The notes under the pieces were generated by a model. That model ran no database searches and was not told the DNA's origin. It worked only from the letters and a program-made list of their open reading frames with translations. Of a stretch of DNA of 64,000 nucleotides, positions 1-64,000 are shown in pieces (position 1 is the stretch's first letter; each line of letters begins with the position of its first letter). The position numbers and the translations under genes were made by a program. The DNA comes from Sutcliffiella horikoshii DSM 8719 (GTDB lineage Bacteria; Bacillota; Bacilli; Bacillales; Bacillaceae_I): positions 124,001-188,000 of the forward strand of contig LQXN01000061.1 of assembly GCA_001648575.1 (NCBI GenBank), written 5' to 3'.

Positions 1-330
1 GTGGAGGCAGCTGAAGATGTAAAAGAAATGATGATGTTAAAAGCAATGGACAAAACGAAACTGCCTTTATCTTTCCAGACCATTGTCGGTGCGGGGACGA
101 AAAAGGATCAGGTATATAATATCCCTGTAAAGAAACTTGGGTACCTGTACGCGTATAGTCCGGCTGTAAGTGAAAAAGGGAAGATTACTTACGGGGAAGT
201 GTACTTGGTTTTAAAAGGGAAGGAAATGAAGATTGTCGTGAAGAATGTGACGTCTCAAGGGATCGGGGCATGGATTCCTGTTCAGGACCATGTCAGCTTT
301 ATTTTTGCAGCTTCCGATCGTCCTAGATAA
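1..330 (+). CDS. yfkD: C-terminal part of a probable YfkD-family protein (5' end outside window)
   Basis: The frame is open from base 1 to the TAA at 328-330. The GTG at position 1 has no visible ribosome site, so it is probably an internal codon and the gene starts upstream of the window. The visible 109 residues are soluble, with no membrane segment, and contain a Gly-rich stretch (VGAGTKKDQ) and a closing IPVQDHVSF segment. I assign YfkD partly from recall of the family and partly because YfkAB, an SE1561-type protein and PdaA follow, as in the B. subtilis yfk/yfj region. YfkD proteins are secreted proteins of about 260 residues with unknown function. A terminator follows directly. The family call is an inference from a fragment. 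Confidence 0.55.
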   Translation: MEAAEDVKEMMMLKAMDKTKLPLSFQTIVGAGTKKDQVYNIPVKKLGYLYAYSPAVSEKGKITYGEVYLVLKGKEMKIVVKNVTSQGIGAWIPVQDHVSFIFAASDRPR

Positions 331-340
331 TAAAAATGGT

Positions 341-375
341 GCACCAGTCCTATTTTGGGAACTGGTGCTTTTTCG
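341..375 (+). terminator. Intrinsic terminator after the yfkD-like gene
   Basis: The arms GCACCAGT (341-348) and ACTGGTGC (361-368) form an 8-bp stem followed by a five-T run. A TATAAT at 377-382, 16 bp after TTGGGA at 355-360, could be a promoter for the next gene overlapping this terminator, but that is weak. Confidence 0.85.
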
Positions 376-566
376 TTATAATGGCAATGTGGAAAAAACG
401 AGATTATTTTCCCAGTTTCATACTCATTACTAAACGGGTACTGATGTATTACGAAGACTTGCCTGATGTCCATCCACTTGTCGAAGAAAAAACCAACCAT
501 CGACCGTAACTTTTCCAGGCTTCAAGCGTCTTAAATAGTGAGAATGAAAAGGAGGTCATCAACAAC

Positions 567-890
567 ATGATGCACCTATTGTTATTGGTTCTGGGTTTGT
601 CGGTTTTGATAGGTATTGTTCGGACAATGGTTTCGGTTGAAATGAGGCAAAAGCCATCGAATATAGAAAATGAGGAAAAACACCATGCCATCCTTCTTAT
701 CTGGGGAATGGGAATTATTTTTCTGATGTTGTTCATTCCTTATCAAGCATGGAAGCTAGCTGGCAGCTCCCTTGGCTGGGATGGTGCCCTTATCGTGGGC
801 TCAAGCCTTATGGCAATCATGCTGTTTTGTTTAAGTGCCTATTCCATCTTCAAAGGAAGAAGCCTCCGATCAAAGATACCTTCTATATAA
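567..890 (+). CDS. Small three-helix membrane protein, unknown function
   Basis: A 107-residue protein starting at ATG 567, with ATG 570 as a near-equal alternative, behind AAAAGGAGGT at 547-556. There are three hydrophobic segments at about residues 1-19, 42-62 and 73-94. A short charged linker lies after the first and a basic tail (KGRSLRSK) ends the protein, so it is probably an integral membrane protein with a cytoplasmic C terminus. I do not recognise the family. It stands alone between a terminator and the convergent yfkAB gene, and probably shares the hairpin at 920-950 with it. Confidence 0.7.
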   Translation: MMHLLLLVLGLSVLIGIVRTMVSVEMRQKPSNIENEEKHHAILLIWGMGIIFLMLFIPYQAWKLAGSSLGWDGALIVGSSLMAIMLFCLSAYSIFKGRSLRSKIPSI

Positions 891-919
891 TTTGTGAAAA
901 AGAGCCTAATATATAAACA

Positions 920-950
920 AACGCCTGGGAATCCAATTGTCCCAGGCGTT
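920..950. terminator. Bidirectional terminator between convergent genes
   Basis: The perfect 11-bp arms AACGCCTGGGA (920-930) and TCCCAGGCGTT (940-950) flank a 9-nt loop. The minus-strand copy lies directly after the yfkAB stop and runs into TTTGTTTAT. The plus-strand side reads TTTCCTTATTTC. Confidence 0.85.
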
Positions 951-953
951 TCC

Positions 954-2078
954 TTATTTCGTCATCTTTGCTTCACGCACCGTAAAATCCAACTTTGGAT
1001 AGTACGCACTCTTCACCAATATATTTGGACCAAGGCAGGCAACCGACGGACAATGGCAGTCCAACTCTTTTGCAATGGATGTCTCTTTCCATTTCTCGTA
1101 TGCAGAAGGCAAGTCTGTGGTCTGGATATTTCCAAGAGGAGGGGTATCTCCAAAATCTGTGACAATGATGTCCCCGTTGAAAATATTCACATTTAAACGG
1201 GAGCGGCCATCAGGATCATTACGGACCGTTACATTCTTTGCCTTATACACTCGTTCAAGTAATGCTCTGTCTTCAGGGTTATCACTGCAAGGGTAGAACG
1301 GCAACGTGCCAAACAGCATCCACGTGCTTTCATCCCGCATATCCAGCAACCGGTGTATCGCATCACGCATCTCCTCAAGTGTCAAAACCTCCATGCCACT
1401 GGCAAAATCGCTAGGGTACATAGGATGCACCTCATGCCTTTGACAGTTCATCTCCTCAACTATCTGTTTATGGATATGCTCAATATGAGGCAGTGTCCGT
1501 TTGTTCAGCATCGTCTCTGCTGATACAATAACGCCGGCAGCAGTCAAGGCCTTCGAATTTTCAATCATCCGCTCAAAGTATCTCGCACGCTGCTCATACG
1601 TAGGTTTGCGGTCCATCATTGCAAAACCGCCCTCAACAAAGTCATCCATCGTGCCCCAGTTATGAGAAATATGCAGTACATCGAGGTAAGGAATGATTTT
1701 CTCGTATCTTGCCAATTCTAAGGTTAAGTTCGAATTGATTTGTGTACGCACTCCGCGTTCGTGCGCATATTTTAACAAAGGCACGACATATTCGTTCACC
1801 GACTTCATGCTCATCATCGGTTCGCCACCAGTTATGCTGATGGAACGAAGGCGTGGGATTTCATCGAGGCGTTGAACTAGCAACTCTATCGGTAATGCTT
1901 TAGGATCCTTTGGTTGTAACGTATATCCAACAGCACAGTGTTCACAACGCATGTTACATAGAGTCGTCGTTGTAAACTCTACGTTTGTAAGCTCCATCTG
2001 GCCGTATTCTTTTACATCTAAGTAAGCTTCCCATGGGTCGTAGGAAGGGGTTATTGGTGGTAGTATGGTTGTCTTCAT
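954..2078 (-). CDS. yfkAB: Radical SAM/CxCxxxxC protein YfkAB
   Basis: A radical S-adenosylmethionine enzyme of about 374 residues; the substrate is unknown to me. The cluster motif CNMRCEHC lies at about residues 41-48 and binds the 4Fe-4S cluster that cleaves SAM. A SAM-contact motif ITGGEP follows at about residues 85-90. The C terminus carries CHCPSVAC at about 341-348, the CxCxxxxC signature that names this family, presumably an auxiliary metal site. In B. subtilis the locus is described as yfkA plus yfkB; here one frame covers both. I place the start at the ATG ending at 2078, because AAGGAG (2085-2090) lies inside the longer frame and spaces well to this ATG. The ATG at 2081 is the near alternative. 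Confidence 0.9.
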   Translation of the reverse strand: MKTTILPPITPSYDPWEAYLDVKEYGQMELTNVEFTTTTLCNMRCEHCAVGYTLQPKDPKALPIELLVQRLDEIPRLRSISITGGEPMMSMKSVNEYVVPLLKYAHERGVRTQINSNLTLELARYEKIIPYLDVLHISHNWGTMDDFVEGGFAMMDRKPTYEQRARYFERMIENSKALTAAGVIVSAETMLNKRTLPHIEHIHKQIVEEMNCQRHEVHPMYPSDFASGMEVLTLEEMRDAIHRLLDMRDESTWMLFGTLPFYPCSDNPEDRALLERVYKAKNVTVRNDPDGRSRLNVNIFNGDIIVTDFGDTPPLGNIQTTDLPSAYEKWKETSIAKELDCHCPSVACLGPNILVKSAYYPKLDFTVREAKMTK

Positions 2079-2228
2079 CATAAACTCCTTTATCAAAAAA
2101 CCTTACCCTTCATTGTAGCATGATTTGTGGGATTGCAGGACCTGAATTTTCTTAGGAGGTTGCCTGAATAGCGGCAGTGCGGTAGTATAAAGGAAAACTT
2201 ACAGGAATGACAGAAAGGTGCGATTATA

Positions 2229-2411
2229 ATGGGCAAAGCAACAGAAAATAAAGATTCCCAAGTCGATTACTTAAAAAATAGATTGAATATGTTTTTGGAG
2301 GTCGTGGATTCGCTGGACCCGGAATCAACGGATGTGGAAGACATCGACCGCCTGATCCAGATGCTTGATGATTTGGAAGGGAAGTATAACCAATTTAAGA
2401 AGGATTGGTAA
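2229..2411 (+). CDS. SE1561-family small protein (YfjT position)
   Basis: A 60-residue acidic helical protein with the sequence pattern I associate with the SE1561 family (a core of the type DVEDIDRLIQMLDDLE). It has no membrane segment or cysteine. The start ATG follows AGAAAGGTG at about 2213-2221. It lies between yfkAB and the fumarase/pdaA genes, where Bacillus genomes commonly carry such a gene; B. subtilis yfjT occupies this place. The function is unknown. The dispersed element that follows sits in what was its terminator. Confidence 0.8.
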   Translation: MGKATENKDSQVDYLKNRLNMFLEVVDSLDPESTDVEDIDRLIQMLDDLEGKYNQFKKDW

Positions 2412-2433
2412 AATGAGGGAATTGTCCTTTTTG

Positions 2434-2651
2434 AATGGGCACTTCAGACTGTTGACAAACGAGTTAGGATAACTGTTGGAACAGTTGATCTTCGTTCCAG
2501 GCGCTTCGCTTGCTTACGGGCGGTCGGGGAGCCCCTTTTTTACGGGGTCTCCCATGTCCCTTCCTCCCGCGGGCGTCTGCGCGCCTTCCACTACGATCAA
2601 CTAGAGATTCATATCATCTTTAAGCTTTGTCTACACACTGAAGTGCCCATT
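2434..2651 (-). repeat. Dispersed terminator-associated element, copy A, with its flanking arms
   Basis: The element proper is 2445-2640 (196 bp). On the minus strand it begins CAGTGTGTAGACAAAG and ends TTTGTCAACAGTCTG, giving imperfect terminal inverted repeats (12 of 15 positions). It shares an internal GTTGATC...GATCAAC pair and a GC-rich CGCGGG core with copies B and D. Its middle differs: a GGAGACCCC...GGGGCTCC hairpin replaces the segment found in B and D. It is bracketed by 11-bp arms, AATGGGCACTT (2434-2444) and AAGTGCCCATT (2641-2651). Removing the element would bring the arms together as an ordinary terminator between the convergent genes on either side. It has no coding capacity. 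Confidence 0.85.
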
Positions 2652-2667
2652 TTGAATTAACACTTTT

Positions 2668-3564
2668 TCAAAATAGTTTCGCTTTCTTATAGACACTCAT
2701 CAACTCTTCGATCGGAACACCATCAATCTTCATCCCGGAAATGTCGCAAGCATTAATTTCCACATCAGCCATGGTACAATTATTAAATCTGGTCCCAATT
2801 AATTCACAACGGTCAAAACTTACTGGAGCACCTTCCACGGTCGTATCGCTGAACGCCACACCACTCATCTCGACATGCTTAATCCTACTACCTGACAAAT
2901 TCAAATCAGCCATTAATGTATCGCGAAAATTGATGTTTTGAAACTTTGCGGCACCTAGATTAATGTTGCTGAAATGAGCGCCGGATAGAGTACTATTGCA
3001 AAAAGCACTGTCTGCTAAGTTGGCCTGATAGAAGGTTGCTCCTCCCAGATCACATGATTCAAATTCCTTATCCACAGCCACTCCGTCATGAATGCGCTTG
3101 ATGAATCCCACCTCATCCACTGTTTCAAAGGTACGTGTAAAGCCCATCTTTTCGTAAAAGTGAAGGTTTCCTTTTTGTCTTTGGGAGGTTTCCAAATCCC
3201 ACGTCATCACAGAGGAATGTGCTTCTTCCACGATCCGAATCACTTCAGAACCTAAGCCCTTCCCTTGCAAAACAGGGTCTATAAAAATTCGATCAATCCT
3301 TCCAAAGCGATTCCCTGTCAGCGTTAAAATGATACCGCCTATAAGTTGTCCTTCTAGCATGATTTTGTAATAGACAAGCTCTTCAATCATATACCGTGTA
3401 GTGTGAAGGGAGTCATATCCGGGCGGCTGGATGTTATAATCCACCACAGGCGAGTCAAGTGCACCAAGCCATGTGCGAGCTTCCTCATCAAAAGTTTTCT
3501 TCATGATAGCAGTCAAGTGTTCTGCGTCTTCGAGTCGTGCAGGTGATAGTGTAATCTGTGTCAT
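2668..3564 (-). CDS. GNAT acetyltransferase fused to a pentapeptide-repeat domain
   Basis: A protein of 298 residues from the ATG ending at 3564, preceded by GAGAGGT with good spacing. Residues about 1-155 are a GNAT N-acetyltransferase fold with the acetyl-CoA loop QGKGLGSEV and a terminal FYEKMGFTRTF strand. From about residue 165 to 290 the chain turns into pentapeptide-like repeats of the A(D/N)Lxx type (CDLGGATF, ANLADSAF, STLSGAHF, INLGAAKF, LNLSGSRI). These are expected to fold as a right-handed quadrilateral beta-helix. Pentapeptide proteins can mimic DNA or act as scaffolds, but the acetyl acceptor cannot be read from the sequence. The gene is convergent with the SE1561 gene across element copy A. 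Confidence 0.85.
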   Translation of the reverse strand: MTQITLSPARLEDAEHLTAIMKKTFDEEARTWLGALDSPVVDYNIQPPGYDSLHTTRYMIEELVYYKIMLEGQLIGGIILTLTGNRFGRIDRIFIDPVLQGKGLGSEVIRIVEEAHSSVMTWDLETSQRQKGNLHFYEKMGFTRTFETVDEVGFIKRIHDGVAVDKEFESCDLGGATFYQANLADSAFCNSTLSGAHFSNINLGAAKFQNINFRDTLMADLNLSGSRIKHVEMSGVAFSDTTVEGAPVSFDRCELIGTRFNNCTMADVEINACDISGMKIDGVPIEELMSVYKKAKLF

Positions 3565-3747
3565 GTTGGTACCTCTCATCTCTCAAGTCTTTATTTTTCA
3601 CTTTACCACAAAAAACCAATTCAGATCAGGGTTTTTGTGGAATCGGTTACAAAGTGCTTTATCCTTCTATTTAGAACAAGTATAATGAAGGTTGTATAAA
3701 AGAAACGTAGATGACTTTTCAACTGGGGATAGGAGAGGGAGCTTAAG

Positions 3748-5289
3748 ATGAATAAATTATATGAAAGCATGTATGACTTGATTGTGGAAACCTCTACAAA
3801 ATTGCCTAAAGATGTGCGACGTGCAATCGCAAAGGCTAAGCTAAGCGAGAGTGCCGGGACACGTGCAGCGATGTCACTTGCTACGATCACTAATAACATA
3901 ACGATGGCGGATGAGAAAGTGTCCCCGATTTGCCAGGACACAGGACTTCCGACATTTAAAATTAAAACACCTGTTGGCGTAAACCAGCTGGAAATAAAAA
4001 AGGTAATCAAAGAAGCGATTGTGCAGGCAACCAAAGATGGAAAGCTTCGCCCGAACTCTGTTGACTCCTTAACCGGTGCGAACAGCGGGGACAACCTTGG
4101 CGATGGTGTGCCTGTCATCAAATTCGAGCAGTGGGAAGAGGATTACATTGATGCTCGTCTTATTTTAAAAGGAGGCGGCTGTGAGAACAAGAATATCCAA
4201 TACAGCTTGCCATGTGAACTTGAGGGTCTTGGTCGTGCTGGCCGTGATCTTGATGGTATCCGCAAGTGTGTCATGCATTCTGTATATCAGGCACAGGGAC
4301 AGGGCTGTAGCGCCGGCGTCATCGGTGTTGGAATCGGTGGCGACCGTACTTCCGGGTATGAGCTTGCAAAAGAACAACTTTTCCGCAGCCTAGATGATGA
4401 GAACAAGTTACCGGAGTTAAAAGAGCTGGAAGAGTATGTGATGGAAAATGCCAATAAACTTGGTATCGGGACGATGGGATTCGGTGGCGAAACAACATTG
4501 CTTGGCTGTAAGGTTGGCGTTGCGCATCGAATTCCAGCGAGTTTCTTTGTTTCTGTCGCGTACAATTGCTGGGCATATCGCCGCCTAGGGGTGAAAATCA
4601 GCCCGGAAACAGGTGAGATTAACGAGTGGTTGTATCAAGAGGGGGAAATGATCGACTTCTCCAAAGAGATAGCTGAACAAGAAGAAGTTGCGGCAACTTC
4701 TGAAGCTAGTGAAATCGTCCTCGAAGCACCGATTACAGAAGAGGAAATCCGCTCTCTGAAAGTGGGAGACGTAGTACGCATCAACGGCAGAATGTTTACG
4801 GGCCGTGACGCGATCCATAAGCACTTGAGTGACAATGACGCTCCAGTTGATCTAGACGGTCAAATCATTTACCACTGTGGACCGGTGATGCTGAAGGATG
4901 AGGAAGGAAACTGGCATGTCAAAGCAGCGGGACCGACGACAAGTATCCGTGAGGAGCCTTACCAAGGGGATATCATGAAGCGATTCGGCATCCGCGCTGT
5001 CATGGGTAAAGGCGGAATGGGTGCAAAAACGCTAAAGGCGTTGGAAGAGCACGGTGGCGTTTACTTGAATGCAATCGGCGGTGCGGCACAATATTATGCC
5101 GACTGTATCAAGGGTGTCGACGGGGTGGATCTGATGGAGTTTGGTATTCCAGAAGCAATGTGGCATTTGAATGTGGAAGGCTTTACGGCGGTTGTTACAA
5201 TGGATTCCCATGGCAACAGCTTGCATGCCGATGTAGAGAAGTCTTCTTTAGAGAAGCTTGCTCAGTTTAAGGATAGAGTGTTTAATTAA
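3748..5289 (+). CDS. fumA: Class I (iron-sulfur) fumarate hydratase
   Basis: Interconverts fumarate and malate in the TCA cycle. It is 513 residues long, the size of one-chain class I fumarases in which the alpha (N-terminal, about 1-300) and beta (C-terminal, about 330-510) parts are fused. ICQDTG carries Cys62; Cys145, Cys187 and Cys254 are further candidate 4Fe-4S ligands. The beta part includes INGRMFTGRDAIHK and GPTTSIREEPYQ, and KGGMG near residue 417. The start ATG follows GGAGAGGGAG. The family is oxygen-sensitive and unrelated to the class II FumC enzyme. The gene stands alone with its own terminator; a TATAAT at 3681-3686 may be its -10 box but no good -35 is seen. Confidence 0.93.
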   Translation: MNKLYESMYDLIVETSTKLPKDVRRAIAKAKLSESAGTRAAMSLATITNNITMADEKVSPICQDTGLPTFKIKTPVGVNQLEIKKVIKEAIVQATKDGKLRPNSVDSLTGANSGDNLGDGVPVIKFEQWEEDYIDARLILKGGGCENKNIQYSLPCELEGLGRAGRDLDGIRKCVMHSVYQAQGQGCSAGVIGVGIGGDRTSGYELAKEQLFRSLDDENKLPELKELEEYVMENANKLGIGTMGFGGETTLLGCKVGVAHRIPASFFVSVAYNCWAYRRLGVKISPETGEINEWLYQEGEMIDFSKEIAEQEEVAATSEASEIVLEAPITEEEIRSLKVGDVVRINGRMFTGRDAIHKHLSDNDAPVDLDGQIIYHCGPVMLKDEEGNWHVKAAGPTTSIREEPYQGDIMKRFGIRAVMGKGGMGAKTLKALEEHGGVYLNAIGGAAQYYADCIKGVDGVDLMEFGIPEAMWHLNVEGFTAVVTMDSHGNSLHADVEKSSLEKLAQFKDRVFN

Positions 5290-5303
5290 TTCAGAAGAAT
5301 GGC

Positions 5304-5339
5304 GGTTCGGTGACCTATGTGGTTGCCGAACTTTTTTTA
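5304..5339 (+). terminator. Terminator after the fumarase gene
   Basis: GTTCGG (5305-5310) pairs with CCGAAC (5326-5331), extended by an inner ACC/GGT pair, followed by seven T residues. Confidence 0.85.
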
Positions 5340-5462
5340 TACGGAAATGAACGTGTCATTATTTCCCGGTAAATGTCGATTGGCATGTATTACGGTTGTT
5401 ACGGACAGTAAATGGTTTCTTTCTTTTGGTTGTTTTTATCGTTTATCCGCATGTATTTGCCC

Positions 5463-5606
5463 TCACTCGAACAGTATTTCCGGGTCATCCGACGGTAAGT
5501 TAATCTCTGGCACAACTATTCCACAATGTTCTATGAAATTCCTGCCCATCTTATACTCAACTGGAAAACAATGCACCGTATCAATCCATTGATATATACG
5601 AAACAT
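5463..5606 (-). CDS. Possible 47-residue small ORF in the 5340-5647 gap
   Basis: The 308-bp gap between the fumarase terminator and pdaA holds no confident gene. On the minus strand an ATG ending at 5606 opens a 47-codon frame with a protein-like composition, two cysteines and an acidic end (PSDDPEILFE). No ribosome site precedes it and I recognise no family, so this may be chance. The longer plus-strand frame across the same bases (5317-5592) begins inside the terminator and is not supported. The pdaA promoter should also lie here, but I see no clear box. Confidence 0.2.
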   Translation of the reverse strand: MFRIYQWIDTVHCFPVEYKMGRNFIEHCGIVVPEINLPSDDPEILFE

Positions 5607-5647
5607 ACTATTAGCTAGGAATATTAGAAGGGAGGAATGAAATAATC

Positions 5648-6463
5648 ATGCGAAAAATATTCAAAATCATTATGATTACTGCTATTGCACTTTTGTTAAT
5701 TCCGCAACTTAGTCAAGCCGGAAACTATTCTGCCACAACGCTCCACTGGGGATTTAAAAAAAGTCAGAACCACCAACCGCCTGATGCAGGTCAAAAATAC
5801 AATGAACTTTTAAAAAAACATAATGCTTTCTATCTTGGTGATACAAGCAAAAAGGAAATATTCCTTACTTTTGATAACGGCTATGAAAATGGATACACCG
5901 CGAAAGTCCTTGATGTACTAAAAAAGAAAAAAGTACCTGCAGCCTTTTTTGTCACAGGATATTATCTTAAGGACCAGCCTGAGTTAGTTAAGAGGATGGT
6001 CAATGAAGGGCATATTGTCGGCAACCATAGCTGGCATCATCCCGATATGACACAAGTAAACGATGTCCGGTTCAAAAAAGAGCTCGATATGATCAAAGAC
6101 GAATACAAGAAAATCACCGGTTTGGAGAACATGACGTACATGAGGCCACCACGTGGTACATTCAGTGACAGATCATTGGCATTAGCGAATCAAATGGGCT
6201 ATCAGCACGTTTTCTGGTCCCTTGCATATGTTGATTGGAACACCGACCAGCAAAGAGGCTGGAAATATGCTTATGACAATATCATGGCTCAGATCCATCC
6301 AGGTGCAATCCTTTTGCTCCATTCAGTCTCCAAAGACAATGCCGATGCAATGGAAAGGGTGATTGAGGACCTTCAGGAACAGGGATACGTATTCAAAAGC
6401 CTTGATGAACTTGGTGCTCAACATACTATTCCCAATCCTATTTTACTTATACAGGAAAACTGA
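5648..6463 (+). CDS. pdaA: Delta-lactam-biosynthetic de-N-acetylase PdaA
   Basis: A polysaccharide deacetylase (NodB-like, CE4) of 271 residues with an N-terminal signal sequence (about 1-24, cleavage near LSQAG). The metal-binding and catalytic motifs are TFDNGYE (Asp76) and HSWHHPD (His127, His131), followed by RPPRGTFSDR and LLLHSVS. PdaA removes the acetyl group of N-acetylmuramic acid in spore cortex peptidoglycan, a step towards muramic delta-lactam, which germination enzymes need. The chain length, the FDNGYENG motif and the yfk/yfj neighbourhood all favour PdaA over other deacetylases. The ribosome site GGGAGG lies about 12 nt before the ATG, a rather wide spacing. Confidence 0.9.
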   Translation: MRKIFKIIMITAIALLLIPQLSQAGNYSATTLHWGFKKSQNHQPPDAGQKYNELLKKHNAFYLGDTSKKEIFLTFDNGYENGYTAKVLDVLKKKKVPAAFFVTGYYLKDQPELVKRMVNEGHIVGNHSWHHPDMTQVNDVRFKKELDMIKDEYKKITGLENMTYMRPPRGTFSDRSLALANQMGYQHVFWSLAYVDWNTDQQRGWKYAYDNIMAQIHPGAILLLHSVSKDNADAMERVIEDLQEQGYVFKSLDELGAQHTIPNPILLIQEN

Positions 6464-6492
6464 CTCCCTTGCTTTTTGCATAGGAGTTTTTT
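6463..6492 (+). terminator. Weak terminator after pdaA
   Basis: ACTCC (6463-6467) and GGAGT (6483-6487) form a short stem with an inner TGC/GCA pair, followed by TTTTT. It overlaps the pdaA stop codon. Confidence 0.6.
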
Positions 6493-6523
6493 GCTTGCGT
6501 TCATTTGTCCCCATTCCCCGTGT

Positions 6524-6552
6524 TTGGCAACACACCAGAAAGCCGTTATAAT
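6524..6552 (+). promoter_or_regulatory. SigA-type promoter for the yfjP-yfjO pair
   Basis: TTGGCA (6524-6529), a 17-bp spacer, then a perfect TATAAT (6547-6552), about 30 bp upstream of the coding start. No operator is evident. Confidence 0.75.
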
Positions 6553-6582
6553 TGGGACAGTATATGAAGGACGGTGGGGAAA

Positions 6583-7464
6583 TTGGTTAAAATAAAGATA
6601 GAGGGACCATATGATTTTGACAGGGTGTTGCAACGGTTATCCATTGACCCTTTAATGGTCATCAATAAAAAAGAACGCGCTGTTAAAGTTCCGATGTACC
6701 AAGGAATGACACCGATTGTCGTTAAGGTCCAGGCAACAGGTACGAAGCAGGAACCTGCCTTTGAACTAACAAGTACCACAAACTTGACAGACACTGACGT
6801 CAAACATATCAAGGCAATATTCCAATGGGACAAGCCTCTTCAAGAAATCGGGGATCATTTTTCGAAAACAGATCTCGCACACATTTTTCAAGAGCACGAA
6901 GGGACGCCGCTTGTACTGGATTTTGACTTGTACCATTGCCTCATGAAATGCATTATCCATCAGCAAGTGAACATGAAATTCGCTCACACATTGACACAAC
7001 GTTTTGTTCACACATTCGGTTTTGAACAAGAGGGAGTCTGGTTTTATCCAAAGCCCGCAGACGTTGCTAAACTTGATTATGAACAGGTCACAGAACTTAA
7101 GATGAGTCGCCGCAAAGCGGAATATATTATAGATACATCGAAACTGATTGCCCAGGGGGAGTTGCCACTTTACAAACTGGACCAAAAAACAGATGAAGAA
7201 ATTCTTAAAGAATTAGTGAAAATAAGGGGAATCGGACCATGGACCGTCCAAAACCTGCTTCTGTTTGGACTAGGCAGGCCAAATCTATTTCCCGTCGCAG
7301 ATATCGGCATCCAGAATGCACTGAAAAAATTAAAAGGACTCGACCAAAAGCCAACTGTCCTGCAAATGCAGGAGTGGGCAAAGGACTGGGAACCATATTT
7401 AAGTTATGCGTCCCTTTACCTATGGAGAAGCATCGAACCGCAAGTTGAGGAGTTAACGAAATGA
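6583..7464 (+). CDS. yfjP: DNA-3-methyladenine glycosylase II, AlkA-type (YfjP)
   Basis: A base-excision repair enzyme of the HhH-GPD superfamily that removes alkylated purines. The last half carries the helix-hairpin-helix [10 protein letters not shown] followed by PVADIGIQ, whose Asp (about residue 240) is the expected catalytic acid. The N-terminal 100 residues match the AlkA N-terminal domain in size. There is no Fe-S cysteine loop after the GPD motif, as in AlkA and unlike Nth/MutY. Two starts are possible: GTG at 6574 (AAGG only 3 nt away) and TTG at 6583 (behind GGTGGGG). I chose TTG, also with short spacing, so this is uncertain by three codons. The stop overlaps the next start (ATGA at 7461-7464), so the two are translationally coupled. 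Confidence 0.88.
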
Positions 7465-8861
7465 AAACGAAAAAACCTTATAACAAGCAACAATCCAGTG
7501 TGGATATGAAAGTGGGGCAAACTTTTCCGCTAACAATCAAGCGCCTTGGAATCAATGGGGAAGGTGTGGGATATTTTAAAAAGCAAGTTGTATTTGTCCC
7601 TGGTGCATTACCTGATGAAGTGGTAGTGGCGGAAGTGACAGACGTTAAGAATAAGTTCGCAGAAGCGAAAATCAAGAAAATCAGAAGCAAATCCCCCCAT
7701 CGCATCACACCGCCATGTCCGATTTATGAGCAATGCGGAGGTTGTCAGCTGCAGCATCTTCAATATGAGCAACAGCTGCTGCTTAAACGTGATATTCTCA
7801 TACAGTCACTGGAACGTCATACAAAACTGAATGTGAGTAAACTCGACATCAAACCGACCATCGGCATGGAAGACCCATGGAATTATCGAAACAAAAGCCA
7901 GTTCCAGGTCGGCAAACAGAAAGAAAAAGTCATCGCAGGCCTATATGGTGCCAACTCTCATAAACTGATTGATATCGAAAATTGCATCGTCCAACATAGT
8001 GCCACAACGGAAGTAACCAATACCGTCAAAAAGATTCTTGAGGACTTCAACATCCCGGTTCAAAATGAAAAGAAGGGGCAACCATCCGTCCGTACCATCA
8101 TGGCCAGAGTCGGTTTTTCTACAGAGGAAATTCAGGTTGTACTTATTACTACGGAGGAGAAATTGCCCCGTAAACAGTTGGTGGTCGAAGAGATCCAAAG
8201 GCGCCTGCCGAAAGTGAAGAGCATCATGCAAAATGTAAACGGCAAAAAGACCTCACTCATTTTTGGTGAGGAAACTTTTCACTTGAGCGGAGAAAAAGTG
8301 ATTCAGGAAACGCTTGGGGATGTTTCGTTTGAATTGAGTGCACGTGCATTCTTCCAGCTGAATCCAGTACAAACGATCAAGCTGTATGACCTTGTAAAGA
8401 AAGCTGCTCGATTGACAGGGAAGGAAAAGGTGGTAGATGCATACTGTGGTGTCGGCACCATCGGTCTGTGGCTGGCCCCAGATGCTAAAGAGGTGCGCGG
8501 GATGGACACCATCGCAGAATCCATCGATGACGCCAAGGAAAATGCCAAGCGCCACGGTTACACAAATATGAAATATGTAGCGGGCAAAGCCGAGAAATGG
8601 CTGCCTAAATGGGTGAAAGAAGGTTGGAGGCCCGACACAATCGTCGTGGACCCGCCTAGGACCGGACTTGATGAAACATTCATGAAGACAGTCCTTGATG
8701 TGGAACCGAAGAATTTTGTATACGTTTCCTGTAACCCATCCACACTTGCAAAGGATATCCAGTTCTTGAGCAAAAAATATAAAGTGGACTGGCTTCAGCC
8801 TGTGGATATGTTCCCTCAAACAAGTCATGTGGAAGTTGTCACGCGATTCATTTTAAAATAA
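7461..8861 (+). CDS. yfjO: RNA (uracil-5-)-methyltransferase, RlmD/RumA family (YfjO)
   Basis: A SAM-dependent m5U methyltransferase of 466 residues, probably acting on 23S rRNA. An N-terminal TRAM RNA-binding domain covers about residues 15-75. Cys86, Cys92 and Cys95 ([10 protein letters not shown]) with Cys175 make the expected 4Fe-4S site. The SAM-binding Rossmann motif is [11 protein letters not shown], then [10 protein letters not shown]. Cys424 in [10 protein letters not shown] is the catalytic nucleophile. B. subtilis has two such paralogues; the position after the AlkA-type gene matches yfjO. Which uridine is modified cannot be told from sequence. The ATG lies inside the end of yfjP and there is no separate promoter. 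Confidence 0.9.
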
Positions 8862-8961
8862 GTCTATTTTTTAAACTTTGTTGCTTTCCATTTTTTTAAT
8901 CACCCTTTATAATACTTACAGTCATGTTCGGTATATATTTAACCTAAAGGAGGATATGTAT

Positions 8962-9126
8962 ATGCAAGGCAAAAGACCTGATAATTCCATGACAAAAGGG
9001 ATAACAATTGGTATTTTGATTGGTGTAGTCCTTGGCATGCTGATGGATAACCTAGTATTAGGTTTAGCCCTCGGTACCGCTATTGGATCCGGATTAAGCT
9101 ATTATAAGGATAAAAAGAAAAAATAA
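8962..9126 (+). CDS. Small glycine-zipper-like membrane protein
   Basis: A 54-residue protein from ATG 8962, chosen over the ATG six bases earlier because AAAGGAGG (8946-8953) is only 2 nt from that one and 8 nt from this one. Two short hydrophobic stretches rich in glycine at i and i+4 spacing (TIGILIGVVLGML, LALGTAIGSGL) suggest packed membrane helices. It ends in a strongly basic tail (KDKKKK). No family is assigned and there are no cysteines or catalytic motifs. It probably has its own promoter, since rlmD/yfjO ends 100 bp earlier. Confidence 0.75.
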   Translation: MQGKRPDNSMTKGITIGILIGVVLGMLMDNLVLGLALGTAIGSGLSYYKDKKKK

Positions 9127-9231
9127 TAAAAAAAATTGTGGCAGTCGAAGGGCTTCTACGTATATGTAATACGCTTCAACTAGCAAAGATATTTAAGGAA
9201 ATAGCTTATATTTTTATCAGCACGGAACATG

Positions 9232-9262
9232 GGCAGCTACCTTGTGGGTGGTTGCCTTTTCT
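9232..9262 (+). terminator. Terminator in the 9127-9446 gap
   Basis: GGCAGCTACC (9232-9241) and GGTGGTTGCC (9247-9256) pair across a 5-nt loop with wobble pairs, followed by TTTTCTATTTC. The rest of this 320-bp gap shows no gene that I can support; the 92-codon frame at 9138-9416 runs straight through this hairpin and lacks a ribosome site. Confidence 0.7.
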
Positions 9263-9446
9263 ATTTCTTGAAAATTTTCGGAACCATCTTGCTAGTAATA
9301 TCGTCGTATATATTGTGGGTTATTTTAATAAGGCTCTTTTCTCAAAAATAAGTTATTATTTATTAAAACAGCCTCTAAAAACAAGATGGGCCGTTCTTAT
9401 CAAGGATTATTTATAGTTTAGAGCTCCCCTTGGATATCGGAGTGTG

Positions 9447-10088
9447 ATGAATGTGAGTATTAAAAAGAAATTGCCATATTTATTATTATTGCTAGTTATG
9501 CCTGTATTAGGGATGATTTACACCGTTTTAAACGAGTCTAGGAGTAGGGCGACACAAATTGCTCTGCCTATCGATGACACCATCCCATTTATTCAAGAGT
9601 TTGTTGTGCCATATATTATTTGGTATGCGTTTGTATTTGGCTACCTGGTGTACTTTTGCTTCAAGGATACGCAAGTATATGTAAAAACCCTGATAACGAT
9701 TGTTATTGGTGAATTAATCTGTTTTTTTATCTATTTCTTTTATCAGACTACTGTCCCAAGACCGACTATTGAAGGAAGCGGAGTGTTCGTAATGTTGGTA
9801 AAGTACATTTACGCTCACGACCGTCCTGTAAATTGTTTTCCAAGCATTCATGTACTGACAACTTACGCGATTATGCTCGCTAGCTTTCATATAAAAAATA
9901 TACATCGAATGAATAAGTACTTTATTCATGTCATGGGAAGTCTTATTATCCTGTCCACCTTATTCATCAAGCAACATGTGATCCTGGACATGATTGCATC
10001 GATGTTTCTAGTCGCATTTATTTATGGAAGTGTATTTGAGGTTTATCGAATACGTGTTGCAGCAAAACGAAAGGCTGGCGTACATTAA
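9447..10088 (+). CDS. PAP2-superfamily membrane phosphatase
   Basis: An integral membrane protein of about 213 residues with five to six hydrophobic segments. The PAP2 (phosphatidic acid phosphatase type 2) signature is present: VPRP at about residue 110, CFPSIHVLTTY around residue 130 (motif with the catalytic His), and KQHVILDMI around 175 (third motif with His and Asp). Such enzymes dephosphorylate undecaprenyl pyrophosphate or phospholipids at the outer membrane face, but the substrate is not predictable here. Starts at GTG 9444 and ATG 9447 are both possible behind a weak GGAG; I chose the ATG. The gene stands alone. Confidence 0.85.
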   Translation: MNVSIKKKLPYLLLLLVMPVLGMIYTVLNESRSRATQIALPIDDTIPFIQEFVVPYIIWYAFVFGYLVYFCFKDTQVYVKTLITIVIGELICFFIYFFYQTTVPRPTIEGSGVFVMLVKYIYAHDRPVNCFPSIHVLTTYAIMLASFHIKNIHRMNKYFIHVMGSLIILSTLFIKQHVILDMIASMFLVAFIYGSVFEVYRIRVAAKRKAGVH

Positions 10089-10142
10089 TTAGATAGATTT
10101 AGAGTTTTATAAGATTAGAAAATGTAATAAAAGAAGGTGCTC

Positions 10143-10982
10143 ATGATGGATCTATTGGAATTGTACTACAAGAGATATACTAATGAAGTTCAAGCTGAGG
10201 ATTATGTTGAATGGGCAAATCATTGCTTGTACTTGGATGACCTGGAAATCAAGAAGTTAGCCAGCATGGGCATGGAAGATACTTTAAACATATTTGAAAT
10301 AGAAAAAATGTTTGCTGATGCGATGATCAGTATCCAGAGAAAAGCACCTTCAAAAGAAGAATGCCTGGAGTATCATCTGAAAGGATTACATTCACAGTTG
10401 TTACTGGCAAATGAGCATGCTATTTCAATTGTGCACGAGATCTATCATTGTGCCATCGAACATGAATTATTCGAAGTACAGATTAATTGGCAGGAAATAA
10501 GTGATGCAATAGATGATTTTCAGTATGGGGATAATTTAAATGAGTATACTTTGGATCAGATGAATGAAATGATCATTACACATGCACGCAGGATGTGGCA
10601 TACAAAATTGGGCAAAATTAATTTCAAGGAATTCATAGGGCAGAAGGTTACTGCCATTGATTCAGATGTTCATTTCATCATACAATTTGAAAAAGGCTCA
10701 TTAATCATTGAATGTCCTTGGAGAATTCGGGATAAAGATGGTATATTGTTGGGAGAATCAGATATAAAATCCAACCAAAGGGAATGGAAAACGGTCAAAG
10801 AGTTATTGATCGGTAAAACCATTCAGGATATTCAGTTACTTGAACAAAGCCCCCTTCTTATCGTACAATGTGACAATATTTTTATAGATGTTTTTCATGC
10901 AAGTTCCTTCTTTGACGGTTGGACATTAACAGACGAAAAAGATTTCTATATATTTTCCATGCATGGTGGAAATATTGCATGA
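10143..10982 (+). CDS. Uncharacterised two-part soluble protein with a DUF6188-like C terminus
   Basis: About 279 residues, soluble and acidic, from ATG 10143 behind AGAAGG; ATG 10146 is equally possible. The N-terminal part (about 1-165) is all-helical. The C-terminal part (about 170-279) alternates short strands of the form GQKVTAIDSDVHFIIQFEKG...IIECPWRIRD, which reminds me of DUF6188 proteins, but I could not confirm this. There are no catalytic motifs or membrane segments. It lies alone between the PAP2 gene and the DUF1456 gene. DUF6188-like proteins sometimes act as immunity partners in contact-toxin systems, but I see no toxin gene nearby, so that role is not claimed. Confidence 0.65.
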   Translation: MMDLLELYYKRYTNEVQAEDYVEWANHCLYLDDLEIKKLASMGMEDTLNIFEIEKMFADAMISIQRKAPSKEECLEYHLKGLHSQLLLANEHAISIVHEIYHCAIEHELFEVQINWQEISDAIDDFQYGDNLNEYTLDQMNEMIITHARRMWHTKLGKINFKEFIGQKVTAIDSDVHFIIQFEKGSLIIECPWRIRDKDGILLGESDIKSNQREWKTVKELLIGKTIQDIQLLEQSPLLIVQCDNIFIDVFHASSFFDGWTLTDEKDFYIFSMHGGNIA

Positions 10983-11008
10983 TTCAATGACTGATTACTA
11001 TTAACGGG

Positions 11009-11072
11009 TTATCCACAACTTGCAAACAGGTCCTCCAAAATCAGTTTATAATCAATACACATCTTATCAACA
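11009..11072 (+). promoter_or_regulatory. Two DnaA-box-like sites
   Basis: TTATCCACA (11009-11017) is a perfect match to the DnaA consensus, and TTATCAACA (11064-11072) matches eight of nine, in the same orientation and 55 bp apart, in the short intergenic region before the DUF1456 gene. Function is inferred only from the motif; single boxes occur by chance. Confidence 0.4.
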
Positions 11073-11120
11073 GGTTGTTAACGGAGAGCAGGAAACTGTG
11101 AATCAAAAAGGAGTATACAA

Positions 11121-11642
11121 ATGACAAACAATGATATTCTAATCAGATTAAGGTACGCACTGGACATTAAAGACAACGATATGGTCGAGATTTTCAAACT
11201 CGGTGATGTTAACGTAACAAAAGAAGAAGTACAAATGATGCTCACTAAACAGGTGGACAGCTATGATTATGAAACAGAAGAAGAGTATGAGCAGGCACTG
11301 GAGGAGGAAGAGATCCTTCCCATCAATAACAATAAGCTCGAATCATTCTTGAACGGATTGATTATTTTTGAAAGGGGCAGACAGGAACCGAAACCTGGAC
11401 AACCTGCAAAGCCGCCGTTTTCCAATGAGCCTGCAAATAACATCCTTTTGAAGAAAGTGAAAATTGCGCTTGCGTTGACCACGGATGATATCATCGACAT
11501 AATTGGGGATGCTGGGGTTACTATAACTAAAGGGGAACTTGGTGCTTTCTTGCGGAAGAAAGGACATAAAAACTATAAGGTGTGCATGGATAAGTACGCC
11601 AGGAATTTCTTAAAAGGTTTGGCGATAAAGTATCGCGACTGA
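11121..11642 (+). CDS. yehS: DUF1456 family protein, YehS-like
   Basis: A protein of 173 residues made of two related halves, each beginning with an ILxRLRYAL/ILLKKVKIAL pattern, then a D(D)IIxIxxxxxV(T)xxE(L)xxxL(T)K(K) helix pair. This is the internal duplication typical of DUF1456 (YehS) proteins. They are small cytoplasmic proteins of unknown function. An acidic insert (about residues 50-63) separates the halves. The start ATG follows AAAAAGGAG at a good distance. The gene ends in a strong bidirectional terminator shared with the convergent xylosidase gene. Confidence 0.85.
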   Translation: MTNNDILIRLRYALDIKDNDMVEIFKLGDVNVTKEEVQMMLTKQVDSYDYETEEEYEQALEEEEILPINNNKLESFLNGLIIFERGRQEPKPGQPAKPPFSNEPANNILLKKVKIALALTTDDIIDIIGDAGVTITKGELGAFLRKKGHKNYKVCMDKYARNFLKGLAIKYRD

Positions 11643-11650
11643 ACAGATTA

Positions 11651-11690
11651 AAAACACATGACGCCTTTAAGAGGTGCCATGTGTTTTTTA
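11651..11690. terminator. Bidirectional terminator, DUF1456 gene / xylosidase gene
   Basis: AAAACACATG (11651-11660) pairs with CATGTGTTTT (11678-11687), with an inner CCT/AGG pair. T-rich sequence follows on both strands, so it serves both converging genes. Confidence 0.85.
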
Positions 11691-11692
11691 GT

Positions 11693-13297
11693 TTAAGCTT
11701 TTTCCTTATAAATGAAATAATCAAAATCTGCATGAAGTTTTTGTCCGGAAGTGTCTTGGCATTGCATGCCCACAAATGCACCTGTGAAGAAGCCGCCTCC
11801 ATTAATGTAATCATCGGATAGTTTATAAGAATGGAGCTTTTGTGGGATTGCAGTCCACCTGTCTCCGTCAAACGAATATGAATACCTGTATGTGGCAGTA
11901 TCCACGTCCACTCGTAAATAAACATCATTCACATCCGTTGGGATCGCTATTTTTTCTTCCAGAGGTTGAGTGAAGATGAAATTATCACAAATCGTAAGCT
12001 CTAGTATTCTTCCTTTGTCTTCATCCCAAGTAATCTGTAAGGCTGTCCAGTTTTGAGTATTGTAATAGTTTACAAGACCGGCAGCTTGTTGGAATGTAAC
12101 CGGGTTAAAAGAAACCTTGGTTTCGGCTGTGAAATTAAAATGTTGCCAGCGCCGTGCAATATGGGCTTGTGTGAATTTGGATGATAGGGATTCGCGGCCG
12201 TAAAGACGCAAATGCCCAGGATTGTCATTTAATGAAACGACATCTTCCCCTAATGGGATCCTTAAGGATTGAAAGTGTTTATTCAAGGAGTTTGAATCAA
12301 AGTCATCTTTTTCCTCATAATCATTCTCAAAAGGATTTTCCTTAAGATTTGGTCCTTCAATTTCGAGGGAAGGTTGGTTTCCGCCGACAACATATGGCCA
12401 GTCATTCTCCCAATCTAATCGCTGAATGGCTGTTTCCCTACCAAGCGGGCAATAGCCACGTGGGTCAAGTAATGCTTGTCCTTCCTGAGGCAACGGTCTT
12501 CCTGTCAGGTGAACCAAGAACCATTCGTCCGTGTGTGTGTGCACAATGGAAGCATGCCCCGCTTTTTGCAGTGGATTTCTTGGATAAGGAAAGGACGTAA
12601 TCAAAGGATTGCCAGGATGAACTTCATATGGTCCCCATAGGTTTTTGGACCTGGCGATTGTTGCTTGATGGTCATATTTCGTACCACCTTCTGCCGTCAA
12701 TAGATAATAATATCCGTTTATCTTATATAAATGTGGAGCTTCGGTTAACTTTATATCCGTTCCTTTGAAAATTATCTCTTTCTTTCCTGTTAATCTTTTT
12801 AATTCAGGGTTGTATTCTTGCATGACGATTCCGTAAAAATTGTGGTGGCCTACCCGGTGATCCCAAAGCATGTTGACAAGGTATTTCTTACCGTCCTCAT
12901 CATGAAAAAGGGAAGGATCAAATCCTGAACTATTCAAATGGATTGGCTCAGACCATTCCCCATCGATGGTATCACATGTAACGAGGTAGTTATGGCTGTC
13001 TTTCCATTGCCCTTCCACTACCTTAACGTCTGTATATATCAACCAAAATTTATTGTCTGAATATGACAATGCAGGTGCCCAAATACCTCCAGAGTCAGGG
13101 TTGCCCATCATATTCAATTGGCTGAGACGGTTGAGCGGCCTTGATGCCAAGCGCCAATTTTTCAGGTCTTTTGAATGATAGATTCCTACCCCTGGAAACC
13201 ATTCAAATGTTGAAACTGCAATAAAGTAGTCTTCTCTTGCCCGACAAATACTAGGATCTGGATTGAAACCTGTAAGAATTGGATTTTGAATTAACAT
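11693..13297 (-). CDS. xynB: GH43 beta-xylosidase, cytoplasmic
   Basis: A glycoside hydrolase family 43 enzyme of about 534 residues that releases xylose from xylo-oligosaccharides. The five-bladed propeller carries the expected residues: the general base Asp in GFNPDPSI near the N terminus, the pKa-tuning Asp in SGFDPSLF, and the acid Glu in LTEAPHLY. The last 200 residues form the beta-sandwich domain usual for the xylan 1,4-beta-xylosidase subgroup. There is no signal peptide, so it should act on imported oligosaccharides. I use the ATG ending at 13297, which begins [10 protein letters not shown] behind AAAGGGGA; the upstream frame extension lacks a ribosome site and overlaps xylR. It follows xylR on the same strand by 52 bp, probably one transcript from the XylR-controlled promoter. 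Confidence 0.92.
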
Positions 13298-13349
13298 TTT
13301 TGATTCATCCCCTTTGCATTTTTTGGTGAGAAGGACAGAAAATTGTCCA

Positions 13350-14534
13350 TTAAGCATCTTGGATATCAATAGTTAGGAAATTCTCACTTGCATAAGCGGC
13401 AACCCCTAATGCAGTGGAGTGAGTCGACAATTTTGAAAAATTTATGCTTAAATCTCTTTGATGAGTGAAGAGTGTTTTATCTTGTGCCTCTCGTATAGAG
13501 TCTTCCAGCCATTTAGAAGAAGATGCTAACCGATTTCCGATTATCACTTGCTCCGGGTTAAAGATATTGATGATGTTCTTGATGCCGATCCCTAAATACT
13601 TTCCAATGGAATCAAATATGTGAATGACATCTTTTTCTCCGTTCTCAGCTTGCCTCATCAATGATTCAAGAGACAATTCCTGCCCATCTTCAGGAAGGAT
13701 GTTTTCTTGCTGGGCTTTCTTTACCAAAGCTTTTTCAGAAGCATACAATTCCCAACAGCCTTGGTTACCACAACTGCATTTTGGTCCTTCCACCTCAATC
13801 GTCATATGACCAAGCTCGCCTGAAAATCCATTGTTTCCTTTATAAAGCTGACCGTTCAGGATGAGGCCGACTCCAATACCGATGCCAACACTGACGTAAA
13901 TAAGGTTCTCTGAATTTTTTCCAACTCCGAACTTCTTCTCTCCGTATGCCCCGGCATTTGCTTCGTTTTCAATTAAAACTGGAACGTTATATCGCTCTTC
14001 CATCAAATTTTTCAAGGTGACATTTTTCCAATTCAAATTTGGAGCAAGAAGAATTTCGCCATCTGTGTTTACTGTGCCGGGAACACCGATCCCTATCCCG
14101 ACAATTCCATAATGACTTGATGGCATAGAAGAGATGAGTGAATCCACAATGCGAAATAATTCCATTTTTATCTGTTCAAATGATAGATCATTAAACCGAA
14201 TAATTGTTTCATTGCAGATATTCCCACTGAGATCTGTCAAAATCCCCAGGATATAATTTACCCCGATATCAACGCCAATTGTGTAACCAGCTACCTCATT
14301 GAACAACAGCATAACGGGTCTTCTCCCGCCACTTGACACTCCTGGTCCTGATTCAGTTATTAAGTTTTCTTTCAGCAATTCGTTTACTTGAGAGGAGACA
14401 GTTCCTTTATTAAGTCCGGTCTTATTGGCGATGTCAGCCCTGGAAATAGGGGTGAACTCCTTAATGGTCTGCAAAACAAGGGATTTATTTCCCTTTCGGA
14501 CTACTTGCTGATTAAAAGTATGTAACATTTTCAT
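13350..14534 (-). CDS. xylR: Xylose repressor XylR, ROK family
   Basis: A 394-residue ROK regulator. A winged helix-turn-helix lies at about residues 20-75 ([18 protein letters not shown]). It is followed by the ROK sugar-kinase-like fold with [15 protein letters not shown] and the zinc-binding signature [14 protein letters not shown]. XylR binds paired half-sites and lets go when xylose is bound. The start ATG at 14534 follows GGAG with 8-nt spacing. It is divergent from the sugar-binding lipoprotein gene; the XylR-like palindrome at 14601-14619 overlaps the -35 regions of both directions, so autoregulation is likely. The ROK family also contains NagC-type regulators, but the context of xylA and xylB makes XylR secure. 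Confidence 0.93.
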
Positions 14535-14588
14535 CGATTAACTCCATTCCATATTCTGTTTTTTCTAAGTGTACCATTATATGTTTCT

Positions 14589-14639
14589 ATTATAAACTTA
14601 GTTTATCCACTAGACAAACATTCTTTTCGGTGATAATCT
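14589..14639. promoter_or_regulatory. Divergent promoters with XylR operator
   Basis: The palindrome GTTTATCCACTAGACAAAC sits at 14601-14619. Minus strand: -35 TTGTCT (14612-14617), 17-bp spacer, -10 TATAAT (14589-14594), driving xylR-xynB. Plus strand: -35 TAGACA (14611-14616), 17-bp spacer, a weaker -10 TAATCT (14634-14639), driving the ABC binding-protein operon. The plus geometry matches that at xylA. Confidence 0.75.
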
Positions 14640-14689
14640 AAATTTAGTAACAATCTGTTTCAAAAATTAGAATATTGGGGGTATTTAGT

Positions 14690-15991
14690 TTGAGAAAAAG
14701 GAAAGCGGTTACATTATTTTCTGCGGTTTTTCTCTCGCTGCTGGTATTATTGGCTGGTTGCTCAGGTTCTGGGGAGAATGCGTCGGGATCCGGGGATGGG
14801 AAAACGATTGAGTTCATGCATTTATGGCCAGAAGGAAGTTCAAAGCAGCATCATAAAATTGTAAGCGAAATCATTAAAGACTTTGAGGATGAAAATCCGG
14901 GTGTGAAAATTGATTTGGAAGTATTAAGTAATGAACAGTATAAGGATAAATTAAAGGTATTATCCACGTCCAATCAATTGCCGGATGTCGGGATGACATG
15001 GGCAGCCGGTTTCCTGGAGCCATATGTTAACGGCGAAAAATTTTCCGTTTTGGATGATCTGCTTGAAGGTGATTTAAAGGATAGTTTTGTATCCGGTACT
15101 GCAGAAGCATATGCTTTGAATGATAATACTTATGGTTTGCCACTTGAATTAAACATCGCAACTGTATTCTATAATAAAGCCATTTTTGATCAATACGGTC
15201 TAGAGGCTCCAACAACATATGATGAATTTAAAAACATCATCACTACATTGAATGATAACGGAGTGGCACCAATCGCTCTTGGAAATAAGGACAGATGGAC
15301 GGGTTCTTTATGGTATATGTATATGGCGGATAGAATTGGAGGAGGAGATGTACTGACGAGCGCGATTAATCGATCAGGCTCCTTTGAAGACCCTGCTTTA
15401 GTCTCCGCAGCGGAAGAAATTCAAAATCTGGTCGACATGGAAGCATTCGTAAGGGGCTTCAATGGATTATCAGATGAAGAAGCAAAGAGTATGTTTATGG
15501 GTGAACAGGCAGCTATGTATCTGATGGGTTCATGGGATCTTCCAAACTATACGACTAACGAAGATGTCCCACAAGAATTTAGGGACTCCATAGGATATTT
15601 CAGTTTCCCGACAATAGATGGAAATGGGGATCTCAACAGCCATGTTGGTGGACCTGGGGTTGGCTTGTTTGTTGCTGAGGATTCCGATGTGAAAGATGAA
15701 GCAAAGAAATTTGTATCCTTCTTTATCCAGCAATGGGGTGAGAAGGCTGTAACAGGTGCTGGCGTAATCCCTGCCACGAAAGTGGATGCAGATTCGTTAG
15801 ACCTTCCTGATATGTATATCGATGTATTGAATGACCTTAGTGAAGCTAGCAATATCACATTATTTGCAGATGTTCAAATGAGTGCAGGTGTGGCACAAGT
15901 TCATTTGGATCTAATTCAGTCACTCTTTGGAAATGGTGTGACTCCAGCTGATTTTGCCAAAGAACTTGAAGAGGCTTTATCTAAAGAGTAA
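14690..15991 (+). CDS. Extracellular sugar-binding lipoprotein of an ABC importer (xylo-oligosaccharide type)
   Basis: A family 1 solute-binding protein of 433 residues. A lipoprotein signal with lipobox LLAGC anchors it by a diacylated Cys near residue 23. The mature part has the two-lobe pattern of MalE/UgpB-type proteins, including the YGLPLELN and FMGEQAAMYLMGSWD motifs. The start is TTG 14690 behind GGGGG at 14677-14681; the upstream TTG at 14675 overlaps that ribosome site. It heads an operon with two permease genes and lies opposite xylR under an XylR-like operator, so the ligand is probably xylobiose or longer xylo-oligosaccharides; this is inferred from context. A stem-loop follows before the permease genes. 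Confidence 0.88.
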   Translation: MRKRKAVTLFSAVFLSLLVLLAGCSGSGENASGSGDGKTIEFMHLWPEGSSKQHHKIVSEIIKDFEDENPGVKIDLEVLSNEQYKDKLKVLSTSNQLPDVGMTWAAGFLEPYVNGEKFSVLDDLLEGDLKDSFVSGTAEAYALNDNTYGLPLELNIATVFYNKAIFDQYGLEAPTTYDEFKNIITTLNDNGVAPIALGNKDRWTGSLWYMYMADRIGGGDVLTSAINRSGSFEDPALVSAAEEIQNLVDMEAFVRGFNGLSDEEAKSMFMGEQAAMYLMGSWDLPNYTTNEDVPQEFRDSIGYFSFPTIDGNGDLNSHVGGPGVGLFVAEDSDVKDEAKKFVSFFIQQWGEKAVTGAGVIPATKVDADSLDLPDMYIDVLNDLSEASNITLFADVQMSAGVAQVHLDLIQSLFGNGVTPADFAKELEEALSKE

Positions 15992-16027
15992 ACATGTAAT
16001 TGGTTTGGAACGATTAATTATGATGGA

Positions 16028-16066
16028 AGAAAAGGACTTCCTTTTTTCTGGAAGGTCCTTTTCTAT
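16028..16066 (+). terminator. Intercistronic stem-loop between binding-protein and permease genes
   Basis: AAAAGGACTTCC (16030-16041) pairs with GGAAGGTCCTTTT (16050-16062), one bulge, then TTCTATT. Such leaky terminators or mRNA-protecting stems after a binding-protein gene let that protein be made in excess over the permeases. It also argues that the permease starts after this hairpin, not at the long upstream open frame. Confidence 0.7.
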
Positions 16067-16091
16067 TCCTGAGAATATGGGGTTGGATGTA

Positions 16092-16970
16092 ATGAATAAA
16101 GTAATGTCTAACAAATGGATAATAGCCTTATATGTTCTCCCTGCACTTATACTGATCGGGATACTGATTTTCATTCCGCTTATTTTGACCGGCTATTATG
16201 GTCTGATGAAGTGGGATGGAATCGGATCAATGGAATTTATCGGGCTTCAAAACTATGTGACAGCCTTACAGGATAAAAAGTTTTGGGATAGTGCCCTTCA
16301 TTCTTTTTTACTTGCTGTTTTTTCCACCTTAAGCCTTATTATTTATCTGGCAATCTCATTAATTTTAGCATCCAAAATTAAAGGGGCAGACCTATTAAGG
16401 AAAATCTATTTAATACCTATGCTGCTCTCTTCTGTAGCAATTGCTCAGCTGTGGGTGAAAATATACAACCCTTCCAACGGGATGTTAAACAGTTTGCTGA
16501 TGGCAATTGGAGTAAATAATCCCCCTGCATGGCTTGCCGAGCCTTCCCTTGTTCTATACGCGATATTCATCCCGATACTTTGGCAATATGCCGGATTCTA
16601 CATTCTTATTTATTATGCAGCTCTAAAGAACATTCCAGAATCCATCATCGAGGCGGCCAAGATAGACGGTGCATCTCCCATTCAGATTGCTTATAAGATA
16701 AAGCTTCCATTAATTATGGGTGTTGTGAAGGTAACCATTGTTCTTGCTGTTGTCGGTTCATTAAAATATTTTGACTTGATCTATGTAATGACAGGGGGAG
16801 GGCCAAATGGGGCAAGTGAAGTTATGGCTTCGTATATGTATAAATTAGCCTTTTCCACCAACAACTTCGGTTATGGAAGTGCCATTGGTTTCCTGCTATT
16901 GATCATCACTTTAATCGTGACGTTGATTATTAGAAAAGCAACAGCTACTAAAGAAGAAATTCAGTACTAA
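16092..16970 (+). CDS. ABC sugar permease, MalF/UgpA type
   Basis: An inner-membrane permease of about 292 residues with six predicted helices and the ABC-coupling EAA loop (EAAKIDGASPIQIAYKIKLP) near residue 200. I use the ATG at 16092, which gives the usual family N terminus (cytoplasmic basic start, then TM1 with LPALILIGILIF). The longer frame back to 15954 overlaps the binding-protein gene and runs through the stem-loop. It pairs with the next gene as a heterodimer. No ATPase gene is present in the cluster, so a shared MsmX-like ATPase elsewhere probably powers it, as known for several Bacillus sugar importers. Confidence 0.88.
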   Translation: MNKVMSNKWIIALYVLPALILIGILIFIPLILTGYYGLMKWDGIGSMEFIGLQNYVTALQDKKFWDSALHSFLLAVFSTLSLIIYLAISLILASKIKGADLLRKIYLIPMLLSSVAIAQLWVKIYNPSNGMLNSLLMAIGVNNPPAWLAEPSLVLYAIFIPILWQYAGFYILIYYAALKNIPESIIEAAKIDGASPIQIAYKIKLPLIMGVVKVTIVLAVVGSLKYFDLIYVMTGGGPNGASEVMASYMYKLAFSTNNFGYGSAIGFLLLIITLIVTLIIRKATATKEEIQY

Positions 16971-16985
16971 AAGGAGTGCTTTGAG

Positions 16986-17807
16986 TTGGGACGCATAGGA
17001 TATTTTTTACTATATGTATGTCTGGCAGCAGTCGCAATATTTCAGGTCTTTCCCATAGTCTGGTTATTTTTGTTTTCCCTGAAAAATAACCAGGAGATTT
17101 TTTCAAAATCGCCTTTCGCCCTGCCTACAGAGTTCAGATGGGAAAACTATTTAAAGGTGTGGGAAGGCGGTATAGGCATCTATTTCTGGAACAGTATCTG
17201 GATAACTGGAGTGGCTATCATCTTGACCGTAATATTAGCAAGTATGGCTACATTTGTTATTACAAGGATGCAGTGGAAGTGGAGTAAATTAGTATTGGGA
17301 CTTTTCATGATCGGTTTAATGATCCCCATCCACTCAGCCATCATCCCTTTATTCAGTATGTTCCTGAATGTCAATCTAATCGATAACCCATGGTCAATTG
17401 TTATCACATATACCGCATATAACCTGCCAATAACCATGATGATTTTGTTGGGCTTTTATTATACGCTTCCAAGAGAGATAGAAGAAGCGGCAATCATTGA
17501 TGGATGCTCTGTTCATAGGATGTTCTTCAGGATTATTCTACCTATGACCATCCCTGTCATGTCGACGACTGTCATCATCAATATGATTTATAACTGGAAT
17601 GAATTTGTGTTCGTGAATACCTTCATCAGTTCAGACAAATATAAAACGCTCACAGTTGGAATCCAGAATTTCATCGGTCAGTATATGACGGATTGGGGGG
17701 CAATAGGTGCCACTTTAATCATAAGTGTCTTACCGATTCTTCTTGCTTTTCTATTTTTCAGCAATAAGGTGGTCGAAGGGATTTCTTCGAGTGCAGTAAA
17801 AGGGTAA
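16986..17807 (+). CDS. ABC sugar permease, MalG/UgpE type
   Basis: The partner permease, 273 residues, six helices, with the EAA motif EEAAIIDGCSVHRMFFRIILP around residue 168. It starts at TTG 16986 behind AAAGGAGTG (16970-16978), 15 bp after the stop of the first permease. The operon ends here: the hairpin at 17827 follows and an inserted repeat element lies beyond it. Confidence 0.88.
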   Translation: MGRIGYFLLYVCLAAVAIFQVFPIVWLFLFSLKNNQEIFSKSPFALPTEFRWENYLKVWEGGIGIYFWNSIWITGVAIILTVILASMATFVITRMQWKWSKLVLGLFMIGLMIPIHSAIIPLFSMFLNVNLIDNPWSIVITYTAYNLPITMMILLGFYYTLPREIEEAAIIDGCSVHRMFFRIILPMTIPVMSTTVIINMIYNWNEFVFVNTFISSDKYKTLTVGIQNFIGQYMTDWGAIGATLIISVLPILLAFLFFSNKVVEGISSSAVKG

Positions 17808-17826
17808 TATTCGATAAAATAAAGAA

Positions 17827-17847
17827 ACCTTCCAACTAGGAAGGTGT
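17827..17847. terminator. First copy of a duplicated terminator hairpin
   Basis: ACCTTCC (17827-17833), 5-nt loop, GGAAGGT (17839-17845). The 21-bp stretch is repeated exactly at 18060-18080 on the other side of element copy B. On the minus strand T-rich sequence (TTTCTTTATTTT) follows this copy, so it can end minus-strand transcription. Confidence 0.75.
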
Positions 17848-18057
17848 CAGTGTGTAGACAAAGCTTAAAATAATGAAATTCCCTAGTTGATCGCAGTGGA
17901 AGGAACGAAGACTCCCGCGGGAGGAAGGGACATGTAAGACCCCGCAGGCATAGCCGAGGAGGCTTACGGACCGCCCGCAGGAAAGCGTAGCTCCTGCAAC
18001 GGAGATCAACTGTTCCAACCAATAACCTTATCTGCTAGATAGTTTGTCAACAGTCTG
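17848..18057 (+). repeat. Dispersed terminator-associated element, copy B
   Basis: A 210-bp non-coding element starting CAGTGTGTAGACAAAG and ending TTTGTCAACAGTCTG, so its ends are imperfect inverted repeats (12 of 15). Inner features are GTTGATC (17886-17892) facing GATCAAC (18004-18010), the perfect palindrome CTCCCGCGGGAG (17912-17923), and a GCAGGAAAGC...CTCCTGC hairpin near the right end. Exact 21-bp copies of the terminator hairpin lie on both sides, like a target-site duplication. It sits between two convergent genes (permease and YesL-like). Confidence 0.88.
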
Positions 18058-18085
18058 ACACCTTCCAACTAGGAAGGTGTTCTTT
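18058..18085. terminator. Second copy of the duplicated terminator hairpin
   Basis: ACACCTTCC (18058-18066), loop, GGAAGGTGT (18072-18080), then TCTTTC on the plus strand. The stop codon of the minus-strand YesL-like gene (18069-18071) lies in the loop of this hairpin. Confidence 0.75.
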
Positions 18086-18683
18086 CATGGAGTTTATGGA
18101 AGGCGTTCATACAGAGCCACATTGTTATGAAGGCATAGCCGCTCCCGCCAAATATAAAGGCAGTGGCAGGTAATAAGTAAAATAAAAAGAACAAGGAAGC
18201 AAGACAAACTAAAATGAAAAATGTATGTAGCGGGTGGATAAGCATCAGTAGAAAAGCCTGTTTCAATATAGCCATTACCCTTAAATCAAAGTGGACATAA
18301 GTTGGAAATAAATAAAAAATAAACAGGGAAAATAATAATGTTAAGGCAAAAAGCAGAATTTGAGCCCAAATCAATTCAGGGTGATAATTAAAAATATACC
18401 AATAATCAAAAATGAAAATGACGATCACACCATCAACAAGGAAACCCAATCTATTGCTCTTCCAGAATTCTCTTTTATAATGGTCCCAAAATGTCCGGAA
18501 TAAGGGGAAATCTGTATTCCCTCTCAGCCATTTGCGTATGATGGCAAACATGGAGACAGTGGCAGGGAAGAACCCTAAAATTATACCACCGGCTAAAGAA
18601 AGTAGGATCCAAATTACATTTAAATAAGCAATACGGGTTATCCATTCAAACATACTGTATAGTTTTGAATTCATATTATTCAT
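18069..18683 (-). CDS. DUF624 membrane protein, YesL-like
   Basis: An integral membrane protein of 204 residues with about five hydrophobic segments (near 20-40, 80-98, 110-135, 150-172 and 178-195). The N-terminal SMFEWITRIAYLNVIWIL...GFFPATVSMFAIIRKW pattern is the DUF624 (YesL) signature. YesL-type genes usually lie beside carbohydrate ABC importers, and may assist or regulate them, but the function is unproven. The ATG ending at 18683 follows GGGGTG with 7-nt spacing and fits the family start better than the frame beginning at 18734. It is divergent from xylA, with its own promoter overlapping an XylR-like half-operator. Confidence 0.85.
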   Translation of the reverse strand: MNNMNSKLYSMFEWITRIAYLNVIWILLSLAGGIILGFFPATVSMFAIIRKWLRGNTDFPLFRTFWDHYKREFWKSNRLGFLVDGVIVIFIFDYWYIFNYHPELIWAQILLFALTLLFSLFIFYLFPTYVHFDLRVMAILKQAFLLMLIHPLHTFFILVCLASLFFLFYLLPATAFIFGGSGYAFITMWLCMNAFHKLHERTPS

Positions 18684-18735
18684 CAAGGTACACCCCAATA
18701 TACTAGTAGAATAATTAAGTTGTAGATTTTCCACT

Positions 18736-18766
18736 ATTATACTTGAAGTTTATTCAATTGACAGTA
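18736..18766 (-). promoter_or_regulatory. Promoter of the YesL-like gene with a weaker XylR site
   Basis: Minus strand: -35 CTGTCA (18759-18764), 17-bp spacer, -10 TATAAT (18736-18741). The site GTTTATTCAATTGACAGTA (18748-18766) matches the strong xylA operator in most positions but its right half is degenerate. The operators start 34 bp apart. Confidence 0.6.
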
Positions 18767-18781
18767 GTTTATAGAAACTTT

Positions 18782-18839
18782 GTTTATTCAATAGACAAAC
18801 TAACAACGCGTTGCTATAATTATTTTGTAAGCATTTACA
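18782..18839 (+). promoter_or_regulatory. xylA promoter with XylR operator and candidate cre site
   Basis: Operator GTTTATTCAATAGACAAAC (18782-18800). -35 TAGACA (18792-18797) lies in its right half; a 17-bp spacer leads to a perfect -10 TATAAT (18815-18820). Just downstream, TTGTAAGCATTTACA (18825-18839) differs at one key position from the CcpA cre consensus and sits over the expected transcription start, where bound CcpA would block initiation. Confidence 0.8.
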
Positions 18840-18896
18840 TTTAATAGATAAAGATTCTTATCCGCATCATGGAATAATATGAAGGAGGAAGCCAGA

Positions 18897-20222
18897 ATGA
18901 CTTATTTTAATACTATAAGCAAAATAAACTACGAAGGTGCAGGATCTACAAACCCGTTTGCTTTTAAATTTTATAACCCGAAAGAAGAAATAAATGGAAA
19001 GACGATGGAGGAGATTCTTCGTTTTGGTGTCGCTTACTGGCATACCTTTACAATGGATGGCTCTGACCCATTCGGTAGTGGGACGATGATCCGTTCATGG
19101 GACAAATTTAAAGGAATGGACCTTGCTAAGGCACGTGTGGAAGCAGCGTTTGAATTCTTTGAGAAATTGGATGTTCCTTTTTTCTGTTTTCACGATGTTG
19201 ATATTGCACCTGAGGGAGATAGTTTAAGAGAGACAAACCAGAATCTTGATATAATTGTTAGTATGGTGAAAGACTACATGAAAACCAGTAAAACAAAGCT
19301 GCTCTGGAACACAGCAAACAACTTTACCCATCCCCGTTTCATACATGGTGCTGCTACTTCCAATAGTGCAGATATTTTTGCTTATTCGGCAGCCAAAGTG
19401 AAGAAAGGCTTGGAAGTCGGTAAAGAGCTCGGTGCTGAGAACTATGTATTCTGGGGCGGGCGTGAAGGATATGAAACACTTTTAAATACAAACATGAAAC
19501 TTGAAATGGATAATTTAGGGCGCTTCTTACAAATGGCTGTTGATTATGCAAAAGAGATAGGCTTTGATGCCCAATTCCTTATCGAGCCAAAACCAAAGGA
19601 GCCGACAACCCATCAATATGATTTTGATGTGGCCACCGGTTATGCTTTTTTACAGCATTACAATCTTCAAGATCATTTTAAATTCAATATTGAAGCAAAC
19701 CATGCTACATTAGCAGGTCATACATTTGAACATGAGTTAAGATATGCGCGTGTTCATAATATGCTTGGATCTGTAGATGCCAATCAAGGTGATCCATTAT
19801 TGGGTTGGGATACAGATGAGTTTCCGACAGATTTATATTCTACAACACTTGCAATGTATGAAATCCTCAAAAATGGAGGGCTGGGGAGAGGCGGCCTGAA
19901 CTTCGATGCCAAAGTAAGAAGGGGATCGTTTGAGCAGGAGGACTTATTCCATGCCCACATTGCAGGAATGGACAGTTTTGCTGTTGGTTTGAAAGTTGCC
20001 AATAAACTGATCGAGGATAGAGTCCTTGAAGATATTTTGGATAATCGTTATATGAGTTTTACAAATGGAATCGGACTGGATATCGCGGAAGGAAAAACCA
20101 ACTTCCATGAGTTAGAACAACATGCATTAAATCTAGGGGAAGTAAAACATCAATCCGGACGCCTGGAAAAAGTTAAAGCAACCATCAATCAATACCTATT
20201 AAGAGCATACACAGGAGAATAA
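18897..20222 (+). CDS. xylA: Xylose isomerase
   Basis: Converts D-xylose to D-xylulose in the cytoplasm. It is 441 residues, the class II (long N-terminal) length. The active-site motifs are [12 protein letters not shown] (His/Asp pair), [17 protein letters not shown] (metal Glu and the Lys of the EPKP motif), [19 protein letters not shown] (metal Glu and His) and [19 protein letters not shown] (metal Asp residues). The ATG at 18897 follows AAGGAGGAA; the earlier ATG at 18879 overlaps that ribosome site. It is the first gene of xylAB under the XylR operator. Confidence 0.96.
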
Positions 20223-20245
20223 AGCTACTTAGATGGGGTGTTATC

Positions 20246-21745
20246 ATGAAGTATGTAGTTGGCATTGATTTAGGCACAAGCGCAGTGAAGGTCCTGCTAG
20301 TCAACCAATTGGGAGAAGTTGTGAAAGAGGTTTCTAAAGAGTACCCCCTCCTGCACGAGAAAAGCGGCTATAGTGAGCAAGAGCCAGAGGTGTGGGTAAC
20401 CCAAACGATTGCAGGGTTGACAGAAGTGCTTAATGGATTTTCAGATAGTCCTGAAGTCATTGAAGGAATAAGTTTTTCCGGACAGATGCATGGTCTGGTA
20501 CTCCTTGATGAAAATTGTAAAGTCCTCCGAAACGCCATTCTTTGGAATGATACACGTACAACAGAAGAATGCCAGGAAATCTATGACATAGTCGGAAAAG
20601 AGAAGCTTCTAGAAATAACAAAAAACCCTGCATTGGAAGGTTTCACGCTTCCAAAGATATTATGGGTGAAGAAAAATGAGCCTGAGATCTTCGCCAGAGT
20701 GAGAACTTTTGTATTACCTAAAGACTATCTTCGATACAGGTTATCCGGTGAACTGCATATGGACTTTTCCGATGCGGCGGGAACATTGCTCCTGAACATC
20801 AACGAAAAGAAATGGAGCAAAGAAATCTTAAAGCTTTTAGATATTCCAGAAGACATTTGTCCTGCTTTAGTAAATTCTCATGAAAGAGTAGGAAAAATCA
20901 TTCCTGGAATCGCTGAGGCTACAGGGTTATCACCTCTGACTTCCATCATTGCCGGGGGAGCAGACAATGCCTGTGGGGCAATCGGTTCAGGAATCCTAAA
21001 AGAAGGCATGACCTTATGCAGTATTGGAACATCCGGTGTGGTGCTATCCTATGAAACTGCCGGTGATAAGGACTTTGATGGAAAAGTTCATTACTTCAAT
21101 CATGGTGCACCTGATTCCTACTATACGATGGGCGTGACACTTGCTGCCGGGTACAGTTTGAGCTGGTTCAAAAATGTTTTCGCAAACGGGGAAACATTTG
21201 AGGATCTTGTCCAAGGAGTAGACTCCGTCCCGGTAGGAGCGAATGGTTTGATGTTTACGCCATATGTGGCAGGTGAGCGGACCCCGTATGCCGATGCAAA
21301 CATTCGCGGAAGCTTTATTGGAATGGACACCTCTCATGAAAGAAGGGACTTTGTGCGTGCAGTAATGGAAGGAATCACTTTCTCGTTGAACGAATCTATC
21401 GCTATATTTCGTAGAAAGGGGAAATCCATTGACACGGTCGTTTCAACTGGCGGCGGAACGAAAAATGATACTTGGCTGCAAATGCAAGCGGATGTTTTCA
21501 ATGCAAGAATAATAAAGCTTTCAAGTGAACAAGGTCCTGGGATGGGGGCAGCAATGCTTGCAGCATATGGCTGTGGCTGGTATGCCTCACTGGAAGAATG
21601 TGCAGAAGAATTCTTACATACTGAAAAAGAGTTTCTGCCAAACGGAAAAAATACAGAAAAGTATGAAGATCTATTTTCTACCTATCTGGAGATATATAAG
21701 AACACAAAGGAACTGAACAGGAAATTAGTAAAATATCGAAAATAA
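20246..21745 (+). CDS. xylB: Xylulokinase
   Basis: Phosphorylates D-xylulose with ATP, feeding the pentose phosphate pathway. A 499-residue FGGY-family carbohydrate kinase with the phosphate-1 loop GIDLGTSAVKVLLV at the N terminus, SGQMHGLVLLD, the catalytic region GGADNACGAIGSG around residue 235, and the nucleotide motif STGGGTKNDTWLQMQADVF around 395. It starts 23 bp after xylA behind GATGGGGTG and is cotranscribed with it. A strong terminator lies 80 bp downstream. Confidence 0.95.
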   Translation: MKYVVGIDLGTSAVKVLLVNQLGEVVKEVSKEYPLLHEKSGYSEQEPEVWVTQTIAGLTEVLNGFSDSPEVIEGISFSGQMHGLVLLDENCKVLRNAILWNDTRTTEECQEIYDIVGKEKLLEITKNPALEGFTLPKILWVKKNEPEIFARVRTFVLPKDYLRYRLSGELHMDFSDAAGTLLLNINEKKWSKEILKLLDIPEDICPALVNSHERVGKIIPGIAEATGLSPLTSIIAGGADNACGAIGSGILKEGMTLCSIGTSGVVLSYETAGDKDFDGKVHYFNHGAPDSYYTMGVTLAAGYSLSWFKNVFANGETFEDLVQGVDSVPVGANGLMFTPYVAGERTPYADANIRGSFIGMDTSHERRDFVRAVMEGITFSLNESIAIFRRKGKSIDTVVSTGGGTKNDTWLQMQADVFNARIIKLSSEQGPGMGAAMLAAYGCGWYASLEECAEEFLHTEKEFLPNGKNTEKYEDLFSTYLEIYKNTKELNRKLVKYRK

Positions 21746-21825
21746 TGCAACATTCTTTTCTAAAGGAGAATGAACACGATAGTGTAAAAGTAACGGGCAG
21801 TAAGTAAAACCGAAACAGCCTAATG

Positions 21826-21856
21826 AAAAAAGACCTGCAAATGCAAGGTCTTTTTT
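21826..21856. terminator. Bidirectional terminator between xylB and galM
   Basis: AAAAAAGACCT and AGGTCTTTTTT form a stem around a short GCAAATGC loop, with A and T runs that act on both strands. Confidence 0.9.
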
Positions 21857-21881
21857 CTATGCGAAGGCTACCTATCTCCAT

Positions 21882-22919
21882 TTATTCATCAACTGAAAAG
21901 CGGTAAACAGTCCGCTGTCTATATGTCTCATCAGGGTGTAAGAGTATATCTGGAAACCCATCATGATGAAGGGAAGCCGGGGATCCTTGTGTTTCAAAGC
22001 AAACTCCTGAATACCGAGAAAAGGATGGTTCGTTAAAGGTAGAATTTCTGGCTAGGTTATTGGCTGTATAGAGCACCATTCCTGGCTGATCTGTTTGGAT
22101 GGAAAGAATTCTGCCACTTTTCCCGTCCTTCAATACAACTTTCTCTTTTTCTGTTTGTTGAAATAAAAAGTAGTGATCATAGCCGGACCCGGCAATTTGA
22201 TTTTGCTCATTACCTTCATTTATACCGTTATTGAACAGCCTCTCCGTCCGAAAATCAAATGGAGTATTGGCGACTTCTGAGATTTTACCGGTAGGGATAA
22301 GGTCTTCATCTAATTCAACAAACGGGTCACTTTCCAATTTCAATGAGTGAGGAAGGATGCTATCTTGCGGGTTTCCGCCGAGATTGAAATAAGAATGGTT
22401 GGTCATTGCAAAAGGAGTGAGTTTATCAGTAGAAGCAGTGTATTCAAGTATCAATTCATTATCATTGTTCAGCAGATATAAGACAGATACATCTATGTTT
22501 CCAGGATAACCACCTTCCCCATCTTTACTGAAATGGGAAAGCTTCACTCCAATCCCGTCCTCCCGTTTAAAAATTTCGCTTTTCCAAACCACTTGATGGA
22601 ACCCATGGGAACCTCCATGTAAGTGATTCCCGTGCTCATTTGTTTCCAGTTTATAAACTTCCCCATCAACTTCGAATGTCGCTCCCTGTATTCTGCCAGC
22701 TACACGTCCAATTAACGCTCCAAAATAGGGGGGATTCTTTTCGTAAGACGAATAGTTCTTATATCCTACAATAACGTTTTTAAAGTTACCTTCTTTATCA
22801 GGAATATCAATCTTTAGAATTATTCCACCATAATCCATTAGACTGACGAGCATCCCGTTATCATTATTTAAATTAAACTGCTTCCAATTGTTCGGTAATT
22901 TGATCGTTTCTATCTTCAC
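21882..22919 (-). CDS. galM: Aldose 1-epimerase (mutarotase)
   Basis: Interconverts alpha and beta anomers of free sugars. A 345-residue GalM-type beta-sandwich protein with RVAGRIQGATFEVDG, NEHGNHLHGGSHGFHQVVW (catalytic His), TNHSYFNLGG (second His) and FETQGSPASLHHDGFPD (catalytic Glu) motifs. It starts at GTG 22919 behind AAGGAG. The gene converges on xylB, and its promoter about 170 bp upstream carries an XylR-like operator, so it probably serves xylose rather than galactose here: released beta-xylose must mutarotate before XylA uses it. There is no galactose gene nearby. Confidence 0.92.
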   Translation of the reverse strand: MKIETIKLPNNWKQFNLNNDNGMLVSLMDYGGIILKIDIPDKEGNFKNVIVGYKNYSSYEKNPPYFGALIGRVAGRIQGATFEVDGEVYKLETNEHGNHLHGGSHGFHQVVWKSEIFKREDGIGVKLSHFSKDGEGGYPGNIDVSVLYLLNNDNELILEYTASTDKLTPFAMTNHSYFNLGGNPQDSILPHSLKLESDPFVELDEDLIPTGKISEVANTPFDFRTERLFNNGINEGNEQNQIAGSGYDHYFLFQQTEKEKVVLKDGKSGRILSIQTDQPGMVLYTANNLARNSTFNEPSFSRYSGVCFETQGSPASLHHDGFPDILLHPDETYRQRTVYRFSVDE

Positions 22920-23087
22920 TTTTTTTCTCCTTAAAATAAGAATTTTTATGTCGTTTGGAAAAGCAAAAAAATTGTCATGAATCTCTTTTTGAAGAATGAA
23001 TAATACAAAGTATTTGTTCGGGTGATTGGTAGCGAAAATTAGATGCTGAGCTTATCTTAAGTAAGTGGGTTTATAAATATAAATTGA

Positions 23088-23126
23088 ATTATAGCAATAA
23101 TTAAATAGTTTGTCTAAAGGATAAAC
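23088..23126 (-). promoter_or_regulatory. galM promoter with XylR operator
   Basis: The palindrome at 23108-23126 reads GTTTATCCTTTAGACAAAC on the minus strand. -35 TAGACA (23111-23116) is followed by a 17-bp spacer and -10 TATAAT (23088-23093), the same layout as at xylA and even the same TTGCTATAAT context. This leaves a leader of about 160 bp before galM. The rest of the 22920-23371 gap has AT-rich sequence and a near-cre TTGGAAACG at 23263-23271 before the symporter gene. Confidence 0.75.
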
Positions 23127-23371
23127 AAAGTGGGGGTTTCTACTCAGAATGAAGGAAGGTATATAAGAAATGAATGAAAAAAAAGGTAGTTAGAAGGTAT
23201 GGAAGCTTTTTAAAATAATATTTTTTTAAAAAAATATGTATTCAAATCCCTATGGAATCGGTTTGGAAACGTTTTTTTTCTAAATAACAATAACTGTTAT
23301 ATTAAAATATCATGTTTTGATTTTATATTTATGGATATTTAAATATGAAACAACGTGAAAAGAGTGATGAA

Positions 23372-25195
23372 ATGAGTTTAGGTGAAATAGTTTTCATATT
23401 GGTAAGCTGCTCTATATTAATGGCAATTGTTGCCTACATATCATATCAAATGACAAAAGGGAGAGTCGGAAGTGCAAATGAGTACTTTCTTGCGGGAAGA
23501 GGATTAACAGGAATCTTCATCGCGGGTTCCCTGCTTTTAACAAATTTGTCGGCTGAACAACTCATCGGGTTGAATGGACAGGCGTTCAGCGGGAATATGT
23601 CTAGCATGGCATGGGAGGTGACGGCAGGACTCGCTGCCATCATCATGGCCATCTACCTGTTGCCAAAGTTTCTGGGCATCGGGATTTCCACTGTCCCAGA
23701 ATTTTTAAGCAAGCGTTATGATGAAGATGTCCGCAGGATGACGGTCCTGCTGTTTTTACTCGGATATATGTGTGTCACTATTCCTTCGATGTTGTATTCC
23801 GGATCGATTGCAGTCCTGCAGCTGTTTGATGTACCAGCGCTTTTTGGTGTTTCCTACACCCAGGCTTTATGGATGGTCATCTGGTTTGTCGGGATTATCG
23901 GTGCAATCTATGCCATATTTGGTGGCCTGCGTGCCGTCGCGGTATCAGATACGATCAATGGGGTCGGCCTGGTGTTGATCGGATTTTTAGTCCCGATCTT
24001 AGGTTTCATCACTCTAGGAGACGGCAATATGTTGGCAGGTATGAAACAGATTGCCACTTCCTCCCCGGAAAAGCTTAATGCGATTGGAGGGAAAGAAGAT
24101 TCTGTTCCATTTTTCTCTATCTTCACAGGTATCCTTTTTGCCAACCTTTTCTATTGGGCGCTAAATCAATATGTCATTCAGCGTGTGTTAGGTGCGAAGA
24201 ATCTTGCTGAAGGTCAAAAGGGAGTTTTGATGACAGGGTTTCTGAAGCTATTGGTACCAATCTTTATGCTCATTCCAGGTGTTATCGGATTCCACTTGTA
24301 TGGAAGCAGCGTTTCAAACTCTGATCTGGCATATCCAAGCCTGATAGCTGACCTTTTACCAGTATGGCTGATGGGATTTTTCCTGGCAGTTCTGCTCGGC
24401 GCGGTTTTCAGTTCTTTCAATTCACTGCTCAACAGTATTTCTACTCTGTTTGTACTGGATATTTATAAACCAAAATTTGATCCGGAGGCAGATGACCAGA
24501 AGCTTATCAAAGTCAGCAAACTGTTCAGTGTGGTAGTGGCGCTCATCTCCTTTGTGGTGGCTCCTTTACTGATGTATGCACCGGACGGTCTTTGGAATTT
24601 AATCCGCCAATTCACCGGATTCTTTAACATTCCAATCCTGGTTATTGTGCTGATGGGAATGCTTTTCCGCAAGATACCTGCACTTGCAGCCAAAGTCGTT
24701 ATCATTTTCCACGTTTTTGCCTACTACTTCCTAGTCTGGGGAACTAAGCAAATTTTCAATGTGGAGCTTGGCATCAACTTTATCCATATATACGGAATAT
24801 TGCTTGTAGTGGAAGTGGCATTCATGCTCCTCATGGCCAAGGTAAAACCGATCAAGAAGGTTCAACCTTTTTCCTATACGGTGTCCAAAGAGAGAATGGT
24901 GCCATGGAAATATGCAATTCCGGTCTCTATTACTCTCGTAGCATCCATTATTTTTGTTTATTTTGTTTTTTCTCCAATCGGACTGGCCTATCAATCTGGG
25001 ATTGTTTCCCCATGGTTCTGGCCATGCACTGGCATTCTGTTGGTGACTACTGCAATTCTATACGTCGCGGCTTTGAAGAATTGGCATGCCAAATATGCCG
25101 AGTATCTGCAAAGCTTTAAGCATAAAAAGAAAAAATTCAAAGTGAAGAGGACTTCATTGAGATTGAATATAAAAGAAGGTGCCTTGGATAAGTAA
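23372..25195 (+). CDS. Sodium:solute symporter (SSS family), probable sugar
   Basis: An integral membrane protein of about 607 residues with 13-14 hydrophobic segments. The N terminus has the SSS pattern SANEYFLAGRGLTGIFIAGSLLLTNLSAEQLIGLNG, and the middle has FYWALNQYVIQRVLGAKN, typical of SglT-like sugar/sodium symporters. The transported solute is inferred only from position: it lies divergent from XylR-controlled galM, next to xylAB, so xylose or another pentose is plausible. Two starts compete: ATG 23345 with almost no ribosome site, and ATG 23372 behind AAAAGAGTG, which I prefer. Its promoter is not clear; the XylR operator upstream belongs, by geometry, to galM. Confidence 0.88.
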   Translation: MSLGEIVFILVSCSILMAIVAYISYQMTKGRVGSANEYFLAGRGLTGIFIAGSLLLTNLSAEQLIGLNGQAFSGNMSSMAWEVTAGLAAIIMAIYLLPKFLGIGISTVPEFLSKRYDEDVRRMTVLLFLLGYMCVTIPSMLYSGSIAVLQLFDVPALFGVSYTQALWMVIWFVGIIGAIYAIFGGLRAVAVSDTINGVGLVLIGFLVPILGFITLGDGNMLAGMKQIATSSPEKLNAIGGKEDSVPFFSIFTGILFANLFYWALNQYVIQRVLGAKNLAEGQKGVLMTGFLKLLVPIFMLIPGVIGFHLYGSSVSNSDLAYPSLIADLLPVWLMGFFLAVLLGAVFSSFNSLLNSISTLFVLDIYKPKFDPEADDQKLIKVSKLFSVVVALISFVVAPLLMYAPDGLWNLIRQFTGFFNIPILVIVLMGMLFRKIPALAAKVVIIFHVFAYYFLVWGTKQIFNVELGINFIHIYGILLVVEVAFMLLMAKVKPIKKVQPFSYTVSKERMVPWKYAIPVSITLVASIIFVYFVFSPIGLAYQSGIVSPWFWPCTGILLVTTAILYVAALKNWHAKYAEYLQSFKHKKKKFKVKRTSLRLNIKEGALDK

Positions 25196-25231
25196 AGGTT
25201 TTTTCATAGGGAATGCACCAATAGGAAGGAT

Positions 25232-25262
25232 GGGAGTAGCAGAGAATGCTACTCCTATTTTG
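25232..25262 (+). terminator. Terminator after the symporter gene
   Basis: GGAGTAGCA (25233-25241), 5-nt loop, TGCTACTCC (25247-25255), then TATTTTG. Confidence 0.85.
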
Positions 25263-25378
25263 TGTCTCTAATTTTAGTAAACGGGATGTGTTGACTTTAT
25301 TCATTATGAAATTTCGATACACCAAATAGTTTTCAGTATGGTATTATTTACAAAAAGAAGAAAATAGAGGAGGGAACA

Positions 25379-26293
25379 ATGAAGAAGGAATTCATGAAAA
25401 TACTAGTAGCTGTTCTTTTGACGATGATGCTACTTCCACTAGTAACGTCCTTTCCAAGGACTCCGTCTATCACGACGCATGGTAGTGGAGATATCATTGA
25501 TTATCAGTACACCTTCAATATGGAGGAGTACCGTAAGAATTATGATGGTGTAATAAATGGAGTTAAAAATAAGGGGACACTTGGAGGTACTCGTTATGAG
25601 TCTAAGAGTGTGGAAGATGAGTTGCTCCACTATTATCCGAAGAGTCTTAAGGTCATTATACCTGCCTTTTTCCTCAGTTTATTACTAGGTGTAATAAAGG
25701 GAATCTTTGATTATCGTAACACTTATTCTCGGAAAAATGTCATTGGAAATGGAACTACCTGGTTGTTTCAGTCTATACCAGACTTCTTTCTAGTAATCTT
25801 TGTGTTTTTTGTTGCAATCACTTATTTGCCACAGTGGAAGCTTTTCAGTGCATCTAGCTGGTATAACGTCTTGGTGGTAATAATGCTGATATCCATTTAT
25901 CCCATTATGTATATAGCAAGGTTGGTAGGGGTTTCGCTACTAGCACAAGATGGGTCGGATTATATCAAAGTGGCAAAATCCAAAGGACTATCGCTCCGCC
26001 AGGTTATTAATCGTCATATGATGCGGAAAAGCCTAGAAGATCTCAATAGGTATTTACCAACAATTATGGTCATCATACTTTCCAATCTGTTGATGGTTGA
26101 ATATCTGTCTGGCTATCAAGGAGCTGCATATCGTCTCTTTATTGCTTTAGGGGGAGTACAAACAACAATAAGTCCCTATACTCCACCTGATTTTGAAGCG
26201 GGTGTTGTTTTGGGAATTGCGCTTTGTTTTCTTTTCACCATATTACTAGTCCAATTCCTGAAGTTATTCTTTACATGGAAGTTTAGTAGATAG
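25379..26293 (+). CDS. Opp/Dpp-type ABC permease, first subunit
   Basis: A 304-residue membrane protein of the oligopeptide/nickel permease class (OppB/DppB). It has an N-terminal helix (about 5-25), a long extracytoplasmic loop (about 28-90), then five helices and a cytoplasmic coupling loop of the EAA type (DYIKVAKSKGLSLRQVINRHMMRKS) around residue 205. The extracytoplasmic loop lacks recognisable enzyme motifs. The start ATG follows AGAGGAGGG. Together with the next gene it forms a permease pair, but no substrate-binding protein or ATPase is encoded beside it. Divergence from characterised OppB is visible, so the substrate is unknown. Confidence 0.8.
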   Translation: MKKEFMKILVAVLLTMMLLPLVTSFPRTPSITTHGSGDIIDYQYTFNMEEYRKNYDGVINGVKNKGTLGGTRYESKSVEDELLHYYPKSLKVIIPAFFLSLLLGVIKGIFDYRNTYSRKNVIGNGTTWLFQSIPDFFLVIFVFFVAITYLPQWKLFSASSWYNVLVVIMLISIYPIMYIARLVGVSLLAQDGSDYIKVAKSKGLSLRQVINRHMMRKSLEDLNRYLPTIMVIILSNLLMVEYLSGYQGAAYRLFIALGGVQTTISPYTPPDFEAGVVLGIALCFLFTILLVQFLKLFFTWKFSR

Positions 26294-26308
26294 AAGGGGG
26301 GAGTGGAA

Positions 26309-27202
26309 ATGTTTCAAAATATATATTTAAAAATCGGCGGGACCATGCTCCTTCTGTTGTTGCTTGTTACTTTCATATTTCCTTTTTTTCCTTTTATACA
26401 GGATGGGATTGAGGGGGGACGCGTGAAATTTTTGGAGGAAGGAGGAGCGATTACCGCGCCATACCCGCCTTCAAGTGAGCTTCTTTTGGGATCTGATCGG
26501 GATGGCAGGAGTCTGATCAGTGTATTGGTTATTGGAGCGAAGGAGACTTTATTGATCATTACCCTGATAACAGTCATCCGGTATGCAGTGGGGATGGTCC
26601 TGGGAGTTATGGCCTCATTTGGCAATCGTTTAATCAATTCTATATTAGATACGTTTGATCAGATGTTTGCCAGCTTGCCAGTCGTTTTTTTCGGCATTCT
26701 AATATTGACAATGCCGTTCATTCTTTTTCTCGATAATCGCTTTATAGTAGTTATTCTAATTATAGCGATGATTGAAGTGGGAAGAGTTGGTGTATCCATC
26801 AAGGATCAGATCATGACCATAAAAAAAGAACCGTATATAGATGCAGCAATAACTGTCGGAGTGTCACGGATGACGATGACAAAAAACTACTATCTTCCGA
26901 ATATGTTGCCAAGTTTAGTGGTACAGTTTTTCTTTGATCTTGGAAGGGTGGCATTGATTATTGGACAACTCGGTGTGTTCTCCGTTTTTGTCACTCAGGA
27001 ACTTGTACAAATAGACGCTGGTTACGCTAAGATCATCAATACTAGTAATAACTGGGCAACTTTGCTCGGGGAAGCAAAAAAAGATATTTATACAGCCTAC
27101 TGGATTCCATTGTATGCTGCGATGGCAATCCTTTACCTAATAGTCACCTTTAATATAGTTGGCGAAGGGCTGAGAAGGGTGTTTGAAAGGAAGCATGCTT
27201 AG
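26309..27202 (+). CDS. Opp/Dpp-type ABC permease, second subunit
   Basis: The OppC/DppC-type partner, about 297 residues. The N-terminal helix (about 8-28) is followed by the GSDRDGRSLISVLVIGAKETL motif typical of this class (usually LGTDxxGRDxxSRLIxGxRxSL), four to five more helices, and a coupling loop around KKEPYIDAAITVGVSRMTM. ATG 26309 is chosen over GTG 26303 because GGGGGGAG abuts the GTG. It starts 15 bp after the first permease. The stop at 27200-27202 is followed directly by degenerate copies of the dispersed repeat and then a terminator. Confidence 0.8.
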   Translation: MFQNIYLKIGGTMLLLLLLVTFIFPFFPFIQDGIEGGRVKFLEEGGAITAPYPPSSELLLGSDRDGRSLISVLVIGAKETLLIITLITVIRYAVGMVLGVMASFGNRLINSILDTFDQMFASLPVVFFGILILTMPFILFLDNRFIVVILIIAMIEVGRVGVSIKDQIMTIKKEPYIDAAITVGVSRMTMTKNYYLPNMLPSLVVQFFFDLGRVALIIGQLGVFSVFVTQELVQIDAGYAKIINTSNNWATLLGEAKKDIYTAYWIPLYAAMAILYLIVTFNIVGEGLRRVFERKHA

Positions 27203-27416
27203 CTTGGCTCCTCGGCTACGCTCTGCGGGGTCTCAAGAATGTCGCTATCCCCCCGCTGGAGTCTTCGCCTATTGCTCCAATCAACAGCTAGAATTTTAAA
27301 AGAAGATTAGTTATTGGGTTTATCAGTGGCCTTCCCTTCCTCCCGCGGGAGTCTGTGCGCCTTCCACTGCGATCAACTGAGGTTATCTATAAAATTTGAA
27401 CTTTGTCTACACACTT
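27203..27416 (-). repeat. Dispersed element, two truncated copies (C1 and C2)
   Basis: C1 (about 27203-27290) keeps the AGCC...CTCCTCGGCTA...GCGGGGTCT, CCGC...GGAGTCTTCG and ATCAAC segments of the family, strongly degraded. C2 (about 27333-27416) keeps the CTTCCTCCCGCGGGAGTCT...GCGATCAACT part and the CTTTGTCTACACACT end, better conserved. Both are in the orientation of copy A. The outer terminal repeat is lost at the left, where C1 begins within a few bases of the permease stop. The preserved end of C2 abuts the terminator hairpin at 27418. No coding frame is supported in this stretch. Confidence 0.7.
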
Positions 27417-27417
27417 A

Positions 27418-27452
27418 CATGAAATTCTCATATGAGATTTCATGTTTTTTTT
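27418..27452 (+). terminator. Terminator of the Opp-type permease pair
   Basis: CATGAAATTCTCATATG...CATG-type hairpin (27418-27444) with a long stem around CATATG, followed by eight T residues. It begins one base after the end of element copy C2. Confidence 0.85.
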
Positions 27453-27609
27453 GATTGTAAAAAGTCTTTCTTTTACTACTCACGAATCAAATTCCTCCAC
27501 ACATCGACTAAGAAGATCCCCTCATTTATTTGGAAGACTTGCTTGTGAATTACCTCCTTAAATATTCCCAATTATTAAAAAAGTACAGGTGAAACTAAAA
27601 GAGTGCTAG

Positions 27610-27648
27610 TGATAGCGCTTACAGACTGGTTGGATCCGGCAATATAAT
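27610..27648 (+). promoter_or_regulatory. Promoter with cre site for the monosaccharide importer
   Basis: TGATAGCGCTTACA (27610-27623) matches the CcpA cre consensus TGWNANCGNTNWCA at every position. It overlaps a -35 TTACAG (27619-27624), 18 bp before -10 TATAAT (27643-27648), so bound CcpA would exclude polymerase. The 27453-27609 stretch before it shows nothing else. Confidence 0.75.
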
Positions 27649-27694
27649 TAAGTTGTATTAATGGACACTAACCAAAACAGAGGGGGAGTAACAC

Positions 27695-28804
27695 ATGAAA
27701 AAGACATGGAAAGCAGCGTCGTTATTATTGGTTCTTATGCTTTTTACAGCAATGCTTGCAGCGTGTAACAACACGACAGGGGGAAGCGGGAGTGTAAGTG
27801 TGGGAATTGTTTTACCAACAAAAGATGAGCCAAGATGGGTACAGGATGAGCAACGCTTCAAGGATGCTTTGAAGGATTCTGATTACACAACGGAAATTTT
27901 GTTCAGCCAAGGTTCTTCTGCCAAGGAAAAAGAGAACGTGGAAACACTTATAAATAAAGGGATCGAAGTGCTGATCATCACTCCTCAAGATGGGGATGCG
28001 GCAGCATCAGCGGTCGAAGCGGCAAAAAAAGAAGGAATCACGGTTATTTCTTATGACCGTTTGATCACAAACACGGACGCAGTGGATTATTACGTAACGT
28101 TTGATAGTGTGGCTGTAGGTGCCGCACAAGGTCAGTACCTGATTGATAATGTACAAGGTTCAGGCGTACCCCTTTACTTGTATGCTGGTGCGGCTTCTGA
28201 CAATAACGCATTCCTTTTCTTTGAAGGAGCATGGAAAACATTACAGCCAAAAATTGCAGATGGCACCTTCAAAATTGCCAACTCCAGTGAAGCAGAAGCT
28301 TTAAAGGATACGGCGGAACTGACTCGTGACCAAATGAGTAAGATCTTAGGACAGGTAACAACAAACTGGGATCCGAATGAAGCAAAAAACAAAGCGCAAA
28401 CGCATCTGACTGCAGTGGGTGCAGATCTGAAGGGTAACGTAGCGGTACTTGCACCAAATGATGGTACAGCTCGTTCCATTGCAGATGTATTCGCCTCTGA
28501 CGGGGAAGTGACAAGCTTTTTTGTAACAGGACAGGATGCAGAAAAAGCTTCCATTCAATACATCATCGACGGAAAGCAATCCATGACTGTTTTTAAAGAT
28601 GTACGTACGCTAGTTACGGATGCGATGGGTATCGCAATAGAAATCCTTGACGGGAAAACGCCTGAAACAACCGGTTCTTACGATAACGGTGAAGTGGAAG
28701 TAAAAGCGAAGCAAACAGATGTCATCGTGGTGGACGAAGACAATGTGAAACAAGAACTGATCGACTCTGAATACTACGAAGCAAGCGAGTTTAGCGGACT
28801 TTAA
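27695..28804 (+). CDS. Monosaccharide-binding lipoprotein, ChvE/XylF family
   Basis: A periplasmic-binding-protein type I fold lipoprotein, 369 residues, with lipobox MLAACNN (lipid Cys near residue 24). Conserved ligand-site features include PTKDEPRWVQDE, the SYDRLITNTDAVDYYVTFD segment, GAASDNNA and a C-terminal GQDAEKASIQYII. The GQVTTNWDPNEA segment is closer to ChvE (multiple-monosaccharide importers with GguA/GguB) than to XylF. The start ATG follows AGAGGGGGAG. It is the receptor for the importer encoded by the next two genes, but a 447-bp gap with a 21-bp repeat array separates it from the ATPase gene, which may lower downstream expression. Confidence 0.88.
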   Translation: MKKTWKAASLLLVLMLFTAMLAACNNTTGGSGSVSVGIVLPTKDEPRWVQDEQRFKDALKDSDYTTEILFSQGSSAKEKENVETLINKGIEVLIITPQDGDAAASAVEAAKKEGITVISYDRLITNTDAVDYYVTFDSVAVGAAQGQYLIDNVQGSGVPLYLYAGAASDNNAFLFFEGAWKTLQPKIADGTFKIANSSEAEALKDTAELTRDQMSKILGQVTTNWDPNEAKNKAQTHLTAVGADLKGNVAVLAPNDGTARSIADVFASDGEVTSFFVTGQDAEKASIQYIIDGKQSMTVFKDVRTLVTDAMGIAIEILDGKTPETTGSYDNGEVEVKAKQTDVIVVDEDNVKQELIDSEYYEASEFSGL

Positions 28805-28830
28805 TAAAGTAAAAGTTGTGTTGGAGGCTT

Positions 28831-29030
28831 ATGACGGGATTAATCGGATATATGCCGGGATTTTAGTGAGTTGTGACGGGATTTTCCTTTAATATGAAGG
28901 GATTATAGCCCGTTGTGAAGGGATTGAAAGTTGATGCCTAAGATGAAAGCTGCGAGGTGGATCAAATTGCAGTTTTTGTGACGGGATACTACGCTCATCG
29001 GGATTTAACATTCTTATGCCGGGATTGATT
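28831..29030 (+). repeat. Degenerate 21-bp tandem repeat array
   Basis: A core (C/A)GGGATT preceded by TGA or TGC recurs at 28835, 28856, 28877, 28898 and 28919 (exact 21-bp steps), two decayed units (28940, 28961), then 28982, and after a 4-bp shift 28999 and 29020. About ten units in all. The spacers are not conserved, which excludes a CRISPR. The rest of the 28805-29251 gap holds only the ribosome site of the next gene (GGGGGTAAAAGG). Confidence 0.75.
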
Positions 29031-29251
29031 CAAACTTAATGGAACCAGGGCTCTATTTTTTAGAAATGTGGTCAGAAGTAAGGTAATCCCGCTCACCATA
29101 TAAACGAAACCTAGCCCAAAGCTAACTTCCCACCAACACAACATCAAAATTCATCACCAAAGGTACTTCGCGAAATAATGGTAGAAATCAGCAACCACCT
29201 AACCTATCACTATTTCGCCATTGTCATTGCTTTTGTTAAGGGGGTAAAAGG

Positions 29252-30772
29252 ATGAGCAGATATATATTGGAGATGAATGATATCTCCAAGGAATTTACAG
29301 GAGTCAAGGCGCTGAGCAATGTGAATTTCAAAGTGGAGGAAGGCGAGATTCACTGCTTGATCGGGGAGAATGGGGCAGGTAAATCCACACTGATGAAGGT
29401 GCTGAGCGGAGTGTATCCTTATGGAACGTATGATGGGGACATCGTATTTGAAGGGAATGTTCAGCAATTTAACAAAATCAGTGACAGCGTAAGTACCGGC
29501 ATTGCCATCATCTATCAGGAGCTTGCGTTATTTCCGGACCTGACCGTGTATGAAAATATTTTTGCGGGCAATGAAGTCAAGATTGGCGGAATCATTGATT
29601 GGAACAGGACGATTGTCGAAGCAAAGAGACTGTTGCGGAAAGTAAACCTCAACGTCAATCCGGATACACTTGTAAAGGATTTGAGTGTCGGGAAACGGCA
29701 GCTTGTGGAAATTGCCAAGGCATTAAGTAAAGAAGTAAAGCTCCTTATTCTTGATGAACCAACTGCTGCGCTCAACGAAGACGATAGCGAAAACCTTCTG
29801 GAACTTTTAAAAGAACTCAAAAAACAAAGGATCACCTGTATCATGATCTCCCACAAACTTAAAGAAGTAATCAGCATTGCCGACAAAGCGACGGTCATAA
29901 GGGATGGAAAGACGATTTGTACACTTGATGCTGCCAAAGGGGAAATCACGGAAAGTGTCATCATCAAGAATATGGTGGGAAGAGAAATTGAAGATATATA
30001 TCCGAAACGAGTGAAAAAGGCGGAAGGGGATAAAATCCTTGAGCTCCACAACTGGTCTGCCTATGATCCTCAGCTTGGAAGACAGGTAGTGAAGAACGTC
30101 AACCTTCATGTGAAAAAAGGGGAAATCGTCGGCATCGCGGGCCTGATGGGATCGGGGAGAACCGAGCTTGCCCTCAGCATTTTCGGAAACGCCAAGTCAT
30201 ATAAACTCCAGGGCGACATGATGTGGAATAACAAGCTTACTACACTCAAGCATACAAGTGATGCAATCAACGCAGGAATTGCTTATGTCACAGAGGACCG
30301 CAAAGACGACGGACTATTTCTTCTGCAGGATATAAAAATTAACATTACTGCAGCTAACCTTAAGGGAATCGCCACCAAAGGGGTCATCAACGACAATGAG
30401 GAAATCAAGGTCTCAGAACAATACAAACAATCCCTCCATATTAAAGCTTCCTCTTTGGAGCAGCTTGTTGGCAACCTCAGTGGTGGGAACCAGCAGAAGG
30501 TGTCGATTGGAAAATGGCTGTTTGTCGGACCGAAACTCCTTATCCTCGACGAACCTACCCGTGGAATCGATGTCGGTGCGAAATTTGAGATTTATACGGT
30601 GATGAATAAGCTGATAGATGCGGGTCTCAGTATCGTGATGATCTCCTCCGAACTTGGCGAGGTGCTTGGAATGAGCGACAGAGTCTATGTCATGGCACAG
30701 GGAGAAATAAAGGGTGAGCTGGAAATAGAAGAAGCAGATCAGGAAAAAATCATGCAGCTTGCTACGCAATAG
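29252..30772 (+). CDS. Sugar ABC importer ATPase with two nucleotide-binding domains (XylG/GguA type)
   Basis: A 506-residue fused ATPase of the monosaccharide class. Domain 1 has Walker A GENGAGKST, signature LSVGKRQ and Walker B LLILDEPTAAL. Domain 2 has the degenerate Walker A GLMGSGRTE, signature LSGGNQQK and Walker B LLILDEPTRGID. The length and the pair of domains match XylG, GguA and RbsA. It powers the transporter formed with the next gene and its lipoprotein receptor. It is also the only sugar ABC ATPase in the window, but this class is not known to serve MalF/MalG-type permeases. Confidence 0.92.
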   Translation: MSRYILEMNDISKEFTGVKALSNVNFKVEEGEIHCLIGENGAGKSTLMKVLSGVYPYGTYDGDIVFEGNVQQFNKISDSVSTGIAIIYQELALFPDLTVYENIFAGNEVKIGGIIDWNRTIVEAKRLLRKVNLNVNPDTLVKDLSVGKRQLVEIAKALSKEVKLLILDEPTAALNEDDSENLLELLKELKKQRITCIMISHKLKEVISIADKATVIRDGKTICTLDAAKGEITESVIIKNMVGREIEDIYPKRVKKAEGDKILELHNWSAYDPQLGRQVVKNVNLHVKKGEIVGIAGLMGSGRTELALSIFGNAKSYKLQGDMMWNNKLTTLKHTSDAINAGIAYVTEDRKDDGLFLLQDIKINITAANLKGIATKGVINDNEEIKVSEQYKQSLHIKASSLEQLVGNLSGGNQQKVSIGKWLFVGPKLLILDEPTRGIDVGAKFEIYTVMNKLIDAGLSIVMISSELGEVLGMSDRVYVMAQGEIKGELEIEEADQEKIMQLATQ

Positions 30773-30784
30773 GGGGTTATTATT

Positions 30785-31957
30785 ATGAATGTTATCCAGG
30801 AAGCCAGAACATTGATTCATGAAAACATCCGTGACTACGGGATGTATATTGCACTTTTTGCTATCATATTGACCTTTACATTTATGACAGACGGCCTGTT
30901 CATGTCGTCACGCAACATTAGTAATCTATTGGATTCTGCCGGCTATATCGCAGTACTTGCAGTAGGGATGACGCTTGTCATCGTCATTCGCCATATCGAC
31001 CTTTCCGTAGGATATGCGGCAGGATTCCTTGGGGCGATTGCGGCAATTCTCCTAACTCAAGCTGGGGTATCTGTCTGGCTGACGATTCCGATCATTCTAC
31101 TTCTTGGAATTGCGGTCGGTCTTTTCAATGGAGTGCTCATCGCCCAGATCGGAATTCCGTCCTTCGTTGCCACACTTGCAGGGATGCTTATTTTCCGCGG
31201 TGCTTTGCTGCAAGTGACAGAAAAGACTGGTACAATCATCATCCAAGATGATACCTTTAACGCCATCGGAAACGGCTACATCCCATCTCTTGTGGAAGTG
31301 AACGGCTTACATCTGCTTTCCCTTTTAGTTGGTTTGGTTGGTATTGTGCTATACATTTTCAGTGAGATCTCCACCAGGAAGAACAAAATCAAGTATGAGT
31401 TTGAAGTAGTATCAAAACCTATATTTGCACTGAAGCTGGTGCTTGTGTCCGCCATCATCGGTTATATCACATGGATACTAGCAGGCTATAACGGGTTCTC
31501 ATGGACGGTCATTATCATACTATTAGTAGTGATAATCTATCACTTCTTAACTACCAAAACTGTGCTCGGCCGCCATATTTACGCGGTCGGAAGCAATCCG
31601 GAAGCGGCACATTTGAGCGGGATCAATGTAAAGAAAATCACCTATATCGTATTCGGTTCGATGGGGATGCTTGCAGCACTTTCCGGTATCCTGTTCACTG
31701 CACGTCTGCAATCTGCCACGACGACTGCCGGAACACTTTTCGAGCTTGATGCTATCGCTGCTGCTTATGTAGGGGGGGTTTCCTCTGCTGGAGGAGTGGG
31801 GAAAGTGACGGGTGCGATCATCGGCGCGGTTGTAATGGCGTCTCTATCAAACGGGATGAATTTGCTTGGAGTAGGAATATCCTATCAGTATATGATCCGT
31901 GGAGGAGTACTTGCCGGCGCGGTAATCTTTGATGTCATGACCCGTAAAAAAAGATGA
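30785..31957 (+). CDS. Sugar ABC importer permease (XylH/GguB type)
   Basis: A 390-residue permease with about ten to eleven hydrophobic segments, longer than the RbsC type and typical of XylH/GguB. Conserved family segments are IAVLAVGMTLVIVIRHIDLSVG, GIPSFVATLAGMLIFRG and the C-terminal FELDAIAAAYVGGVSSAGGVGKVTG. It starts 12 bp after the ATPase gene behind AGGGGG and is followed almost directly by the sensor operon (3 bp to the next start), which suggests a single transcript. Confidence 0.92.
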   Translation: MNVIQEARTLIHENIRDYGMYIALFAIILTFTFMTDGLFMSSRNISNLLDSAGYIAVLAVGMTLVIVIRHIDLSVGYAAGFLGAIAAILLTQAGVSVWLTIPIILLLGIAVGLFNGVLIAQIGIPSFVATLAGMLIFRGALLQVTEKTGTIIIQDDTFNAIGNGYIPSLVEVNGLHLLSLLVGLVGIVLYIFSEISTRKNKIKYEFEVVSKPIFALKLVLVSAIIGYITWILAGYNGFSWTVIIILLVVIIYHFLTTKTVLGRHIYAVGSNPEAAHLSGINVKKITYIVFGSMGMLAALSGILFTARLQSATTTAGTLFELDAIAAAYVGGVSSAGGVGKVTGAIIGAVVMASLSNGMNLLGVGISYQYMIRGGVLAGAVIFDVMTRKKR

Positions 31958-31960
31958 TGA

Positions 31961-33052
31961 TTGAATAACTGGCTATCCCTGTTGGTTCCTTTAATACCAA
32001 CAGGGATTGTACTATTTTCATTAGGTGCTATGATGAATTTAGTACACCCAGATCGGGGGAAGGGGATATCACTTTTGCGGAAAATAGGGATTCTAGCAAT
32101 TTGCACTATTATTATTCTACTATGTCATCTTACTTTTTTATCCGCACAAAATGTCTTCCGATCTGATTTGCAGTTGCCCCAAACTCTAAGTTTTAGTAAA
32201 GAGGAACATCGTCTCGTTCTGATTACGCAGGATATGGAAACACCTTTCTGGGACAAGGTGAGTGAAGGTGCGAGAAAGCAGGCGGAAGATAGTGATGTGA
32301 GCCTTGAAGTATGGGGAAGCTACGGAAAGAATCGGGAGGAATTCCTGAAAAATATAGAGGTTGCCATACAGTCCAAAGTGGATGGCATCATCATTCAGGG
32401 ACTTGATACAGATGAATTCAAGGAATTGACGAAAGTGAAGGCTGCCTTTCATGGCATACCAATCATAACGGTGGCAAATGATGTCCCAATGGGGGATAGT
32501 ATTAGGCGTACTTATGTCGGGTCCGACCATTATGAAGCAGGTAAAATGATTGCGAGCCAAATTTTAAAGGATATGGGAAGAGAAGGGAAAGTCGTACTCA
32601 TGTATGACACAAACCAGGAATATTACCAGAAACAACGGATGAACGGGGTTCGGGACATGTTGAAATTCTACCCTGATATCCATTTGATTCATACCACGAC
32701 TGATGATACGAGGGAGCAGGTCATCGCTGCCACCCAGGATGTGATGAACAAAGAACCGGACATAGACGCTTTCATTGCCATCAATGCCAATGTTGTGGGT
32801 GCAATGATAGGGGAGATAAGTAAGCGTTCCCAGGTGGAACCGTTTCATATCTTTTCTTTTGACGATGGACCTGAGTCGTTGTCCCTCTTAATGCAAGGGA
32901 AGTTGGATGGGGTCATTGAGCAGTCCCCTGAAGAAATGGGAAGAAAAAGTGTCCAGCTGATGAAGGAATGGTTAAATGGGGATACCGTTCCACTTGATAA
33001 AGACGGGTATCTGACAGATATCAAAATCATGAAAGCGGCAGATGTCCAATGA
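31961..33052 (+). CDS. Membrane-tethered sugar-binding protein, XylFII-like sensor subunit
   Basis: A 363-residue protein: an N-terminal membrane region (hydrophobic about 4-24 and 40-62) followed by a type I periplasmic-binding fold (about 75-360) with LITQDMETPFWDKVSEGARKQA, DGIIIQGLD and TYVGSDHYEAGKMIA. It has no lipobox, so it is a membrane-anchored receptor outside the cell. With the histidine kinase and AraC-type regulator that follow, this matches the described XylFII-LytS-YesN system, in which XylFII binds xylose and docks on the kinase. It starts at TTG 31961 with no clear ribosome site, right after the permease stop. ATG 32033, behind AGGTG, is an alternative leaving one membrane helix. 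Its stop overlaps the kinase start (ATGA). Confidence 0.85.
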   Translation: MNNWLSLLVPLIPTGIVLFSLGAMMNLVHPDRGKGISLLRKIGILAICTIIILLCHLTFLSAQNVFRSDLQLPQTLSFSKEEHRLVLITQDMETPFWDKVSEGARKQAEDSDVSLEVWGSYGKNREEFLKNIEVAIQSKVDGIIIQGLDTDEFKELTKVKAAFHGIPIITVANDVPMGDSIRRTYVGSDHYEAGKMIASQILKDMGREGKVVLMYDTNQEYYQKQRMNGVRDMLKFYPDIHLIHTTTDDTREQVIAATQDVMNKEPDIDAFIAINANVVGAMIGEISKRSQVEPFHIFSFDDGPESLSLLMQGKLDGVIEQSPEEMGRKSVQLMKEWLNGDTVPLDKDGYLTDIKIMKAADVQ

Positions 33053-34476
33053 CAAGTATCCAAAAGAAAATTCTTACCCTTACCACGGTAGTATTGGTAA
33101 TCATGTCGGCAATTTGGATAGCGCTTACATACTACAACCATAAAACACATAAACAATATAACGATATCCTGCAACGGTATCTGAGCATGAATGAAGTGAC
33201 AAAGGCAAGTCAACAGCTTGTCACCGACTTGAATAACTATACCATTGATCCAACTCAAGAAAGTCTGGTCCAACTGACAGCAAGCAAGGAACATGTCCAG
33301 CAGGCAAAATACGGGGTTCATCATTTAAGAAACACAGAAAATGATTTTACCCTGACCAACTATATGAACCTAATCGACAGCCTAGTGGAAACAACCGACA
33401 GGTCCATCATGTTCCAGTCGGAAAATGATACAGAAGCTGCTGCACAGGAATTTGCCGAGGCGACCCGGATCACGACTTATATCTCAGAAATGACGTTGAC
33501 CTTGATTGACACAGAACTGAATACATTCGACCGATTTTACAGGGGGATCATTGAACAATCAGGCGAAGTGATCAAGCTGGGGATTTGGATTCTGCTGTTG
33601 ATCACCTGCCTTTTGATACTTGTCACCTATTGGTTCTCCCTTTCGATCACCCGTCCGGTATTCCAGCTGACTAAAGCGGCCAATGAACTGTCCAAAGGGA
33701 ATTTTGATCAACAGGTGAAAGTGGAAACCAATGATGAAATTGCCTTTTTGGCTAGGACGTTCGACCGGATGCGTATAAATATCAATAACCTGATTTCAGA
33801 AATAAAGCAAAAGGCGGCACTTGAGCGGGAGCTTCAGGAAAGTAAGCTTCTTTTGCAAGAAAGCCAGTTTAGAAGCCTGCAGAGTCAGATCAATCCTCAT
33901 TTTCTTTTCAACACCCTTAATACCCTTTCCAAAAAAGCCTATCTGGAAGGGTCCGAGGAAACGAGCGATCTTCTTGTGAGTGTGGCGGGGATTCTGCGTT
34001 ATAACTTAAAGCAGCAGGACCGATCAGTGACACTTCACGATGAGATCCAAGTATTAAAACAGTACATGGACATCCAGAAGGCGCGCTTTACCGATCGGCT
34101 GCAGTTGCATATGGATATAGATGAATCAAGCCTTGATTTGAAAATTCCAGCCCTTACCCTCCAGCCGATCATTGAAAATGCCGTCATCCATGCGGTGGAA
34201 CCGAAGGAAGATGGAGGAAACATCTGGTTCCGGGTCAAAAAGGAAGCAAATCAGGTGCTAATAGAAATAGAGGACGATGGAATGGGGATGTCTGAACAGA
34301 AAATACAACAGATCCTGAACGAAGAATCCCCTCCACCTACAGAAGGACATTCAACAGGTATCGGGTTCAGCAATGTCGTGAAACGTCTGCGGCTCTTTTA
34401 TGGATATGATGATGTCCTTGATATAAAAGGAATACAAGGCCAAGGCACTAAAGTTATTTTAAGAATAAATACGTAA
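33049..34476 (+). CDS. Sensor histidine kinase, LytS/YesM type
   Basis: A 475-residue membrane kinase. Helix 1 at about 10-27, an extracytoplasmic helical segment (about 30-175), helix 2 at 177-199, HAMP domain 200-252, a coiled coil, and the His_kinase/HATPase region. The phosphate-accepting His284 lies in SQINPHFLFNTLNTL, and N-box-like LQPIIENAVIHAVEP and G-box DDGMGMS follow. The small helical outer domain is unlikely to bind sugar by itself, which fits sensing through the preceding binding protein. It overlaps that gene by 4 bp and is followed 54 bp later by the response regulator. Confidence 0.92.
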   Translation: MTSIQKKILTLTTVVLVIMSAIWIALTYYNHKTHKQYNDILQRYLSMNEVTKASQQLVTDLNNYTIDPTQESLVQLTASKEHVQQAKYGVHHLRNTENDFTLTNYMNLIDSLVETTDRSIMFQSENDTEAAAQEFAEATRITTYISEMTLTLIDTELNTFDRFYRGIIEQSGEVIKLGIWILLLITCLLILVTYWFSLSITRPVFQLTKAANELSKGNFDQQVKVETNDEIAFLARTFDRMRININNLISEIKQKAALERELQESKLLLQESQFRSLQSQINPHFLFNTLNTLSKKAYLEGSEETSDLLVSVAGILRYNLKQQDRSVTLHDEIQVLKQYMDIQKARFTDRLQLHMDIDESSLDLKIPALTLQPIIENAVIHAVEPKEDGGNIWFRVKKEANQVLIEIEDDGMGMSEQKIQQILNEESPPPTEGHSTGIGFSNVVKRLRLFYGYDDVLDIKGIQGQGTKVILRINT

Positions 34477-34530
34477 CTATTGCTTCTATATAGTCCACTG
34501 GAAACTTAATAATGAAAGGAGTCAAATTTA

Positions 34531-36075
34531 ATGATTAAACTCCTCTTAGTAGATGATGAACAAATTGAACGCGAAGGCATGCAAACCATACTCGAAAGAA
34601 ACTTTCCCGACCTTGAAATCAAACATGCCAAAAATGGAAAGATGGCGGTGGAAATGGCAAGCGACTTCTACCCTGACCTCATTCTCATGGATATCAAGAT
34701 GCCAGGGATGAATGGCTTAGAAGCAGTTGAACAGATCAGTGTCAAGAACCCGCATACAAAATTCATCATGGTCACTGCATATGATACATTCGGCTATGTC
34801 AAGGCTGCCATCAAGCTAGGTGTGAAGGATTACATTCTTAAGCCTAGCAAAATAAGTGAAATCAAAACGACAGTCGGAAAAGTATTGAACCAGATCGAGC
34901 AGGAAAAGATTCAACAAACCAAGAGCATGCTCCAAGAAGTAGCGTTACAAAAGACATTAAGAGTTGTGGAGACGGATATCGTAACACAGCTTCTGTTCGA
35001 TCACGTTCATGAAGTTCATGTTGATATGCTGGTAGAGATGCTTGATATCCCTTCGACAGATGAAATGTTTGTCATGATTGTGTTATTGCCATCAGGATCT
35101 GAATCCACCTATTCCCTGATCAAGGCAAAAGTAAGGGAGACCAAAAGCGGATGGGTGGGAGCACTATATGGGAATCAGCTTCCAATTATCGTGTTTCGCC
35201 AGCCGGATAAGACTTATCGATCCCAGGCAACTACACTTGCACGAGATATCCTATCTATTGCCAGGAAAGAACAAAATACCAATTGGTTCATTGGGATAGG
35301 GGAGGTATGCAATTCCCTGGACCAGGTCCGTCAATCCTATCAGGACGCCCTCATGGCTACAATGTCGACAAAAGCCATCACTACCTATCGTTTTTACACA
35401 GATATCCACACAAGTACAGATTTGAGCAATAGTCATATGGACAAGAATCAACAAAAGGAATTTGCCGATTTAATCCGACTTGGCCAATGGGACGATATTC
35501 AAACGTTTGTCATGGGTAGTCTACAATGCTACGAAAATGAAGGGACCCATTTATTGCACACACAACAACGGATGCTTGAACTTCTCTGGATTACTTCTGG
35601 TGTGCTGAATGAAATAGGTGTGGAAAATACAGCCCCTTTCTATTCTGTTCAAACAACCGATTACCGTCAGCTTCGCATGGAAACAAGGCAACTCCTTGAA
35701 CTGATGAAAAAATCATCTGAAACTCACCGCAACCATTTGGAGGCAGATACCATCCAGCAGGTAAAACAGTACATCATGGACCATTCACATCAAGATATTT
35801 CTCTAGATACGTTGGCCCGTAAAGTCGGCTTGAGTCCAATTTACATCAGTAAAATGTTCAAAGAAAAGCAGGGCATCAATTATATCGACTTCCTCACTGA
35901 ATGCAGACTCGAGAAAGCGAAGCGGCTCATGAAAGATTCGGAGAAAAGCATTAAGGAAATTACATATGAAGTCGGTTATCATGATCCGAACTACTTCAGC
36001 AAGGTATTTAAAAAAATGACCAATGTTTCACCAAAGGAGTATCGTAAATCACTGCTCCGTAATAAGGCACAGTAG
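34531..36075 (+). CDS. Response regulator, YesN/AraC type
   Basis: A 514-residue regulator: receiver domain about 1-120 with Asp54 (LMDIKMPG) as phosphate acceptor and Lys104 region YILKPSK, a middle region of about 280 residues common in YesN proteins, and a C-terminal AraC helix-turn-helix pair (about 410-510) with LDTLARKVGLSPIYISKMFKEKQGINYIDFL and the closing EITYEVGYHDPNYFSKVFKK. It starts behind AAAGGAGTC. Partner of the kinase upstream; the likely target is the promoter of the importer operon at 27.6 kb, by analogy with XylFII-LytS-YesN. That target is an inference. Confidence 0.92.
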   Translation: MIKLLLVDDEQIEREGMQTILERNFPDLEIKHAKNGKMAVEMASDFYPDLILMDIKMPGMNGLEAVEQISVKNPHTKFIMVTAYDTFGYVKAAIKLGVKDYILKPSKISEIKTTVGKVLNQIEQEKIQQTKSMLQEVALQKTLRVVETDIVTQLLFDHVHEVHVDMLVEMLDIPSTDEMFVMIVLLPSGSESTYSLIKAKVRETKSGWVGALYGNQLPIIVFRQPDKTYRSQATTLARDILSIARKEQNTNWFIGIGEVCNSLDQVRQSYQDALMATMSTKAITTYRFYTDIHTSTDLSNSHMDKNQQKEFADLIRLGQWDDIQTFVMGSLQCYENEGTHLLHTQQRMLELLWITSGVLNEIGVENTAPFYSVQTTDYRQLRMETRQLLELMKKSSETHRNHLEADTIQQVKQYIMDHSHQDISLDTLARKVGLSPIYISKMFKEKQGINYIDFLTECRLEKAKRLMKDSEKSIKEITYEVGYHDPNYFSKVFKKMTNVSPKEYRKSLLRNKAQ

Positions 36076-36093
36076 GCAGAAAGGGTGGGGGCG

Positions 36094-37194
36094 ATGGACC
36101 TTTGGATAAGTAAATCACTGACAATGTTGGTTGCGATTGCTTTGCTTTTTATAGCTTCTGGGTGTGAAAAGCTGGATAATCCCCTAAATCCAGAAGTGGA
36201 TTCGGTGCAAAACAATAACCCTCTGCCGGATGAAGAGGCAATTCCTCAAGAGGAAAAAATAAAAATCGGTTTTTCCATGGACACGCTAGAAGAGGAAAGG
36301 TGGCTGAGAGATCGCGACCTATTCAAATCAGCAGTGGAAAGCCTCGGAGCTGAAGTTGAAATACTTGCAGCAAACGGAGATGACGCTCTTCAGGTTCTGC
36401 AGGCGGAAACCTTGATCAGCCAAGGAGTCGATCTCCTGGTAATAGTTCCACATAATGCAGAAGCAGCAGCAACTATCGTCAAAAAAGCACATCTTGCCGG
36501 AATAAAAGTGCTTTCCTATGACAGGCTTATTAAAAATGCAGATATCGACCTTTATGTTTCTTTTGACAATGAACGTGTGGGGGAGCTTCAGGCAGAATCG
36601 ATTACAAAACTTGTCCCAAAAGGAAAATATGTCTATATTGGCGGTGCAGATACAGACAACAATGCCCATCTCTTCAAAAAAGGGGTGTTCAATATTTTGC
36701 AGCCTTTGATAGATAAAGGGGATATAAAGGTCGTTTATGACCAGTGGACCAAAAATTGGCTGCCAAGCAATGCCTATGCCAATATGCAGGAAGCACTGGA
36801 TGCCAATGGAGGGAAGGTAGATGCCGTGATAGCAGCAAACGATGCCACCGCAGGAATGGCGATTCAAGCGATGATCGAGGCTGGGATTGCAGGAGGTATT
36901 CCTGTTGCCGGGCAGGATGCGGAGCTTGCTGCCGCCCAAAGGATTGTCGAAGGAACCCAGACCATGACTGTTTATAAACCAATTCCCACCCTTGCCGAGG
37001 AAGCGGCAAAACTTGCGGTCGCCATGGCAAGGGGAGAATATATAGACACAAGCCGTAAAGTAAACAACGGAAAGGTGGAGGTGCCATCCGTGTTACTTTC
37101 GCCAATAGCGGTAAATAAGCTTAATATCGAAGAAACGGTAATTGCGGATGGCTTCCATCTCGAGGAGGAAGTGTATCAAGGAAATAATAGATAG
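36094..37194 (+). CDS. D-xylose-binding lipoprotein, XylF-like
   Basis: A second sugar-binding lipoprotein, 366 residues, lipobox IASGCEK (lipid Cys near residue 24) and an Asn/Pro/Glu-rich linker before the binding fold. It contains FSMDTLEEERWLRDRD, SYDRLIKNADIDLYVSFDN, GGADTDNNAH and YDQWTKNWLPSNAYANMQEAL; the last segment resembles XylF more than ChvE. The ATG at 36094 lies behind AGAAAGGGTGGGGG; GTG 36085 overlaps it. It follows the response regulator by 18 bp. It may feed the importer at 29-32 kb with a second specificity, or be a xylose-specific receptor for it. The operon ends at a terminator after this gene. Confidence 0.88.
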   Translation: MDLWISKSLTMLVAIALLFIASGCEKLDNPLNPEVDSVQNNNPLPDEEAIPQEEKIKIGFSMDTLEEERWLRDRDLFKSAVESLGAEVEILAANGDDALQVLQAETLISQGVDLLVIVPHNAEAAATIVKKAHLAGIKVLSYDRLIKNADIDLYVSFDNERVGELQAESITKLVPKGKYVYIGGADTDNNAHLFKKGVFNILQPLIDKGDIKVVYDQWTKNWLPSNAYANMQEALDANGGKVDAVIAANDATAGMAIQAMIEAGIAGGIPVAGQDAELAAAQRIVEGTQTMTVYKPIPTLAEEAAKLAVAMARGEYIDTSRKVNNGKVEVPSVLLSPIAVNKLNIEETVIADGFHLEEEVYQGNNR

Positions 37195-37201
37195 ACATAT
37201 A

Positions 37202-37244
37202 AAAATCTCAGAGCGATTCTGTTAAGAGAAGCCCTGAGATTTTC
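37202..37244. terminator. Bidirectional terminator after the sensor operon
   Basis: AAAATCTCAG (37202-37211) pairs with CTGAGATTTT (37234-37243), flanked by A and T tracts, between two convergent genes. Confidence 0.88.
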
Positions 37245-37247
37245 CTG

Positions 37248-37961
37248 CTATTCTGCGTAATAGACCTTCTTTTCAACTACCTCAAAACAATACAATCTCC
37301 CGCCGTATGCACAGCCACCATCTATCCCTATGATATTGTTATCGCCGAAGTAGATCTCTGGCTTTTTATGAAGATATTTAGTAGGAGTATGTCCGAAGAC
37401 CACCGTTTTGTTTCCTGAATATCCATTATGGAAATCTTCCCTTATCCAAACGAGAGTGTGGGGATCTGTATCCTCTATGGCTGTAGTAGGATGGACACCA
37501 GCATGCACAAATATATGAGAATCAGTTTGATAATAATAAGGGAGGGTCTTAAGGAACTCAATATGAGAACGAATCTCTTCATTTATCGTGATTGGCTCGG
37601 GCATCTCATCTGTCTTGTACCAATATTTCGCATCATCTTTCTCGATTTCGTATCCATAATTCTGAAGGGTTTTAATGCCTCCGTTATAGTACCACCTTTT
37701 TAAATGAAGGGGATCTTCATGGTGATCAAATGCATCAATCATCATTTTATCGTGATTTCCGAGCAGGGCAATGGCTCCTTCAGCGGTCAACTGGATCACC
37801 TTGTCCAACACCTGACGTGACTGTGGGCCGCGATCCACATAATCCCCAAGTAGGAGTAGCTGGTCCTTATCGCTGTCATAGTCGATCATTTCAAGTACCC
37901 TTTCGAATTTGTCAAGATCCCCATGGATATCGCTCATTGCAAGCATCCGTTTCATAGTCAT
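37248..37961 (-). CDS. Metallophosphoesterase, Ser/Thr protein phosphatase family
   Basis: A cytoplasmic protein of about 237 residues with the calcineurin-like metal motifs in order: SDIHGDLDKF (Asp, His), LLGDYVDRGPQSR (Asp), LLGNHDKM (Asn, His), FVHAGVHP (His) and VFGHTPTKY (His). The length and the GDxVDRG motif place it with PPP-type phosphatases related to PrpE and bacteriophage lambda PP. The substrate may be phosphoprotein or diadenosine tetraphosphate. The start is uncertain: I use the ATG ending at 37961 after AGAGGGATGG; the ATG ending at 37955 is also possible, while 37985 lacks a ribosome site. Confidence 0.88.
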   Translation of the reverse strand: MTMKRMLAMSDIHGDLDKFERVLEMIDYDSDKDQLLLLGDYVDRGPQSRQVLDKVIQLTAEGAIALLGNHDKMMIDAFDHHEDPLHLKRWYYNGGIKTLQNYGYEIEKDDAKYWYKTDEMPEPITINEEIRSHIEFLKTLPYYYQTDSHIFVHAGVHPTTAIEDTDPHTLVWIREDFHNGYSGNKTVVFGHTPTKYLHKKPEIYFGDNNIIGIDGGCAYGGRLYCFEVVEKKVYYAE

Positions 37962-38000
37962 CCATCCCTCTGCATCGATTTTCATTTATTTTATCACAAT

Positions 38001-38015
38001 TTTCGAAATTCGAAA
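38001..38015. promoter_or_regulatory. Palindrome between divergent genes
   Basis: TTTCGAAATTCGAAA is a perfect inverted repeat of seven bases around one central base, in the 115-bp region between the phosphatase gene and the divergent transporter gene. It could be an operator; no regulator is assigned. Confidence 0.35.
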
Positions 38016-38076
38016 TAATTCTTTTGTTTCTATATTATAATGATGGGAAGAAATATCCGGAGGGGAGGATGACTAA

Positions 38077-39027
38077 GTGAAAGCAATTCTAATCGGGGTA
38101 GTAGCATCCATGTTTTTTGCCGTCACCTTTATCTTAAACCGTTCCATGGAACTATCTGGGGGTAGCTGGCTTTGGAGTTCGTCCTTACGTTTCTTCTTTA
38201 TGGTGCCTTTTCTACTTTTAATTGTATGGATAAGGGGGAATCTTGGCCAATTATTCCGTGAAATGCGATCGGCACCACTAGCTTGGTTGCTTTGGAGTTT
38301 TACAGGCTTCGTCCTTTTTTATGGACCAATTACTTTCGCAGCTGCATACGGCCCTGGTTGGCTAGTAGCAGGAACTTGGCAAATCACTATCATTGCAGGA
38401 GTCCTTTTGGGCCCTTTCTTCTATAAAATGGTTCAAGGCAAGAAAGTACGAGAACGTATTCCAATGCGGGGTCTTGTCATTTCTTTCATTATTTTTGCAG
38501 GGGTATTACTTATCCAAACACAGCAAGGGAGCGGACTTACAGGAACGATGGTTCTATACGGGATCCTGCCGGTAGCGATTGCGTCCTTTGCATATCCCCT
38601 AGGAAATAGAAAAATGATGGAGGTATGTGGAGGGAGATTAGATACCTTCCAGCGTGTACTTGGGATGACCCTTGCCACGATACCAGTCTGGTTGATCGTT
38701 GCCGCAACAGGTTTCATATCAGTCGGAGCACCTTCCCAGGAACAAGTGTTACAGACCTTCATAGTCGCCATATCCTCTGGGGTGATAGCTACCACATTGT
38801 TTTTCGTCGCAACGGACATGGTCCGCGACAGTCAAGAACAACTTGCTGCAGTGGAAGCAACACAATCAACTCAGGTACTGTTTGTGCTAATAGGGGAAGT
38901 TCTACTCTTATCCACACCTCTGCCTAATGGGATGGGGAAGTTAGGACTATTTGTTATTATCATCGGAATGCTCTTGCACAGTTTTTTCACAAAAAAGAGA
39001 GTGAAATCAAAACCGGTAGCTGCTTAA
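38077..39027 (+). CDS. Multidrug-resistance efflux transporter family protein (DMT superfamily)
   Basis: A 316-residue membrane protein with about ten helices, in two five-helix halves as in EamA-type transporters. The pattern GSWLWSSSLRFFFMVP and YGPGWLVAGTWQITIIAGVLLGPFF fits the EmrE-related group of the drug/metabolite superfamily found across Bacillus. Substrate unknown. It starts at GTG 38077 behind GGGGAGG with 8-nt spacing. It is a single gene with its own terminator. Bases 39063-39222 downstream contain no gene. Confidence 0.82.
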   Translation: MKAILIGVVASMFFAVTFILNRSMELSGGSWLWSSSLRFFFMVPFLLLIVWIRGNLGQLFREMRSAPLAWLLWSFTGFVLFYGPITFAAAYGPGWLVAGTWQITIIAGVLLGPFFYKMVQGKKVRERIPMRGLVISFIIFAGVLLIQTQQGSGLTGTMVLYGILPVAIASFAYPLGNRKMMEVCGGRLDTFQRVLGMTLATIPVWLIVAATGFISVGAPSQEQVLQTFIVAISSGVIATTLFFVATDMVRDSQEQLAAVEATQSTQVLFVLIGEVLLLSTPLPNGMGKLGLFVIIIGMLLHSFFTKKRVKSKPVAA

Positions 39028-39030
39028 AAG

Positions 39031-39062
39031 GTACCCTGACTGATGTTGGGGTGTTTTTTTTT
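39031..39062 (+). terminator. Terminator after the efflux gene
   Basis: ACCCTGAC pairs with GTTGGGGT using wobble pairs around a TGAT loop, followed by a run of about nine T residues. Confidence 0.8.
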
Positions 39063-39222
39063 GGTTTCTAAGCTTTTAGGGAACCGCTTCAAGAATAAAC
39101 GATACTTATCAGACCCTTAAATTTTTCAAAAAAATTTATTTAAGATGAAGGATTTTGGGGAGTGGAAACCCCACGTTTCCCAAGGGGTTTCACCGTTTCT
39201 TACAATCATTAACAAAAACTAT

Positions 39223-39287
39223 ATGACATTTGTCATACTCTGCATATGACACCTGATACTAACTAATTTTTTTAATTTGGATATAAT
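39223..39287 (+). promoter_or_regulatory. Candidate DesR operator and promoter of the desaturase gene
   Basis: ATGACATTTGTCAT (39223-39236) is a 6-bp inverted repeat around TT, and a third ATGACA arm follows at 39246-39251. The -10 TATAAT is at 39282-39287, 38 bp before the start codon; the -35 is poor, as expected for an activated promoter. In B. subtilis the cold-activated regulator DesR binds an ATGAC-containing palindrome upstream of des; the match here is by motif only. Confidence 0.5.
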
Positions 39288-39324
39288 AAATTTAACAAGT
39301 CAACAACGAAGGGATTTAATAAAA

Positions 39325-40362
39325 ATGACTACTGAAAATAAAGCGAAAAACCTTAAAAAACAAGTTGCTCCTTTCGAAAAATCACAAACAAAAAAGAGTA
39401 TCTGGCAGTTGATTAATACGCTTGCGCCATTTTTCCTGCTTTGGTATCTGACTTATATAAGCCTTTCTGTTTCATACTGGTTGGCTCTCGTCCCAGCCAT
39501 TTTTGCAGCAGGATTCATGACGCGTATTTTCATCATTTTTCACGATTGTACACATCACTCCTTCTTCAAGAGCCGTAAATGGAACCGTATTGTTGGGACT
39601 GTAACAGGAGTTTTAACGATGTTTCCGTTTGATCAGTGGGGACATGACCATTCCGTCCACCATGCTACAAGTGGTAACTTGGACAAACGTGGTGTAGGTG
39701 ACATTTGGACACTTACTGTAGAAGAGTACAAAGCATCATCATTCAAGACAAGACTTTCTTACAGACTATATAGAAATCCTTTGGTCATGTTCGGACTGGG
39801 GCCAATTTACACTTTCCTTATCAGAAACCGATTCAACCGAAAAGAAGCAAGGCAAAAAGAACGCAACAACTTATACCTGACAAACATATTGCTACTTGCA
39901 GTTGCAGTAGTACTGAGCTTGGCAATCGGCTGGCAGTCCTTCTTGATCGTACACGGAACTATCTTCATGATTGCAGGAAGTATTGGTATCTGGTTGTTCT
40001 ATGTCCAGCATACGTTTGAAGATTCTTATTTCGAACCTGATAAAGACTGGGAATATGTATCCGCAGCGGTAGAAGGAAGCTCCTATTATAAGCTTCCGAA
40101 GGTACTGCAATTCTTGACCGGTAACATTGGTTATCACCATATTCACCATCTAAGTCCAAGGGTGCCGAACTATGAATTGGAAAAGTGTCATCACAGCACA
40201 CCGCCACTTCAACATGTACCGACAATTACACTTGCAACAAGCTTGAAGTCTTTAAAATTCCGTTTATGGGATGAAAAGAGCAAGAACTTTGTGACCTTCA
40301 GAGAAGCAAAGAAAATGGTGCAAAGTCGAGTATCCAGAGCGGAAATGAAACCTGAATTATAA
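39325..40362 (+). CDS. des: Membrane fatty acid desaturase
   Basis: An acyl-lipid desaturase of 345 residues that introduces a double bond into membrane fatty acids, usually in response to cold. The three His boxes are present: HDCTHHSFF near residue 75, HDHSVHHATS near 112, and HHIHHLSPRVPN near 270. Three to four membrane helices surround them. The sequence follows the B. subtilis delta-5 desaturase closely along its length, including FYVQHTFEDSYFE and AAVEGSSYYKLPK. I place the start at ATG 39325 because the promoter -10 lies inside the longer frame; GAAGGG precedes it. No desK or desR gene lies in the window. Confidence 0.93.
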   Translation: MTTENKAKNLKKQVAPFEKSQTKKSIWQLINTLAPFFLLWYLTYISLSVSYWLALVPAIFAAGFMTRIFIIFHDCTHHSFFKSRKWNRIVGTVTGVLTMFPFDQWGHDHSVHHATSGNLDKRGVGDIWTLTVEEYKASSFKTRLSYRLYRNPLVMFGLGPIYTFLIRNRFNRKEARQKERNNLYLTNILLLAVAVVLSLAIGWQSFLIVHGTIFMIAGSIGIWLFYVQHTFEDSYFEPDKDWEYVSAAVEGSSYYKLPKVLQFLTGNIGYHHIHHLSPRVPNYELEKCHHSTPPLQHVPTITLATSLKSLKFRLWDEKSKNFVTFREAKKMVQSRVSRAEMKPEL

Positions 40363-40372
40363 TCAGTCTATT

Positions 40373-40402
40373 GAACCAGTCCTTTATGGGGCTGGTTTTT
40401 TA
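40373..40402 (+). terminator. Terminator after the desaturase gene
   Basis: AACCAGTCC pairs with GGGGCTGGTT around TTTAT, followed by TTTTTTA. Confidence 0.85.
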
Positions 40403-40610
40403 TACTTATTGGATAGATGTGGAGAGACTGGATTTTACATTAATTTAAAACAAAATATTACAAATAAATATAGATTTAAATGTGCGTAACTTGTATAATT
40501 ATGGTGATATATAGGAAAAAAGCACGAAAAATACATATCGTAACTGCAGGAGAAATTCATACACACTTACATCGAGAGAAAGAAAAATAATAAAATAGGG
40601 GGATTTATCA

Positions 40611-41165
40611 ATGAAAAAGTTAGGTATGCTCGCTTTCTTTACACTATTATTTTTTGGAGTTTCGCTAGGATTATCATCTAATGCACATGCAGCTAGTGAG
40701 GCAGATATTGAAAAAGCACTAGAAATTATTGACGCAGCCAATGCAGAAATGGATCTGATTATTGAAACAGGCGTTCAAGACGCTGATAACCTATGGGCCA
40801 TTTACCTTGAAGAATTAGAAGTCATGAAAAATGAACTTGAAGCATTAGATCAAGAGATTGCTAGTGTAGAAGCAGAACTTAGCAATACAACAGACGCTAA
40901 TCAATATGAAGAATTAAATGAAGCCCTATCTGCACTTCAACTAGAAAAAGGTCTTCTAGAAGAACAAATGAACCAAAGAACTGCACAATTCGATCAAGAA
41001 GTTGAAGAAATCATTAGCTATGTATTTGATATTACTTTACAAATGACTCAGGATACAATTGATGAAGTCGCAGAATATGGCGTTATTGCAGAATGCTTCT
41101 GGAAGTATGTAAGATTTGCTGACCGTTGGGCTTGGATTGATCCTGTGAGAGTGGTAGGTTACTAA
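40611..41165 (+). CDS. Secreted coiled-coil protein, unknown function
   Basis: A 184-residue protein with a clear signal peptide (about 1-27, AHA cleavage motif before ASEAD). Residues about 30-145 are a strongly acidic helix with heptad-like leucine and alanine spacing, a predicted coiled coil. The last 35 residues are hydrophobic and aromatic (AECFWKYVRFADRWAWIDP). No family recognised. RBS GGGGG precedes the ATG. The 250-bp upstream region has a TATAAT near 40493 and no other clear element. Base composition is more AT-rich than neighbours. Confidence 0.75.
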   Translation: MKKLGMLAFFTLLFFGVSLGLSSNAHAASEADIEKALEIIDAANAEMDLIIETGVQDADNLWAIYLEELEVMKNELEALDQEIASVEAELSNTTDANQYEELNEALSALQLEKGLLEEQMNQRTAQFDQEVEEIISYVFDITLQMTQDTIDEVAEYGVIAECFWKYVRFADRWAWIDPVRVVGY

Positions 41166-41235
41166 TAGTTTCTCTAAAGTGGAAAATCTATTCTAATAGT
41201 ATTTTTCACTTTTTAACATAAGAGGTGAGTAAAAG

Positions 41236-42162
41236 GTGAATTTTAATATAGGGAAGAAAGATACCAGTATTGAAAAGGTAAGTATGGAAGCGTTTGAACT
41301 TAGCCTGCTATCTAAGGGTGATGGTATGGAGATTATGGTTCAATCTGTATTAAAGAATAATATTTTTTATATTTATCCTGCAGAAAGTCCAAAAGTAATG
41401 GAGTTCTTCTATATCCTAGAAGGTAAAATTCTATGTGAAATGAACAGTGAGAAAATAGAGTTAGGTGCAAATGATTATTTTACATGCAGTAATTTGGAAG
41501 AAGCGGTACACTTTACTGCTTTGACTGATGTGAAGTATTTATGGGCAATAAATGAGCCTACATTTTATCAACTAAGTGCCAGTATCAAAGAATTAACTAG
41601 TGTTGTTGATAAGGTAGAGGAACGCGATCCCTATACTTACAAACATAATGAAAGGGTTGCTAAATATTCTATTAAAATTGCCAAGAAGTTAGCACTCTCA
41701 AATTCATATTTAGAAAGACTATATATTTCAGCTATACTACACGATATTGGTAAGATAAATATTCCTTTTGAAATTCTAAATAAACCTGCCAAACTCACTA
41801 ATGAAGAATTTGCATTGATAAAGAAACACCCTGAAGACGGTGCTCAAATGGTAAAAGAATTATATTATGATGATACCATTGCAACTATTATCGAGCAGCA
41901 TCATGAAAGACTTAATGGAGTAGGCTATCCAAAGGGATTGGTCGGGGATGAAATTCTCCTGGAAGCACGCATCATAGCAGTCAGCGACACTTTCGACGCA
42001 ATGACCGAAGATCGAGCATATCGTAATGCTTTTACTCCGGAGTATGCGGTAGAAGAACTGCAGAGGCTTTCCCCTTCCCAATATGATCCTGAAGTAGTAA
42101 ATGCACTTATAGAAGTTTTACAAGAAGAAGGTAAATTAAAGGTTACAAGTCCTGAAGCATAA
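41236..42162 (+). CDS. Cupin / HD-GYP phosphohydrolase fusion
   Basis: A 308-residue cytoplasmic protein. Residues about 25-115 form a cupin-like small barrel (EFFYILEGKILCEMNSEKIELGANDYFTC). Residues about 125-300 are an HD-GYP domain: KHNERVAKYSIKIA, the HD pair in LHDIGKINIP, KKHPEDGAQM, and HHERLNGVGYPKGL, the variable GYP loop. HD-GYP enzymes hydrolyse cyclic dinucleotides such as c-di-GMP. A cupin as sensor in front is uncommon; typical sensors are PAS, GAF or receivers. The start is GTG at 41236 behind AGAGGTGAG. The neighbouring genes do not reveal the signal it reads. Confidence 0.85.
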   Translation: MNFNIGKKDTSIEKVSMEAFELSLLSKGDGMEIMVQSVLKNNIFYIYPAESPKVMEFFYILEGKILCEMNSEKIELGANDYFTCSNLEEAVHFTALTDVKYLWAINEPTFYQLSASIKELTSVVDKVEERDPYTYKHNERVAKYSIKIAKKLALSNSYLERLYISAILHDIGKINIPFEILNKPAKLTNEEFALIKKHPEDGAQMVKELYYDDTIATIIEQHHERLNGVGYPKGLVGDEILLEARIIAVSDTFDAMTEDRAYRNAFTPEYAVEELQRLSPSQYDPEVVNALIEVLQEEGKLKVTSPEA

Positions 42163-42187
42163 AATCATGCCTCAGGGCTTTTTTTAT
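42151..42187 (+). terminator. Terminator overlapping the HD-GYP stop codon
   Basis: CCTGAAGCAT (42151-42160) and ATGCCTCAGG (42167-42176) form a stem with one mismatch, then GC and seven T residues. The TAA stop lies at the loop. Confidence 0.85.
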
Positions 42188-42327
42188 TGTTCTCCTTTTA
42201 TGGTTGGTCCTACTTTTAAAATGTTGTAATCGGGGTATGGTATTGATAGGGTGCGGCAAGTCCCTATTGATAGAAAACTATAAAACTTGTAATAAGGGAA
42301 CTAAAACAGATTTAGGAGGAATTAAGA

Positions 42328-42993
42328 ATGACTAAGCATATATTAATGGTTGTTACTACTGCGGATAAAATGAAGGACGGGCATGAGACAGGGTTATGGC
42401 TGTCAGAGTTCGGGGAAGCGTATGTGGAGTTTGCCAATAAAGGATATGAGATTACGGTGGCAAGTCCACTTGGTGGGAAATCTCCGATTGATGAAAGAAG
42501 TCTGGAAGGTGGAGAAACACCACAAGAGATATTGGACACGGCTAAGTATTTGGAGGACACGATTAAATTGGACGAGATTACGGATGTGTCGAAATATGAT
42601 GCTATCTTCCTGCCAGGAGGACATGGCACGATGTTTGATCTTCCTGAAAACGAGAAGTTGCACCAACTTATTCGCGATATCTATGAAGCGGACAACTTGG
42701 TGGCCGCAGTTTGCCACGGGCCTGCAGGACTTGTGGGGGTTAAGCTTTCAGATGGAACTCCGTTGGTAGCGGGTAAAACAGTGACTGCTTTTACAGATGA
42801 AGAAGAAAGAGAAACAACGTTGGACAAGTATATGCCGTTCCTGTTGGAGTCTCGTCTTCGTGAGCTTGGTGCTGAGTTCATTGCAAAGGATAATTGGGCA
42901 GACCATATTCAATCGGACGGTAAATTGATCACAGGTCAGAACCCTCAGTCCACTATAAGTGTGGCAAAAGAAGTAGTGAAGCAATTAGGGTAA
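42328..42993 (+). CDS. DJ-1/PfpI family protein (glutamine amidotransferase-like)
   Basis: A 221-residue protein with the nucleophile elbow AAVCHGPAG (Cys129, His130) and Glu27 upstream, as in the Hsp31/YDR533C-like subgroup of DJ-1/PfpI proteins. Members act as glutathione-independent glyoxalases or deglycases, or as chaperones. LPGGHGTMFDLP near residue 96 is the subgroup motif. The start ATG follows TAGGAGGAA. It is followed 67 bp later by a small monooxygenase-like gene, with a hairpin between, so cotranscription is partial at best. Confidence 0.9.
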   Translation: MTKHILMVVTTADKMKDGHETGLWLSEFGEAYVEFANKGYEITVASPLGGKSPIDERSLEGGETPQEILDTAKYLEDTIKLDEITDVSKYDAIFLPGGHGTMFDLPENEKLHQLIRDIYEADNLVAAVCHGPAGLVGVKLSDGTPLVAGKTVTAFTDEEERETTLDKYMPFLLESRLRELGAEFIAKDNWADHIQSDGKLITGQNPQSTISVAKEVVKQLG

Positions 42994-43001
42994 TGAAAAG
43001 T

Positions 43002-43042
43002 AACCTGCAAGCGGGGAGGGCACCTGCTTGCGGGTAATTTTT
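43002..43042 (+). terminator. Terminator between the DJ-1 and monooxygenase genes
   Basis: ACCTGCAAGC pairs with GCTTGCGGGT around a 13-nt loop, followed by AATTTTT. Confidence 0.75.
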
Positions 43043-43060
43043 ATGAAGAAAAGAGATCAG

Positions 43061-43354
43061 ATGATAATGAACCCTATTACCATTAATGTTATTATGGTAG
43101 CCAAACCTGGAAAAGAAGATGATCTGTTTCAGGAAATGCAAAAAATGGTAGCCCCATCACGGGCTGAAAAAGGCTGCGAGGAATACTCACTTCATCAATC
43201 CGTCGAGCAGCAAGGTGTACTTGTATTCTATGAGACTTGGCAGGATGAACAGGCTCTAAATGACCATGTCGAAACGGAACATTATCGAAACTATCGACAA
43301 AAGATTGAAAGTTTAGTGGAAAAAAGGGAAGTATATAGGCTGATGAAAATCTAA
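43061..43354 (+). CDS. Small quinol-monooxygenase-like (ABM) protein
   Basis: A 97-residue protein of the antibiotic biosynthesis monooxygenase (ABM) fold, close to YgiN: ITINVIMVAKPGKEDDLF, the CEEYSLHQSVEQQGVLVFYETWQDEQALNDH core and the HYRNY segment. Such proteins form dimers and oxidise quinols or aromatic compounds without cofactors. I use ATG 43061 behind AAAAGAG; the frame open from 43028 begins inside the terminator hairpin region. A plausible partner of the DJ-1 gene in handling reactive carbonyls or quinones, but only by proximity. Confidence 0.85.
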   Translation: MIMNPITINVIMVAKPGKEDDLFQEMQKMVAPSRAEKGCEEYSLHQSVEQQGVLVFYETWQDEQALNDHVETEHYRNYRQKIESLVEKREVYRLMKI

Positions 43355-43367
43355 AAGTGTGAAATTG

Positions 43368-43400
43368 GCACCGTCCTGAATTTGCAGGGAGGGTGCTTTT
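43368..43400 (+). terminator. Terminator after the monooxygenase gene
   Basis: GCACC and GGGTGC with an inner TCCTG/CAGGGA pairing, followed by TTTTC. Confidence 0.75.
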
Positions 43401-43457
43401 CTATAGGGGAATCGGTAGCGCACAACCCTTACGCTATCCATCCGCCTTCACACAAAA

Positions 43458-43490
43458 ATGGTCACATAGAGGACCTCTCTATGTGACCAT
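43458..43490 (-). terminator. Strong terminator of the transglutaminase-like gene
   Basis: A 13-14 bp perfect stem (ATGGTCACATAGAG with CTCTATGTGACCAT), followed on the minus strand by TTTTTGTG. It lies 30 bp after the minus-strand stop codon. Confidence 0.88.
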
Positions 43491-43520
43491 CAAGAAACCA
43501 TATATCTCCTTACTAAAACA

Positions 43521-45224
43521 TCAATATTTAACCCCGGTGCGAGTGTGTGTTTTTTTAAACTCATCTGGATTTGGATCAAAATAGTCCTCATTGAAAGCTG
43601 ATATGAATTTGTCATCACGATCAATATATCCTGATCCCCAAGTAGGATCCATCTCAACCCATTCACCATCTAAGTTTGCTTCGACCCAAGCATGGTTGCC
43701 CGGCCACGGAGAACCGGCACGGCCTTCTACATATCTTGCTTCCACACCGCTGGCACGCATCAGGGCAATCGCTAAGTATGCATAATCCTGACAGACACCT
43801 GTCATGGAATCCAAAGTCTTAAGGGCACTATCATCCCATTCAAACTCATTGTTTCTATACTTTTTCACATCATAGGTAACATTCTTCGCGACATAGTCGT
43901 AAATGGCTTTTGCTTTATCACGAGTGGAATCTTTACCGGCAGTTAGCTCTTCTGCAAGCTTGATGATTTCCGGTGCATCTGACTGTACGCCACGGGAAGG
44001 AAGTAAATCTCGCTTATCCTCAGCTGACGCTGTTACGTCGAATTTGGCAAAATTAAAATAGCGGAAATAGTTGCTATTTTCTTCTTTGATTTCCGGTACG
44101 CTCAAAATTACTTCATATTCTCCAGGCCCGAAACGTAAATAAAAGGAACCATCAAACTCATAGTTTTCCACAGCTATCACATCAAGCGCCTCATCCTCGC
44201 CCTTTTTTGTCGTCACAAAAATATGGGTGGTCTCAGCTCCAAATTCTGCTTCGGGGTCAATCCGGCCCTTTACAGAATATGTGCCTTCTGCTTCGTCTCC
44301 TCCGTATTGCGGGGACTCAAGCGTAACACCACGCTCTGTATAGGTAGAAAAGTACTCCAGAGGCTGCATCACTCTGTCGGATGCATTGTCGACATAGATG
44401 GTCGTGGCAAGCTGATAGTAATTCTCCCGTTCCTTATCCGGTACCATCACCTCAAGCTTGTGGATTCCTTTTCCATAGAACAAAGGAATATCAAGGGAAA
44501 ACTCCCCATCCTTCAATGTCACAATATGCTTCCAGGTCTCGGAATCTTTTTTCAGGTGAAGCATGATGGTATCCTCATCTGATAGGTTCACAGCTTTCCC
44601 GCTAAAAGAAAACATCTCGTTTTCTTCTGATAAGCCTGATTCCACATCCAACTCAAGCCCTGCCTGATGACCGAAAGGAGTTAAAGAGATATCATGCTTA
44701 GCAGTGGGATTTACATTATGGACAGTAAATTTGGCAGTGTCGTAGAAATAGTTCTCCCGTTCCTTGTCTGGCAGTTGAACGGTAACCTGATACTCACCCT
44801 CTCCATTGAAAAAGGAAATATTCTCCCTAAAAGCCCCGTCCTTAATCGGTACATGATATTCCATCTGGTTTCCTGTAGGGCCGTCCTCGACAGAACGAAC
44901 CTTGATCCAAACAAACTCCCCTTTTAAGTCAGCATGTTTTTCAATAGTACCGGCTATCTCTACTTGCCCGTTTGCACTGAACTCCTTATATTCTGGTGAG
45001 CTGATAGTTGCATTTACCTCTTCAGCATAAGATGTAAGTTCAAGCGGTTCCAGTTCCAATTCATCATTCTTTTTATCCACAAGTTGTTCATGCTGATCTT
45101 TTACCTCTTGCTCTGCTTGAACCCCGTCATTATTATCTTTCCCGCCAGCATCCTTATCTGAACAAGCGGATAAAACTAAACAGCTACTTAATAGTAAAAC
45201 ACTCATATATTGTTTTTTTGTCAT
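43521..45224 (-). CDS. Transglutaminase-like lipoprotein
   Basis: A surface lipoprotein of 567 residues: signal with lipobox LVLSAC (lipid Cys near 21), an acidic linker, three to four repeated beta-rich modules of about 100 residues (recurring YQVTVQLPDKERENYFYDTAKF and HKLEVMVPDKERENYYQLATTI patterns) and a C-terminal transglutaminase core. The catalytic triad is visible: Cys in MTGVCQDYAYLAIALMR, His in GNHAWVEANL and Asp in WVEMDPTWGSGY. Proteins of this kind may act as proteases or cross-linkers on the wall; the activity is not proven. Start ATG ending at 45224, behind AAGGAGG; it is a single gene with its own terminator. Confidence 0.88.
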   Translation of the reverse strand: MTKKQYMSVLLLSSCLVLSACSDKDAGGKDNNDGVQAEQEVKDQHEQLVDKKNDELELEPLELTSYAEEVNATISSPEYKEFSANGQVEIAGTIEKHADLKGEFVWIKVRSVEDGPTGNQMEYHVPIKDGAFRENISFFNGEGEYQVTVQLPDKERENYFYDTAKFTVHNVNPTAKHDISLTPFGHQAGLELDVESGLSEENEMFSFSGKAVNLSDEDTIMLHLKKDSETWKHIVTLKDGEFSLDIPLFYGKGIHKLEVMVPDKERENYYQLATTIYVDNASDRVMQPLEYFSTYTERGVTLESPQYGGDEAEGTYSVKGRIDPEAEFGAETTHIFVTTKKGEDEALDVIAVENYEFDGSFYLRFGPGEYEVILSVPEIKEENSNYFRYFNFAKFDVTASAEDKRDLLPSRGVQSDAPEIIKLAEELTAGKDSTRDKAKAIYDYVAKNVTYDVKKYRNNEFEWDDSALKTLDSMTGVCQDYAYLAIALMRASGVEARYVEGRAGSPWPGNHAWVEANLDGEWVEMDPTWGSGYIDRDDKFISAFNEDYFDPNPDEFKKTHTRTGVKY

Positions 45225-45457
45225 CTTGTCCTCCTTAAATACTCTTCTGCATTCCAATTAATTTAGGTAAAGCCCTCTTCACATTATCAAGTCTCTATGT
45301 ACTATGTACGTGGCAACCCACCGAAAAGTTTCTAAAGCTATCTTACTATTAAATTGGAAATATTTGAATAGAAGAGGTATTGTATTATTGTGGTAGAATT
45401 ATCCATTTAGAGATGATATAGTTAGATTTAAGTAAAATATTCCTTGGGGGTCGAACT

Positions 45458-46465
45458 GTGCTTGAAAAGTTGAAGGAAACCATTGAACGACTATCAGAAA
45501 AGGACGCTAAGAGTTGGCTGTATTTAACCATGCTTCGATTGGAGCAATTATCAAAAATAGATATTCCAAAAGAAGAAATGTTGGAGGAAATCAAACATAT
45601 ATTATACCCAATCGACCACCAGCCTCCCCCTCAAACAGATTATGACACCGTGCATATTGTGGGGAGTGAATCTACTGCTGGATCACTCAGAGTTGGCTTG
45701 GAGAGGAACCATAAGATAATAGGAGTTTGGGAAATGTTCGACATAGGCCCATTATCCGATAAAATGGAACGACATATATGGCTGCAAAACCATATAAATA
45801 TTTATGAACACTCTATTGATGAGGAGTTCGGCAAGAAATTTAATCAAGCGATGGACGAGTTGAATCGCATTCCTCCACATTGCCCGGTAATAATGTGGAC
45901 AGCAAATAACGCACATGAACAAATTTTCCACAGGTATATCCTTGACTATCTTCGAAAAAATGAAAGTGAAAATCCTGTTTATTTAATCAATGCATCAATT
46001 GCTTACAGAGAGCTTGAACTTTCACCCCTAGGGTTTTCCGAACATTACCCTGAGTTGGAGCCGGAACAGTTGAAGAGCATCCTTCTTTATAGATTGGGAG
46101 AACCTTTATCTGCTGAAGCTAAGAAGCACTATGCCGACGAATGGCTAAAGTTAAAAGAAACTGTAGCTATGCTTCGTGTTTGGAAAGAGGGCAAGATACA
46201 GGGCGTTCCGGAAAGTTATTTTGATCAAGAAATACTTTATTTTGCAAAAGAAGCACAGAGAGAACATGCTGAAAACGGATTTGTAAAAGCAGGCAGAATT
46301 ATCGGTGAAGCATACGGACAACTTGAAGGCAGAGTCAATTTCATGTATTTGGAGTATCGCCTTCGCACCCTTGCTTTCGAAGGTCATTTCGATATAAAGG
46401 GAATCCCGAAATCGATCAGTCACTATAGTGTCAGGTTGAAAGATAAAGAGGGGGACACACAATGA
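45458..46465 (+). CDS. DUF1835 domain protein
   Basis: A 335-residue soluble protein. Residues about 62-185 match DUF1835 (YDTVHIVGSESTAGSLRVGL, then VWEMFDIGPLSD and WTANNAHEQIFHRYILDYL). The following about 100 residues resemble the DUF3658 companion, ending in EYRLRTLAFEGHFDIKG. Function unknown; the family is common in Bacillus. It starts at GTG 45458 behind GGGGG. Its stop overlaps the start of the next gene (ATGA), so the two are coupled. Confidence 0.85.
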   Translation: MLEKLKETIERLSEKDAKSWLYLTMLRLEQLSKIDIPKEEMLEEIKHILYPIDHQPPPQTDYDTVHIVGSESTAGSLRVGLERNHKIIGVWEMFDIGPLSDKMERHIWLQNHINIYEHSIDEEFGKKFNQAMDELNRIPPHCPVIMWTANNAHEQIFHRYILDYLRKNESENPVYLINASIAYRELELSPLGFSEHYPELEPEQLKSILLYRLGEPLSAEAKKHYADEWLKLKETVAMLRVWKEGKIQGVPESYFDQEILYFAKEAQREHAENGFVKAGRIIGEAYGQLEGRVNFMYLEYRLRTLAFEGHFDIKGIPKSISHYSVRLKDKEGDTQ

Positions 46466-47415
46466 AAAAAATATTGTCCTTTATATTTGTACTCATTTTA
46501 TTGGTAATAGGTACATCAGTAGTTTTTGGACAATTCAAAGGAACTTTTAGTTTTAATTTCACTACAACCCCTATTGAACAAGAGGAAACAGTGAACGGAA
46601 AAAGTGTAGATACGATAGAAATCCATGCTACATCCGCTGATATCAAGGTGATTTCTGTAGATAGGGACAATATTTACGTTAGATTATCAGGGGATATTAG
46701 TGAGAATAACAAGGATAAATATAAATTAAAAGTTGAGGAAGAAGACGGAAACGTACATATCGAAATCGAGCAACCTAAAATGGAATTTCAAGTAGGGGTG
46801 AACATCACCAGCCTGAAGCTTGAAGTGGAGGTACCGGAACAAGCTTATAAGAAGCTATCTATCTACTCCATATCCAGTGATATTCAGTTATCAGGTCTGC
46901 AAGTGGAAGCCCTAAAAACGGAGTTGTCTTCGGGGGATTTTAAGGTGGAGGGCGTCAATGTTTCAGATGATTATTCTATTGAACTGATAAGTGGTGATGT
47001 GCACATCGAGAATACCGAAGCAAAGGCAATCTCCATTGAAGGATCAAGCGGTGATATCACTTTTAAGGAAACATTGGGTGATGTACAATTGAATACAATA
47101 TCAGGTGATATCAATATTTGGAATCTCAAAGGGAATATTAACGTTGAAACCACATCAGGTGATATTGAAATTGAGAATGAACGGTTGACTGGAAACATCG
47201 AGGTGGTGGTAACGAGCGGAGATGTAAGCGTTAGGTTTGACGAAACTCCTGAATCTCTTGTCGTCGACTACGAAGGACTATCAGGAAAAGGAAGCGTAAA
47301 CTTAGAAGGAATAACGTATGAAGAAGAAAATGACAGACGGATAGTTGGGAAAGTTGGTATGGGTGACTATTCTCTAAAGGTGCGGACTACTTCTGGTGAT
47401 TTTCGATTGAAATAA
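46462..47415 (+). CDS. DUF4097 beta-helix membrane-anchored protein
   Basis: A 317-residue protein with one N-terminal membrane anchor (about 5-24) and an outer domain of regularly spaced S(G/A)D(I/V) repeats (SADIKV, SSDIQL, SSGDFKV, SGDVHI, SSGDITF, SGDINI, TSGDIEI, TSGDVSV, TSGDFRL). This is the DUF4097 (YvlB/LiaG-like) single-stranded beta-helix fold. Members such as LiaG lie in cell-envelope stress operons, though here no liaRS or pspC gene is near. It overlaps the DUF1835 gene by 4 bp. Confidence 0.88.
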   Translation: MKKILSFIFVLILLVIGTSVVFGQFKGTFSFNFTTTPIEQEETVNGKSVDTIEIHATSADIKVISVDRDNIYVRLSGDISENNKDKYKLKVEEEDGNVHIEIEQPKMEFQVGVNITSLKLEVEVPEQAYKKLSIYSISSDIQLSGLQVEALKTELSSGDFKVEGVNVSDDYSIELISGDVHIENTEAKAISIEGSSGDITFKETLGDVQLNTISGDINIWNLKGNINVETTSGDIEIENERLTGNIEVVVTSGDVSVRFDETPESLVVDYEGLSGKGSVNLEGITYEEENDRRIVGKVGMGDYSLKVRTTSGDFRLK

Positions 47416-47501
47416 TATAATGCCAGGTGAACTTTCAGTTATTATCTAGTTATCATGTATACTAAGATGTAGATGCGATAATGGAAAGGGGCAAGTAGCA
47501 A

Positions 47502-47693
47502 ATGAAATATTTTAAATCCCAGATGAAACAATTGATTAAAGATAATGATGAATTACAACAACGGTTGAGAGAATTGATGGATGAACACGGCCTGGAAAAA
47601 AACTTCGCCTTAAAAGCTCTCTATCACTCCGAAGTGGCAGAAGGCGGAAAGTATCAAACAGATTACCAAGCGCTTGATGCACCGAAAAGCTAA
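47502..47693 (+). CDS. Small hydrophilic protein, unknown
   Basis: A 63-residue, mainly helical charged protein (first 45 residues) with a short polar tail. RBS GGAAAGGGG precedes the ATG by 10 nt, and a terminator follows, so it is a real monocistronic gene. No family recognised. Confidence 0.75.
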   Translation: MKYFKSQMKQLIKDNDELQQRLRELMDEHGLEKNFALKALYHSEVAEGGKYQTDYQALDAPKS

Positions 47694-47703
47694 AAATGTG
47701 GGA

Positions 47704-47738
47704 GAGCAGATCCGAAATTGGGTCTGCTCTATTGTTTA
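47704..47738 (+). terminator. Terminator after the small protein gene
   Basis: GAGCAGATCC pairs with GGGTCTGCTC around GAAATT, followed by TATTGTTTATT. Confidence 0.8.
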
Positions 47739-47798
47739 TTAAGTGAGAGTAAGTTTAAAATATAAGGAACTCATAAAGTGGAAAGGTGTATGGTATCA

Positions 47799-48986
47799 AT
47801 GAACCCGGAATCATATTTTCCCAGAAATATCAAAGCAGCCCTTCAACATAATCCACCCGGTGAATGGATACCGTCCGTTCCAGCAAATGCAATACGATTG
47901 CATTCAGGCTATCCGGCACCTCATCTTGTTCCGAGTGTGGAATTGAAAGATGCGGTAGCTCAATTGCTTGAAGTAGAAAATGATCTTCCTCTTCATTACA
48001 TAGGAAGTCCCAGCATCGATAGGCTGAAAGAGTATGTACGTGCGAGGCAGGAGGTTCGCGGGATGCTTGCAAAAGATAATGAACTTCTAATCACATCCGG
48101 TGCATGCCAGGCAATTGATCTTATTGCCCGCATTTTCCTAGATAAAGACGCTGTTGTGGTGGTCGAGTCTCCAACCTATATGGAGGCTCTGGAAATTTTC
48201 TGGAATTACACAGATCAGATTATTACCGTACCGATCGATAAGGACGGCCTTCAAACAGAACAGTTAGCGGAGTTGCTTGCAAAGAGAAAACAAAAAGGGA
48301 TGAGGCAACCAAGCTTTTTATACACAATTCCAACATTCCATAACCCGACAGGAACGACCATGACAGCAAAACGGAGAAATCATGTCCTTCAACTTGCAGA
48401 AGAATACGATTTCTTGGTGCTAGAAGACGATGCATATGGCGAGCTAGGTTTTACTAGCAATCCCAGGACGCTTAAATCCATGGATACACAAGAGCGGGTA
48501 CTCTACGTAGGATCCTTTTCTAAAGTGATCGCGCCTGGCATGCGAATCGGCTGGGTTCATGCTTCGGAAAAATTCATCCAAGCTTTGTTTTGGTTCAAAA
48601 AAGATCTGGAGCATCCTTTTGCACAAGCGACCATGGCAACCTTCTTGAAAAAAATAGATTTTAGCTCCCGTTTACAGGAGTTAAGTAAGGCATATCAAAA
48701 AAAGTGCTATGTCATGCTGAGTGCACTAAAAAAACATCTTCCTAAAGATGCGACCTGGTTTGTACCAGATGGAGGATATTTCGTATGGGTGAAGCTCCCG
48801 AATCTAGACACAGAGAAACTCCTTTCAAAGGCAACCGAGGAAGGGGTATCTTTCCTTCCTGGCAAATACTTCTTCCTCGATCAGGAAGAAGGGGCAGAAT
48901 ACCTCCGTCTGTCATTCAGCTATGAAAGTGAGAAGGATATCGAGAAAGGAATCGAGAAGTTAGGGTATGTGATTGTTTCAAAATAA
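47799..48986 (+). CDS. PLP-dependent aminotransferase, class I/II (2-aminoadipate-transaminase-like)
   Basis: About 395 residues, fold type I. The PLP lysine lies in GSFSKVIAPGMRIGW, preceded by the Asn of IPTFHNPTGTTM, the Asp/Tyr of LEDDAYGELGF, and the N-terminal YIGSPSIDRLKEYV arm. It resembles the aminotransferase half of MocR-type regulators (LysN/AAT-like) without the DNA-binding part. The substrate is probably an amino acid such as 2-aminoadipate or an aromatic or branched one; the sequence does not decide. Start is uncertain: ATG 47799 (AAAGGTG about 10 nt upstream), ATG 47790, or GTG 47778 (AAGGA nine bases before). Single gene with its own terminator. Confidence 0.88.
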   Translation: MNPESYFPRNIKAALQHNPPGEWIPSVPANAIRLHSGYPAPHLVPSVELKDAVAQLLEVENDLPLHYIGSPSIDRLKEYVRARQEVRGMLAKDNELLITSGACQAIDLIARIFLDKDAVVVVESPTYMEALEIFWNYTDQIITVPIDKDGLQTEQLAELLAKRKQKGMRQPSFLYTIPTFHNPTGTTMTAKRRNHVLQLAEEYDFLVLEDDAYGELGFTSNPRTLKSMDTQERVLYVGSFSKVIAPGMRIGWVHASEKFIQALFWFKKDLEHPFAQATMATFLKKIDFSSRLQELSKAYQKKCYVMLSALKKHLPKDATWFVPDGGYFVWVKLPNLDTEKLLSKATEEGVSFLPGKYFFLDQEEGAEYLRLSFSYESEKDIEKGIEKLGYVIVSK

Positions 48987-49003
48987 AATGAATGCAGAAA
49001 AGG

Positions 49004-49044
49004 GACGGCTCAGGTGCTTACAAAGCTAATGAGCCGTCTTTTAT
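49004..49044 (+). terminator. Terminator after the aminotransferase gene
   Basis: GACGGCTCA (49004-49012) pairs with TGAGCCGTC (49030-49038), then TTTTATTG. The minus-strand side also has a usable sequence for the convergent gene. Confidence 0.85.
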
Positions 49045-49096
49045 TGTTTAATGCACGAACCTTGTCATAGTTCCTCTTAAAGTCGGCCGCAAATAA

Positions 49097-49342
49097 TTAA
49101 CGAACAACAAACAACGCTACACTCAACAGGAAAGATACTGAGGCAAAACCAAAGGCTACCCGATAAAGTTGGAAGGCTTTATTGTGACGATTCTGCAGCA
49201 TTAAATTTCCCATGGAAAGTGTCACAACAAAGGTAAGTAAAATCGGAAATATATCATTCTTCCCAGAGAAACCTGCCCAAATAAGTAATAAGGTAGAAAA
49301 AATAGTTAGAGTCAACAAAACTACTTGAAATCTACTTTTCAT
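49097..49342 (-). CDS. Small two- to three-helix membrane protein
   Basis: An 81-residue protein: hydrophobic segments at about 6-25, 31-48 and 62-80. It has no motif I recognise. The start codon region overlaps the end of the upstream gene by 11 bp on the same strand, so the two are cotranscribed and coupled. RBS GGAGAG lies inside the upstream gene. Confidence 0.78.
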   Translation of the reverse strand: MKSRFQVVLLTLTIFSTLLLIWAGFSGKNDIFPILLTFVVTLSMGNLMLQNRHNKAFQLYRVAFGFASVSFLLSVALFVVR

Positions 49343-50135
49343 TTGTCTCTCCTTTTAGCCGGATGGTAGCCAATACGGGATAATGGTCGGAGGGGAATCC
49401 CCCTTCAATGCGGTCCCTGATGATGGAAGTAGCAAGAATATCAGCCCCAAGGGAGCAGAGTATGTAATCAATTGGAGCGCCTTCCGTTCCGCCCTCATAT
49501 CCGTGAAAGGTTAGACTGTTGTTCTTCTCTTCAGCAGTGAAATTAGAATAACAGCTATTCATGGACGAAATTTGGGCTAATGTTTCACTCTCAGGTACAT
49601 CATTAAAATCCCCGGTTAGAATGACTGGCATGCTTTTCACGGCATCTTTACTTTGAATGACACGCTGAATCAGTTTCAAGCCTTCCTTCCTAGCAAGCTT
49701 TCCCATATGATCAAGATGTGTATTGAAAAAGCGGAAAGCGGGTTCTGCTCCTCCTTTTGGAATAAGCTCCACCCAGGAACAAATTCTTTCACAATGGGCA
49801 TCCCACCCCATACTTCCGATAATATCTGGGGTTTCTGAAAGCATGAATGATGCGCTCGCTCCTATGGTTAAACTGGACTTTTTAACGAATATAGCACTGA
49901 ATTCTCCAACTTCTGTGGAAACTGTACGATTGACTGCGTATACTTCATATGTATCTCTAAATCTATCTTTAAGCCATTCCAGCATAGGGATGGTTGCTTC
50001 CTGTGTGCCGATAACATCTGGCATGTAAGTATGGATGGTTTCTGCAATCCAGTGTTTACGATCTTCCCAATTGAATGGATCAGAGGGGACAATTACACGC
50101 AGATTAAAGGACATGACGGTATATGTATTAGCCAT
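49332..50135 (-). CDS. Endonuclease/exonuclease/phosphatase family protein
   Basis: A 267-residue protein of the EEP superfamily with its metal-dependent phosphodiester hydrolase motifs: MSFNLR at the start, VIGTQEA (Glu), FFNTHLDHMG (Asn, His), LTGDFNDVPES (Asp, Asn), APIDYILCS (Asp) and FPSDHYPVLATI (Asp, His). There is no signal peptide. Members include sphingomyelinase-like and DNase-like enzymes; the target is unknown. The start ATG follows AAGGAGGAA. Cotranscribed with the small membrane protein gene after it. Confidence 0.88.
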   Translation of the reverse strand: MANTYTVMSFNLRVIVPSDPFNWEDRKHWIAETIHTYMPDVIGTQEATIPMLEWLKDRFRDTYEVYAVNRTVSTEVGEFSAIFVKKSSLTIGASASFMLSETPDIIGSMGWDAHCERICSWVELIPKGGAEPAFRFFNTHLDHMGKLARKEGLKLIQRVIQSKDAVKSMPVILTGDFNDVPESETLAQISSMNSCYSNFTAEEKNNSLTFHGYEGGTEGAPIDYILCSLGADILATSIIRDRIEGGFPSDHYPVLATIRLKGETNEK

Positions 50136-50226
50136 ATCTGATTCCTCCTTTAAAAGTAGTAGGTTACAACTACTTCGACAAAAATTTCACTTGTTCCTGC
50201 CTTTTGAAAAAAGGAAGTCAAAATAA

Positions 50227-50258
50227 AAAAGTGCCATAAATATGTGGGCACTTTTTTG
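50227..50258. terminator. Bidirectional terminator
   Basis: AAAAGTGCC (50228-50236) pairs with GGGCACTTTT across a loop, with A and T tracts on both sides. It ends the minus-strand small Zn-ribbon gene. Confidence 0.85.
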
Positions 50259-50265
50259 CTATCTA

Positions 50266-50475
50266 TTATCGTGAATCCTTTGGTGGCTGGCAAACGTCAC
50301 ATTTGTGTTGGTTATTATTCTTGAATTTAGTAAAAGTCTTCTCGAAGTTGCTGCCACAATCACATTTGAATAATAACTTCTGAGAGAAACCATGATATTC
50401 CGTGGATAGCAGTTTACTATCCGAGTTCTTTTCCACAAACTCATTTATCTTTCCAATGGTCCATCGTTTGTTCAT
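50266..50475 (-). CDS. Small Zn-ribbon-like protein
   Basis: A 69-residue protein with a CDCG...CDVC cysteine pattern in the second half, spaced as a zinc ribbon, and an N-terminal helix (KRWTIGKINEFVEKNSDSKLL). The FKCDCGSNFEKTFTKFKNNNQHKCDVC type is often found as the front module of phage or mobile HNH/GIY-YIG endonucleases; here it stands alone without a nuclease. RBS GGAGGTG sits seven bases before the ATG. It may be a remnant or a free-standing nucleic-acid-binding protein. Confidence 0.75.
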   Translation of the reverse strand: MNKRWTIGKINEFVEKNSDSKLLSTEYHGFSQKLLFKCDCGSNFEKTFTKFKNNNQHKCDVCQPPKDSR

Positions 50476-50603
50476 TTTCTGACACCTCCATCATTTATCG
50501 CTTGGCGGAGGCTTTTCTTGGCATCCGTTCCAAAAGAAATATCCTAAAGTCCATATTATAACATTGTCATACTTCATTTAATAGATGATTTACTCTTATA
50601 CCA

Positions 50604-51236
50604 TTACTGCGAGCCCTTCTCGAACGCCAGTTTCACACCAAAACCAATTAACACAGCACCGGTAATGGATTCGATAACAGTCGTTGTCCGCGGCTTTTTC
50701 ATAAATGCACTAATCTGATCAACAAGGTAAATATAAAGGACAAACCAAATGGCGGTCAAGATTGCGTAGGTGAGTCCCATCAAAAGGAACGGCCCGATTG
50801 TACTTGTTCCTGGATCAACAAATTGTGGCAGGAAGGTCAGAAAGAAGACAGCCACTTTTGGATTTAGCATATTAGTCAGGAAACCCTGTTTAAAGTGGGA
50901 TTGATTGGCATACTTGTTTGTTGAAACAATCTCATCCTGTTTGGTAGTTTTCTTGTTCTTAATTGCCCAGATGGTTTTTACTCCAAGGTAGACAAGGTAA
51001 ACGGCACCAACGTATTTGAAGACAGTGAACAAGAAGGCAGATTTTACAATGATGGCAGATAGGCCAACAACGGCTGCGATAGTGTGGATGAGGATTGCGC
51101 AAAAGGTGCCAAATATGGTCTTGAATCCTCCCGCCCTTCCTGCAGCCAAGGTGTTTTTAGTGGCAATGGCAGTGTCAGGACCAGGCAGGATGATAAGCAG
51201 GATGCTCATGATGACAAACAGAAAAAAGTTCTCCAT
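50604..51236 (-). CDS. LysE family exporter
   Basis: A 210-residue membrane protein with six predicted helices and the LysE/RhtB signature near the N terminus (ILPGPDTAIATKNTLAAGRAGGFKTIFGTFCAILIHTIAA). Members export amino acids such as lysine, threonine, homoserine or leucine. The start is the ATG ending at 51236, behind GGGGG; the frame back to 51251 precedes this ribosome site. It lies 74 bp downstream of the XRE-TPR regulator on the same strand, so partial cotranscription is possible. Confidence 0.88.
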   Translation of the reverse strand: MENFFLFVIMSILLIILPGPDTAIATKNTLAAGRAGGFKTIFGTFCAILIHTIAAVVGLSAIIVKSAFLFTVFKYVGAVYLVYLGVKTIWAIKNKKTTKQDEIVSTNKYANQSHFKQGFLTNMLNPKVAVFFLTFLPQFVDPGTSTIGPFLLMGLTYAILTAIWFVLYIYLVDQISAFMKKPRTTTVIESITGAVLIGFGVKLAFEKGSQ

Positions 51237-51310
51237 TGTGAAAACCCCCAACCTTGTGAAATTTATTAAGATACATTGTAACAGAAATGCTTCACGATTT
51301 AATTGTAGGT

Positions 51311-52540
51311 TTAAGAATTTCTTCTTTCAAGCACTGTCGACCATACCTTTTTACTAAAATCCTTCATTCGGGAATCAAGGATGGGCTCGAAGTTTTTCAT
51401 GGCTTTTTCGGCAGCATTAAAGGCTTTCTCTATATCTCCAAGCTCCAACAGTATGAGTGCCTGGTAAGAATCCTTTAGATAGAAGTTGGAAAGATCGATT
51501 GGATGATGGATATCTGGAATTGCAACTTTATTAATGGCATCAAGTGCCTCTTCGAACCGTGAAAGGTGGTAGAGTGCCTTTGCTTTTTCGAGAATGAACC
51601 AAGGTGTATAGAAATCTATTAGATTCCCTGCTGAAAGACTTTCTTCTATTTTTGCAAGTGCTTTAGTATAATCCTTTTCATCTGAAATCAACTCGATTAT
51701 TTTGAATAGTTCACAAAAGCAAATCGAGGAGGCATGGTCCGCAAACTCTCCGTATTGCTTCAACTTCAACAGATAGTAATCCTTTTCTTGTTTATTCCCT
51801 TCCATCATCGCATGTGCGGCGGCAAGCCGGTATAAGTCATCAATCAAATAAAAAATACGTTTTTCCTTGGAGTAGGCAACCGCCTTTTCCATGGTTTCAA
51901 TGGCAGCCTCCGAATTCCCTACGGCGTATAACAAAATAGCTTCACTGTAATCAAGGTCCAGTCTGGCCATCGGTTCAATATATGAATGTTTTGCTTCTAT
52001 TTCTTTTCTTTCAGCAATTAAGATTTTCAGCGATTCCTGATAATTGTGGTCAAAAAAAGCAAGATTGGAACGGAAAATCCCAATGGCAGTACGATTGGAT
52101 GAGATGTTCATCTGATCAAACATATCAGAGGCATTCTCAAGTAGGCTTTCCCAGCCGGATAGCCCTTCGCGTTGAAGGGAGTAGCTGTATATTTCTAATA
52201 ACCGTGCACTCTCATAACCTTTGGTTAGATTCCCAATTAGAGGCTCAATTAGCTCAATTAATTGCTTATATTTATCAGGAAAATCTTGTCTGAACGGGAC
52301 ATTGAAGATTTTTTCCACTTGCTCCAATGTTTCCCGCAATTCATCTGTACTGACTTCACCCATTAAATCTGCTATATCAACTTCAAGCTGATTGGCAATA
52401 TAGGCGAGGCTTTCCATGGAGGGGTTGGCCTTGTTATTTTCAATGAGGCTGAGCATCCCTTTTGTCAGCTCTTTTCCAGCAAGTGCTTCCAAGGTCATCT
52501 TCTTTTGTTTTCTAAATTTTCTTATGCGGTCTCCGAGCAT
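51311..52540 (-). CDS. XRE-type regulator with TPR-like sensor region
   Basis: A 409-residue protein: HTH_3/XRE DNA-binding domain at about residues 1-60 (LGDRIRKFRKQKKMTLEALAGKELTKGMLSLIENNK), then about 330 residues of helical TPR-like repeats (recurrent 34-residue units such as DIEKAFNAAEKAMKNFEPI). This architecture is shared with quorum-sensing and peptide-responsive regulators (RRNPP class) and with AimR-like folds, but no peptide gene is beside it. It is divergent from an MFS transporter across 128 bp holding two matching palindromes, one at each end, so it probably represses both genes. RBS for the ATG is AAGGAGGG. Confidence 0.88.
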   Translation of the reverse strand: MLGDRIRKFRKQKKMTLEALAGKELTKGMLSLIENNKANPSMESLAYIANQLEVDIADLMGEVSTDELRETLEQVEKIFNVPFRQDFPDKYKQLIELIEPLIGNLTKGYESARLLEIYSYSLQREGLSGWESLLENASDMFDQMNISSNRTAIGIFRSNLAFFDHNYQESLKILIAERKEIEAKHSYIEPMARLDLDYSEAILLYAVGNSEAAIETMEKAVAYSKEKRIFYLIDDLYRLAAAHAMMEGNKQEKDYYLLKLKQYGEFADHASSICFCELFKIIELISDEKDYTKALAKIEESLSAGNLIDFYTPWFILEKAKALYHLSRFEEALDAINKVAIPDIHHPIDLSNFYLKDSYQALILLELGDIEKAFNAAEKAMKNFEPILDSRMKDFSKKVWSTVLERRNS

Positions 52541-52573
52541 ATTTGTGTGCCCTCCTTACATTCATCTTCTTTT

Positions 52574-52645
52574 GTTTAATTATATTAAACTTTTTCTTGA
52601 ATTGGAATACCTTGGTATGGTAAGATTTGTTTAATTAAATTAAAC
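52574..52645. promoter_or_regulatory. Paired operators and promoter between the XRE regulator and the MFS gene
   Basis: GTTTAATTATATTAAAC (52574-52590) and GTTTAATTAAATTAAAC (52629-52645) are nearly identical 17-bp palindromes 55 bp apart. Between them lie -35 TTGAAT (52597-52602) and -10 TAAGAT (52621-52626; 18-bp spacer) for the MFS gene, and the second palindrome covers the transcription start. The pair matches autoregulated control by the divergent XRE regulator; binding itself is inferred. Confidence 0.75.
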
Positions 52646-52668
52646 TTTTAGAAAATGGGGTGCTTTTA

Positions 52669-53967
52669 ATGGAAGAAAGCTTAAAGATAAAAAGAGCGAC
52701 ATATCATCTGTACACCTTTATGATCAGTAAATTGATATCGACCTTTGGATCACAGGTTTATGCCTTTGCTATAAGCTTCTATATTTTGCAGCTTACTGGA
52801 TCTGCCACGAGCTTTGCCACAAACCTTTTATGTAATATTCTCCCGCGAACACTTGTAGGGCCATTTGCAGGAGCAATCACTGACAGATACTCCAAGAAAA
52901 AAATCGTCATTCTTTCACAAATTGCTACTACATTAGCGATTTTGGGACTTCTCCTTTATACCCTAACATCCGGACTTTCCCTTATTGCCATTTATACGAC
53001 AACCTGTATTTTATCGCTGACCTCCATGTTTTCTGGAATTGCCTTTACTTCTTCCATAACAGGTCTTATCGACCAACCTAGGATACAAAAGGCGACTGCC
53101 ATGAATCAAATGGCGATTTCATTTGCAGCCATAGGTAGCCCTGCTGTCGGTGGTCTATTGTATGGAACCGTCTCCATTCCTGTTTTCCTTGTGATTTTTA
53201 TTGTTGCTTCCATTATCGCTGTCATTTTAGAATCCACCATGAATTTCCGTCTTTTTGCAACCGTGAAGATAATAGAAGAACAAACGGAGACGATGTGGCA
53301 AAGCATGAAAGCAGGTATTCGATATTTGCGTGTACAATCCACGATCTTGGTCATTCTTTGGATCAGCCTTCTCGTCAATTTTCTATTTGGGGCGTTTGAG
53401 GTGGGCTATTCTTTCATCCTAATTGAAAAGCTAGATGTGCAACCGCAGCATTTTGGTTTTACACAAGGAGCCCTTTCAGTAGGAATGCTGTTGATGTCGC
53501 TTTATTTTTCCATTCGTAAGGAAGTGAGGTTTCCACTGGTTTTATCTAGAAGGGCAATTATGGGTCTTGGAACCATTATTGGAGCGATAGGGTTGCCACT
53601 CTTTCTACCTTTGGAGTATTGGCTGATGGTTGGCTACTATTTTGTGTTGATGCTTTGTTTCGGTGCATTGATCATCACCACGAACACGCCACTTTTAGTC
53701 ATGTTTCAAAAAACGATTGAGGAAGAGTACAAAGGACGGGTATTTTCCATTGTCGAAACGATGTCCATGGCCCTTACCCCTTTAGGAATGGTGATTTATG
53801 GAGTACTGTATGATATTTTTCCTGCGCAGTGGGTCTTGCTATTCTCTGCAGGGATGCTAATCCTTATCACATTAAGCATGATGAGGACTTCTGTCATCCG
53901 TAAAGTTCATCCTGAATGGAAGGAAAAAAAAGCTTCCTCTATTGTAAAGACAGAAACTGCAACATGA
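52669..53967 (+). CDS. MFS transporter, probable drug efflux
   Basis: A 432-residue major facilitator protein with twelve predicted helices. The loop 2-3 motif appears as GPFAGAITDRYSKKK. The overall pattern matches the MFS_3/enterobactin-exporter-like group common in Bacillus. Substrate unknown. ATG 52669 follows AAATGGGGTG at 6-7 nt; the frame back to 52660 overlaps that site. It is controlled with the divergent XRE regulator. Confidence 0.85.
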   Translation: MEESLKIKRATYHLYTFMISKLISTFGSQVYAFAISFYILQLTGSATSFATNLLCNILPRTLVGPFAGAITDRYSKKKIVILSQIATTLAILGLLLYTLTSGLSLIAIYTTTCILSLTSMFSGIAFTSSITGLIDQPRIQKATAMNQMAISFAAIGSPAVGGLLYGTVSIPVFLVIFIVASIIAVILESTMNFRLFATVKIIEEQTETMWQSMKAGIRYLRVQSTILVILWISLLVNFLFGAFEVGYSFILIEKLDVQPQHFGFTQGALSVGMLLMSLYFSIRKEVRFPLVLSRRAIMGLGTIIGAIGLPLFLPLEYWLMVGYYFVLMLCFGALIITTNTPLLVMFQKTIEEEYKGRVFSIVETMSMALTPLGMVIYGVLYDIFPAQWVLLFSAGMLILITLSMMRTSVIRKVHPEWKEKKASSIVKTETAT

Positions 53968-54003
53968 AAATTTTGATATGATAATTGAAGGAGGGGAATG
54001 GAT

Positions 54004-54504
54004 ATGAAAGTATTGGAGACAGATAGATTGGTGCTTCGCAGATTAACGAGTGAGGATGCCAGCTTCATTTTAGAGCTTTTGAACGATCCTTCATGGATAA
54101 AAAATATCGGTGATAAAGGAGTCAGGACACTAGGCGATGCTAGGAAGTATATAGACGAGGGCCCAAATGCGATGTATGAACGGTTTGGGTTTTGCCTTTA
54201 TTTAGTCCAGCTGAAAGAGGAAGGAACACCGATCGGACTTTGCGGCCTCATAAAAAGAGATTTGTTGAAGGATGTGGATATAGGCTTTGCTTTTCTTCCA
54301 CGTTTTTGGTCAAAAGGCTATGCCTATGAAGCGGCTTCTGCTGTTATGGAATATGGCAGGAGCGTTCTTAATCTCAAGAAAATAGTGGCGATTACCGCTC
54401 CTCATAACGAAAGCTCGGCAAAAGTGCTGGAGAAAATAGGGTTGAAGTATCATAAAATGATAGCGTTCTCCAATGATGATGATCAGGTTAAGTTGTTTAA
54501 CTAA
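54004..54504 (+). CDS. GNAT N-acetyltransferase (RimJ/RimL-like)
   Basis: A 166-residue acetyltransferase of the RimJ/RimL type: N-terminal LETDRLVLRRLTSEDASFI, the core GLCGLIKRDLLKDVDIGFAFLPRFWSKGYAYEA with acetyl-CoA loop residues, and the closing NESSAKVLEKIGLKY. It probably acetylates a protein alpha-amine, drug or polyamine; the sequence does not say which. ATG 54004 is chosen over ATG 53998 because GGAGGGGA ends one base before the latter. It follows the MFS gene by 36 bp and may be cotranscribed with it, which would suit a resistance role. Confidence 0.88.
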   Translation: MKVLETDRLVLRRLTSEDASFILELLNDPSWIKNIGDKGVRTLGDARKYIDEGPNAMYERFGFCLYLVQLKEEGTPIGLCGLIKRDLLKDVDIGFAFLPRFWSKGYAYEAASAVMEYGRSVLNLKKIVAITAPHNESSAKVLEKIGLKYHKMIAFSNDDDQVKLFN

Positions 54505-54526
54505 TATATTGGAGTGTAAAGGGAGG

Positions 54527-54554
54527 GGGGAGATAATCCCTCTCCCCTATTTTT
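54527..54554 (+). terminator. Terminator after the GNAT gene
   Basis: GGGGAGA (54527-54533) pairs with TCTCCCC (54541-54547), followed by TATTTTTG. Confidence 0.8.
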
Positions 54555-54692
54555 GTTCCAGCACAACTTCTACCACGCAGTTTTTTGAAAAATTTAAAAA
54601 AAGAATTAGATTATCCGCAATGGATCCCGTGGTTACATGTATAATATAAATAATCATGTTTACATAACAACAGCCACCATGGGAGGAGTACT

Positions 54693-55316
54693 TTGAACAT
54701 ACCAATCTCAAAACTCGACTCTAGCAAACTGACAGACCAGCAGATGACAGATTTGCTTTTCCGTAATATTAATGATGACAACAAAAGCGGTGAGTGTATC
54801 TTTGTGGCAGGCAGCAGCAAGGCTGTGGAATTTCGGTTGCCGAAAGCGATTCAGCTTTATAAGGAAGGAAGAGCCGGAAAGATTTTATTTTCAGGTGGGG
54901 TCGTCTGGGATGATACCGGACGGACGGAGGCACAAATGCTTGCTGATAAAGCGATGGAGCTCGGGGTGCCGGCACAGGATATCCTGATTGAAAGTCAATC
55001 TCTTCATACCAAAGAGAACGTGCTAGCCTCTTTAATGGTACTTGACAGAGCTTTTTACCTTCATAAAATAAGCCGTCTTTTAGTAGTGACAAGCCATTAC
55101 CACATGAGGCGGATAAACCTTACGCTCCGGACCTATATGCCTAAATGGATCGACTATTCCCTTTGCCCTGTTAACGACAAGTCTACACGGGAGGAGAACT
55201 GGTTTCTCAATCCTTATGGCAGACAAAGGGTGGAAGCGGAGTCGGAAAAGTTGATTAACTACGTAAAGCAAGGGATCATCATAGATCAAGACTTAGAAAT
55301 ATCAGAAATGAAATAA
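54693..55316 (+). CDS. YdcF/SanA family (DUF218) protein
   Basis: A 207-residue protein with the DUF218 core: ECIFVAGSSKAVEFRLPKAIQLYKEGRAGKILFSGG, then SQSLHTKENVLASLMVLD and LLVVTSHYHMRRINLTLR. These are the strand-helix blocks that bind a nucleotide-like ligand in YdcF proteins. Here there is no N-terminal membrane segment, so it is cytoplasmic, unlike SanA. Function unknown. It starts at TTG 54693 behind GGGAGGAG at 4-nt spacing. It is followed by a membrane protein gene 26 bp later. Confidence 0.85.
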   Translation: MNIPISKLDSSKLTDQQMTDLLFRNINDDNKSGECIFVAGSSKAVEFRLPKAIQLYKEGRAGKILFSGGVVWDDTGRTEAQMLADKAMELGVPAQDILIESQSLHTKENVLASLMVLDRAFYLHKISRLLVVTSHYHMRRINLTLRTYMPKWIDYSLCPVNDKSTREENWFLNPYGRQRVEAESEKLINYVKQGIIIDQDLEISEMK

Positions 55317-55342
55317 ATATTTATTTCACCAGGAGGTACAAC

Positions 55343-55924
55343 TTGAAAAAGAATTTATCACTGCAATTCCCGATCAACCAAAAAGATTATACAGAGTTAT
55401 TTCTATACATGCCTTATTTTAAATCTATTTTCAAGCTGGCATTGGGAGGAAATGTGGTAGCTCTTTTCCTTTTTTGCAGCTATAATATCGTTGCTAATCT
55501 GCAAATTGCTGTAGATGGGGTAGAGTTTTTAATCTTAAACATTGTAACGGTAGTCATCGGGTTAATCTTATACTTTGTCATACTATTTCTGACCAAGGCT
55601 GTTTTCCGGAAAGTGATTGAAAGAAGAAGCCTGAAGCTATATAACCTATACTATGGAACAAATGCTAACTTCCAGATTGGGTACGATCCACGCTTCGACT
55701 CCATCGTAGTAGGAAAGGAAAAGAGAAAAGTTCCGGTAGATCATTCCTTAAATGTTTTCACAACTGATAACAGTTATCTTTTCTATGTAGGGAAAGGAAA
55801 AGGACAAGAGGATCGATTCCTGTTGCCGAAAAATGGTCCTAAAGATCAACAGTTCAAGGTGGAACGCATTGTTAATTTGTTGGAGGAGAAGGGGATTGTG
55901 ATTAAAGAAGGGAAAGGGATATAG
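55343..55924 (+). CDS. YcxB-like small membrane protein, uncharacterised
   Basis: A 193-residue protein with two hydrophobic segments at about 32-52 and 62-87 and a hydrophilic C-terminal domain (about 100-190) with strands KLYNLYYGTNANFQIGYD and DRFLLPKN, pattern-like to YcxB C-terminal domains. Not confirmed. It starts at TTG 55343 behind AGGAGGT; the DUF218 gene 26 bp upstream is probably in the same operon. Confidence 0.72.
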   Translation: MKKNLSLQFPINQKDYTELFLYMPYFKSIFKLALGGNVVALFLFCSYNIVANLQIAVDGVEFLILNIVTVVIGLILYFVILFLTKAVFRKVIERRSLKLYNLYYGTNANFQIGYDPRFDSIVVGKEKRKVPVDHSLNVFTTDNSYLFYVGKGKGQEDRFLLPKNGPKDQQFKVERIVNLLEEKGIVIKEGKGI

Positions 55925-55943
55925 ATTAGTGACAAAGCATAAA

Positions 55944-55976
55944 GGAGCTTACCGAAAATTGGCAAGCTCTTTTTTG
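55944..55976. terminator. Bidirectional terminator
   Basis: GAGCTTACC pairs with GGCAAGCTC (one mismatch) around a loop of AT bases, followed by six T residues, between convergent genes. Confidence 0.85.
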
Positions 55977-55983
55977 CTTGTTA

Positions 55984-56424
55984 TTAACCCCTATAAACAC
56001 TATCACAAGTGTTCGCAATCGGCTCATAGTAACAATGCTGTTTAAACTGCCCTGAAAAAGGCTGGTCGTACCAGGTTGGAGGACAAGGAGCATAGGGGTT
56101 GAAGTACCATAGAGCGTACTTCGCAGGATGTTCCCTCCAGAAGTCTAATGTTTTCTTTGCTAGTCTTTTTTCCACGCCTCTTGCTCTGTTATAAAATACA
56201 TTACCCTTTTGAACTGCCTCAAAAGAGTAATTTCCACCTTGGACCTGATATATGACCTGTGGAATGGTCCTTACTTCTTTGAAGTCCAGACAATCCGCTA
56301 TGGCCCTGTTAACGATGACATTTCCAACGTAGAGCATTCCTTGTTGACCCTCGCCCTCGGCTTCAGCACGTATCATCCTGGCCACTAAGGCCACATCTGA
56401 ATCTGTATATTTTACTCTTGCCAT
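55984..56424 (-). CDS. cwlJ: Cell wall hydrolase CwlJ-like
   Basis: A 146-residue hydrolase of the SleB/CwlJ (Hydrolase_2) family. The catalytic Glu lies in RMIRAEAEGEGQQGMLYVGNVI. The length matches the B. subtilis CwlJ (no signal peptide, about 142 residues) rather than SleB (about 300, with signal and peptidoglycan-binding domain). CwlJ degrades cortex peptidoglycan containing muramic delta-lactam during germination. It is usually accompanied by gerQ, which is not seen next to it here. The start is the ATG ending at 56424, behind GGTGGGG; the frame back to 56472 precedes it. Confidence 0.88.
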   Translation of the reverse strand: MARVKYTDSDVALVARMIRAEAEGEGQQGMLYVGNVIVNRAIADCLDFKEVRTIPQVIYQVQGGNYSFEAVQKGNVFYNRARGVEKRLAKKTLDFWREHPAKYALWYFNPYAPCPPTWYDQPFSGQFKQHCYYEPIANTCDSVYRG

Positions 56425-56570
56425 TTTTCTCACCCCACCATATTGTATGAAAGACGCCCAGATTGTTGTCATAAATTATTTGACTGTTTTCTTTTTTCCT
56501 ATTGTTGGGTTTTATTTCTTAGAATGATAGAATTATAATGGGAAATTTTATGTTAATCGGGGTGTGATAA

Positions 56571-57128
56571 TTGGAGTTATTATGGAACTATCAATGGAAT
56601 ATAATAGGTGCAACTTGTACCATCTTAGGGTGGGGAATGATTTTCTATTGGGGATGGAGAATCTTTCGTGGGCAGGATAAGGAAGAGCGGCCAAGGCTTT
56701 GGAAGATAATAATAACGGTTTGGGTTGGACTATTTTCCTTTTCTTTTCATATACCTTTTGCAGGCGAATTACTATCCTTGGCGGTTCTTCCACTTGGTGT
56801 TTGGTTGTTATTTATTTTACTTAAAGGAAAAGAGCGCTGGAAAGCATACCGCAAATATGCATGGATAGGTTTTACTGGGAATTATATTTTTTTGCTAACA
56901 GCTTTATTGGCTATAGGTTTATCGGAAGTATTTTATCCAAAAGATAAAGTAGAGACGTTTCTTGCTGATATTGAATCAGCTGACATCTTGACCACTCATC
57001 CCTCTGGGGGAAAAGTGATTCTAAACAAAGGGAAACTGGAAGAGGAACTTCATACCTTTGTACTAGCCCGTTCAGATGTTATTCAGTGGTTTGAAGAAAT
57101 AAGGGAACAGCAATGCAATGGGCACTAG
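56571..57128 (+). CDS. Four-helix membrane protein, unknown function
   Basis: A 185-residue protein with hydrophobic segments at about 9-28, 44-62, 67-84 and 97-118, then a soluble acidic C-terminal part (about 120-185). No family recognised. It starts at TTG 56571 behind GGGGTG. The end overlaps the next gene (start 57113) by 16 bp. The last residues before the stop (EEIREQQ) would run on well into the next gene's frame, so a frameshift that split one larger gene is possible. Confidence 0.7.
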   Translation: MELLWNYQWNIIGATCTILGWGMIFYWGWRIFRGQDKEERPRLWKIIITVWVGLFSFSFHIPFAGELLSLAVLPLGVWLLFILLKGKERWKAYRKYAWIGFTGNYIFLLTALLAIGLSEVFYPKDKVETFLADIESADILTTHPSGGKVILNKGKLEEELHTFVLARSDVIQWFEEIREQQCNGH

Positions 57129-57328
57129 AGGACAAAAGGACCACTGAAAGGGTTCGAGAGAAATTTCCTTATTTACTGACAGGTGTTAAACCAAAAACTG
57201 GAGAGAACATAATTGTTTACATAGAAATGGACGGTAAAGGCCTATTAGTAACTACAAAGAACAAGCAATATTATTACCGTTCTGATACCGCATCCTTTCT
57301 TCAGGAAAGGGGGAATAAAGCACAATGA
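57113..57328 (+). CDS. Small soluble protein, possible continuation of the preceding gene
   Basis: A 71-residue charged protein without membrane segments (TGENIIVYIEMDGKGLLVTTKNKQYYY looks like a small beta-domain). RBS AAGGGA lies seven bases before the ATG, which favours a separate coupled gene; the frame relation and the 16-bp overlap allow it to be the frameshifted tail of the upstream protein. Its stop overlaps the next start (ATGA). Confidence 0.6.
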   Translation: MQWALEDKRTTERVREKFPYLLTGVKPKTGENIIVYIEMDGKGLLVTTKNKQYYYRSDTASFLQERGNKAQ

Positions 57329-58044
57329 ATAGAAAGCTTATAGCTATTCTTATTTTTGTGGGAATAATGGCAGCAAGCATTGGAGGGTTTTATTTTCTCT
57401 CTGTACCAAAAGAATTTTATACAAAAGAAGAGTTGATTGAAAATCATTTTTATGTGACACCAGAGGTGAAATTCCAAATCCAAGAAATTGTTCAACTAGA
57501 TGAGAAAACCTATATCGTCCTTCACAATTCTTATGGTGAGAATTACGGATCAAGCGTTTGGATTTGGAGACTGGGAAAGTGGGAAAATGTCGGATCTTCC
57601 TCTTCTTCTGGACCCCATATCCTAAACAATAATGGAAACTCTTATGTTTACTGGAACTTGCATCCAGATGACATTGTCAAAACTATTGAGGTATATGTAA
57701 CATCTAGAAGAAACTATTCCATTACCAATGCCAATACTTCTGAACATAATGAAGTTTACTTTCCGCAAATACAAGTGAAACATGAAATAGATATAGGGAA
57801 AAAAAGCTATGGCCATATGAAAGTACCATCTGAATGGAAAATGCTAACCTGCTCGGTTGACCTAAATCCTGCAAAAAACGGACTTTTGCCATCCAGTCAT
57901 TATTTTTTATATCAATACCGGGTCCTTAACGAAAAAGGTAAAGAAGTACGTCTTGAACATACACATCGTAACGGTGGCGGTGGTTCTTATTCAGGGGATT
58001 ATGTGATTTTCTTGGGACATGTGCAGTCGGAGAACTTGGAATAG
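57325..58044 (+). CDS. Membrane-anchored exported protein, unknown
   Basis: A 239-residue protein with an N-terminal membrane anchor or signal (about 5-25), no lipobox, and a beta-rich outer domain containing clusters of Tyr, Ser and Gly (SSVWIWRLGKWENVGSSS, LEHTHRNGGGGSYSG). I do not recognise it. It overlaps the preceding small gene by 4 bp and completes a three-gene operon (56571-58044) of uncharacterised membrane-related proteins. Confidence 0.72.
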   Translation: MNRKLIAILIFVGIMAASIGGFYFLSVPKEFYTKEELIENHFYVTPEVKFQIQEIVQLDEKTYIVLHNSYGENYGSSVWIWRLGKWENVGSSSSSGPHILNNNGNSYVYWNLHPDDIVKTIEVYVTSRRNYSITNANTSEHNEVYFPQIQVKHEIDIGKKSYGHMKVPSEWKMLTCSVDLNPAKNGLLPSSHYFLYQYRVLNEKGKEVRLEHTHRNGGGGSYSGDYVIFLGHVQSENLE

Positions 58045-58090
58045 AAACGAACTAAAGAATTCTCCTAAAAAGTAAAAGGGTGTGAGGTAT

Positions 58091-58549
58091 ATGAAAAGAG
58101 TGGACGTAGCATACGCATTACTGCTCGATGAAGCTCAAGAAAAAGTCCTTATGGTCAAAAATCATGGTGAAAAAGGCTCTTATTATACGTTGCCTGGCGG
58201 AGCGGTGGAGCCAGGGGAAACCTTACATCAGGCAGCTGTTCGTGAAGTGAAAGAGGAAACAGGTTTGGATGTTAAGGTCTTTGGAATTGTGACAGTAATG
58301 GAAGCATTCTTTGAGGCAAAAGAGCATCATGCGATTTTCTTTATCTTTAAAGGTGAAGTAATTGGCGGCGAAATCGAAATCACCTTGCCTGATGAGATTG
58401 AAGAGGTCGTTTGGATGGATGTCAAGGAAGCTGAAAAGCATCTAAGCCTTTCAGAGAGTGTAAAAGATTTGTTGCAAAACCCGGCACCATACAGTGACTG
58501 GGGAAGGGTGCAATATACTTTATCCCAAAGAAACAATGAAGTTCAATAA
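58091..58549 (+). CDS. NUDIX hydrolase
   Basis: A 152-residue Nudix protein. The Nudix box lies at GGAVEPGETLHQAAVREVKEETGL (G-x5-E-x7-R-E-x2-E-E-x-G pattern) near residue 40, which binds magnesium to cleave a nucleoside-diphosphate-linked substrate. The substrate could be a damaged nucleotide or a sugar-nucleotide. The ATG at 58091 follows GTGAGGT; GTG 58082 overlaps that site. Its terminator is the duplicated hairpin flanking element copy D. Confidence 0.88.
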   Translation: MKRVDVAYALLLDEAQEKVLMVKNHGEKGSYYTLPGGAVEPGETLHQAAVREVKEETGLDVKVFGIVTVMEAFFEAKEHHAIFFIFKGEVIGGEIEITLPDEIEEVVWMDVKEAEKHLSLSESVKDLLQNPAPYSDWGRVQYTLSQRNNEVQ

Positions 58550-58611
58550 TTTTCAAGCTAGATTGGTTTTAGTGTCTGACGGCCTTGCTAAGGAAACCAA
58601 CAAATTAGAAA

Positions 58612-58637
58612 GGGGGGATTCCATATTGGAATCCCCT
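58612..58637. terminator. First copy of the duplicated terminator at element D
   Basis: GGGGATTCC (58614-58622), loop ATATT, GGAATCCCC (58628-58636). The 26-bp stretch recurs at 58848-58873 with one base changed in the loop. Confidence 0.75.
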
Positions 58638-58847
58638 CAGTGTGTAGACAAAGTTATTTTCGAGATTGAAATTCCCTGTTGATTGTAGTGGAAGGAGTGT
58701 AGACTCCTGCGGGAGGAAGGGACTGGTAAGACCCCGCAACGAAGTGAGGAGGCTTACGGACCGCCCGCTGGAAAGCGAAACTCCTGCAACGGAAATCAAC
58801 TTGTTCCAACAGATAACCTTACAATTTTATGGTTTGTCAACAATCTG
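58638..58847 (+). repeat. Dispersed terminator-associated element, copy D
   Basis: A 210-bp element, same length and orientation as copy B. It begins CAGTGTGTAGACAAAG and ends TTTGTCAACAATCTG (inverted terminal repeats, 12 of 15). GTTGATTG...AATCAAC and CTCCTGCGGGAGG replace the perfect palindromes of B with one-base changes, which suggests compensating or neutral drift. It sits between the convergent Nudix and membrane-protein genes, flanked on both sides by the same terminator hairpin. Confidence 0.88.
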
Positions 58848-58880
58848 GGGGGGATTCCTTATTGGAATCCCCTATTTTTT
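58848..58880. terminator. Second copy of the duplicated terminator at element D
   Basis: GGGGATTCC, loop TTATT, GGAATCCCC, then TATTTTTTATGG, which gives a functional T run for the plus strand. Confidence 0.8.
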
Positions 58881-58897
58881 ATGGCTATAAGACTGAC

Positions 58898-59440
58898 TTA
58901 CTCTTTCCTCGTAAATTCAAATCCATAGGTTTTGCTTAGGTCTAAGAGCAGGGTTCTTAAGCTTTGTACTTCATCTCTGCGGTCAAATGTTTTTATTTCC
59001 TTATCTTTAAAATGAAATTCCAAGCTCTGCTCTTTTGAATCGTCATCAATGATTAAATAAACTATTTCGATATCCTCCCAGCCATATTGTTGTTGCTCAT
59101 TGAACGGACTCGTTACCGTAGCCATCCCAGAAAAGCCCAGGACAGTGACTGGTTTGATTCCGACGAACATCAGGGAAATCGCAATAAACAAGCAAACTAA
59201 GCTTAATGCAACTTTAAATCGGTAAAAGAAATAGGATAAGACAGCACCGATAATAAGTACCACTAATGCCACGGCGAAGTAAGTGTACGTCATTGCAGGA
59301 GTTTCAACAATCCAAACCGTACTGTCATCATGGAGAACTTTGTGGATAATATACGGTAAAAGCCAAACAATTAATGGAGAGAAAATAACCAAAGCCAAGG
59401 CAGTCACAATAAAATAGTGCCTTTTTTCATAATTCTTCAT
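58898..59440 (-). CDS. Three-helix membrane protein, unknown
   Basis: A 180-residue protein with helices at about 11-32, 52-72 and 75-95 and a soluble acidic domain after (about 110-180, including YLIIDDDSKEQSLEFHFKDKEIKTF). No family recognised. The start ATG follows AAGGGGGCG. It converges on the Nudix gene across element D. Confidence 0.75.
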   Translation of the reverse strand: MKNYEKRHYFIVTALALVIFSPLIVWLLPYIIHKVLHDDSTVWIVETPAMTYTYFAVALVVLIIGAVLSYFFYRFKVALSLVCLFIAISLMFVGIKPVTVLGFSGMATVTSPFNEQQQYGWEDIEIVYLIIDDDSKEQSLEFHFKDKEIKTFDRRDEVQSLRTLLLDLSKTYGFEFTRKE

Positions 59441-59575
59441 ATCAAACGCCCCCTTTATTTTACATACGTCAAAAAATATGAAAAGTTTCAGCGGAATATA
59501 AAATTTACTGAATTATACGAAACTTTTACCCACTTAGACTCGTATATTAATTGAAAGCAATCTAGGAGGGATTCC

Positions 59576-59881
59576 ATGGATCATGCAATATGGTTAATAA
59601 TTGCTGCGCCAATATATATTGTATTGATTTGGAACTATTTCAACCCCCGAGAAGGAATGTTGTTTGGACAAAGGTGGAAATACAGAGAAGAACCTAATTT
59701 TACTGATGAGGCAATGTGGTTTAACCGTTTTGCATCTGGTATCGGCTTGTTCTTCATTACGATTGTTTTAGTGTCCACCATATTTAAACCCTTGTATGGA
59801 ATCCTATTACTAGTTGGGTTGTTTCTGTATATTCTATATAGTATCCTTAAGCTTAGAAGGAAAGTGCTGGATGAAGAGTAA
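59576..59881 (+). CDS. Small membrane protein with DUF6199-like pattern
   Basis: A 101-residue protein with a helix at about 3-20, a loop with NPREGMLFGQRWKYREEPNFTDEAMWFNRFASGIGLFF, and two helices (about 55-70, 75-92). The NPR...RWKY segment followed by a membrane helix resembles DUF6199 proteins. Tentative. RBS TAGGAGGG precedes the ATG. Followed by two small genes at about 44-bp and close spacing. Confidence 0.72.
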   Translation: MDHAIWLIIAAPIYIVLIWNYFNPREGMLFGQRWKYREEPNFTDEAMWFNRFASGIGLFFITIVLVSTIFKPLYGILLLVGLFLYILYSILKLRRKVLDEE

Positions 59882-59925
59882 GAGGTAAGAAGGATTTTCT
59901 ACGATATTATAAAGGAGGAGTCTCG

Positions 59926-60120
59926 ATGATTTGGCTATTTGTCATTTTACCTATCGTGCTGCTAATCGGAATCACCATCTATATGGATAAGAAGAACAAA
60001 GGAACGAATCAACCTCCAGATGTAAACAGAGGAAATCAGAATGTTGAATCAGAAACTACCAGGTATCAGTTTAATCAATACAACAACCATGGTGGTGGAA
60101 GCGATGGTGGTTCGAACTAG
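59926..60120 (+). CDS. Small membrane protein with Asn/Gly-rich tail
   Basis: A 64-residue protein: one N-terminal helix (about 2-19), then a hydrophilic Asn/Gln/Gly-rich tail ending NNHGGGSDGGSN. RBS AAAGGAGGAG precedes the ATG by 6 nt. No family recognised; it may be a tail-type surface peptide. The next gene starts right at the end of this one. Confidence 0.72.
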   Translation: MIWLFVILPIVLLIGITIYMDKKNKGTNQPPDVNRGNQNVESETTRYQFNQYNNHGGGSDGGSN

Positions 60121-60121
60121 A

Positions 60122-60517
60122 ATGAATCATGAGAATATGACAATCTTAAATATTGCAAAAGATCCACATGGCCCCCATCTGAAGCTAGAAGTCACATTAC
60201 CTGATGGCAAGGAGGTTATCCGATGGGGGCTTGTGGAAGCAGATTATAGCAAGTTAAGGAATATTGTTACACACAACCATTTTGATAGACTCGATGGAAA
60301 TTACTACTATGAGTTGGTTCCTTTTACAGGAGTTAATTTAGATAAGGCTAAGGGAAAACAGAAATTTATTGCAAACGTACGTTGTGTGCAAGGGCAGAAG
60401 GCGGCCAAAATCGAGTTTGAGTGTACGGAAAGGTTTGCAGGAAACATGGAGTGGTTTAGGCTGGAAGTAAAAGGGTTGAAGGATCTGGAAAGTTTGAGAT
60501 GGGAGAATCTTAAATAA
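60122..60517 (+). CDS. Uncharacterised soluble protein
   Basis: A 131-residue protein from ATG 60122, immediately after the previous stop; ATG 60104 (inside the preceding gene, behind GGTGGTGG) is an alternative with six more residues. It is beta-rich (LKLEVTLPDGKEVIRWGLVEADYSKL, YYYELVPFTGVNL), has no membrane segment, and ends in ESLRWENLK. No family recognised. It is probably cotranscribed with the two small genes before it. The 60518-60690 gap shows nothing I can support. Confidence 0.7.
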   Translation: MNHENMTILNIAKDPHGPHLKLEVTLPDGKEVIRWGLVEADYSKLRNIVTHNHFDRLDGNYYYELVPFTGVNLDKAKGKQKFIANVRCVQGQKAAKIEFECTERFAGNMEWFRLEVKGLKDLESLRWENLK

Positions 60518-60690
60518 TGGAACAAGGAGTAAGACTACTGGTTATGACTATCGGAAATGAATAGATAAAGTTTTATTAAGGTAGTATGAATAATTTCGCC
60601 GAAGAATTAAGAAAATAACTGTACTTATCAAAAGCTGTTTCCATTGTTTTAATACTTCCCTACTAAGTTTCCACGAAAAGGACCTAACAT

Positions 60691-61161
60691 ATGATTGGAC
60701 TACTTCTGGCTATTTTTTTATTTAACATTATTGCTTGGAAAGTTAATAAAAAGTTAACTCGGAACCAAATGGTGCACATATGGTTGTTTACTATTGCCTT
60801 TCAGCAAACACATGATTTAATTGTGGAATTTAAGCTGGGAGGATATTGGTATTTTGATCAGGGTATTAATTGGGCTGGGCTCTTGGCTCATACAATATTA
60901 GTTCCTCCAGTGAATATCTTGTTTCTGAATTTCTTTCCCTTTAAAGAAAACTTCACCAGAAAATTTCTTTATTTCAGTGTGTGGCTTGTCTTCATTACTA
61001 TTTATGAGGTCATTGCTGCTCTGCCTGAACCATGGGGTTATTTTAAGTATGGCTGGTGGAAGTTGCAGTACTCCGTGGTTGAGGATGTAATATTGCTTTT
61101 TATTCTATTAGGTTTTTACAAGTACATTGTAAGTCTTGAGAAATCCCTTTTGAAAAGATAA
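60691..61161 (+). CDS. CBO0543-like membrane protein
   Basis: A 156-residue protein with four to five helices (about 1-16, 24-40, 58-80, 92-110, 125-145) and the aromatic YGYF/PEPWGYFKYGWWKLQYS pattern that I associate with the CBO0543 family. Function unknown. No clear ribosome site precedes the ATG (AAAAGGACC lies about eight bases off). The family call is from pattern recall. Confidence 0.65.
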   Translation: MIGLLLAIFLFNIIAWKVNKKLTRNQMVHIWLFTIAFQQTHDLIVEFKLGGYWYFDQGINWAGLLAHTILVPPVNILFLNFFPFKENFTRKFLYFSVWLVFITIYEVIAALPEPWGYFKYGWWKLQYSVVEDVILLFILLGFYKYIVSLEKSLLKR

Positions 61162-61302
61162 GGTCATTGAAAAAGAAAAACAATTTCATCCCCTTCTTAT
61201 ACCGCTATTCTTCGCTTTTTTGGGGAAGAAGGAACTTAGGATGGCAGCAGGATAGCAAAGACGATTACGGGTCGCCCACCACCAACGGCCTTACTTCCTG
61301 CA

Positions 61303-62748
61303 CTATCTAAACCACCTAATATACTTCTCCATCAACTTTGGTAAAAAACCTTCGAATAACTTTTTCCTCCAATAAGCATCTGCGGTTCGTTGAACGGCTG
61401 AACTATGACTTGGATATGGATGAATGACATTAGAAATGCTTCCAAGCTTCTTCTTAAACTGTTTAGAAAACACTGCCTCTTGCATCCAGTCCCCAGCATT
61501 GTTTCCGATTGCATGAGCCCCAATGATATTGCCTTTTTTATCCGTTATGATCTTAACAAATCCGGTTGTCTGATCATCTGTCACAAAACGATCGACTTCT
61601 GATAAATCCGACTTATAAACATCATGATCCATTTTTTGCTCTTTTGCTTCTTCTTCTGTTAAACCAAGATGAAAAACTTCTGGTGAAGTATAGGTGACCC
61701 ATGGCACATTGGAATAGTCTATCTTTCTTCTTAAGCCAAGCAGGGCATTTTGGACGACATGTTTGCCCTCCATCCCGGCGACATGAGTAAAAGGTAATGT
61801 TCCATTTACATCACCTATGGCATATATGTGAGGAATATTAGTTTGCAGACGTTCATTCACTGTTATATTACCTCTATCATCGGTTTGTATATCTGCCTTA
61901 TTTAATTGAAGCTTGTCTGAATTAGGGGTTCTTCCTGTTGCAACGAGTATTTCATCCACTCTCACAGATATTGACTGTTCATCGTTAGGTGTTTTTGCTT
62001 CCAGTGTTATATGGACAACTTTCTCGTTTTGTCCTGCCTCAATGGTTTCGACAGTCGCATTATAGAGTATATCCAGCTCTTTAGATAATACCTCTTGCAT
62101 GAGCCGCTTTACTTCCCCATCCTCTTTGGCTAATATAGCTTCAGATCTCTCGACAACTGTCACTTCACTCCCTAATCTCGCCATCGCCTGTGCCATTTCG
62201 ATCCCGACCGTGCCTCCGCCTATCACTAATAGCCTTTTGGGTAATTTGGATAAAGAAAAGATGGTTTCATTTGTGATAAAACCATTCTCCTTCAAACCAG
62301 GAACTTGTGGTATAAAAGGCTTGGACCCGGTAGAAATGACGATTCTCTTACCATATATGATTTCGCTATCATTGATAATTACTTCGTTCTTGGAGTGAAA
62401 CGCCCCCGTTCCAATATAAACATCCACCCCAAGTTGACGAAAGCGATCCACACTATCATGTACTTGAATATGGTCAATGGCTTCCTTGACTTTTTTCATG
62501 ACGGATTCCATTCGGATATTATCTGCTGAAATCTGGACCCCAAACATTTCAAGGGAACGTGCGCTTTTTATTCGGTTTGCAATCTCAATTAAAGCTTTAG
62601 AGGGGACACAACCGTAATGCAGACAGTCACCACCAGGCTGTTCCTCTTTTTCGATTAACGCGACCTTTCCTCCTAAAGAAGCGGCACCGGCGGCAACTGT
62701 TAATCCCCCCGAGCCTCCCCCGATGACAATGAGATCATACTTTTTCAT
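61303..62748 (-). CDS. Flavin disulfide reductase, mercuric-reductase/dihydrolipoyl-dehydrogenase-like
   Basis: A 481-residue NAD(P)H- and FAD-dependent oxidoreductase. FAD motif VIGGGSGGLTVAAGAASLG near residue 10, redox pair GGDCLHYGCVPSK (Cys about 41 and 46), NAD(P) motif VIGGGTVGIEMAQAMARLG near 180, second FAD motif YAIGDVNG near 310. The C-terminal dimer interface differs from the classic HPT...E: it reads HPYPSHSSAVQ, so the usual catalytic His-Glu pair is altered and the enzyme may not reduce lipoamide or glutathione. The ATG ending at 62748 follows AGAGGTGA. It is 14 bp downstream of the TVP38-type gene, an association seen often for such reductases. Confidence 0.88.
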   Translation of the reverse strand: MKKYDLIVIGGGSGGLTVAAGAASLGGKVALIEKEEQPGGDCLHYGCVPSKALIEIANRIKSARSLEMFGVQISADNIRMESVMKKVKEAIDHIQVHDSVDRFRQLGVDVYIGTGAFHSKNEVIINDSEIIYGKRIVISTGSKPFIPQVPGLKENGFITNETIFSLSKLPKRLLVIGGGTVGIEMAQAMARLGSEVTVVERSEAILAKEDGEVKRLMQEVLSKELDILYNATVETIEAGQNEKVVHITLEAKTPNDEQSISVRVDEILVATGRTPNSDKLQLNKADIQTDDRGNITVNERLQTNIPHIYAIGDVNGTLPFTHVAGMEGKHVVQNALLGLRRKIDYSNVPWVTYTSPEVFHLGLTEEEAKEQKMDHDVYKSDLSEVDRFVTDDQTTGFVKIITDKKGNIIGAHAIGNNAGDWMQEAVFSKQFKKKLGSISNVIHPYPSHSSAVQRTADAYWRKKLFEGFLPKLMEKYIRWFR

Positions 62749-62762
62749 GTTAGTTTCACCTC

Positions 62763-63422
62763 TCATCCGTTGTTCTTCATAAAGCCGAATTTAGATTGGA
62801 TTTTTTTGCTGAAAATTAATGGAAGAATACTTATCAATACAAAGATAACAACTGCCAAGAGAATGACTGATTTATTATAGCCGATGAAACTAGAACCTAG
62901 GAAATTGAAGGCAAAGGTTCCAGGAATGATCCCTATAGCTGTAGCTGAAATAAAATGCGATAGCTTCAATTTAGATAGCCCCGCAAGGTAACTGACCAGA
63001 TCAAAATTGATAAATGGTATCAGGCGGAGGAGCAGCACGTAGAAAAATCCATTATCCTTCATCTGTGATTGAATCATTTGGATCCTCACATTCGAGGTCC
63101 GTGGTTTAATCACGGTTTTTCCAAATTTCTTTACAAGCAGAAAAGAGATGATTGCCCCAAATGTTGCTCCAATGATGGTGTATACAGTTCCCCATAACGC
63201 CCCAAAAGCCAGTCCTGCTGTAATAGAGAGGATAGAGGCAGGGAATAAGACCAATGGCCGAATCGTGTACAAAACAATGTAGATAATAGGTGCGAATACA
63301 CCAAAGGACAGGATCCATTCGCGTATTCCGTCTGGTTTGATATTCAGATAGTTATGATTGATGAATAATAAGGCACCTACTATGACAACAAGCAATAATG
63401 CTTTTGGCCAATTCTTTTTCAC
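62763..63422 (-). CDS. TVP38/TMEM64 (VTT-domain) membrane protein
   Basis: About 219 residues, five to six hydrophobic segments with the VTT (SNARE-associated Golgi protein type) core: RPLVLFPASILSITAGLAFGALWGTVYTIIGATFGAIISFLLVKKFG and LLRLIPFINFDLVSYLAGLSKLKLSHFISATAIGIIPGTFAFNFLG. Such proteins are thought to move lipids or ions across membranes. The start is GTG ending at 63422 behind AAGGG; the frame back to 63452 is not preceded by a ribosome site. TTG ending at 63425 is also possible. Cotranscribed with the reductase. Confidence 0.82.
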   Translation of the reverse strand: MKKNWPKALLLVVIVGALLFINHNYLNIKPDGIREWILSFGVFAPIIYIVLYTIRPLVLFPASILSITAGLAFGALWGTVYTIIGATFGAIISFLLVKKFGKTVIKPRTSNVRIQMIQSQMKDNGFFYVLLLRLIPFINFDLVSYLAGLSKLKLSHFISATAIGIIPGTFAFNFLGSSFIGYNKSVILLAVVIFVLISILPLIFSKKIQSKFGFMKNNG

Positions 63423-63503
63423 CAAGGACCCTTCCTCCCTGTATAGCTTCACCTTCCATTATTAACCCATGAGCCCAGAGCTTAGCAACAAATAAGGTGC
63501 TGG

Positions 63504-64000
63504 CTAATAAACTATTTCATCAGTTTCCTTTTTTCCGTGAGTTTCCATTATAGCACCGGCTTGCATCGATCCTATATTTCCAAATATGATCCCGCATAAT
63601 ATAAGCCCTACCCCAGTCCACTGGGACATACTGATATATTCTGATAATACGACTGCTGACAAAATTATTGCTACAGGGAGTTCTGAGGCTGTAAGGATTG
63701 TTCCAAGGCCAGGCCCAACATGCGGCATCCCGATGGAAAAGAGCAACGGGGGAAGAACCACACCAAATATTCCCAGGATCAAACCATAAGGCGCAACTCC
63801 TATCACGGTAGTGAAATCCGCTAAAAATACTGGAGGGAAAAATATAAAAGTCACCAACAAGGCACCAGTTGAAAGTAGTGCACTTTTTTGAACCGCAGGT
63901 ATATCATTTCCAATGATACCGCTCAAAAAGATAAAAATAGAAAAAGTAAAAGCGGAAAGCATCCCCCATAGAGCCCCTTGCCATGAGATGGAATCGAGAC
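63504..64000 (-). CDS. EamA/DMT-family transporter, partial (5' end outside window)
   Basis: The minus-strand frame stays open to the window edge, so the start lies beyond position 64000. The visible 164 or so residues hold five hydrophobic segments and the EamA-type ending FSIGMPHVGPGLGTILTASELPVAIILSAVVLSEYISMSQWTGVGLILCGIIFGNI. DMT transporters export amino acids or other metabolites; the substrate is unknown. An ATG at 63960-63962 could be mistaken for a start, but the codons before it (LDSISWQGALWG) continue the same fold. Confidence 0.82.
   Translation of the reverse strand, partial: LDSISWQGALWGMLSAFTFSIFIFLSGIIGNDIPAVQKSALLSTGALLVTFIFFPPVFLADFTTVIGVAPYGLILGIFGVVLPPLLFSIGMPHVGPGLGTILTASELPVAIILSAVVLSEYISMSQWTGVGLILCGIIFGNIGSMQAGAIMETHGKKETDEIVY

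Follow-up and report, generated by a model that had tools for sequence, protein, structure and literature searches.

A MITE of Sutcliffiella horikoshii flanked by duplicated terminator-like hairpins and its probable IS1182-family partner

Hairpin-targeting insertion sequences

DDE transposases usually leave a short target duplication of near-fixed length. Among the described elements that target hairpins, IS1272 removes or replaces the stem-loop and leaves no duplication, according to the available text of two reports (PMC4923244, PMC5678879), both of which point to a review (Siguier and colleagues) as the source on palindromic targets of some IS1182 members. Wan et al. 2017 (PMC5678879) present a model with a pathway b, in which the whole stem-loop is duplicated, and a pathway c, in which the loop is duplicated; the two are drawn as alternative outcomes of one model, and the text examined gives no examples of them. 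In the available part of a paper from 2025 (PMC12056078), the action of IS1182 relatives is described as sometimes involving a duplication or deletion and sometimes neither, and it is suggested that they may recognise DNA structure. The family is also listed among those over-represented between convergent genes (PMC9208149, available text), which agrees with terminators as targets. In the accessible portions of PMC3281130, PMC8368016 and PMC10969869, nothing on hairpin duplication was found, and the literature search, with subscription papers and ISfinder notes outside its scope, returned no MITE or insertion sequence with duplication of a whole terminator in the texts as far as they were available.

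The element described here carries a target-site duplication that comprises an entire hairpin. Most likely, with a probability of roughly 0.87, it is a MITE that is mobilised in trans, the mover being an IS1182-family DDE transposase that targets terminator-like hairpins of any sequence and duplicates them whole.

The element and its flanks

The window, i.e. the whole stretch of DNA that was analysed, comprises 64,000 nucleotides of the genome of S. horikoshii DSM 8719. Its relevant features, in window coordinates, are as follows.

17848..18057, plus strand: non-autonomous element (MITE), 210-bp subfamily
17848..17862, plus strand: left terminal repeat CAGTGTGTAGACAAA, 15 bp, imperfect
18043..18057, minus strand: right terminal repeat, CAGACTGTTGACAAA read inwards on the minus strand, imperfect reverse complement of the left one
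17825..17847: target hairpin to the left of the element, AAACCTTCCAACTAGGAAGGTGT, one copy of a 23-bp target-site duplication with one mismatch
18058..18080: target hairpin to the right of the element, ACACCTTCCAACTAGGAAGGTGT, the other 23-bp copy, in which the right-hand gene has its stop codon
17882..18015, plus strand: structured core repeat GTTGATC...GATCAAC, found without these ends in relatives too
16986..17807, plus strand: upstream gene, judged by eye to be sugar ABC permease-like; converges with the downstream gene
18069..18734, minus strand: downstream gene with its stop codon within the right-hand hairpin, which we take to encode a YesL/DUF624-like membrane protein
2445..2640, minus strand: second copy in the window, 196 bp, with an eroded hairpin duplication slightly under the control maximum
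58638..58847, plus strand: third copy in the window, 210 bp, with a 26-bp hairpin duplication containing one mismatch

An earlier sequence-only reading had described a 210-bp element with inverted terminal repeats between two identical 21-bp copies of a terminator hairpin, and its observation of an element between hairpins is real. The element boundaries, the terminal repeats (17848-17862 and 18043-18057, both imperfect) and the convergent orientation of the flanking genes were confirmed. The hairpin copies are, however, 23 bp long and differ once (A at 17826, C at 18059), and the right copy, which had been placed at 18060 behind a 2-bp gap, starts at 18058, so that both hairpins adjoin the element without a gap on either side. 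The right-hand gene ends with a stop codon at the complement of 18069-18071, inside the right hairpin.

The fold of the whole hairpin-element-hairpin stretch is stronger than that of shuffled sequences (z -5.4 and -5.7 for the two strands). The window copy encodes no transposase; just a chance-looking 114-aa frame runs across the element. No match to the window at gathering score was found in Rfam, and a permissive search gave one sub-threshold match, SOX2OT_exon2, with 16 bits against a cut-off of 45.

Copies in the genome

Copies were collected with the end pattern CAGNNTGTNGACAAA, which matched the genome 222 times compared to one match for the reversed control. This approach was used because a BLAST search with the element scored 40 of 279 candidates, with at least 43 matches. 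Of these exact ends, 213 of 222 (distinct by context) lay within the DNA examined for pairing. Pairing led to 129 pairs, from which eight longer than 600 bp, a broken insertion sequence and seven chance-looking pairs, were dropped. The resulting 121 end-paired copies shorter than 600 bp, a census that misses copies with two degenerate ends, belong to one sequence cluster and have flanks that are all different. They comprise two MITE subfamilies of about 210 and 220 bp, which have the ends and the core in common and differ in the linkers between them. Four pairs of elements are arranged in tandem with a single hairpin between the members (including L134, L027, L124, and L025), so a hairpin that has been duplicated apparently becomes a target again.

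Eight of the 121 copies exceed 240 bp: five of 436-441 bp (L136, L198, L199, L175, and L194), L173 with 397 bp, L130 with 297 bp, and L064 with 469 bp and mis-called ends. In the copies of 436-441 bp, the apical loop of the core carries a nested element of 219-223 bp with a core of its own and with the ends of a second IS1182 clade (see below), which is clear in four of the five and has decayed ends in L194. The element was not found in phage records, and four plasmid records hold part of it only, namely the core region.

The target hairpin

In a gapped alignment, the two flanks of 113 of the 121 copies repeat each other above all 1,206 mismatched-flank controls; under a stricter ungapped rule, a flanking direct repeat was scored in 105 of 121 copies and in none of 601 mismatched flank pairs. 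The eight copies at or below the control maximum consist of three with duplications eroded by eye, including the window copy at 2445-2640, two with mis-called ends, and three with a one-sided or different hairpin (L146 has two different hairpins, L130 and L177 a hairpin on just one side). The 105 scored repeats are 105 different strings, which fall into 99 groups at 80% identity, and four of the six groups with shared repeats are tandem neighbours.

The duplicated stretch is 17-39 bp long (median 26, n=105) and is predicted to fold into a hairpin with a median stem of 10 bp and a median loop of 5 nt; its median ΔG is -14.8 kcal/mol compared to -2.3 kcal/mol after shuffling. The predicted stem reaches both edges of the repeat exactly in 67 of 105 cases, the unpaired overhangs are within 1 nt of each other in 95 of 105, and the length of the duplication correlates with stem plus loop (0.95, n=105). 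An A/T tract adjoins the stem on at least one side in 102 of 105 cases, compared to 34 of 105 further out. None of the 105 copies lies inside an ORF of more than 150 aa. According to naive gene calls, 40 are located between convergent, 53 between co-directional, and two between divergent genes, with ten unknown; gene stops lie a median of 13 bp from the hairpin (140 gene ends, same naive calls). The target thus has the features of an intrinsic terminator, i.e. a GC stem-loop, an A/T tract, and a position at gene ends, and judging from these features the flanking hairpins probably act as terminators. Paired hairpin copies show fewer mismatches in their stems (72 of 2168 positions) than in their loops (44 of 508; p 1e-6), suggesting that the stems remain under constraint on both sides of the element; indirectly, this means that both hairpins are perhaps still working.

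These counts bear out two proposals of the sequence-only reading, which had suggested a genome-wide search for copies: that the hairpin is the target-site duplication of the insertion, and that a MITE-like element targets terminators, since most copies elsewhere likewise sit at a terminator-like hairpin that is present on both sides as a duplication. The interpretation as a MITE is supported by these copies together with the empty sites in relatives.

Empty and shared sites in relatives

A comparison of insertion loci with relatives, which had also been proposed, was done with one genome per species and revealed single hairpins at the window locus, pyrG, and rarA. Downstream of pyrG, this genome has the order hairpin-element-hairpin, while seven of 13 relatives (L264-L267, L270-L272) hold a single copy of this hairpin and continue with the same sequence behind it; the other six differ, and two further hits (G004 and G015) are left out of this count. 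Downstream of rarA, three of ten relatives (L276, L277, and L281) agree with this genome in the sequence that follows and carry just one hairpin, and the remaining seven differ downstream, in a count that leaves out five more hits. An orthologue of the window locus with 80-81% identity is present in two relatives, one of which (L298) has one hairpin in the same place, so that one of the two orthologous loci is empty. The other (L297, genome G015) has the hairpin and, at the same terminator, a different insert bearing another core-type repeat.

At asnB, the insertion is common to this genome and a relative (L263) and is therefore older than the split of the two species. At splB, relatives show diverged single hairpins only, and at ylbL the orthologous hairpin was not found in relatives. 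A replacement of the stem-loop as for IS1272 was not observed, as flanks are repeated in 113 of 121 copies and filled sites have two hairpins where empty ones have one.

The IS1182-family partner

The terminal repeats of the MITE are shared with autonomous insertion sequences, as its end motif matches the ends of L079 and L218. L218 is an intact insertion sequence with an exact 30-bp hairpin duplication, and its transposase of 448 aa scores 477.4 bits against the IS1182 model NF033551 (cut-off 270). The partner transposase contains the Pfam domains DDE_Tnp_1_6 and DUF772. An intact relative from another family (L220) is flanked by a 26-bp hairpin duplication. In the genome of strain DSM 8719 itself, a degraded IS1182-type element at C4:393188-394685 has the ends CAGCTTGTAGACAAA and CAGACCGTAGACAAA and eroded duplicated hairpin flanks. 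The transposase pieces of the partner type in this genome are the C4 copy, which is broken by stops, and a 65-aa fragment on C58; activity would therefore need another source. The intact partner transposase of a genome of the same genus (G001) is 99.8% identical to one encoded on a Sutcliffiella horikoshii plasmid, where its coordinates are almost unchanged. The other PF13751 transposase of the genome (L080, 451 aa) was considered as the mover and rejected, as it lacks such ends.

The hairpin duplication was further analysed in named genomes, using the best 80 of 461 relatives, whose titles assign them to Bacillus and similar genera. Of these loci, 67 were scorable, i.e. the two ends were found together with 40 nt or more of flank to the left and to the right, and 13 were unscorable. 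Among the scorable loci from these best 80 of 461, 62 of 67 are flanked by duplications and five are not. The 62 duplications are all different, 60 are free of mismatches, and 61 fold as hairpins to within 2 nt of their edges. Bacillus sp. OV166 has at least 12 copies, each at its own hairpin. A hairpin duplication was present in seven of eight copies examined in genome G027 and in three of four in G026, with one copy lacking it in each. Outside Bacillota, a Providencia plasmid (L418, transposase at L418:674-2146) carries an IS1182 element flanked by a duplicated hairpin of 21 bp.

Thus, the MITE and these IS1182 elements have a target-site duplication of one kind, a whole hairpin on both sides. 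Based on this duplication and on the ends that they have in common, an IS1182-family insertion sequence is likely the autonomous partner of the MITE. A sequence-profile search of solved structures gave nothing relevant to the transposase. For its predicted structure (mean pLDDT 72), the nearest match in Foldseek was the Tn5 transposase (E 2.6e-5, TM 0.35), a likeness of the model that supports a DDE fold and leaves the recognition of hairpins unexplained.

A second clade

A second clade of the IS1182 family has different ends, GAGGCCACTGAAAAA, both of which were found at 13 of 15 loci (L396-L405, L235, L236, and L240); L235 and L401 are the same copy, and L231 and L238 are without ends. Its transposases have 491-494 aa where checked, and two of 491 aa were assigned to IS1182 with 359 and 361 bits. 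All 12 distinct copies are flanked by an exact duplication of 8-10 bp. In nine of the 12, the duplication covers the tip of a predicted hairpin, i.e. the loop and up to three flanking pairs; for six of these nine the hairpin tip is the apical loop of a core repeat, and the other three lie in terminator-like hairpins. L404, L405, and L240 have no clear hairpin. In a tree of 26 transposases, which was calculated without IS1272, the 19 members with whole-hairpin duplications and the four with tip duplications are split by a branch with 100/100 support.

The structured core

The core corresponds to element positions 35-168 (17882-18015 in the window) and also occurs with other flanks (L092-L113, L201-L215). 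The repeat GTTGATC...GATCAAC is widespread across the order, and a match to the element was found in 41 of 61 genomes searched, the genome of the window included. A third type of flank, GGCTNTGTTAAAG ... TTTAACAGAGC, surrounds the core in L101, L110, and L112 and may represent another type of MITE.

The covariance check proposed in the sequence-only reading was done on an alignment of 26 cores chosen among the examined loci and revealed covariation. In the consensus structure, 97.9% of cells are paired. Two-sided changes were found in 12 of 30 pairs, which was equalled in none of 500 shuffles, and a slid control had at most three such pairs; the slid control is the safer comparison because related rows inflate covariation counts. 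Further pair types in the core are no more numerous than in shuffles (190 of 500). In the 26 cores, two-sided changes affect 49 cells compared to five with one-sided changes, and this excess could reflect a constraint that acts on the DNA. In 108 oriented copies of the MITE, departures from the commonest pair comprise 106 two-sided, 30 one-sided, and 73 broken cells, so that decay of the core is common within the MITE.

Proposed mechanism and alternative explanations

From the observed duplication, its symmetry, the empty sites, the common ends, and the IS1182 elements with like behaviour, we infer mobilisation in trans, an extruded target, and the position of strand transfer. The transposase would accept a terminator-like hairpin as target regardless of its sequence. 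Extrusion of the hairpin as a cruciform would bring its two feet together at any stem length, and strand transfer would take place at both 5' feet. Gap repair would then copy the entire hairpin, resulting in one hairpin on each side and in a duplication as long as the hairpin. As both neighbouring genes would retain a hairpin, the insertion would be nearly harmless and would provide two fresh targets. The mostly symmetric edges at the foot of the hairpin and the length that tracks the hairpin are what strand transfer into an extruded hairpin would yield. A symmetric target also predicts an unbiased orientation of the element, which agrees with 29 versus 23 copies relative to the direction of the tract (p 0.49; 52 of 96 copies with a clear direction).

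The main rival to the cruciform leaves the element and its mover unchanged and places the insertion in a single-stranded hairpin, for instance on the lagging-strand template, or in terminator DNA opened by transcription. The location of the targets at terminator-like hairpins next to gene ends, where DNA opens during transcription and replication, would fit this route, but joining of two strands, mostly symmetric edges, and the lack of an orientation bias are explained more simply by a two-sided cruciform, so that this route is considered unlikely. The sequence-only reading had offered a domesticated insulator or RNA element as an alternative. In a fuller form of this idea, an insulator or structured RNA under selection would separate the genes, and both hairpins would have been retained because they are useful. 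The very stable fold of the stretch, the covarying core, and the conserved stems of paired hairpins would suit such a function, and the idea is partly relevant to the core as a separate covarying structured repeat. For the insertion it is needless: each scored copy has its own hairpin sequence, relatives have empty sites, and transposase-bearing elements show the same ends and duplication. Moreover, about half of the departures in the 108 cores keep two-sided pairing, which may partly reflect the two subfamilies, while the rest are decay or wobble. As an account of the locus, domestication is therefore very improbable. Even less credit is given to hairpin pairs that arose after insertion by tandem duplication or by recombination between separate terminators, for which L146 with its two different hairpins and L130 and L177 with one-sided hairpins could be cited; 60 of the 62 duplications of the named insertion sequences are exact, the edges coincide with the element ends, and the single-hairpin empty sites rule out this process as a general route.

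Beyond the preferred reading, i.e. mobilisation by an IS1182-family transposase at an extruded hairpin, a more general scheme is held to be slightly better than an even bet. IS1182 transposases would read the shape of the extruded hairpin instead of a sequence or a set spacing, and the joining site, at the 5' foot, the tip or the 3' foot, would be specific for the clade, leading to duplication of the whole terminator, to a duplication of 8-10 bp that usually covers the tip, or to replacement of the stem-loop as for IS1272. The target, not the enzyme, would set the length of the duplication. At least two types of MITE with unrelated ends, and perhaps a third, would have acquired the same kind of covarying core as their body, and its apical loop would serve as a landing site for the tip clade.

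A duplication length of 17-42 bp that tracks the hairpin hit is strong natural evidence of a DDE transposase targeting DNA structure. Landing in terminators and copying them is a neat route to more than 100 sites at little harm. Paired near-identical terminators can mark past insertions, and structure-directed insertion at gene ends is a possible tool.

Comparison with known systems

BOX, RUP, and SPRITE of pneumococcus resemble the MITE in being small intergenic repeats, one of them terminator-like; it is SPRITE itself that is terminator-like, and a duplicated hairpin target is not described in the available text (PMC10969869). ISEfa7 of Enterococcus faecium, which is annotated as IS1182-like, has the ends CAGACTGTAGACAAA, and the transposases of two copies are 58-59% identical to that of L218. 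Despite the same type of ends, neither of the two examined plasmid copies of ISEfa7 has a flanking duplication, and one examined plasmid copy of ISCfr1 is without duplication as well.

The second clade with the ends GAGGCCACTGAAAAA belongs to the same family as the partner of the MITE and likewise has a hairpin as target in nine of 12 copies. It differs from the clade of the MITE in duplicating 8-10 bp, usually the tip, similar to pathway c. As far as described in the available text of PMC4923244 and PMC5678879, the closest systems are IS1272 and TnSha1 of staphylococci, which share with the MITE and its partner the IS1182 family and a stem-loop target of any sequence, terminators included. 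The terminal repeats of IS1272 have 16 bp compared to the 15-bp motif of the MITE. The outcome is different, as IS1272 deletes or replaces the stem-loop, whereas the MITE and its partner clade duplicate it as a whole. The three-branch model for IS1272 thus becomes directly testable: in the available text of PMC5678879, pathway b is a possible branch, and for the MITE and its IS1182 clade it is the usual outcome.
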